From Methylacidiphilaceae bacterium (lineage in GTDB: Bacteria > Verrucomicrobiota > Verrucomicrobiia > Methylacidiphilales > Methylacidiphilaceae), in NCBI GenBank assembly GCA_028710285.1, contig JAQTUK010000004.1:1-33685 (forward strand): 33,685 bases of DNA, written 5' to 3'. This document shows positions 1 through 33,685 of the stretch, one piece after another. Position numbers and translations under genes: made by a program. How positions within the stretch are numbered: the stretch's first letter is position 1; each line of letters starts with the position of its first letter. The notes beneath the pieces are model-generated. The model made no database searches, was not told where the DNA came from, and saw nothing but the letters and a program-made list of their open reading frames with translations.

Positions 1-1
1 C

Positions 2-652
2 GGTCCCTCCGTCGTTCATCTCTTCTCCTCACGGCTTTCGATGCTGCCCGCGGGAGGAGAGGAAAACGTCCGTCCTCCGGGCCGGCTCCGGCCTCCCCGC
101 GGCGAAACGGTCTTGCGCCGCCTTCTCGCCGGCTACACCGATCTCCACCCCGACGAGCTTCCTCTCCGGAAGAACCCTTGGGGCAAGCTGCTGCTCCCCG
201 ACTCGTTCGGCCTCTGGTTCAACCTGTCCCATTCCGGCGACCGGTGGATCGCCGCGGTGGCGTGTTTCCCGGTCGGGATCGACCTCGAGGCCAGGCTCCC
301 GCGCAAAGATCCTCTCCGGCTTGCCTGGCGCTTTCTTTTGCCCGAAGAGGCAGGGGTCGTCGCCGCCGCGCCGCCGGAGGCGCAGACGACGGCCTTTCTT
401 CGGACCTGGACGAAAAAGGAAGCATTCCTCAAGGGCTGCGGCATGGGCCTCTACCGCTCCCCCCGCTCCTTCCGCTTCGCCTCGCGCAAGGGGTCCTGCT
501 GGGAAACCGTCGATCCTCCGGAGGCGGATGGCGCCGCATGGACCGTGAAGAGCTGGCTTCAGGCGGACGGCTCCTTTTGCGCGCTGGCAGTCGCCCACGC
601 TCAACCGGAAAGACTGATGGTGACGATGGAGGAGTTTTGTCCTTGGGATTGA
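2..652 (+). CDS. 4'-phosphopantetheinyl transferase (Sfp/AcpT type), 5' end possibly outside the window
   Basis: ORF 41..652; the frame stays open to the left edge. Motifs GIDLEARLPRKDP and FLRTWTKKEAFLKGCGMGL match the PPTase (V/I)G(V/I)D and W-x-x-KEA-x-x-K signatures. Confidence 0.85.
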   Translation, partial: GPSVVHLFSSRLSMLPAGGEENVRPPGRLRPPRGETVLRRLLAGYTDLHPDELPLRKNPWGKLLLPDSFGLWFNLSHSGDRWIAAVACFPVGIDLEARLPRKDPLRLAWRFLLPEEAGVVAAAPPEAQTTAFLRTWTKKEAFLKGCGMGLYRSPRSFRFASRKGSCWETVDPPEADGAAWTVKSWLQADGSFCALAVAHAQPERLMVTMEEFCPWD

Positions 653-701
653 GGCTCTTCGGGCCGAAGCCCGCTTGCGCGCTTTCCATTGACGAGATCC
701 A

Positions 702-720
702 TTAGGAAAGGCTAACTTTT
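702..720. promoter_or_regulatory. candidate DtxR/IdeR-like operator overlapping the promoter of the DtxR-family gene
   Basis: TTAGGAAAGGCTAACTTTT matches 14 of 19 positions of the IdeR/DtxR consensus TTAGGTTAGGCTAACCTAA; it lies just upstream of ATG 729 and downstream of a TTGACG -35-like hexamer (689-694). Confidence 0.4.
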
Positions 721-728
721 TAACAGGG

Positions 729-1490
729 ATGAACGCTGCAATAGGGAAACAGAGAGGCCGCAATGGTTCGGCAAGCCTGAGCCACTCCCAGCAGGATTAT
801 TTGAAGCAGATCTTTCTTTTGAGCGCCACGTCGCGGGGTGCTACCACTCAGCTCCTGGCGGACCGAATCGGGGTCCGGCCGGCCTCGGTGACCGGGATGC
901 TCAAGAAGCTCGCCGAGGAGGGCCTGGTGGAACGAGCCCCTTATCGGGCGGTGCATTTGACCGAAACGGGTCGGCGGATCGCTGTGGAGCTCGTTCGGCA
1001 CCATCGCCTCCTGGAAGCCTTTCTTTCCCGTACGCTCGGCTATCGCTGGGACGAGGTCCACGAGGAGGCCGAAGCGCTGGAGCACGTGATCAGCGAGCGC
1101 TTCGAGCAAAAGGTCGCGGAGCTCCTGGCCCATCCCGATCGGGATCCGCATGGGGATCCGATCCCCACGCGGGAGCTGGCTTTGGAGGAAGACCAGCATC
1201 TTACCGCGCTGGCTCTCCTTCCCAAGGGGAGCCAGGGAACCATTCGCCGGGTGACCCTGCAGGATCAGGACGCGCTCAACTTGGTGGAGAAGCTGGATCT
1301 TCTCCCCGGCACCGCGATCGAAGTCGCCGGCACGCATCCCGACGGAATCTCGCTCCTGGTCGCCGGAAGCCGCTTCCTCGTCCCATCCCTTCTTGCCGCT
1401 CATCTTTTGGTCGACCACGCCCCGCCCCCATCCTCCGCGCAGCCGGAAACCAGAGAAGGAACCGGACGACCCGTGGCCCATGAGCAATGA
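729..1490 (+). CDS. DtxR/MntR-family metal-dependent transcriptional regulator
   Basis: N-terminal wHTH (SHSQQDYLKQIFLL...TTQLLADRIGVRPASVTGMLKKLAEEGLVERAPYRAVHLTETG), dimerisation/metal-binding helices with EDP-like region, C-terminal FeoA/SH3-like domain. Confidence 0.9.
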   Translation: MNAAIGKQRGRNGSASLSHSQQDYLKQIFLLSATSRGATTQLLADRIGVRPASVTGMLKKLAEEGLVERAPYRAVHLTETGRRIAVELVRHHRLLEAFLSRTLGYRWDEVHEEAEALEHVISERFEQKVAELLAHPDRDPHGDPIPTRELALEEDQHLTALALLPKGSQGTIRRVTLQDQDALNLVEKLDLLPGTAIEVAGTHPDGISLLVAGSRFLVPSLLAAHLLVDHAPPPSSAQPETREGTGRPVAHEQ

Positions 1491-2835
1491 TCCATCCCGT
1501 CGCCCGGGAGGAACGCTATGGAATCCAAAGCCGACCGAGCCGGAGTCTACGGGTCGATGGGATGCCTGGGTAAGGGAGGACGCCGGGGCAGTGCTCTCCA
1601 GCGGATCGACCGGAAAGGTCGGCCGATATGTTCCTTTCCTCGGGCCGGCCTTCATCGCGGCGATCGCCTACATCGACCCCGGCAACTACGCAACGAACAT
1701 CGAGAGTGGAACGCGGCACGGCTACCAGCTCCTCTGGGTGGTGCTCTGGTCGAACCTCATCGCCATGTTTGTCCAAGGGCTCTCGGCCAAGCTGGGAATT
1801 GTCACGGGGAAAAATCTCCCCGAATGCATCCGCGATGCTCTCCCTCATCCTCTTCTCCGTTTCGCCTACTGGCTGCAGGCCGAACTGATGGCGATCGCCA
1901 CCGATCTGGCGGAGTTCCTGGGAGCCTCCCTTGGCTTCCAGCTACTCTTCGGCATTCCGCTGGGAATCGGTGCCCTGCTGACCGGCGCCATCTCCTTCGC
2001 GATCCTCGGGCTGCGGCCGCGCGGCTTTCGCTACCTGGAGGTTCTGTTGACGGTCTTCGTAGGGTTTATCGCGGTCTGCTACGCCTTCGAGCTCTTCTGG
2101 ATCCATCCCTCGCCCTCGGCAACCCTCCACGGCCTTCTCCTTCCCAGCCTTCCCGGCGCCGAGGGAGCCTATTTGGCTGCGGGAATCATGGGAGCCACGG
2201 TGATGCCGCATGCGATCTATCTCCATTCGGCCCTCACCCAGAGGCGGATCCCCGCCCGACGGCTCGAGGAAAAGCGAAAGCTGATCCGCCTTTCGCAGAT
2301 CGACGTTTCCCTGGCAATGACGATTGCCGGCATGATCAACCTGGCCATGCTTGTCATGTCGGCCGCGGCTTTTGCCGGATCTCCTCCGGGCGAGGGGAAC
2401 AGCATCACCCAAGCCTATCGCGCCCTCTGGCCCCTGCTCGGCCAGCTCGCCGCGGCGGCCTTCGCCCTGTCTCTCCTCGCTTCCGGCCTCTCCTCGTCAG
2501 CGGTGGGAACCCTCGCGGGGCAAGTCATCATGGAGGGGTTCGTCGGCTTTGCCATTCCCATCTGGGTCCGGCGCCTGGTCACGATGCTGCCGGCGATCGC
2601 GACGATCGCCCTGGGGATCGACATGACCCAGATTCTCGTGGCTTCGCAAGTCGTCTTAAGCTTCGGCATCGCGTTCGCCCTGATCCCCCTGCTCCTCTTC
2701 ACGCAAAGCAGCCGATGGATGGGGCCGCTGCGGAATTCGGTCTGGACGGGCATAGCCGGATGGCTCATCAGCGCCGTTGTCATCGGACTCAACGTTTTTC
2801 TGCTTGCCCGGTTCCTTCTTCACGCACCTCAATAG
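1480..2835 (+). CDS. mntH: Nramp-family divalent metal (Mn2+/Fe2+) transporter
   Basis: Signature GPAFIAAIAYIDPGNYATNIESG and MGATVMPHAIYLHSAL; multi-TM. Start at ATG 1480 overlaps the stop of the upstream regulator by 11 bp (ORF track start 1393 is probably too early). Confidence 0.92.
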   Translation: MSNDPSRRPGGTLWNPKPTEPESTGRWDAWVREDAGAVLSSGSTGKVGRYVPFLGPAFIAAIAYIDPGNYATNIESGTRHGYQLLWVVLWSNLIAMFVQGLSAKLGIVTGKNLPECIRDALPHPLLRFAYWLQAELMAIATDLAEFLGASLGFQLLFGIPLGIGALLTGAISFAILGLRPRGFRYLEVLLTVFVGFIAVCYAFELFWIHPSPSATLHGLLLPSLPGAEGAYLAAGIMGATVMPHAIYLHSALTQRRIPARRLEEKRKLIRLSQIDVSLAMTIAGMINLAMLVMSAAAFAGSPPGEGNSITQAYRALWPLLGQLAAAAFALSLLASGLSSSAVGTLAGQVIMEGFVGFAIPIWVRRLVTMLPAIATIALGIDMTQILVASQVVLSFGIAFALIPLLLFTQSSRWMGPLRNSVWTGIAGWLISAVVIGLNVFLLARFLLHAPQ

Positions 2836-2880
2836 ATGTCCTTTCTGAACTCTAGGAAGACCTAGTCTTTCGCGGCACCT

Positions 2881-4860
2881 ATGGAAACTCGTTCCTGGCC
2901 CACCGACGGGAGACGGCGCGTCGTGATCAGCCGCATTCTTCCGGAAATCGACGATGCCCGGTTTCCGGTAAAGCGGGCTCTGGGCGAGCCGCTCCGTGTG
3001 CAGGCGCATGTCTTTTCCGACGGCCACGATCGCATCGAGGTTCGACTCCGCTATCGCCACCATGCGGAGGCCGAGTGGCGCGAGCTGCCGATGCGCGAGC
3101 TCGGCAACGACGAATGGCAAGCGGAGTTCCTCCTGGAAAAGCTCGGCTTCTACGAGTGCCAGGTCGTCGCCTGGGTCGATCATTTCGTCACCTGGCTCGA
3201 AGGTTTCCATAAAAAGGCCGACGGAGGAGAAGAGATCGGTGTCGAGCTTATCATCGGCGCCGACCTGCTTGACGCGGCGGCGCTGCGGGCACCGAAGCAG
3301 GAGGCGAAGCGGCTCCAAGAATGGGCCGCCCTTCTGCGCAACCGCTCCCTGCCGATCGGGGACCGGGGGCTGGTGGCTCGGAACCCGGCCCTGGCCGAAC
3401 TCGCTCGTCGCTTTCCCGACCGAAGCTTGGCTTCCGAGGCGCCCGGCGTGCGGAAGATCCTCGTCGATCCTCCTAAGGCCCTCTTCAGTTCTTGGTATGA
3501 GATCTTCCCGCGGTCGTGGGCGGCCGAGCCCGGCCGGCACGGAACCTTTGCGGATTGCGAGCGGCTGCTTCCGGAGATCGCCGCCCTCGGCTTCGACGTC
3601 CTCTATCTGCCCCCGATTCACCCAATCGGCCTTCTCCACCGGAAAGGAAAAAACAACACGACCCTCTCCGGGCCCGACGACGTAGGGAGCCCCTGGGCGA
3701 TCGGCTCCCAGGAAGGAGGACACAAATCCATCCATCCCGAGCTCGGGACCTGGGAAGACTTCCGGCGCTTGCAGGCGCGAGCCAAGGAGTACGGCTTGGA
3801 TCTGGCCCTGGACATCGCTCTTCAGTGCAGCCCCGACCATCCCTATGTCCGAGAACATCCCGACTGGTTTCGGTGGCGACCGGATGGGACCGTGCAGTAC
3901 GCGGAGAATCCACCCAAGAAGTACCAGGACATCATTCCCTTCGATTTTGAATGCGCGGAGTGGCGATCCTTATGGGAAGAGCTCCGGAGCATCTTCGTCT
4001 TTTGGATCGACCGCGGCGTCAGGATCTTCCGCGTGGATAACCCTCACACCAAGCCCATGGCCTTCTGGGAATGGCTGCTCGCCGATCTCAAGGGGGCCTA
4101 TCCCGACGTCATTTTCCTCTCGGAAGCCTTTACCCGCCCCAAGATTCTCTACCATCTGGCCAAATGCGGCTTCTCCCAGGGGTATACCTACTTCACCTGG
4201 CGAGCGACGCCGTCGGAGCTGCGGGAATATCTCACCGAGCTGACCTCCCCGCCGGTCCGGGAGTTCTTCCGGCCGAACTTCTGGCCGAACACTCCCGATA
4301 TCCTCCCCGTCTACCTCCAGCAGGGAGGGCGCTCCACCTTCCTGCAGCGGCTGATCCTGGCCGCAACGCTCTCCTCGAATTACGGCATCTACGGTCCCGC
4401 CTTCGAACTCTGCGTCCGGGCAGCCCTCGTGCCCGGCAAGGAGGAGTATCTCGACTCGGAAAAGTACGAGCTCCGGCACTGGGACTGGAATGCGCCGGGA
4501 AACATCAAGGCCGAGATCGCCCGGCTCAACCATATCCGGAAGACCCACCGAGCCTTGCAGCAAACCAACAACCTCCGGTTTTGCGAGATCGACAACCCAT
4601 GGCTTCTCGCGTATGCCAAGGCGAGTCCCGACCGCGGAGACGTGATTCTCATCGTGGTCAACATGGATGCCCAACCCCAATCGGGGTGGGTACGCTTCCC
4701 GGCGGAGGAGTTTGGCATCGACTCGCGGAAGCCCTTTCAGGTCAACGACCTGCTCTCCGACACGAGCTATACCTGGCATGACGGAAGCAACTACGTCCGA
4801 CTCGATCCCGCCGTCTCCCCGGCTCATCTTTTCTGGGTGACCCAATATGCGCCGGACTAG
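2881..4860 (+). CDS. glgE: alpha-1,4-glucan:maltose-1-phosphate maltosyltransferase (GH13_3)
   Basis: 659 aa; SSWYEIFPRSWAAEPGRHGTFADCERLLPEIAALGFDVLYLPPIHPIG, FRVDNPHTKPMAFWEWLL and FLSEAFTRPKILYHLAK are characteristic of GlgE. Confidence 0.93.
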   Translation: METRSWPTDGRRRVVISRILPEIDDARFPVKRALGEPLRVQAHVFSDGHDRIEVRLRYRHHAEAEWRELPMRELGNDEWQAEFLLEKLGFYECQVVAWVDHFVTWLEGFHKKADGGEEIGVELIIGADLLDAAALRAPKQEAKRLQEWAALLRNRSLPIGDRGLVARNPALAELARRFPDRSLASEAPGVRKILVDPPKALFSSWYEIFPRSWAAEPGRHGTFADCERLLPEIAALGFDVLYLPPIHPIGLLHRKGKNNTTLSGPDDVGSPWAIGSQEGGHKSIHPELGTWEDFRRLQARAKEYGLDLALDIALQCSPDHPYVREHPDWFRWRPDGTVQYAENPPKKYQDIIPFDFECAEWRSLWEELRSIFVFWIDRGVRIFRVDNPHTKPMAFWEWLLADLKGAYPDVIFLSEAFTRPKILYHLAKCGFSQGYTYFTWRATPSELREYLTELTSPPVREFFRPNFWPNTPDILPVYLQQGGRSTFLQRLILAATLSSNYGIYGPAFELCVRAALVPGKEEYLDSEKYELRHWDWNAPGNIKAEIARLNHIRKTHRALQQTNNLRFCEIDNPWLLAYAKASPDRGDVILIVVNMDAQPQSGWVRFPAEEFGIDSRKPFQVNDLLSDTSYTWHDGSNYVRLDPAVSPAHLFWVTQYAPD

Positions 4861-4893
4861 CCAGCGGGGCTTCTCTTTGGCAAGGATAGAAAG

Positions 4894-6474
4894 GTGCCCT
4901 CCGATTCCGATCCGCTGGCCGAACGGTTCTGGTTTTCCGCCGAAGGACGACGGCTGGCGGGAGAGCTTCTTCCTCCTTTTCTGCTGCGCCGCCGCTGGTT
5001 TGCCGGAAAGGCGCGTGGCATCGAGGAGGTCTGGGTGGCGGATGCCTTTCGCCTCGGTCCTCGCGAGGCGGGGCTGCGGCTCCTGCTCCTCCAGGTCCGC
5101 TTTGCCGCGGGAGAGACCGCGCTCTTTTCCCTGCCCGTCCGGCTGACCGGGGAAGCCCAGCCTGCGGGCTTTGCGGAGGGGGACCGGATCGGCCCTCTCT
5201 CCCCTGCCTCACCGCAAAACCTCTGGGAGGCAACCGGGGATCCGCTTTTCGCCCGTTCCCTGCTCGAACTCTTGGCCGAAGAGAGGGAGCTGCTTGGACC
5301 GCAAGGGATTTTGCGGGGAAGGAGAGGTCCTCTTCTGACGGAGCTGTGCGGGTCGGCGGACTTGCCAGCGGAGTCCCGTCTTCTCGGCCGCGAGCAGAGC
5401 AATAGCTCGCTCCTCTTCGGGAATCGGCTCTTTTTCAAGCTCTACCGGAAGCTCGAAGGCGGTCCGAATCCGGACGTCGAGATGCACGAGCGGCTTTCGG
5501 GAATCCTCCACTGGCCCCATGTGCCCCGCTATGGCGGGCGGCTCGACTACGAGCCGCAGAACGGCCCTCCTGTCCTGCTCGGCTTGCTGACCGAGACGGT
5601 TCCCCACCGCTGCGACGCCTGGGAACTCGCCCTGACCACGGTCAGAGAGCTTCTGACCCAGAGCGCAGGAACGACATCCGGCGTCCAAGGGCCTCTTCCC
5701 GAAAATCGCGTTTCCCGGCCGAGCTGGGAGCTTCTGGGGACGCGAACCGCGGAATTCCACCTGGCGATGGCGGGTCCGCCGGACGACCCGGCCTTTCGAC
5801 CGCAGCCATGGACCGGAGAGGAGATTCCCCTCCTCGTCGCAGAGGCCCTTGGCCTGCTCCGGCGATCCTTCGGGATGCCGGAGGGGCCCCCGCTGGCCTC
5901 CCGCAAGGGGGATGGCTCCCGGCTGGCCCAACTCTTTCCTCGGATCGAGTCCTGCTTCCGATCTCTGCTGGGGTTGCGGCCGAACCTCTGCAAGATCCGC
6001 ATCCACGGCGATTACCATCTGGGCCAAGTCCTTGTGACCGATGACGATTTCGTCCTGATCGACTTCGAGGGAGAGCCGGAGCGCTCGCTTGCCGAACGGA
6101 GGCGCATGACACTGGCTCTCCGCGACGTGGCGGGGATGATTCGCTCCTTTCACTACGCTGCCCTTGCTCCCAGCCTCCTGGGCGGCGGTTCGGCGGAGCA
6201 ACGGCTCCACCAGATCGCCGTCGCCGACGGCTGGCGGCGCGAGGCGACCCGGGCGTTCCTGGTAGGCTACTTCTCTGCTGCGGGCCACGCACCCTTCCTG
6301 CCGACGGCAACGGACACGCGGCGGACTCTCCTTGACTTCTTTCTCTTGGAGAAGGCGGTCTACGAAGTGGGCTACGAGAGGAACAACCGGCCGGCGTGGA
6401 TGGAAATTCCGCTGCGCGGCATCGAAGAACTCCTGGAAAGCAGCCGTAAATGGGAGGAGAATGGGAACTTATGA
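4894..6474 (+). CDS. maltokinase (Mak/Pep2-like)
   Basis: GTG start; RRWFAGKARGIEEV, NSSLLFGNRLFFKLYRKLEGGPNPDVEMHERL, IHGDYHLGQVLVTDDDFVLIDFEGEPERSLAERR (aminoglycoside-kinase-like fold); located between glgE and glgB. Confidence 0.88.
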   Translation: MPSDSDPLAERFWFSAEGRRLAGELLPPFLLRRRWFAGKARGIEEVWVADAFRLGPREAGLRLLLLQVRFAAGETALFSLPVRLTGEAQPAGFAEGDRIGPLSPASPQNLWEATGDPLFARSLLELLAEERELLGPQGILRGRRGPLLTELCGSADLPAESRLLGREQSNSSLLFGNRLFFKLYRKLEGGPNPDVEMHERLSGILHWPHVPRYGGRLDYEPQNGPPVLLGLLTETVPHRCDAWELALTTVRELLTQSAGTTSGVQGPLPENRVSRPSWELLGTRTAEFHLAMAGPPDDPAFRPQPWTGEEIPLLVAEALGLLRRSFGMPEGPPLASRKGDGSRLAQLFPRIESCFRSLLGLRPNLCKIRIHGDYHLGQVLVTDDDFVLIDFEGEPERSLAERRRMTLALRDVAGMIRSFHYAALAPSLLGGGSAEQRLHQIAVADGWRREATRAFLVGYFSAAGHAPFLPTATDTRRTLLDFFLLEKAVYEVGYERNNRPAWMEIPLRGIEELLESSRKWEENGNL

Positions 6475-8450
6475 GGCAAGGAGACACTGACAGGCAGGCC
6501 GACACGAAAGAAGAAAGGCGCGCCGCGAAGGCCGCCGTGCGTCCAAAAGAGCTTCCCGAGGTTTGGGGAGAGACCGACACGTATCTCTTCCGCCAAGGCG
6601 ACCACTTCCGGCTCCACGAGAAGCTCGGCGGCCATTTGCTCTCCTGGAAGGGGCAAAGAGGCGCCTACTTTTCGGTCTGGGCGCCCAACGCCGAGGAAGT
6701 CTCCTTGGTGGGAGATTTCAACGAGTGGGATCCGGATGCAACCCCGATGGCCCTCCGCGAGGACCAGACCGGCGTTTGGGAAGCGTTTGTCCCCGAGCTC
6801 GAGAGCGGCATCCTCTACAAGTACTTCATCCGCTCGAAGCTCCATGGCCTCACCGCCGAGAAAAGCGATCCCTACGCCTTCCTGTGGGAGGTGCCTCCCC
6901 GGAGCGCATCGGTGCTCTGGGATCTTTCCTACGAGTGGAGCGATCGCGAATGGATGGAAAACCGGCAGCAAAGAAACGCGATCAACGCTCCCTGGTCGAT
7001 CTACGAGGTGCACCTCGGGTCGTGGCGACGGGTCCCGGAAGAGGGCCATCGGCCCCTCACCTACCGGGAGCTCGCCCCCCAGCTGGCCGCCCATGTCAAG
7101 GCGATGGGCTTTACCCATGTGGAGCTTTTGCCCATCATGGAGCATCCGTTTTCCGGCTCCTGGGGCTATCAGACGATCGGATACTTCGCGCCGACCAGCC
7201 GCTTCGGCACTCCCCAGGATTTCATGTACTTCGTCGAATATCTCCACCAGCAAGGGATCGGGGTGATCCTCGATTGGGTCCCTTCCCACTTCGCCACGGA
7301 TGGGCACGGCTTAGGGCTTTTCGACGGCACCCACCTCTATGAGCACGCCGATCCTCGCCAGGGGTTTCATCCCGACTGGGGGAGCTACATCTTCAACTAC
7401 GGCCGCAACGAGGTCCGCTCTTTCCTCCTGAGCAGTGCCCGTTTCTGGCTCGAGAAGTACCACGTGGATGGTTTTCGGATCGATGCCGTCGCCTCGATGC
7501 TCTATCTCGACTACTCCCGGCGACAGGGGGAGTGGATCCCCAACCGGTACGGAGGAAACGAAAACCTCGAGGCGATCAGCTTTCTCCGCTCCCTGAGCGA
7601 GCAGCTCTACCAGGAATTTACCGGCATCCAGCTCATCGCCGAAGAGTCGACCTCCTATCCGATGGTGAGCCGCCCAGCCTACATGGGTGGCTTGGGCTTT
7701 GGATTCAAGTGGAACATGGGATGGATGCACGACACCCTCTACTACTTCTCACTCGATCCGATTTATCGGAAATACCACCAGCACTGCCTGACCTTCAGCG
7801 CTTGGTATGCCTGGCACGAAAACTTCATTCTTCCCCTCTCCCACGACGAGGTCGTCCACGGTAAGGGCTCGCTGCTCGCCAAGATGCCTGGCGACGACTG
7901 GCAGAAGTTCGCCAACCTGCGGGCGCTCTTCGGTTACATGTTTTTCTTCGTCGGCCACAAGCTGCTCTTCATGGGCGACGAGTTTGGACAGCCGAACGAG
8001 TGGTACCACGAAGTCAGCCTCGACTGGCACTTGGCTTCCGAGGGGCTGCACCACCAGCTGCTCCAGTGGGTCCGATCCTTGAACCAGCTCTATGTACACG
8101 AGCGAGCCTTGTACGAGGACAACTTCACCGGCCACGGCTTCTCATGGGTCGACTTCACAGACGGGGAAAGCAGCGTGGTCAGCTTTCTGCGGAGATCCAA
8201 AGATGAACGGGAGCAGATTCTCTGCGTCTTCAACCTGACCCCGATCCCCCGCATCGGCTACCGGGTCGGCGTTCCCTTCGCCGGATATTGGCGCGAGATC
8301 GCCAACAGCGACGCTTGCGAATTCGGAGGGAGCGGCATGGGGAACTTGGGCGGTCTTGAGGCCGATTGGCTCCCGTGGCAGGGGCAGCCCCACTCGCTCA
8401 ACCTGACGCTGCCCCCCATCTCCGCATCCGCGTTCAAACGGGTCGTCTAG
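6471..8450 (+). CDS. glgB: 1,4-alpha-glucan branching enzyme (GH13)
   Basis: CBM48 (YFSVWAPNAEEVSLVGDFNEWDP), WSIYEVHLGSWRR, VDGFRIDAVASMLYLDYSR, LPLSHDEVVHGKGSLL. Start uncertain: the ORF track gives 6450, an alternative ATG is at 6471. Confidence 0.95.
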   Translation: MRQGDTDRQADTKEERRAAKAAVRPKELPEVWGETDTYLFRQGDHFRLHEKLGGHLLSWKGQRGAYFSVWAPNAEEVSLVGDFNEWDPDATPMALREDQTGVWEAFVPELESGILYKYFIRSKLHGLTAEKSDPYAFLWEVPPRSASVLWDLSYEWSDREWMENRQQRNAINAPWSIYEVHLGSWRRVPEEGHRPLTYRELAPQLAAHVKAMGFTHVELLPIMEHPFSGSWGYQTIGYFAPTSRFGTPQDFMYFVEYLHQQGIGVILDWVPSHFATDGHGLGLFDGTHLYEHADPRQGFHPDWGSYIFNYGRNEVRSFLLSSARFWLEKYHVDGFRIDAVASMLYLDYSRRQGEWIPNRYGGNENLEAISFLRSLSEQLYQEFTGIQLIAEESTSYPMVSRPAYMGGLGFGFKWNMGWMHDTLYYFSLDPIYRKYHQHCLTFSAWYAWHENFILPLSHDEVVHGKGSLLAKMPGDDWQKFANLRALFGYMFFFVGHKLLFMGDEFGQPNEWYHEVSLDWHLASEGLHHQLLQWVRSLNQLYVHERALYEDNFTGHGFSWVDFTDGESSVVSFLRRSKDEREQILCVFNLTPIPRIGYRVGVPFAGYWREIANSDACEFGGSGMGNLGGLEADWLPWQGQPHSLNLTLPPISASAFKRVV

Positions 8451-9049
8451 CGTCCCCTCCCCTTCGCGCCCGCGAGCGGCCGCCGGCTCGCCCGGGAAAG
8501 ATGCACATCCAGCGCGGAAGCGGCCCGGTCTCCCACCGCGCCGAGAAAGGTGCTCCCCGCCCAGGCCGCCACGGCGGCCCCTGGGCCCGTCTCGGCCCCG
8601 AGAATCCCCCCGATCACGCTTCCCAGCCCCTGCGATCCTACCCGCAATCCTGCTTGGGCGAGGTGGATCGCCGAGTCCCGCAGCCGCTCCTCGGCCAGGG
8701 CCCGCCCCGCTTTCCGCCAATCCTCCGACTGAAGAAGCTCCGACGCCCAGCCAAAGCGGCGGGCATGACCGAAAAACTCCCGGCGCCACTGCCGCAGCCG
8801 TTCGGACGAGAATGAGGCATCTCCCTTTCCGACTCCTTCCGCCGCTTTTGCTCCCCCCTGCCGAGAGCGACGGACGGCCTCCGCCTTGGCCCGCTCGATT
8901 CGCGCCCCGCTTTCCTGTCGCCTTCCCTCCTGCCCAATCTGGCGTGAGAAGCTCTTGACCGCTTCCGACAAGACCTCCCGCGCCCCTTGAGCCAGATCCC
9001 CGAAACTCATGGTCACCCGCACCGTTCCTTGTTTCTGTTGCTTGTTCAT
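8447..9049 (-). CDS. hypothetical protein, charged N-terminal half and Gly/Ala-rich C-terminal segment
   Basis: 200-aa ORF from ATG at 9049 (MNKQQKQGTVRVTMSFGDLAQGAREVL...). C-terminal VGSQGLGSVIGGILGAETGPGAAVAAWAGSTFLGAVGDRAA resembles a glycine-zipper membrane segment. No family recognised. Confidence 0.6.
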   Translation of the reverse strand: MNKQQKQGTVRVTMSFGDLAQGAREVLSEAVKSFSRQIGQEGRRQESGARIERAKAEAVRRSRQGGAKAAEGVGKGDASFSSERLRQWRREFFGHARRFGWASELLQSEDWRKAGRALAEERLRDSAIHLAQAGLRVGSQGLGSVIGGILGAETGPGAAVAAWAGSTFLGAVGDRAASALDVHLSRASRRPLAGAKGRGR

Positions 9050-9277
9050 AGGATTCCCGTGGGGCGATCTCCGGTTGAGGCGCATCCCCTTCCTTTCCAT
9101 CCCGGGCACACCGCGCCGCGGGTTTTGGGGAAAAGGGGGCCTCGGCTCTCTTCTGCGCGAAATTTTCCCAGGCAGTGCGTACGATGCCCCAGCCATGGCG
9201 CGAGCACCCCTCTCCCCTGCCCGCACGCCGCAAGGGAAGACGGGACGGCCCGGCGGCAAAGTGCGAAACGCAGCGAT

Positions 9278-9293
9278 CGGCACGAATCCTGCT
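9278..9293 (+). promoter_or_regulatory. candidate sigma54 (-24/-12) promoter element
   Basis: CGGCACG-AATC-CTGCT compared with consensus TGGCACG-N4-TTGCW: GG and GC at correct 10-nt spacing, 10 of 12 consensus positions matched. It lies upstream of a receptor gene linked to a sigma54-type response regulator. Confidence 0.35.
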
Positions 9294-9308
9294 CGGACTT
9301 TGTCCACC

Positions 9309-11756
9309 ATGGAAGCAACCAGTCGCCGGCGCTCCCTGCTCTGCCTGCGCGTTGTCCTCTTCCTCCTTGGCGCCGTTGCCGCCCCGCAAGGGCATTGCAC
9401 GCCGCCCGGCGAACCGCCAGCGGACTCGTCCGGCCCACCCGGGGAAGCAGCGCCACCGGGGGAAGACACCCCAAGCGACCGGAAGCTCCGCAGCGCCCTT
9501 CAGCAACCGAAGCCTCCGGCCAAAAGCCAATCCGATCTCGAAAAGGCGATGTCCCAAATGCCCGAGGTCGAGGTAGTCGCCGTCACGCCGCTGCCGGGCA
9601 TGGGACAGCCGCTGCAAAACCTGCCGGGCAATTATCAGATCCAGCAGGGAAAGACCTGGCTGCAGCAGGAGGAGTTCAGCCTGCCGCAGTTCCTGGAGCG
9701 GAACATGGCGAGTGTCAACGAGGTCAACATGAACGGGAATCCGTTCCTTCCCAATATCAACTACCGCGGCTTCGCCGCCTCCCCCGTCCCCGGAACACCG
9801 GTCGGGATCTCGGTTTTCCTGGACGGCGTCCGGATCAATGAGCCCTTCACCAACAACCTGCTCTGGGACTACGTCCCGCAGCTCGCCATCCAAAACATGG
9901 AGATGGTCCCGGGCTCGAATCCGATCTATGGCCAGAACACCCTGGGCGGAGCCCTGGTTCTTCAGACCAAGAACGGGAGAACCAGCCCCGGCTCGATGCT
10001 TCAGGACTACGCGGGGGTCTGGGGCACCAACGACCTGGAGTTCCAGCACGGAGGATACAAGGGCAACTGGGACTGGTTCCTCAGCGGCAACTGGATGAGC
10101 CAGGACGGCTGGCGGCAGCAGAGCTCAAGCTATGTCAAGCAGCTCTTCGCCAAGGTCGGATATCATACGGAGGAGACCGACGTTCATGTCGAATACATCG
10201 GGGCCGATAACCTGATCAACATCCTCGGCCCTACCCCCCTCGACATGCTGGCTACCGGCGGGAACTCGATGATTTATACCGGGCCGAATCCCCAATACGA
10301 CAATCTGAACATGGTCAACCTGCTCGCCTCGCAAAAGCTCACCGATGAGCTCACCTTGGGTGGCAACGCCTACTTCCGGGAGTCAAATTACAACTTCAGC
10401 AACGGCAATGTCGCCAACAACGTCGACCAGTTCCTCGGCTTCAACTATCCTCCGGCTGCGCAGGCGCTGAATGCCAGCGGAATGCCCATACCGGCCGGGG
10501 AATGGGATTTCGGCTCGATCGCCCAGACGGGCGCGGGTGCCCGGCTCCAGCTCCAGTGGGAGAAGAGCTTCGCCGGCATGGAAAACTATGCGGTGGCGGG
10601 AGCCAGCTACGATTGGGCGCAATGTTTTTTCGGCTCCGGATTCTACCCGGCTGCGATGGGAGCCAACTACAACAACATCACGATTCCGGGCTACCCCTTC
10701 CAGGATCAGTTTTCCGTGCCGACGTTCAGCCAATACATTGGCCTCTACCTGACCGACACCTTTTCGCCCACCCCCTGGTTCCACCTAACGGGCGCGCTTA
10801 GGGACAACTACGCCCAGATGAATATCGGGGGCACAGGGGTCGAGAGCAGCGGGGAGACGGTTTCCCTGGCGGCGGCCGAGCGCTTTCAACAGGTGACCCC
10901 CGCCGCCGGCTTTACCCTCCAGCCGCTCGCCGCCTTCGGAGTCGCCGACCCCACGCTCAAGGATCTCACCTTCTTCTTCAACTACAGCGAGAGCTTTCGG
11001 CCGCCCATGGTGGGCGAGATCACGGGAGCCAATCCGGCGATCCCCGTGATCTTGCCGGTGGCCCAACTCGGAGACCCAGCCCTCGCCCCGGTGCTGGTGC
11101 AGACCTTTGAGAGCGGCTTCCGCGGCAAACTCGCTCCGGGGAACATAGACTGGGCCTTCTCCTTTTATCAGAGCAACCTCTCCAATAATATCATGTTCCA
11201 GCAGACCGGCCATTCGAGCGCCGGTTTTTTCCAGAACATCGGCACGGAGCAAAACCAGGGCGTCGAGGTCACCCTCCAGGGCAGCTACAAGAAGCTCACC
11301 TGGTTCGCAAACTGGTCCTTCCTGGAAGCGACCTTTCAAAGCCCGCTGATCCTGCAGAACGCCGTGAGCACGGCAGTGCCCGTCCAACCGGGCAACCGGT
11401 TGCCGAACCTGCCGCAGCAGATGATCAAGGCGGGGATCACCTATCAACTCCTGCCGCAATGGCAGGTTTCGATGGACTTCCAGTACTATTCGAGCCGCGT
11501 GCTCTACGGGGACTGGGCCAATGTCTATCCAATGCTGACCGGCTTTGCCGTGCTCAACCTTCAAACTTATTATACGCTCAACAAGCATTGCCAGATCTTC
11601 GTCTTTGCGACCAATCTCTATGATGAACAGTATGCAAGCGCGGGGCTCATCAGCCAAAATGTCTTTACGGGAGCTCCCCACGGCGGAACCATTGTACCGT
11701 TCGTGACGCCCGGATCGCCGTTTGGTGTTTGGGGAGGAGTCCGCCTCCAGTTTTGA
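9309..11756 (+). CDS. TonB-dependent outer membrane receptor
   Basis: Signal peptide (RRRSLLCLRVVLFLLGAVAAPQG), plug domain (VNEVNMNGNPFLPNINYRGFAASP...GISVFLDGVRINEPFTNN...NMEMVPGSNPIYGQNTLGGALVLQTK), beta-barrel ending GVWGGVRLQF. Start placed at ATG 9309, not 9009, because the signal peptide begins there. Confidence 0.9.
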   Translation: MEATSRRRSLLCLRVVLFLLGAVAAPQGHCTPPGEPPADSSGPPGEAAPPGEDTPSDRKLRSALQQPKPPAKSQSDLEKAMSQMPEVEVVAVTPLPGMGQPLQNLPGNYQIQQGKTWLQQEEFSLPQFLERNMASVNEVNMNGNPFLPNINYRGFAASPVPGTPVGISVFLDGVRINEPFTNNLLWDYVPQLAIQNMEMVPGSNPIYGQNTLGGALVLQTKNGRTSPGSMLQDYAGVWGTNDLEFQHGGYKGNWDWFLSGNWMSQDGWRQQSSSYVKQLFAKVGYHTEETDVHVEYIGADNLINILGPTPLDMLATGGNSMIYTGPNPQYDNLNMVNLLASQKLTDELTLGGNAYFRESNYNFSNGNVANNVDQFLGFNYPPAAQALNASGMPIPAGEWDFGSIAQTGAGARLQLQWEKSFAGMENYAVAGASYDWAQCFFGSGFYPAAMGANYNNITIPGYPFQDQFSVPTFSQYIGLYLTDTFSPTPWFHLTGALRDNYAQMNIGGTGVESSGETVSLAAAERFQQVTPAAGFTLQPLAAFGVADPTLKDLTFFFNYSESFRPPMVGEITGANPAIPVILPVAQLGDPALAPVLVQTFESGFRGKLAPGNIDWAFSFYQSNLSNNIMFQQTGHSSAGFFQNIGTEQNQGVEVTLQGSYKKLTWFANWSFLEATFQSPLILQNAVSTAVPVQPGNRLPNLPQQMIKAGITYQLLPQWQVSMDFQYYSSRVLYGDWANVYPMLTGFAVLNLQTYYTLNKHCQIFVFATNLYDEQYASAGLISQNVFTGAPHGGTIVPFVTPGSPFGVWGGVRLQF

Positions 11757-11811
11757 CCGACCTTGCCGGCGGGCTCTCGATGGGAATGCGATCGGCGCGA
11801 AACCGGCCTCC

Positions 11812-13284
11812 GTGAAAATCGCGACCCGCATTCGTCTCGCCTCCAGCGTGCTCTTTCTCTTGGTCGCCGCCCTCTCCGTCGAAGCCGCCTGGCTGGCGCT
11901 CCGCGGACAGAAACAGATCGAGCAGGTGGGGGAGGAGCTACTGCAGATCTCCCTGCTCTCCGATCTCGAGCTTTTCGCCCAGCGGGAAGTTGCGGAAGTC
12001 TCCGATGTTCTCGGCGGGAAGGATCCAAAGGCCCGAGCCCAGTTTTCCGCTTTCGCGCGTCAAGCGCGCGAACTCCTGGTCCGCTGCCACTCCCTGCCGC
12101 GGAGCGAAGCGGAAAGGAAGGGCCTTGCCACCGTCGAGCAAAACACGCTTACGCTCGAGAAAATGGGCCGGGAGATCCTTGAGCGGCCGGGACGGCCGGA
12201 AGGAGCCGCTTCTTTTTCCGGGGTTGACTCCCTGGAGGCTTTCCTCGACGGTCCGTTCCGCCAGTCGCTGCGCACCCTCGCTCGCCTCTTCCATGAGGGC
12301 GCGATCGAGCGCGCCGGGGAAAAGGCCCGCCTGCTCAAGGAGACCGCCACGCTCCTGGTCGCTCTCTGCTTCCTTGCCGGCCTGGGATTGGCCGCCCTCG
12401 TCTCTCTCTGGCTCTCCCAAGGGATTGGCCGTCCTTTGCGCAACTTGGTCGAAGCCGCTCGAAGCATCGGCCGTGGGGAGCGCAAAGCCCTTCCGGAAAT
12501 CCCTTCCTCGGGAGATCTTCGAGCGCTCGCCCTGGCCTTCCACCAGATGGCAAGCGAGCTGCAAGCCTCGCAGGAGAAGATCGTCCGGACGGAGCGGATG
12601 GCGACCATTGGGGCCACCGCCGCCGCCGTGGCCCACGGGATCCGCAACCCACTGGCCAGCATTCGCGCGCTGGCGCAGGTGCCGCTCCTGCAGCCCGGCT
12701 CCTCCGGCTCCACCGGCGATACCCTCCGGGAGATCATCTCCGAAACGGACCGGCTCGATCGCCGAATCGGCCAGCTCTTGACCTTCGCCAAGCCCCTCAC
12801 CCCGAGGCCGATTCTGGGTAGCCTCAATGCGCTCGCCGAGGCCATCGCACCCTCCCTGGCCAAAGGGGGAGGCAAGGAGATCGCGATCGCTCTCTGCTTG
12901 GATGCCGATCTCCCACCCGCTCGCTTCGATCCCGCCCAGATGGAACAGGTTCTTCTGGAACTCCTGGCCAACGCGCTCGCCGCCGTCGGCCCGGGCGGAC
13001 AGATCCGACTGCGCACCGGTGTCCAACCGGATCGACGTCTCTACCTCGAGGTCGAAGACGACGGCGAGGGGATTTTGGAGGAAAATCTCTCTCGGGTGAC
13101 CGAGCCCTTTTTTACGACGCGGCCGGAAGGATCGGGCTTGGGCCTGGCCATCGTCCAGCGGTACGTTTCGCAGAATGGAGGCGAGGTGAGCGTGAGCAGC
13201 CAAATCGGCAAGGGAACGCGGGTGACCCTGCTTTTCCCCGCCGCAACCGAGGAGGGCGATGGGACTCAACATCTTACTGGTTGA
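11812..13284 (+). CDS. membrane sensor histidine kinase (NtrB-like, HAMP-HisKA-HATPase_c)
   Basis: GTG start 11812; two TM segments around a helical periplasmic domain; H-box VAHGIRNPLASIRALAQ; N-box LLELLANALAAV; G-boxes VEDDGEGI and GSGLGLAIVQRYV. Confidence 0.9.
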   Translation: MKIATRIRLASSVLFLLVAALSVEAAWLALRGQKQIEQVGEELLQISLLSDLELFAQREVAEVSDVLGGKDPKARAQFSAFARQARELLVRCHSLPRSEAERKGLATVEQNTLTLEKMGREILERPGRPEGAASFSGVDSLEAFLDGPFRQSLRTLARLFHEGAIERAGEKARLLKETATLLVALCFLAGLGLAALVSLWLSQGIGRPLRNLVEAARSIGRGERKALPEIPSSGDLRALALAFHQMASELQASQEKIVRTERMATIGATAAAVAHGIRNPLASIRALAQVPLLQPGSSGSTGDTLREIISETDRLDRRIGQLLTFAKPLTPRPILGSLNALAEAIAPSLAKGGGKEIAIALCLDADLPPARFDPAQMEQVLLELLANALAAVGPGGQIRLRTGVQPDRRLYLEVEDDGEGILEENLSRVTEPFFTTRPEGSGLGLAIVQRYVSQNGGEVSVSSQIGKGTRVTLLFPAATEEGDGTQHLTG

Positions 13285-14641
13285 GGACGAACGAAACCTG
13301 GCCCGGTCGATTCGCGAGCTTCTCACCGCACAAGGCCACGAGGTTGCCCAGGCCTTCGATGGCAACGAAGGCCTCCGGCAAGCCGAGATCACCGCTCCTG
13401 ATCTGCTCCTGCTCGACGCTCGCCTTCCCGGCCTCTCCGGGCCTGAGCTCCTCCGCCGCGCGCGGGCCATCCATCCTACCCTGGCGGCCCTCGTTTTCAC
13501 CGCCTACGCCTCGATCGAAGACGCGGTCGCCGTGATGAAGCTCGGCGCCTTTGACTACCTTCAGAAGCCCCTGGACCTCGATCGCCTTTGCGTCCTGGTC
13601 GATCGGGTCGAGGAGACTGTCCGCCTCAAGCAGGAACTGGCCTACTACCGAAGCCTCGATGAGCCGATCCTGATCGGGGAGTCGCCGGCGATCCTCTCCC
13701 TTCGGGAAAAGATCGACCGGTTGAGCCGGCTCGAGGGAAGTCAAGGACTCCCCACCGTACTGGTCTCCGGAGAAACGGGCACCGGGAAGGACGTCGTTGC
13801 CCGGCTCCTCCACCAACAGAGCTCTCGACGGGGACGCCCATTCTTGGCGATCAACTGCGTGGCGCTTCCGGAAAGCCTGGTCGAAAGCGAGCTGTTCGGC
13901 TACGAGCGGGGAGCCTTTACCGGAGCCCAAGGGGCGAAGCTCGGGCTCATGGAAGCCGCCGACAAGGGCACTCTCTTCCTCGACGAGATCGGCGACCTCC
14001 CCCTCCCCTTACAGGGAAAGCTCCTGACGGCCATTGAGCACAAGACCGTTCGACGGCTGGGCAGCATCCGCGATCGCAAGGTCGACCCGTGGATCCTTGC
14101 CGCGACCAACCGGAATCTTGAGACTTTGATCGGCGATGGCGCCTTCCGGGCCGATCTTTACTACCGGCTGCGCGTCGTCCATCTCGAGCTGCCTCCTTTA
14201 CGCGAGCGGATGGGTGACATCCCTCTTCTGGCGGACTATTTCCTTCGCCTCCATGCCACCCGTTACGGGAAGCCCGGCAAGAAGCTCGCCCCGGAAACCC
14301 TATCGGCCCTGAGGGAATATCCCTGGCCGGGAAATGTCCGCGAGCTCTCCCACGCGATCGAGCAAGCGGTTCTCTGGTCGAAGGAGGAAGCGCTGACTGC
14401 CGCGGACTTCGCCTGGCCAGGCCATCTCGCGGGAGGAGCCGCGCAACCCTTGGCCACTTCCGACGAAGCAATCCGGATGCTCCTTCGCGAAGGGCTCTCG
14501 TCCGCCGAGATCGAGAAACGGCTGCTGCAACAGGCCCTCGAAGCCTCGGGAGGCAATATCTCCCAAGCCGCCCGCCTCGTTGGCATGACTCGGGACATCC
14601 TCCGCTATCGGATGGAAAAGTACGGCATCGGCGCAGGCTAG
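13259..14641 (+). CDS. sigma54-dependent response regulator (NtrC family: REC-AAA+-Fis HTH)
   Basis: REC domain (ILLVEDERNLARS...LLLLDARLPG...YLQKPLD), Walker A GETGTGKD, GYERGAFTGAQ (sigma54-contacting GAFTGA motif), Fis HTH ASGGNISQAARLVGMTRDILRYRMEKYGI. Overlaps the kinase by 26 bp. Confidence 0.95.
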   Translation: MGLNILLVEDERNLARSIRELLTAQGHEVAQAFDGNEGLRQAEITAPDLLLLDARLPGLSGPELLRRARAIHPTLAALVFTAYASIEDAVAVMKLGAFDYLQKPLDLDRLCVLVDRVEETVRLKQELAYYRSLDEPILIGESPAILSLREKIDRLSRLEGSQGLPTVLVSGETGTGKDVVARLLHQQSSRRGRPFLAINCVALPESLVESELFGYERGAFTGAQGAKLGLMEAADKGTLFLDEIGDLPLPLQGKLLTAIEHKTVRRLGSIRDRKVDPWILAATNRNLETLIGDGAFRADLYYRLRVVHLELPPLRERMGDIPLLADYFLRLHATRYGKPGKKLAPETLSALREYPWPGNVRELSHAIEQAVLWSKEEALTAADFAWPGHLAGGAAQPLATSDEAIRMLLREGLSSAEIEKRLLQQALEASGGNISQAARLVGMTRDILRYRMEKYGIGAG

Positions 14642-14759
14642 CTTGCGAAAAGGAGCGACGGCGCCACGGGGGCAAACGCCAAGGCTTCGGTCTTCTTTTT
14701 TGATCGGCTTTCCGTTGGCGGGCAGAAATCACCTGTGCTAGGAAGGGTAAGATTGCCCC

Positions 14760-15506
14760 ATGAGCCACGCGCCCGGCCTCCGCAGAGAACCGCGTCTTTT
14801 CCTGGTCGTTCGCCTGCTCTCGCTCCTGTTGGGCTTCTCAGCCGGGCTCTTTCTTGTCCGAGCGAGAGCCATTCCGGTACAGCTCGTGTCGGCAAAGCGG
14901 TACTATACGCTCTCCCTATCCACAGCGGCGGGCCCAGGCCAGGCCGCTCAACCCTACGTCCGGTATCAGGCACAATGGCAGTTCGTGAACCGAGGGGCAG
15001 GCCGCACTTTCGAAATTTTCAGCTTCGAACTCCCCTATCTGCCCTACATGGAATACCGCGCTTGGGCGCACGGCATTCCGCTCTCCGTCCGAAAGGACGG
15101 CAATCGCTATTCCTTGTCTCTCCACTTGCGGAGGGGAGAACGGGCTGTCGTGGAAGTCTCCTCCCTGCAACGCGTCCTGCCGATCGACCCCGCTCGGAAG
15201 ATCGACGAGTTTCAGGATCTGATCCAATGGGGCGGTTGGAGTCCTCCCATCGAGGACTTTTGGATTGTCGTCGACCTGGGTGGAATCTATGCCGCGTATC
15301 AAAAGCAGCTTCCCGCCTTCGGCCTGGGAGGAAGCGGTCCCGCCCCCAGCCTCTCTTTCCCGCAGTTCCTCTCGAACCGGATCGTCCAAATCTCGCCGGG
15401 AGGCTATCAAACCGGAGTCAACAAAATCTGGTGGCACTCCCAAAACGTTTGGAAGGAATCCGAATATTACCACATGCGCGTGCAGTGGCAGGCCTGGTAT
15501 CGATAG
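14760..15506 (+). CDS. secreted/periplasmic protein of unknown function, paralogue A, upstream of xoxF
   Basis: N-terminal hydrophobic signal; LQRVLPIDPARKIDEFQDLIQWGGWSPPIEDFWIVVDLGGIYAAYQ...C-terminal VQWQAWYR aligns with the gene at 19732..20532. Confidence 0.85.
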   Translation: MSHAPGLRREPRLFLVVRLLSLLLGFSAGLFLVRARAIPVQLVSAKRYYTLSLSTAAGPGQAAQPYVRYQAQWQFVNRGAGRTFEIFSFELPYLPYMEYRAWAHGIPLSVRKDGNRYSLSLHLRRGERAVVEVSSLQRVLPIDPARKIDEFQDLIQWGGWSPPIEDFWIVVDLGGIYAAYQKQLPAFGLGGSGPAPSLSFPQFLSNRIVQISPGGYQTGVNKIWWHSQNVWKESEYYHMRVQWQAWYR

Positions 15507-15560
15507 CGCCTTGTCCCTGCGGCCTTTGTCCCTTGATTGGATTTACTCAGCAGCGCCATT

Positions 15561-15585
15561 TTTGCGCTTGACCGTCACGCGCAAA
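15561..15585. promoter_or_regulatory. 25-bp near-perfect palindrome upstream of xoxF; candidate operator or stem-loop
   Basis: TTTGCGCTTGAC-C-GTCACGCGCAAA: 12-bp arms with 11 complementary positions. It overlaps a TTGACC -35-like hexamer (15568-15573). Confidence 0.5.
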
Positions 15586-15667
15586 GAAGTTATCGCCTCC
15601 CTTGCAGCTTGAGGAGAAATGCCCGTAGGGCAAGACTCCCGCAACCTAAACGGAGGAGGTTAACCAA

Positions 15668-17530
15668 ATGAGGTTCCCAAAAAGCAGGAAGAAGCTCTCT
15701 GCCGGGATGCTCCTGGCACTGGCGGTCGGCACCGCGACGGCGATTCCGTCGGCTTATTCCAACGACGATGTACTGAAACTCACGGAGAATCCCAAGAACT
15801 GGGCGGCTCCAGGGAAGGATTACGCAAACACCCGGCACAGCAGCTTGAAGCAGATCAACACGCAGAACGTCAAAAGCCTGCACATGGCTTGGTCGTTCTC
15901 GACGGGTGCGCTTCGCGGCCATGAAGGTCAGCCGCTCGTCATCGGCGACCGCATGTACGTCGTGAGCGCCTATCCCAACATCGTGTGGGCGCTCGATCTC
16001 TCCAAGGGAGGGTCGTACGAAGTCCTTTGGAAGTATGTACCGAGACAGGATGACAAGGCAGTCTCGGTGGCCTGCTGCGACACGGTCAACCGCGGGGCAT
16101 CCTACGCCGATGGAAAGGTCGTCTTCAACACCCTCGACGGCTATGTCGTCTGCTTGGACGCCAACACGGGCAAGGAGCTCTGGAAGACCAAGTTTGCGGA
16201 TGTCAACAAGGGCGAGACGAGCACTCCCGCCCCGATCATCGTCAAGGACAAGGTCTTCACCGGATACGGCGGGGATGAGTTCGGCGCTCGCGGCCGCTTC
16301 GCCGCTTTCGACCTGAACTCGGGCAAGATGGTCTGGCAGGCTTATAGCTCCGGACCCGACGCCGACGTGCTTCTCGGCTCCGACTTCAACAGCAAGCACC
16401 CCGAGTATGGTCAGGCCGGCCAGGATCTCGGAGTCAAAACCTACCCCGACGAGGAGTGGAAGCGGGGCGGAGGCTGCGCCTGGGGCTGGTACAGCTATGA
16501 TCCCAAGCTCGACCTGGTCTACTACAACACGGGCAATCCCGGTCTCTGGAGCCCCAGCTACCGGACCGAGGCCAAGACCTATGAGGAGGCCAACGAGCCC
16601 TGGAAGTGGGACAACAAGTGGTCGATGACTGTCTTCGCCCGGAAGCCCGACACCGGCGAAGCCGTGTGGGGCTACCAGCTGACCCCGTTCGATCAGTGGG
16701 ACTACGACGCCATCAACGAGGACGTTCTCGTCGACATCAACGTCGACGGCACCAAGAAGCCCTGCCTGGTCCACTTCGACCGGAACGGATTCTGCTACGT
16801 CCTCAACCGCACGGACGGCGGCATCATTCGCGCCAACAAGTTCGTGACGGCGAACTGGGCCGAGAAGATCGATATGAAGACCGGGCGTCCCGTGAAGGTG
16901 AAGGAGCACGCTCCGTTCGAGATCGGCAAGGCGGTGCAGGCCTACCCCTCGGCTCAAGGCGGCAAAGACCAGCAGCCGGTCGCCGTCGATCCGAAGGAAG
17001 CCAATGTCTTCTATGCGCCGACCAATAACTGGGGCATGACCCTGGAGCCGATGGAGCGCGCCCATACCAACCAGGGGAGCGTCTACGTCTTCGCCAACGT
17101 CCTGATGAAGGCGGAGAAGCCGGGCATTCTTGGCCGCTTCAAGGCGTTCGACGTGATCACGGGCAAGGCGCGCTGGGACATTCCGGAGCGCTTCCCGACC
17201 TGGAGCGGCGCCCTGGTTACCGACGGAGGCCTCGCCTTCTACGGAACCCTGGACGGATGGTTCAAGGCCGTCGATCGGAAGACCGGCAAGGTCCTCTGGC
17301 AGCAGAAGCTGAGCTCCGGCATCATCGGCAACCCGATCTCCTACGAGGTCAACGGCAAGCAGTATATCTCGATCCTCACCGGGATCGGAGGCTGGATCGG
17401 TCTCGCGATCACCGCGGGCCTCGACCCGGCGGATCCCTACGGCGCGCTCGGCGCTGCCGGTCTTGCCTTCGAGAATGGGTTCGAGAAAGTGCCGATGGGC
17501 GGCACGCTCTACACGTTCTGCGTGCAGTAA
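15668..17530 (+). CDS. xoxF: lanthanide-dependent PQQ methanol dehydrogenase XoxF
   Basis: 620 aa with signal peptide; vicinal disulfide VACCDTVNRG; QWDYDAINEDVLVDI contains the DYD motif whose second Asp distinguishes XoxF from MxaF; PQQ beta-propeller repeats; strong SD GGAGGAGG (15652-15659). Confidence 0.96.
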   Translation: MRFPKSRKKLSAGMLLALAVGTATAIPSAYSNDDVLKLTENPKNWAAPGKDYANTRHSSLKQINTQNVKSLHMAWSFSTGALRGHEGQPLVIGDRMYVVSAYPNIVWALDLSKGGSYEVLWKYVPRQDDKAVSVACCDTVNRGASYADGKVVFNTLDGYVVCLDANTGKELWKTKFADVNKGETSTPAPIIVKDKVFTGYGGDEFGARGRFAAFDLNSGKMVWQAYSSGPDADVLLGSDFNSKHPEYGQAGQDLGVKTYPDEEWKRGGGCAWGWYSYDPKLDLVYYNTGNPGLWSPSYRTEAKTYEEANEPWKWDNKWSMTVFARKPDTGEAVWGYQLTPFDQWDYDAINEDVLVDINVDGTKKPCLVHFDRNGFCYVLNRTDGGIIRANKFVTANWAEKIDMKTGRPVKVKEHAPFEIGKAVQAYPSAQGGKDQQPVAVDPKEANVFYAPTNNWGMTLEPMERAHTNQGSVYVFANVLMKAEKPGILGRFKAFDVITGKARWDIPERFPTWSGALVTDGGLAFYGTLDGWFKAVDRKTGKVLWQQKLSSGIIGNPISYEVNGKQYISILTGIGGWIGLAITAGLDPADPYGALGAAGLAFENGFEKVPMGGTLYTFCVQ

Positions 17531-17542
17531 TTCGACAGATCG

Positions 17543-17562
17543 GTTAGATCCATGCATCTAAC
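17543..17562 (+). promoter_or_regulatory. intergenic hairpin with the xoxJ start codon in its loop
   Basis: GTTAGAT-CCATGC-ATCTAAC: perfect 7-bp inverted repeat; ATG 17552-17554 lies in the 6-nt loop, in the 21-nt gap between xoxF and xoxJ. Confidence 0.5.
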
Positions 17563-19165
17563 GGGAAAGGGCGGACTGTTCCAATGGGGGTGGTCCGCCC
17601 TCTTCCTTTTCCTGTCGTCCGTTTGTCTGGTCTCCGCGCAGCCAGCCGACCTTCCCCTGCGGGTCTGCGGCGACCCCGGGAACATGCCCCTCTCCAATAG
17701 CCGCGGAGAGGGATTTCAGAATAAGCTCGCCGAGCTGCTGGCGCGGGCCATGGGCAAACGCCTCGACTACTTTTGGTACACCTACTACGAGCGAGGCTTG
17801 GTCCGAGCCACGCTGAACGCGAGCCGTTGCGATCTCCTCTTCGACATGCCGCCCGACTTCGAGTTGGCTCTCCCGACCAAGCCTTACTACAAGTCGGCTT
17901 TTGTTCTCGTGACCCGCAAGGACCGCAATCTCCACATCCGGTCCCTGGATGACCCGATTCTCAAGACCCTTCGCATCGGCGTCTTCCAGGCCTCGGCCGC
18001 CCGCGATGCGCTCCGAAACCATGGAATCCAGCACAACACGGTCGTCCACTACATCTTTTACGATTCGCGCGTACACCCGGAACAGCATCCCGCCGAGCAG
18101 GTCGAGCAGGTGATCCAAGGAACGCTCGATGCCTGCGCGATCTGGGGTCCCATGGCCGGCTACTATGTCGCCAAGGCCAAGGCTCCGCTCGACATCACGC
18201 CTCTGAACACGATGGAGGAGACCGTTCCGCTGGAATACGCGATGGCGCTCGCCGTCCCCAAGGGAGACAAGAGCCTCCGCGACGGTCTCAACCGCGCGAT
18301 GGAAGAGCACAAGACGGAAATCAAGGAGATCCTGACCGAGTTCGGCGTGCCGCTGGTCCACTGTCCCGAATGCATCGTCGACGGCGATCTCCCCGCCCAC
18401 GAAGGAATGTACAAGCCGCTGCCTCCTCCCCCCGCTCCCTCCCGGGCCGAGACGACCGAACACGGTTCCTTGCAGGACTGCGTGACAGCGGATGACCTTC
18501 CGGCCGCCGAAAAGTTCCTAGCCAAGGATCCGCGAGCCATCAATGAGCCCGACAACCTCGGCTTTACTCCCTTGCTCAACGCCGTCCGCACGGCAGAATG
18601 GCCAATGGCCCGGCTTCTCGTGGACAAGGGAGCCAACACCAACCTGCCCGACCCCGATGGTTGGACTCCGCTTCTCTTTGCGATCTCCAAAGGACATCAC
18701 GACACGATCCGCCTGCTGCTCGAACACGGAGCGAATCCCTCCGCAACTGCCAAGGACGGCTGGTCTCCCCTGGCGCTTGCGGCGAGCGGCTCCGATCCCG
18801 AGCTCGCCCTGCTTCTGCTTGCTCATGGGGTACCGGTGAACGGGAGGAGCGGCCCGGGGGGTTACACTCCCCTGATGTTCGCTGCCACCTCCGGTTCGGA
18901 AGCCGTCGTCCGCACGCTGCTCGACAAAGGTGCGGATCCCAACGCTGCCAACCCGGCAGGGATCACCCCGCTCATGCTGGCGGTCTCTCGCAACCGGCAG
19001 CCGATCGTTGAACTTCTTCTGCGTGCGGGCGCCCGTCCGGACCAGCGAAACCTTGCTGGGAAGACCGCGCTCGCCCTCGCGCAGGAAAGGGGTTATCAAA
19101 CTCTCGCTTCCCTCTTGGAACGAGCGAGTAGCCCGACGAAGAAGACCGCGCCTCCCGCCCGATAG
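17552..19165 (+). CDS. xoxJ: XoxJ-like periplasmic substrate-binding protein fused to C-terminal ankyrin repeats
   Basis: Signal peptide; PLRVCGDPGNMPLSNSRGEGFQNKLAELLARAMGKRLDYFWY is typical of the MxaJ/XoxJ family; Pro-rich linker PPPPAPSRAE; then GFTPLLNAVRTAEWPMARLLVDKGANTNLPD, GWTPLLFAISKGHHDTIRLLLEHGANP, GYTPLMFAATSGSEAVVRTLLDKGADPNAAN and GITPLMLAVSRNRQPIVELLLRAGARPD ankyrin repeats. Confidence 0.9.
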   Translation: MHLTGKGGLFQWGWSALFLFLSSVCLVSAQPADLPLRVCGDPGNMPLSNSRGEGFQNKLAELLARAMGKRLDYFWYTYYERGLVRATLNASRCDLLFDMPPDFELALPTKPYYKSAFVLVTRKDRNLHIRSLDDPILKTLRIGVFQASAARDALRNHGIQHNTVVHYIFYDSRVHPEQHPAEQVEQVIQGTLDACAIWGPMAGYYVAKAKAPLDITPLNTMEETVPLEYAMALAVPKGDKSLRDGLNRAMEEHKTEIKEILTEFGVPLVHCPECIVDGDLPAHEGMYKPLPPPPAPSRAETTEHGSLQDCVTADDLPAAEKFLAKDPRAINEPDNLGFTPLLNAVRTAEWPMARLLVDKGANTNLPDPDGWTPLLFAISKGHHDTIRLLLEHGANPSATAKDGWSPLALAASGSDPELALLLLAHGVPVNGRSGPGGYTPLMFAATSGSEAVVRTLLDKGADPNAANPAGITPLMLAVSRNRQPIVELLLRAGARPDQRNLAGKTALALAQERGYQTLASLLERASSPTKKTAPPAR

Positions 19166-19202
19166 GTTCGGGTGGAATCCGAGGCGATAAACACCGGAGA
19201 TC

Positions 19203-19706
19203 ATGAAAAGAGGAAAACGCACTACGTCTTGGACACGTTATCTGTTGCCGGGCCTGGCCGGCCTCTGGCTGACCGCCGCGGGGGCGCAGCAGCAGCCCGC
19301 AGCACCCCTGTCGACACCCGCACCCGCAGGACAGCAGCCCGCCTCCGCCGCCGGGGGTGCGATGAAGAACCCTTACACCGGCAATCAGCAGGCAATTGCC
19401 GAAGGGAGGAAGCTCTGGTTCAGCCGAAGCTGCAACGGCTGCCATGGCGGGATGGGAGGCGGGGGAATGTGTCCGCCCGTCATCAACGATACGTGGGTCT
19501 ACGGCAGCGAGGACAAGACGCTCTTCGAGCTGATCAAGTATGGTAGCGTCGAACTCCAGAAGAAGGGGTTCACGCGGATCGGGCGAGAGAACGTCGTGGC
19601 TCCGATGCCGCCCTTCGGCACCGTCATGAGCGACGATGAAATCTGGAAGGTGTTGGCCTTCGTCCGCTCGATCTACCACGGCGACCCCAAGCTCATTAAC
19701 TGGTAG
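19203..19706 (+). CDS. xoxG: periplasmic c-type cytochrome, XoxG-like
   Basis: Signal peptide, Ala/Pro/Gln-rich linker, one CNGCH heme c site (19431-19445), GGGGMCPPVINDTWVYGSEDKTLFELI and MPPFGTVMSDDEIWKVLAFVRSIY; directly downstream of xoxF-xoxJ. Confidence 0.85.
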   Translation: MKRGKRTTSWTRYLLPGLAGLWLTAAGAQQQPAAPLSTPAPAGQQPASAAGGAMKNPYTGNQQAIAEGRKLWFSRSCNGCHGGMGGGGMCPPVINDTWVYGSEDKTLFELIKYGSVELQKKGFTRIGRENVVAPMPPFGTVMSDDEIWKVLAFVRSIYHGDPKLINW

Positions 19707-19731
19707 CCGCAGCGCGGCCGAGGCGGTCGGC

Positions 19732-20532
19732 ATGAAGCCAGGCAGGGGGCGAGGAGTTTCCGAGACGGCCATCCCGGTCTTTTCTACGGCCACCTCGCCC
19801 CCTTCCCTGGGGAACTCCTGCGGGAAGCGCCACGACTCCTTCCTCCGCGCGGGTGGCGCTCTGCTGGTCTGTGCGCTTGCGTTCCTCCAGGCGGCCGCGA
19901 CCGCCCGCGCTCAATTCATTCAGCTCATTTCCACGCGGAAGTACTACACCCTTTATCTCTCTGCTTCTTCCCAAGACGGCCGCCGGGAGCCCCTTCTGCG
20001 GGAGATCTTCCTCACCCGCTTTCGTAATTTCGGCCCGGCGGCTGTGCTGCCCGTCTATCATGACGAGATCCCTCAGCAGCCCTATCTCGAATACCGGGAT
20101 TCGATCGACGGCCGCCCGATCCCCGTGCAGAAAATTGGCAACCAATATTGGGACAACATACGGTTTCCCGGCGGACAAGAAATCGAGCTCCGGACCGATG
20201 CGCTCCAGCGGGTCTTGCCACGTGATCCCGGCCGAAAGATCGACTTTTTTGAAGACACGATCCAGTGGGGCGGCTGGCGTCCTCCGATCGACGATTACTG
20301 GATCGTCGTCGACCTCGGAAAGATGTATGCCTCCTTTCGCCAGACTCCCGCATTCGGGATGGGGGGTGGTCCTCCGCCGACGTTCCAGGAGTTTCTCACG
20401 AATCAAGTGGTCCGCGTCCTTCCGGCCGGCTATCGGGTCCAGGGAAGCACGGTCTGGTGGCACTTCCAGCGGATCTCCGCCCCGCTAGGAAGCTCCACTC
20501 TTCACGTGGAGTGGAAAGCCTGGTACCGATAA
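19732..20532 (+). CDS. secreted/periplasmic protein of unknown function, paralogue B, downstream of xoxG
   Basis: LQRVLPRDPGRKIDFFEDTIQWGGWRPPIDDYWIVVDLGKMYASFRQTPAFGMGGG...VWWHFQ...VEWKAWYR aligns with 14760..15506; start at ATG 19732 precedes the hydrophobic signal. Confidence 0.85.
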   Translation: MKPGRGRGVSETAIPVFSTATSPPSLGNSCGKRHDSFLRAGGALLVCALAFLQAAATARAQFIQLISTRKYYTLYLSASSQDGRREPLLREIFLTRFRNFGPAAVLPVYHDEIPQQPYLEYRDSIDGRPIPVQKIGNQYWDNIRFPGGQEIELRTDALQRVLPRDPGRKIDFFEDTIQWGGWRPPIDDYWIVVDLGKMYASFRQTPAFGMGGGPPPTFQEFLTNQVVRVLPAGYRVQGSTVWWHFQRISAPLGSSTLHVEWKAWYR

Positions 20533-20555
20533 TGGCGGCCGCGTTCCTCGTCTGA

Positions 20556-21659
20556 CTAGGGGAGATCCAGGCTCCCGTAGGCCCTTGGATAGGTCACGAT
20601 CCCCCAAGGCAGCGGGATGCTGCCTAAGACCTTGAGCAGCCGGTAGCTTCTCGCGTCGAAAACCAGCACCTCGTTGGAACGTCCGCAGGCAGCCAGAATC
20701 CGTTCGCCGTCGGGCGTGAAGGTAAAATGCCAACACCTCCTACCCACCTTTACCTCTTTGACCAGCTTCCGACTCCCGGCATCGAAGACCTGGAGCTTCT
20801 GCGCACGGGAGGCGGCGACAAGGAAATGCTTGCCTTCCGGATCGAACGAGATTCCATACGGCCCCGCCGCGGTGGGCACGGAGGCAACGAAGTTCAGCTC
20901 CCTGTCCAGCATGACCACGTTGCTGGAACTCTCGAGCGAGACGAGGTACTCGCTGCCGTCGGGAGAGCGCTTGACCCCTCGCGGGCGGCTGCCGTACGGA
21001 CGAAGATCCACCCGCCGGACCTCGGCGCCGGTCTCCAAGTCGTAGACGCGCAACGAATCTTCCGATTCGTTGGCGCAGAGAAGCTTCTTTCCATCGGCCG
21101 AGAGCTCGATCCCTTCCGTATCCAAGCTCGCAGGAAAGGTCCGCACGACCTGCCAGCCTGCCACGTCGATCTCCACGATCTGCGCGGGCGTTTTTTCAGC
21201 AGCCGCCTCTTGAGCTTTCTTTTCGGCCTCGGTCTGCGGTCCCTTGGGGGGAGGCCCTTCGGAGGCCGGCTCGTGGGCGACGAAGAAGTGGCGTCCATCC
21301 AGGCTGAACTTGAGGAACTCGGGCTTGGGACCAATCGGAATTCGCCGAATCACGTGGCCGTTCTTCCGATCGATCACCGCGACGTCCTGGCTTGCCTTGT
21401 TGGCGGTGACGACATAGCGGCCATCCCGAGTCACCCCAATTCCTCGAGGACCGGAGTTGTGGAGAGAAAAACGCCGCGTGACCGTCATCTTTTCCAAGTT
21501 GATCGCCACGACTCCGACGGGCTCCACGCTCACGAAGGCGGTAGCGGCCTCTCCCGGATTTGCCGCGAAGAGCCATGCGGCGGTCGCCAAAACAGCGATC
21601 GCCGACCCGCACCGCCGCCAGACACTCGGAACGACAATTCCCTCTTTCCTCACAAACAT
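20556..21659 (-). CDS. secreted YVTN/cytochrome-D1-type beta-propeller protein (resembles PQQ-catabolism-associated propellers)
   Basis: Signal peptide (AIAVLATAAWLFAANPGEA); repeats GIGVTRDGRYVVTANKASQDVAVIDRKNGHVIRRIPIG, GIELSADGKKLLCANESEDSLRVYDLETG, GISFDPEGKHFLVAASRAQKLQVFDAGS, FTFTPDGERILAACGRSNEVLVFDARS. Confidence 0.85.
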   Translation of the reverse strand: MFVRKEGIVVPSVWRRCGSAIAVLATAAWLFAANPGEAATAFVSVEPVGVVAINLEKMTVTRRFSLHNSGPRGIGVTRDGRYVVTANKASQDVAVIDRKNGHVIRRIPIGPKPEFLKFSLDGRHFFVAHEPASEGPPPKGPQTEAEKKAQEAAAEKTPAQIVEIDVAGWQVVRTFPASLDTEGIELSADGKKLLCANESEDSLRVYDLETGAEVRRVDLRPYGSRPRGVKRSPDGSEYLVSLESSSNVVMLDRELNFVASVPTAAGPYGISFDPEGKHFLVAASRAQKLQVFDAGSRKLVKEVKVGRRCWHFTFTPDGERILAACGRSNEVLVFDARSYRLLKVLGSIPLPWGIVTYPRAYGSLDLP

Positions 21660-21788
21660 TGTCTTACCAAGCAGTACCGGCGATGACAATAGGCCGGTGC
21701 GATGGCCCACGGATTTCCCGATTGCGGTGGCTTTTTGGTTGCGCGGAAGTTCCGGCCGAACGTAAAGTGACCTTCACGTCGGACGCAC

Positions 21789-21870
21789 GCGCTCGTGGCG
21801 GAACCGGCAGACGCGCAAGCTTGAGGTGCTTGTGGGGCAACCCGTGGAGGTTCGAGTCCTCTCGAGCGCA
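21789..21870 (+). tRNA. tRNA-Leu (anticodon GAG)
   Basis: Acceptor stem GCGCTCG/CGAGCGC, anticodon arm CAAGC-TTGAGGT-GCTTG, long variable arm (GGGGCAACCCGTG region), T-arm GGAGG-TTCGAGT-CCTCT, discriminator A; CCA not encoded. Confidence 0.92.
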
Positions 21871-21909
21871 GCTGCCGCGGGGAGAACCCTTCGCGAACAG
21901 GGAACCACC

Positions 21910-22353
21910 ATGACCCGATCGGAGCTCACCCAACTCGTTCTTGCGACAAAGATCCAGAAGGGTCTCCGGTGGGAATCGATCGCACGCACCCTTGGCGCAA
22001 GCAAGGAGTGGGTTGCGGCGGCCTGCCTGGGCCAAATGGCGCTTACCGCCGATCAGGCTCGGGCCTTGCGCGGCCTCTTGGATTTACCGGAAGAGGCGGA
22101 AGCACTCCTGCAGGCCGTTCCCTACAAGGGCTCGCTTCCCACGAGCATCCCTACCGATCCGCTACTCTATCGCTTTTACGAAATCCTCTCGGTCTATGGG
22201 ACGGCGATCCGGGAGCTCATCCACGAGGAGTTCGGCGATGGCATCATGAGCGCAATCGATTTCCGGATGCGGATCGACCGCGAGCCGGATCCCCAGGGGG
22301 ATCGGGTGAAGATCGAGATGAGCGGGAAGTTTCTCCCGTACAAGATGTACTGA
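21910..22353 (+). CDS. cynS: cyanate hydratase (cyanase)
   Basis: 147 aa; LTQLVLATKIQKGLRWESIARTLGASKEWVAAACLGQMALT...LLYRFYEILSVYGTAIRELIHEEFGDGIMSAIDFRMRIDREPDPQGDRVKIEMSGKFLPYKMY is diagnostic. Confidence 0.97.
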   Translation: MTRSELTQLVLATKIQKGLRWESIARTLGASKEWVAAACLGQMALTADQARALRGLLDLPEEAEALLQAVPYKGSLPTSIPTDPLLYRFYEILSVYGTAIRELIHEEFGDGIMSAIDFRMRIDREPDPQGDRVKIEMSGKFLPYKMY

Positions 22354-22433
22354 TCCGCGTCCCGACCGGCCGCCCGATCTCGCCCGCCTCCGGCCTCTTC
22401 CCGGGGACTCCCTCGAAACCTTGCCAAGCCGCT

Positions 22434-22640
22434 TTACGTGTCGAGCCGAAAGCCGATCCGCACCTCGACCTGGAAGTGAGGCTCCCCGTCATGAATCGCT
22501 CCCCGGACATCCTTGACCTCAAACCACGACAGGTTGTGGACCGTCTTCGACGCCCGAGCAATCGCGTGACGCACCGCCTCGTCTACGCTCGCGCTTGAGG
22601 TCCCGACGACCTCAATGACCTTGTAAACGTGATCCGACAT
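22434..22640 (-). CDS. dodecin (flavin-binding small protein)
   Basis: MSDHVYKVIEVVGTSSASVDEAVRHAIARASKTVHNLSWFEVKDVRGAIHDGEPHFQVEVRIGFRLDT is a full-length dodecin pattern. Confidence 0.95.
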   Translation of the reverse strand: MSDHVYKVIEVVGTSSASVDEAVRHAIARASKTVHNLSWFEVKDVRGAIHDGEPHFQVEVRIGFRLDT

Positions 22641-22793
22641 GACTCGCCCTCCATTCATCCATTCGCCTGCACTCTCGCATCAGCATGCACGCCAATGTCG
22701 TTCCCAGGCAAGTGCCAAACTCTTTTTCGTCCTGGAACGAAAGCGAGATCGCCGATGCTTTCGTCTCGCCGGTCTTTCGGATACTCTTTCCCC

Positions 22794-23279
22794 ATGATCC
22801 TCTACTTGCTCCGCCATGCCACCGCTTCCCGAGAGGCGGCGACCGACGCCGAGCGGAAGCTTACGAAGGAGGGCCGTCGGGAAGCCCAGGCCGCCGGAAA
22901 AGCGCTCCGTCGGCTCGGCGCGCGACCAGCCTGGATCTGGTCCAGTCCCCTCGTGCGCGCGTGCCAGACCGCCGAAATCGCTGCCGAAGCTCTCGGCGAT
23001 TCTGCGGAGGTCCAAATCAAGGAAGAGTTGGAGAATGGCAAATCCACCCAGGAGATCCTGGCCCTGCTCAAACCCTTGCCGGCGGATTCCGAGGTGGTCC
23101 TGGTCGGCCATATGCCGAGCCTCTCCGAGCATCTGGCCGCCCTCGTCGGCGCGAACCAACCCGGGAACCTTCCTCTCGATAAGGGCGGAGTCGCCTGCCT
23201 TCGCCTGGATGATCTCCGCCCCGGGAAGGGCGAGCTCCGCTTTCGGCTCCGGAACGAGCAGCTGGAGCGGATCGCCTGA
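22794..23279 (+). CDS. SixA-like phosphohistidine phosphatase (histidine phosphatase superfamily)
   Basis: MILYLLRHATASREAATDAERKLTKEGRREAQAAGKAL (RHG motif), SSPLVRACQTAEIAAE, VVLVGHMPSLSEHLAAL. Confidence 0.88.
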   Translation: MILYLLRHATASREAATDAERKLTKEGRREAQAAGKALRRLGARPAWIWSSPLVRACQTAEIAAEALGDSAEVQIKEELENGKSTQEILALLKPLPADSEVVLVGHMPSLSEHLAALVGANQPGNLPLDKGGVACLRLDDLRPGKGELRFRLRNEQLERIA

Positions 23280-23368
23280 TTGGCAGCCGATCGGCCCTCG
23301 ACGCGAAGCGCAGAGAGGAAAAGGATTGACGTCTTGGCCCGTGGCTGGCTCTCCATGGCAGTTCCTCG

Positions 23369-24055
23369 ATGGAAACGAACGAATCTGCCCCGTGCGCGCC
23401 TCGATGGGCCGTACTCTTTGACTGGGATGGAGTGCTGGTCGACTCCACCCGGCAGCACGAGGAGAGTTGGCATCGCCTCGCCCGGGAAGAAGGACTCCCC
23501 CTCTTCCCCGGATTTTTCCTCCAGACCTTCGGGATGAAGAACGAATGGATCATTCCGCAGATTCTCCACTGGACGAAGGATCCGGAAGAGATCACCCGGC
23601 TCGGCGTACGCAAGGAGGTGCACTTCCGGGAAATCGTCGCCGAAACCGGGATCACCCTCTGCCCCGGAGCGCGGGAGTGGGCCCAATGGCTAGCCAGTCG
23701 AGCGGTCCCGACGGCGATTGCGTCCTCCACGCAGCGAGCGAACATCGATCTGGTGCTCGAGAAGCTCGCGCTGCGCCCCTTCTTTCCCACCATCGTCGCC
23801 GCCGAGGATGTCAGTCGCGGCAAGCCCGATCCAGAGGTCTTCCTTGTGGCCGCCGCCCGCTTGAGGGTCCCTCCCCATCGCTGTGTCGTCTTCGAAGATG
23901 CGCCCGCCGGGGTTGAAGCCGGAAAGCGCGCTGGGATGAAGGTGGTGGCCCTGACGACCACCCGTGCTCCCGAAGTATTTCGGGAGGCGGACCTCATCAT
24001 TGCCGATCTATCCGCATCAACCCCTTCTGAGATCGAACGATGGCTCTTCCCATAG
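23369..24055 (+). CDS. HAD-superfamily hydrolase (beta-phosphoglucomutase/phosphatase-like)
   Basis: VLFDWDGVLVDSTRQHEESW, TAIASSTQRANIDLVLEKL, GKPDPEVFLVAAARLRVPPHRCVVFEDAPAGVEAGKRAGMKVVALTT. Confidence 0.9.
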   Translation: METNESAPCAPRWAVLFDWDGVLVDSTRQHEESWHRLAREEGLPLFPGFFLQTFGMKNEWIIPQILHWTKDPEEITRLGVRKEVHFREIVAETGITLCPGAREWAQWLASRAVPTAIASSTQRANIDLVLEKLALRPFFPTIVAAEDVSRGKPDPEVFLVAAARLRVPPHRCVVFEDAPAGVEAGKRAGMKVVALTTTRAPEVFREADLIIADLSASTPSEIERWLFP

Positions 24056-25369
24056 CCGCCTGAGGGTTTCTCCAAGCTGTTCGAGCCCACCTTGCAACTC
24101 CTCCTCCGTGATGGTCAGCGGCGGGGCGACAAGGATCACGTTGTGCTTGCAGAACGCATAAACCCCTCGCCCCAGCAACTGCTGCTGCAGCCAGCAAATC
24201 TCCTGCGAAAGCGGCTTGTGCCAGAGGGAAAGCGGTTCGCGCGTCTGCCGGTTGCGGACCAGCTCGATCCCGAAGAAGGCGCCCAATCCGCGGACCTCGC
24301 CCACGAGTGGGCTCTGCTTGCCCAGCTCCCGCAGCCAGCGCCGCAGCCACTCCTCGATCAAGCCCGCGCGCTCGAAGAGACCCTCATCCCGATAGGCGGC
24401 CAGGGCGCCCAGCCCGGCGGCCATCGCGAGCGGGTGGCCGGAGTAGGTATGGCCGCACCAGAGCGGCTGCTCGTCGAAGGTCGCCGCAAGGCCTTCCCGC
24501 ACCAATACCCCCCCGAGGGGTATGTAGGCTGAGGTCACCCCTTTGGCGAATGTGATCATGTCGGGGACGATCTCGAAGCGACTCGCTCCAAAGGCCGCTC
24601 CCAACCGGCCAAACCCGGTCATGACTTCGTCGAGGATCAGCAAGATGCCGTGGCGGTGGCAAAGCTCGCGCACTCCGGAGAGATATCCGCTCGGGGGAAC
24701 CAAAACCCCGTTGGAGCCGACGACTGGCTCGAGAAGGATCGCAGCCACCCGGCTTGGATCCTCATGCAGGAGCACGAGCTCGAGATGGCGAAGAGCACGC
24801 TCGCTCTCCTCGCCATCGTTCGCCGAAAAGAATGGGCTGCGGTAAAGATAGGGTCCCCAGAAATGGATCACCCCCGGAATCCCTGGCTCGCCGGCAAACC
24901 GTCGATACTCCCCGGTGAGCGTGCCCGCCCCCAAGGTAGAACCATGAAAGGATCGATACGTCGAAAGGATCTTGTGCCGGCCGGTGATCATCCGGGCCAT
25001 CTTGACCGCGTCCTCGTTGGCTTCGGCGCCTCCCGTCGTGAAGAAGACCCTGGCTCCTTCCGGCCACGGTGCGCACTGGCTCAAGCCCTGCGCAAGGAGA
25101 GCCCGCTGGTCATGGAAGAAGGCGGGGGAGGAGTAGCAGAGGCGGGACGCCTGCTGCTGAATCGCTTGGACCACTTGCTCCTTCCCGTGGCCAAGATTGA
25201 CGGCCACAAGGCCCGCGCTCAAGTCGAGGTAGCGGTTCCCTTCCGAATCGTACAGAAAACTTCCCTCGCCTCGGACGATCACCGGGCCCGCGGCCCGCTT
25301 CTGGACCGCCCAAGGGGTCAATACGTGTTTGGCGTGAACTTCCGCTAACTCTTTTGCCCAGCTTCCCAT
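24017..25369 (-). CDS. class III (PLP-dependent) aminotransferase
   Basis: SEGNRYLDLSAGLVAVNLGHG, FFTTGGAEANEDAVKMAR, LLILDEVMTGFGRLG, ITFAKGVTSAYIPLGGVLV (PLP Lys), CGHTYSGHPLAMAAG. Start placed at ATG 25369. Confidence 0.92.
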   Translation of the reverse strand: MGSWAKELAEVHAKHVLTPWAVQKRAAGPVIVRGEGSFLYDSEGNRYLDLSAGLVAVNLGHGKEQVVQAIQQQASRLCYSSPAFFHDQRALLAQGLSQCAPWPEGARVFFTTGGAEANEDAVKMARMITGRHKILSTYRSFHGSTLGAGTLTGEYRRFAGEPGIPGVIHFWGPYLYRSPFFSANDGEESERALRHLELVLLHEDPSRVAAILLEPVVGSNGVLVPPSGYLSGVRELCHRHGILLILDEVMTGFGRLGAAFGASRFEIVPDMITFAKGVTSAYIPLGGVLVREGLAATFDEQPLWCGHTYSGHPLAMAAGLGALAAYRDEGLFERAGLIEEWLRRWLRELGKQSPLVGEVRGLGAFFGIELVRNRQTREPLSLWHKPLSQEICWLQQQLLGRGVYAFCKHNVILVAPPLTITEEELQGGLEQLGETLRRLWEEPSFDLRRG

Positions 25370-26361
25370 CCTGCTCCCTTTCTTCTGCCCAGCACCACCA
25401 TTTCCGTGCCACCGGCAAACAAGTGAACCGACGCTTTCCAGCCTGCTTCCTCGACTCCCGCTCTCACCTCGGCGGAGGTAAGGAGTCTTGCCCCCTGGGC
25501 ATACTCGTGCAGGTTCTGAAAAGAAAGGTTTCTTCGAGGAGGATCGCGCAAGGATGCGAGCGCCTCCGGCCAGCATGGCTCCCAGAGAAGGATGCACCCA
25601 TCTGCCCGCGCGAGCCGCTCCAGATGCGCAAAGAACCTTTTGCGCTCCGGCCAGAGATGATGGAGCACCCGGCTCACGAGGATGAGGTGCGCTGGCTCCG
25701 AGCCGCGCCAGGAGAAAAGATCCGCTTGGACCAGTTCCATTCGTTCGGAGAGGCTCGCGGTCTCGACCGCCTGTCTTCCGTGGGCGATTCGGCCGGCCTC
25801 ACGGTCGATGCCGATCCCCCGCCACGCAGGAAAACGGAGAAGCAAGCGGCGAAGAAGCCAGCCGTTTCCGCATCCCAGATCCAGGACGAGGCCCTCCCGC
25901 TGCGCCAGCTCCGCAAAGAGCGGCAGCCCAGGGAAGATCTGCTCTTCGAAGAGGGAAAGATGCTTCTCCTCCAAGAATTGTCCGAACCAAGGGAGAATTT
26001 CGGGATCGATCAAGGCTCCCGGCCCCGGTCGATCTCCCGTCCGAAAGAGAGGCAGCAGGCGCAAAGCGACCGAGGGAGCCAAGACCGCGTCAACCGCAGA
26101 CGCCAGAAAGGAGCCGTCCTTGGTCCCCCGTCGATGGCCCGCCTCCGGCGCCAGGCAAAACCGACCATCCTCCTCTTCGAGGTAGCCGAAGGCAAAAGCG
26201 GCTTCGCAAAACCCCCTCACATAGCCAGGATCCAATCCCATCCGGCCTGAGATCCCCTCCGGATCGAGGGCGCCGGATCGACGGAGGAATTCGAAGATCC
26301 CGGTGGCAATCCCTAAAAATCCGACGAGACAGGCCCAACTTTGCTCCCGTTCCTCGATCAT
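25345..26361 (-). CDS. SAM-dependent methyltransferase with N-terminal winged-helix-like domain
   Basis: VLDLGCGNGWLLRRLLLRFPAWRGIGIDRE (motif I and post I), LILVSRVLHHLWPERKRFFAHLERLARADGCILLWEP. Start 26361 or 26415; overlaps the aminotransferase start by 25 bp. Confidence 0.82.
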   Translation of the reverse strand: MIEEREQSWACLVGFLGIATGIFEFLRRSGALDPEGISGRMGLDPGYVRGFCEAAFAFGYLEEEDGRFCLAPEAGHRRGTKDGSFLASAVDAVLAPSVALRLLPLFRTGDRPGPGALIDPEILPWFGQFLEEKHLSLFEEQIFPGLPLFAELAQREGLVLDLGCGNGWLLRRLLLRFPAWRGIGIDREAGRIAHGRQAVETASLSERMELVQADLFSWRGSEPAHLILVSRVLHHLWPERKRFFAHLERLARADGCILLWEPCWPEALASLRDPPRRNLSFQNLHEYAQGARLLTSAEVRAGVEEAGWKASVHLFAGGTEMVVLGRRKGAGWEAGQKS

Positions 26362-26459
26362 CGTCTCGTTTTCCGGCACAATGAAAAGGCTAACGGAAAG
26401 CGCGTTTCCATACAAGGCGGGCGCCCTAGCCGGGAGGGGAACGTCCCCCTTCCTCGGAG

Positions 26460-26867
26460 CTACCGCTTTCGGCGAAGCAGAATCCAGTTCCGTCCACTCC
26501 CCCGCTTCAGGCGAATGAGAGCGAACTCTCCGGAAATCCGGCTTCCCCGCAGTTCAAAGGTGATCTTGTCCTCCCTCCATTCCTCGCTGCGGTAGGTGCC
26601 TTGATCCCAGATGCGAACCTCGCCTGCCCCGTACTGCCCGGGAGGAATGATCCCGGAAAAGCCGGCATAGGAAAGCGGATGGTCCTCGACTTCTACGGCT
26701 AGTCGCCGCACCCCCGTCTCTTCCGGAACCCCCTTGGGCAGGGCCCAGCTCTTCAACACCCCGTTTCGTTCGAGGCGGAAGTCAAAATGGTGAGTACGTG
26801 CGAAGTGCTCCTGGATGACAAAGATCCCTTCTTCGGAAAGAGAGTTCTTCACGGCAACGACCGCCAT
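26460..26867 (-). CDS. stand-alone LigD-type 3'-phosphoesterase domain protein
   Basis: 135 aa: FVIQEHFARTHHFDFRLERNGVLKSWALPKGVPEETGVRRLAVEVEDHPLSYAGFSGIIPPGQYGAGEVRIWDQGTY matches the LigD phosphoesterase pattern; no ligase or polymerase domain adjacent. Confidence 0.9.
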   Translation of the reverse strand: MAVVAVKNSLSEEGIFVIQEHFARTHHFDFRLERNGVLKSWALPKGVPEETGVRRLAVEVEDHPLSYAGFSGIIPPGQYGAGEVRIWDQGTYRSEEWREDKITFELRGSRISGEFALIRLKRGSGRNWILLRRKR

Positions 26868-26964
26868 TCTCCGCTTTTCTCGATGACCGACGATCCAAAA
26901 GATCCTTTTCGTCGGGAAAGCGCCCACTGGCCCACAGTCCGGACTCCGTGGTAAAAAGGCTCGC

Positions 26965-27600
26965 ATGCTCACCGTCGCCTCCTGGGTCCGCGCCAAGGAC
27001 GAACTCATTTTTGAGCGGATCTTCGCTCCCGAGGCCGTTGTGCTGCGCAATGCCCGAGTGGAAGAGATCTCACCGGAAGCCTGGCAAGCACTCCTCCTGA
27101 CCGGCGGCACCGATATCTCGTCCGCTTTCCTCCGACAGGAGGTGGACGCCCCGGCGAAGATCCGCTCGCCCAACCCAAAGCGGGACGAGTGGGAGTTTGC
27201 CGCGCTGCAGTCGGCCTTGGCTCGCCGGCTGCCCGTTCTCGCGATCTGTCGCGGCGCGCAGCTCCTCAACGTTGCCTTGGGCGGAACCCTCCATCTCGAC
27301 GTGCCAGGCCACGAGAACCTGGAGGATTCCCACGCGCAGCCGCTTGTCTACGCCGAGGGGGTCGAGATCCAATTCCCGCTGGTGAACAGTTCTCACCACC
27401 AGGCGATCGCCCGGCTGGGATCGGGGGTCGTTCCCGAGGCCTGGTGCCGACTGGACGGAATCGTCGAGCAGGTTCGAGTGGATGGCTACCCTTTCGTTCG
27501 CGGCGTGCAGTTCCATCCGGAGCGCGATCCTGTTCGCTATCGTCCGCTCTTCGCCGCCTATTTCGAGGCCATGCGAAAGGGGCCTCGAGTGGCTGGCTAA
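26965..27600 (+). CDS. class I glutamine amidotransferase / gamma-glutamyl-GABA hydrolase (PuuD-like)
   Basis: LLTGGTDISSAF, RLPVLAICRGAQLLNVALGGTLHLDV (nucleophile Cys), VNSSHHQAI, RGVQFHPERDP. Confidence 0.88.
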   Translation: MLTVASWVRAKDELIFERIFAPEAVVLRNARVEEISPEAWQALLLTGGTDISSAFLRQEVDAPAKIRSPNPKRDEWEFAALQSALARRLPVLAICRGAQLLNVALGGTLHLDVPGHENLEDSHAQPLVYAEGVEIQFPLVNSSHHQAIARLGSGVVPEAWCRLDGIVEQVRVDGYPFVRGVQFHPERDPVRYRPLFAAYFEAMRKGPRVAG

Positions 27601-29180
27601 GCCGTTCCCTTGGAATCGGGCCGACCCCATCCGCCCCCTCCCGGAGTTCGAATGGAGAGAATTTGACCTCGTCTGCCCCGAAAGCTGATCTTTCCGGGCA
27701 AGGAAACCTCCCCACCTTCGTCGATCAGCACATTCTCGCCGCGCACCCCGTTGGCTCCCCCTTGCAACCCGTACGGGGGGAAGCGCCTCCGCTCGGACAA
27801 GAGCGTAACATCCATCTCGGCCAGGAACTCGATCTCACGAATGATGCCATCGCCGCCTCGAGGTTTCCCGACTCCTCCGGAGCCCCGCCGCAGCCGGTAG
27901 GTGACGACGCGGATCGGCAGCGCGTGCTCCAGCGCCTCCACCGGAGTGTTCCACGAGTTGGTCATGTGGGTGTGAACCCCGCTGTCTCCGTCTCCTGCCG
28001 GTCCACCCCCCATGCCCCCGGCGATCGTCTCATAATAGGCGAAGGCGCAACCGGATTCGGGATCGACCCCTCCGAGGGTCAAATTGTTCATCGTCCCGCT
28101 GCTCGCGGCGGGAATCACGTCGGGCAGAGCCTGGCTGAGCGCTCGCAAGAGCACGTCGACCAGCCGCTGGGAAGTTTCCACATTTCCCGCGGCGACCGCA
28201 GCCGGAAAAAGCGCGTTGACCACCGTGCCGGGCGGAGCCACGACCTGAACGGGTGCCAGCAGGCCCGCGTTCGCCGGAACGTCCTCCCGCAGCAGAGCGC
28301 GCACGACATAGGAGACCGCGGAGAGCGCGATCGCGAACACTGCGTTGACGTTTCCCTGCACCTGGGGTGCGGAGCCGGTGAAGTCGACGAGCGCCTCCTC
28401 GCCCTTTTTGCGAATGGCCACACGAATCGGAATCGGCTCTTCGGAAAAACCGTCGTCATCCAGATAGTCCACAGCCTCATAGGTGCCATCCGGAATTTCA
28501 GACAGCCGCTTGCGCACCATCCGCTCGGTGTAGTCGATGAGCGCATCGACCGCCGCATTCATCTGCTCCTGTCCATACCGGTCGAGCATCTGCTGGAGCC
28601 GAACCTCTCCCGTCCGGTTCGCCCCGAGCTGGGCGGCTAGGTCTCCCTCGCGTTCTCCCGGGGTGCGGACGTTGGCCAAGATCATCTGGAGCAGCGCCTG
28701 ATTCCACCGCCCATTCTCCACGAGCTTGACAGCAGGAATGCGCAAGCCCTCCTGGAAGATCTCGGAGGAGGGAGGCATAGAGCCCGCCGTCATCCCTCCG
28801 ATATCCGCATGATGGGCTCGGCTGGCGACGTAGAATCGTGGGGGCCCGTTCTCCTCTTGCCTTCCGTAGACGGGAGTCACCAAGGTCAGGTCGGGCAGAT
28901 GGGTCCCGCCCTCGTAGGGGTCGTTGAGGATCACCGCATCACCCGGACCCATTGGCACCGCTTGAATGGCCCTCCGGACCGCAACCGGCATGGAGCCGAG
29001 ATGGACGGGCATGTGATCTCCTTGAGCCGCAAGTCGTCCGTTTGCCTCGTAAACCGCGCAGGAGTAGTCACACCTCTCCCGGATATTGGGGGAAAAGGCG
29101 GTCCGGCGCAGGGCGTATCCCATCTCCTCCGCGACGGAGGCAAAGAGTGCCCGAAAGATCTCCAATTGGATCGGGTTCAT
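27597..29180 (-). CDS. hydantoinase B/oxoprolinase-family protein (HyuB-like)
   Basis: MNPIQLEIFRALFASVAEEMGYALRRTAFSPNIRERCDYSCAVYEANGRLAAQGDHMPVHLGSMP...GDAVILNDPYEGGTHLPDLTLVTPV...GTMNNLTLGG...ETIAGGMGGGPAGDGDSGVHTHMTNSWNTPVEALEHALPIRV. Confidence 0.93.
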   Translation of the reverse strand: MNPIQLEIFRALFASVAEEMGYALRRTAFSPNIRERCDYSCAVYEANGRLAAQGDHMPVHLGSMPVAVRRAIQAVPMGPGDAVILNDPYEGGTHLPDLTLVTPVYGRQEENGPPRFYVASRAHHADIGGMTAGSMPPSSEIFQEGLRIPAVKLVENGRWNQALLQMILANVRTPGEREGDLAAQLGANRTGEVRLQQMLDRYGQEQMNAAVDALIDYTERMVRKRLSEIPDGTYEAVDYLDDDGFSEEPIPIRVAIRKKGEEALVDFTGSAPQVQGNVNAVFAIALSAVSYVVRALLREDVPANAGLLAPVQVVAPPGTVVNALFPAAVAAGNVETSQRLVDVLLRALSQALPDVIPAASSGTMNNLTLGGVDPESGCAFAYYETIAGGMGGGPAGDGDSGVHTHMTNSWNTPVEALEHALPIRVVTYRLRRGSGGVGKPRGGDGIIREIEFLAEMDVTLLSERRRFPPYGLQGGANGVRGENVLIDEGGEVSLPGKISFRGRRGQILSIRTPGGGGWGRPDSKGTA

Positions 29181-29283
29181 CTCGCCCGCCTGCTTCCGGA
29201 CGTCACGCCCCACCCTCGGATCCGAGCGACTCTCCTCCCGACGCCTCCCCCGAGAACGTCCAGAGGTGCGACGGGTGGCACGC

Positions 29284-30033
29284 TCACCGGGCACGTCCTT
29301 GAGCGGCGACATTCGCCGATGCGCTCGCCACCTCTTCATCCGAAGCCAGGTAGCGGCGGCTCACCGGGTGCAACTCCGAATCGAGTTCGTAGACCAGCGG
29401 AATCCCCGTAGGAATGTTGAACTGGACGATCTCTTCTTCCGACATCCCATCCAAATACTTGACGAGGGCCCGCAGGCTGTTGCCGTGGGCGACCACGATG
29501 AGCCGCTTGCCCGCCTGGATTCGAGGCGCGAGCTCGTGTTCCCAATAGGGGACCACTCGCCCAAGGGTGTCCTTCAGGCTCTCCCCCGACGGCAGGGAGC
29601 CGGGAGGAACCGCGGCATAACGGGGATCGTGGCAGGGGTGCGACGGATCGGCCTCGGGTAGCTCGGGCGGGCGGATATCGTAGGAACGCCTCCAGAGCAA
29701 GACCTGCTCTTCTCCATACTTTTGCGCGGTCTCTTTCTTATTGAGCCCCTGGAGAGCGCCGTAATGCCGCTCGTTGAGCTGCCAGGCGCAGACGGTCGGA
29801 AGCCACATCCGATCGAGCAAGTCGAGCACGATCCAGAGGGTGCGGATCGATCGTTTCAAGACCGACGTATGTGCCTCATCGAATCGAAAACCGGCGTCCC
29901 GCAGGCGCTCTCCCGACCGGCGCGCCTCCTCCTTTCCGCGCTCGGACAGGTCGACGTCGATCCAGCCGGTAAAGAGATTCTCTCGATTCCAGACACTCTC
30001 CCCGTGCCGCAACAAGACCAAGTGGAAGCTCAC
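29284..30033 (-). CDS. gpmA: 2,3-bisphosphoglycerate-dependent phosphoglycerate mutase
   Basis: [112 protein letters not shown]. Probable GTG start at 30033. Confidence 0.94.
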
Positions 30034-30155
30034 CGTTTTCTTGTAGTCCCCGCAAAGAACGGACGTCAAGCAGTGGCCGGAGCAGGCCCTGCCGCAACCC
30101 AAAGCATGCGTAAAAGAGCTTTCCGGCCTCTTCTCTTCCTCTCTATAGATTCGGG

Positions 30156-31499
30156 ATGCGTCTTGGCGGGAAAAGGGAGAGCGCCTTCCTTGCGCGAATC
30201 GCCGAGCCTTTCGCGCTCGGTTCCCTTTTTCTTCTCGCGTCGGCTTCCCCCTCCCAAGCGACATCGCCGCGGGAGGACGTCTTGCGTTCCCTCGTGGCCG
30301 AAGCGCGAGCCGAGAATCCCGATTATCGCGCCTACGAAGCGGCGATCCAGGCCGCCGAGGGTCAGTTCGTCCAGGTCGGAATGATGCCCAAGCCACAGGT
30401 CATCGCCTTCGTCGGGCCCTATCTGAGCGCAGGGGGAGCCGGCCAGACGGCCTTGGGGTACCAGCAGGAGTTCGAGGTACTCCAACCCTTCTACTTTCCG
30501 GGAAAGGTCTCTCTTCGAAGGGCGGTCGCGCATCGGGATGTCATGCTAGCGCAGCTTCTCCTGGAGGAATTCGGCCTTTCGCTCGAGGTTGCGGTGCGAT
30601 CCCTGGCCCAGCAAGTCGCCGTCACGGTGGCCAGCGCGGGGGCGGCTCGGGAGATCGAGGATCGGACCGCTTCGGTGGTCGCGTTTTTGGAGAAACGCCC
30701 CAAGGCGGGCATCCTCGGATACCTGGACGCACGCATCTTGTCGGGGAGCCTCATCGGGCTCCAGCAAGAAGTCCGGTGGCTGGAGGAGAGCCGCTGGACG
30801 CTGGTCGCGCAACTCAATGCCTACTTGGGGCGACCGGCGGACACGCCCGTGCCGGAGCACCTGCTTCCTTGGGAATCCTTTCCTCCGCTCTCCCTCGACC
30901 GCCTCCTGGCGCAGGCGCAGCGCCGCAACGTCCTCCTGCAAATCCACCGGGTCTTGATCGATCGGGCCCGTCAACAGCGGAAGGCCACGCAGATCGCCGG
31001 CTATCCCGACTTTGCCATGGGACCCTTTTGGATGGCCTATCAAGGAGTGAACTATAATGCGGGACCCGGTTTCACGATCACGGTCGGCCTCCCGGTCGGC
31101 AAAGCGCAGGTTCCCGGAATCGAGGGGGTGGCCTGGGCCAACCAGCGGGGCAACTTGGCTACCGCCAAGGCCCAGGAAGAGCAGGCGATGGCTCTTTTCC
31201 CGGCCGCCGAGCGGAATGTGGAAAGCCTGATCTTCGCCCGCCTTTTCGCCTACGAGGCAACGAGAAATCAGCTGACGCTTCAGCCCCAGAGCCTGATCGT
31301 CTCGCTTCGAGAGGCCGCCGCGCTCGCCGAGCGGCAATACCGAATTGGCGCCATCGACGTCCACCGCTTCCTTGCGGCCCAGCAACAGTATCTTTCCGCC
31401 TTCCGCGCCGCGCTGGGCGCCCGGATGGACGCGGCGACCGCCTGGCTCGACCTCTTCTTCTTGACGGGAGGAGAGTTGCCGACCAAGGCTTTTCCCTGA
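30156..31499 (+). CDS. TolC-like outer membrane efflux protein (copy 1)
   Basis: Signal peptide; [52 protein letters not shown]-terminal [56 protein letters not shown], typical of TolC/CusC. Confidence 0.88.
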
Positions 31500-32759
31500 A
31501 TGATGGGCGTTCGGTTTTTTCTTTCTGTTCTGCTCTTCGTCGCCGCGGGTGGGTTCGCTCTTGCCGCCGATCCGCAAAGCGCGCTCGATGCGCTCGTCGC
31601 CGAAGCCCTGGCGCGCAACCCGGAGATTACCTATTACGAGGGGGCGATCGGAGCCGCCAAGGGACAGGCGGTTCAAGCGCGGATCCTCCCCTACCCGCAG
31701 ATCGAAGGATTCGCCGGACCCTGGTATAGCACGCCGACACGAGGCGGAACGACCACGGGCTGGATGCAGGAGTATGCGATCTACCAACCCCTCTTTTTCC
31801 CCGGAAAGATGTCTCTGGCGAAGGCGATCGCGGAAAAGGACGTCCGCGTCGCCGAGATCGGCCTCCAGCAGTTTCGCTTGAGCCTGGCCATCCAGGTCCG
31901 GACTCTGGCCTACCGGCTCGGGGTCGGCACGGCGAATGCGAGAATCGCCCGCGAGGTCTCGGAGCGCGCGGCGGGCCTGGTCGACTTCCTCCGCAAGCGC
32001 CCGGCCGCCGGGGTGCAAGGCTATCTCGATCTGCGCATCCTGGAAGGGAGCCTTGTCGACTTGCAGAGACTGGCACGGGAGCTGGAGCAAAACCGGCGGG
32101 CGATCCAATCCCAGATCAACGCACTACGCGCCCGACCCGCGGCAACGCCCGTTCCCGATACCATTTTTCCGCCGGTGGAAGCCCCCTCCCTCGCCCTGTC
32201 CGCGCTTGAGGAGCAAGCGAAAAACCGGAACTACGCGCTTCTCATGCGATTGACCGAAATCGAACGGGCCGCCAAGTCTCTCGACGCGGCCAAGCTTGCT
32301 GCGCTCCCGGATTTCTCGGTCGGCCCGTTCTGGATCGGGGAAAAAGGAACGAACTTCGACCAAGGGCCGGGTATCGTCTTCACCAGCGGCCTCCCATTTT
32401 GGAACGACAATCGCGGCAACATCCTGACCGCCGAGGCGCAGCGGCGACAGGCCGAGGCGCTGCATGGCTCCGCACTCTGGACCGTTCAAAGCGCGGTCGC
32501 CACCGCCTTTGCCACCTACCAGACGGTTCGCAAGCAGCTTGCCGGCCAGTCGCACGATGTCATTTCCCGGCTTCAGCGCGCCGCCGAGCTCGCCGACCGT
32601 CAATATCGGCTCGGGGCGATCCCGGTCCAAACCTTCCTGGAAATGCAGCGCCAGTATCTCTCCTCCGCCCAGGCGCTCTACACGGCCGCCTTGGATCTGC
32701 AAACAGCCCTCCTCAACCTGGAAAACCTGACCGCGGGAGCGACCTCCGCCCCTCGTTGA
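31500..32759 (+). CDS. TolC-like outer membrane efflux protein (copy 2)
   Basis: EALARNPEITYYEGAIGAAKGQAVQARILPYPQIE, FFPGKMSLAKAIAEKDV, AAELADRQYRLGAIPVQTFLEMQRQYLSSAQALYTAALDLQTALLNLENLT; paralogous to the upstream gene; ATG immediately follows the upstream TGA. Confidence 0.9.
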   Translation: MMGVRFFLSVLLFVAAGGFALAADPQSALDALVAEALARNPEITYYEGAIGAAKGQAVQARILPYPQIEGFAGPWYSTPTRGGTTTGWMQEYAIYQPLFFPGKMSLAKAIAEKDVRVAEIGLQQFRLSLAIQVRTLAYRLGVGTANARIAREVSERAAGLVDFLRKRPAAGVQGYLDLRILEGSLVDLQRLARELEQNRRAIQSQINALRARPAATPVPDTIFPPVEAPSLALSALEEQAKNRNYALLMRLTEIERAAKSLDAAKLAALPDFSVGPFWIGEKGTNFDQGPGIVFTSGLPFWNDNRGNILTAEAQRRQAEALHGSALWTVQSAVATAFATYQTVRKQLAGQSHDVISRLQRAAELADRQYRLGAIPVQTFLEMQRQYLSSAQALYTAALDLQTALLNLENLTAGATSAPR

Positions 32760-32869
32760 TCTTCGAAGGCCATGATGGACGCGACGGCCAACCAGCGCCC
32801 TCTTCCCGCGCAGATCCGATGTCGGCAGCGGGAGGGAAAATCGACTCCCCCAAAAGGCTGCCTGGGATC

Positions 32870-33685
32870 ATGATCTCCCTCTTGACCCGCTCGCCCCGAC
32901 TCGGCTGCGCACTCTGCGTATGGCTTGCCTTCCTATCCTCCCTGGGCCGAGCGGCGGATCGGTCAAACCCGCCCGACCTTCCCGCTCCGCAGGAGCCGAA
33001 GATCGTCTTGGAAGACGCCCGGCCGAAGAAGGAGGCGGAGGAGCCCCCGCAACTCGTTCCGGAACAGGGGCTCCGCCTTGGTGAGGTCACCCGCAAGGCC
33101 TTGCGGCTCGAAACGACGCCCGTGATCGTCCACGGCCTGGCTCCCCAGCTCAGCGGAAGTGCGCAAGTCTACCGCGGAGCGTCCGAACGCGCGCAGTCGA
33201 GCAGCTCGATCCGTTCCGGCAATGCTTACGCCACAGTCTTCATCGATCCGAGAACGGCAGAAAAGCTCAAGGTCGGCAAGCCAGTCCTGCTCCGTCACAA
33301 GGGCCAGGATGGGACCGGGCCCGAGAAGGAGGGAAAGATCTTCCAAATCGATCAGGAGCTGGTTTCGGTGACCGGCCAAGCCGAGCTTTTGATCGAGTTT
33401 CCCGATCCTGCCAACGCCTTCCCGGTCGGAACGTGGATCGAATTCACGACCCCGCTCGGAAACGACGCCTCCCATCTCGCCGTCCCTCAGAGCGCTCTCT
33501 TGGCAACCGCCGAAGGAAACTTCGTCTATGTTTGGGACGGCCAGTTCTATCGGCGAACGCCGATTACCGTCTCCTTCTCGATTGATGGGCTGGTCGCTTT
33601 CGTGGGCAACCCGCCTGCGGGCACGCTCGTGGTCTCGCATGGGGCGGAAGATCTCTGGCTCCTGGAGCTCTCGCTCCGCCAGGAA
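32870..33685 (+). CDS. RND/CusB-type periplasmic adaptor (membrane fusion protein), 3' end outside window
   Basis: Open frame from ATG 32870 to the window edge (absent from the ORF track because no stop is reached): signal-like MISLLTRSPRLGCALCVWLAFLSSLGRAAD, then AYATVFIDPRTAEKLKVGKPVLLRHKG, LLIEFPDPANAFPVGTWIEFTTPLG, LAVPQSALLATAEGNFVYVWDGQFYRRTPI. Confidence 0.75.
   Translation, partial: MISLLTRSPRLGCALCVWLAFLSSLGRAADRSNPPDLPAPQEPKIVLEDARPKKEAEEPPQLVPEQGLRLGEVTRKALRLETTPVIVHGLAPQLSGSAQVYRGASERAQSSSSIRSGNAYATVFIDPRTAEKLKVGKPVLLRHKGQDGTGPEKEGKIFQIDQELVSVTGQAELLIEFPDPANAFPVGTWIEFTTPLGNDASHLAVPQSALLATAEGNFVYVWDGQFYRRTPITVSFSIDGLVAFVGNPPAGTLVVSHGAEDLWLLELSLRQE

Follow-up and report, generated by a model that had tools for sequence, protein, structure and literature searches.

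A XoxJ protein with a C-terminal ankyrin domain accompanies the XoxF1 lineage of lanthanide methanol dehydrogenases

The gene xoxJ1-ank encodes a XoxJ protein whose periplasmic binding-protein head is followed by a C-terminal ankyrin tail. As judged by sequence comparison, lanthanide methanol dehydrogenases of the XoxF1 lineage normally have this two-domain form as their XoxJ in at least three phyla, and its ankyrin tail was not encountered beside any other XoxF.

Architecture and genomic setting of xoxJ1-ank

The window is the whole stretch of DNA analysed, 33,685 nucleotides of contig JAQTUK010000004.1 (assembly GCA_028710285.1) from a Methylacidiphilaceae bacterium. Its genes run in the order TonB receptor, histidine kinase, response regulator, secreted protein, xoxF, xoxJ-ank, xoxG and second secreted protein, with the following features.

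9009..11756, plus strand: TonB-dependent receptor, upstream, with its true start probably inside the open reading frame; its place is consistent with that of cirA in the xoxF1 region of AP8
11722-13284, plus strand: histidine kinase upstream of xoxF1, function read from sequence
13259-14641, plus strand: sigma54-type response regulator upstream of xoxF1, function read from sequence
14760-15506 and about 19873-20532, plus strand: paralogous pair of exported proteins flanking the xoxF1 cluster, by sequence comparison
15668..17530, plus strand: xoxF1, lanthanide methanol dehydrogenase of the XoxF1 lineage, by tree, AP8 structure match and diagnostic residues
16565..16609, plus strand: XoxF1-lineage loop insertion, XoxF residues 300-314, by the active-site GNPG stretch, from alignment
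17552..19165, plus strand: xoxJ1-ank, predicted exported XoxJ with a C-terminal ankyrin-repeat domain, 537 aa, by reading of the frame, profile matches, orthologs and an AF2 model
17552..17638, plus strand: Sec-type signal peptide, residues 1-29, VSA-Q junction at 29/30, read from sequence
17657..18358, plus strand: XoxJ/MxaJ-type binding-protein domain (TIGR03871), residues 36-269, by profile match
18356..18412, plus strand: CxxC-containing hinge motif VHCPECIVDGDLPAHEGMY, residues 269-287, from alignment of XoxJ-ankyrin proteins
18416..18448, plus strand: Pro-rich flexible linker, residues 289-299, from sequence and AF2 (pLDDT <50 at residues 294-301)
18458..19126, plus strand: ankyrin domain, residues 303-525, a degenerate N-cap and six canonical repeats, by Pfam, AF2 and fold search
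19203..19706, plus strand: xoxG, exported cytochrome cL-like protein, by profile matches

A single open frame runs from the ATG at 17552 to the TAG at 19165 with no internal stops, and from its Sec-type signal we infer that the product is exported to the periplasm. Residues 36-269 match NCBIfam TIGR03871 with 268.9 bits against a cut-off of 212.15 (E 3.7e-80), the alignment spanning positions 2-232 of the 232-position profile, and xoxF and xoxG adjoin the gene, as expected of a XoxJ; with 135.7 bits against a cut-off of 258.1, the protein is not a member of the MxaJ equivalog TIGR03870. The tail consists of tandem helix-pair repeats of about 33 residues that score over Pfam cut-offs: residues ~311-525 match five ankyrin models (PF00023, PF12796, PF13606, PF13637 and PF13857; best E 9.6e-38), and canonical repeats start near residues 334, 367, 400, 434, 467 and 500. 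NCBIfam ankyrin matches to Legionella effectors fell far below their cut-offs and were set aside as generic ankyrin similarity, and no near match to the ankyrin DNA was found among plasmid sequences. The AF2 monomer model (mean pLDDT 87, pTM 0.54) has two confident domains on either side of a linker disordered at residues 294-301. In a Foldseek search the head retrieved MxaJ and XoxJ structures, its closest solved relatives being M. extorquens XoxJ (6onp) and MxaJ (5sv6/9ism), while the tail retrieved ankyrins and DARPins. The initial annotation had rightly described a protein with an export signal and an N-terminal XoxJ/MxaJ-type part, here resolved as XoxJ, joined through a Pro-rich linker to ankyrin repeats; its count of five to six repeats was slightly low, the model having seven helix pairs, one of them the degenerate N-cap.

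The order xoxF-xoxJ-xoxG in the window agrees with that of M. thermophilum AP8, where xoxF1 (1700), xoxJ (1701) and xoxG (1702) follow one another and where xoxF1 and xoxJ are expressed and xoxF2 is not (PMC7907005). The enzyme encoded beside xoxJ1-ank matches the solved AP8 XoxF1 (7o6z) over 620/620 residues. It has Asp203-Glu204, an Asp before the metal-binding Glu that marks the XoxF1 lineage and that in AP8 is Asp172-Glu173 (PMC8546591), together with the lanthanide-coordinating pair Asp345/Asp347 and an adjacent Cys pair at 136 (PQQ disulfide). The window genome holds a second XoxF on another contig (L106, G000:C142:3640-5367), which is 50% identical and groups weakly with Methylacidiphilum XoxF; just one XoxJ was detected in this genome, and no second XoxJ to serve that second XoxF was found there.

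The two secreted proteins that flank the cluster are 44% identical when mature and had no Pfam or NCBIfam match. Their family has 3-10 copies in 11/13 genomes of the bacterial family, with the common motif RVLPxDP..KID..W..PPI.D[FY]WIVVDLG, and a fold search with a model of the flanking protein (pLDDT 66) gave weak beta-sandwich matches, which were set aside. One copy, at G021:C1:1020710-1021442, is broken by in-frame stops. That the ankyrins might tether these proteins, as had been suggested at first, is unlikely to hold as a general rule, because they were seen beside the fused gene only in Methylacidimicrobium loci; the binding of XoxF or of the cytochrome XoxG, part of the same suggestion, may still apply. 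Beside the cluster, 20556-21710 on the minus strand encodes a beta-propeller like PQQ-catabolism-associated repeats (TIGR03866, below cut-off), and many XoxF1 clusters have a comparable propeller gene close by.

Distribution of the fusion and its pairing with XoxF1

When 85,462 species genomes were scanned with the head domain, 80 loci were recovered. XoxJ with ankyrins is encoded at every one of the 36 closest (L025-L060), and 22 more distant loci examined in the same step encode XoxJ proteins without ankyrins that end shortly after the 'YGVPxV' position. All 37 aligned XoxJ-ankyrin proteins match Pfam Ank. The fusion occurs in Verrucomicrobiota, in alpha-, beta- and gammaproteobacteria and in Methylomirabilota, the 36 loci coming from Rhodanobacteraceae, Lysobacteraceae, Methylophilaceae, Rhodocyclaceae, Methylovirgula, Methyloceanibacter, Hyphomicrobium, Ca. 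Methylomirabilis and Methylacidimicrobium. Its presence in three phyla rules out an invention specific to one genome or genus, and the suggestion of an unusual chimera in the initial annotation gives way to an architecture that is widely shared. The further remark of that annotation, that this architecture is not known from described XoxJ proteins, agrees with our search of open-licence full text, in which we found neither a pairing of XoxJ, XoxF or Methylacidimicrobium with ankyrins in the sense of this fusion nor the link between XoxJ-ankyrin and XoxF1; the architecture may stand in subscription papers or domain-architecture databases. The reviews and proteomics papers searched name the protein only 'XoxJ' or 'SBP' (e.g. 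PMC7907005, PMC9291206).

Several candidates for further fusions were rejected. Long XoxJ frames in G664, G897, G1135, G1167 and G1180 owe their extra length to upstream read-through, and the C-terminal stretch of L079, L093 and L158 is rhodanese-like, not ankyrin. This stretch, seen in some alphaproteobacterial XoxJ-type proteins (L079 5260-7245, L093 5419-7344, L158 1384-2745, the last scoring under the Pfam cut-off), is a second kind of XoxJ tail.

When all loci were counted with identical heads removed, and with XoxF classes assigned by similarity to reference sequences whose own sorting had followed ankyrin status, 42 XoxJ-ankyrin genes adjoined XoxF1 and none another XoxF, while 83 XoxJ genes without ankyrins adjoined other XoxF and none XoxF1. 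A further 2 XoxJ genes with and 36 without ankyrins had no XoxF on the fragment or nearby. Two independent marks of the XoxF1 class were checked, the Asp of the literature and a loop insertion. The Asp is present in 32/34 members of the lineage (Asn in 2/34), against Gly in 30/31 aligned others; the loop adds roughly 11-23 residues between GNPGxWSPxxR and DNKW and is absent in 33/33 other XoxF. A Cys pair in this loop is found in nearly all members of the lineage, not in Methylacidimicrobium. The reverse search, from XoxF1 into 369 gamma- and 385 alphaproteobacterial genomes, gave strong matches only in genomes with XoxJ-ankyrin and no exception to the pairing among the 754; one weaker match (626 bits) groups with other XoxF and adjoins a XoxJ without ankyrins. 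Where genomes of Hyphomicrobium, Methylomirabilis and Methylotenera carry both kinds of XoxJ, each stands beside its matching XoxF. One Hyphomicrobium genome (G444; L187, L188) has two XoxF1/XoxJ-ankyrin clusters ~9 kb apart as well as two XoxJ without ankyrins.

The XoxJ-ankyrin proteins also share a hinge between head and tail, with the consensus GVPLxxCxxC..xGDLPSHGxY. Its CxxC is found in 44/44 ankyrin forms and in 0/119 XoxJ without ankyrins; both Cys and Gly278 are invariant in 34/34 aligned proteins, and His283 and Tyr287 are kept in 31/34. In the XoxF tree all XoxF1 sequences fall into one clade (SH-aLRT 100), and a single change accounts for the ankyrin label; one change also suffices in the tree of XoxJ heads, where the split is weakly supported (SH-aLRT 68). 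Read from these trees, the ankyrin tail belongs to the XoxF1 module and has a single origin, and its loss was never observed. Since tail, hinge and XoxF1 loop each arise once on the same branch, their co-occurrence counts as one event and not as many independent ones.

The XoxF1 module probably reached Methylacidimicrobium by lateral transfer, because the nearest non-verrucomicrobial head (Rhodanobacteraceae, gammaproteobacterial) is 58% identical to that of the window, whereas XoxJ of Methylacidiphilum is 36-39% identical. In Methylacidiphilum and in the family's third genus XoxJ lacks ankyrins, and vertical descent from the Methylacidiphilum protein is unlikely.

Possible roles of the ankyrin tail

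Our preferred reading, to which the analysis as a whole lends about an even chance, is that XoxJ1-Ank would be a bipartite maturation factor, with its head on apo-XoxF1 and its tail on a second site. XoxJ1 would then be a dedicated two-domain helper of XoxF1-lineage methanol dehydrogenases that arose once and travelled with XoxF1. The head would bind apo-XoxF1 in the way that MxaJ does MxaF, and the tail, on its flexible linker, would grip a second site, for which the XoxF1-specific loop by the mouth of the active site is the first candidate and XoxG the alternative. In this way the tail may raise affinity or keep XoxF1 in the right state during insertion of PQQ and lanthanide and docking of XoxG, much as periplasmic AnkB aids catalase, while the CxxC hinge, by forming a disulfide or a metal site, might set the geometry between the two domains. 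We propose such a clamp because of the MxaF/MxaJ complex structures (9ism, 9iso) and the periplasmic AnkB helpers of catalase: periplasmic ankyrin proteins are known enzyme-activating helpers, and AnkB-type ones bind catalases, which require them for activity (PMC10294975, PMC7567364). In M. extorquens La-dependent growth on methanol needs XoxJ no less than XoxF, and XoxJ is thought to activate XoxF (PMC7391723), and in Methylocella silvestris XoxJ1 is produced and co-regulated with XoxF1 (PMC9291206). On the opposing side, AP8 XoxF1 was purified as a single dominant band amenable to kinetics (PMC8546591), so XoxJ would not be needed once the enzyme is mature.

Fingertip positions of ankyrin repeats are usually variable. 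Since Trp371, at a finger position of the tail, is nevertheless kept in 29/34 proteins and Asp367 in 33/34, the alignment gives a hint of a common tail partner. A bolder form of the clamp proposal, in which XoxF1 is a mechanistically separate branch that needs a two-domain assembly factor, with a hinge-positioned tail recognising the XoxF1-only loop and controlling the loading of cofactor or metal, strikes us as doubtful; if true, it might relate to the reported cases of XoxF1 enzymes with calcium or with repression by lanthanides (PMC9291206).

Alternatively, the tail could act as a scaffold instead of aiding maturation, and bring XoxF1 together with XoxG or with some other partner in the periplasm or membrane (oxidase, pMMO), a reading that we hold to be possible and somewhat on the unlikely side. 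Ankyrins are binding modules, and xoxG lies directly downstream in most clusters. Carriers of the fusion include organisms, Rudaea among them, that are not known as methanotrophs, so that pMMO is an improbable partner for the fusion at large. A XoxJ sequence fused to XoxG in Methylacidiphilum (PMC6688271) suggests selection to keep J and G together, but in AP8 xoxG is expressed above xoxJ (PMC7907005), which makes a stoichiometric scaffold less likely.

We consider it improbable that the tail is an add-on for stability or folding, devoid of a specific partner and kept because the module was inherited whole. The tail changes faster than the head and its number of detectable repeats is variable, which would suit such an add-on and means that a fixed tail interface is not established. 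However, a dispensable tail would be expected to be lost somewhere, and no loss was seen among 44 XoxJ-ankyrin genes in three phyla; the invariant hinge and the selection within the genus speak against dispensability as well. Within Methylacidimicrobium the head has a mean dN/dS of 0.06 and the tail one of 0.14, so both parts are under purifying selection.

The window genome belongs to this genus, as do genomes with loci that match Methylacidimicrobium tartarophylax, M. cyclopophantes and strain LP2A; five other genomes of the genus encode full-length orthologs (537-539 aa, 81-88% identity), and in a sixth a truncated contig end encodes residues 197-537. Although the window sits in a 227-contig draft assembly, the same join in those five genomes, three of them with one to three contigs, and in the 36 loci of the species collection refutes a lineage-specific chimera and rules out a frameshift or assembly artefact as well as the sequencing error joining two frames that the initial annotation had named as its possible undoing, leaving this explanation with practically no probability.

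A naturally bipartite XoxJ tied to one enzyme lineage offers a clean handle on XoxJ function: removal or swapping of the tail alone could show where in XoxF maturation or in electron transfer it is required. XoxJ-ankyrin is also a one-gene marker by which XoxF1 systems can be recognised in genomic and metagenomic data, and it exemplifies a bacterial ankyrin domain that is periplasmic and has a likely partner.

Comparison with known systems

XoxJ of Methylorubrum extorquens AM1 (6onp) shares the periplasmic binding-protein fold over residues 36-269 and is likewise clustered with xoxF and xoxG. In contrast to the xoxJ1-ank product, it lacks the CxxC hinge and the ankyrins, and the alignment stops at 'vPLL' of its 284-residue chain. 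MxaJ (5sv6; complex 9ism, 9iso) has the same fold at 28% identity and has been structurally shown to complex the large subunit of methanol dehydrogenase; it differs as a TIGR03870 equivalog without ankyrins. XoxJ1 of Methylocella silvestris (Msil_3148, reported as 'SBP') has the same gene position in a XoxF1 cluster and was detected as protein; the paper does not mention an ankyrin domain, and the ankyrin architecture is expected.

Another domain fusion involving XoxJ is known in the same bacterial family, namely XoxGJ (cytochrome cGJ) of Methylacidiphilum. There, however, the cytochrome precedes a XoxJ that is truncated, a full XoxJ exists separately, ankyrins are absent and the protein is not a XoxF1 partner. 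Finally, the AnkB/KatB-type catalase helpers resemble XoxJ1-Ank in placing a bacterial ankyrin beside the gene for a cofactor-dependent enzyme; AnkB is needed for full activity and is periplasmic in Pseudomonas aeruginosa. AnkB is a stand-alone ankyrin protein with no binding-protein domain that serves a haem enzyme, whereas the neighbours of xoxJ1-ank are xoxF and xoxG and not a catalase gene, so that the likeness is one of analogy only.
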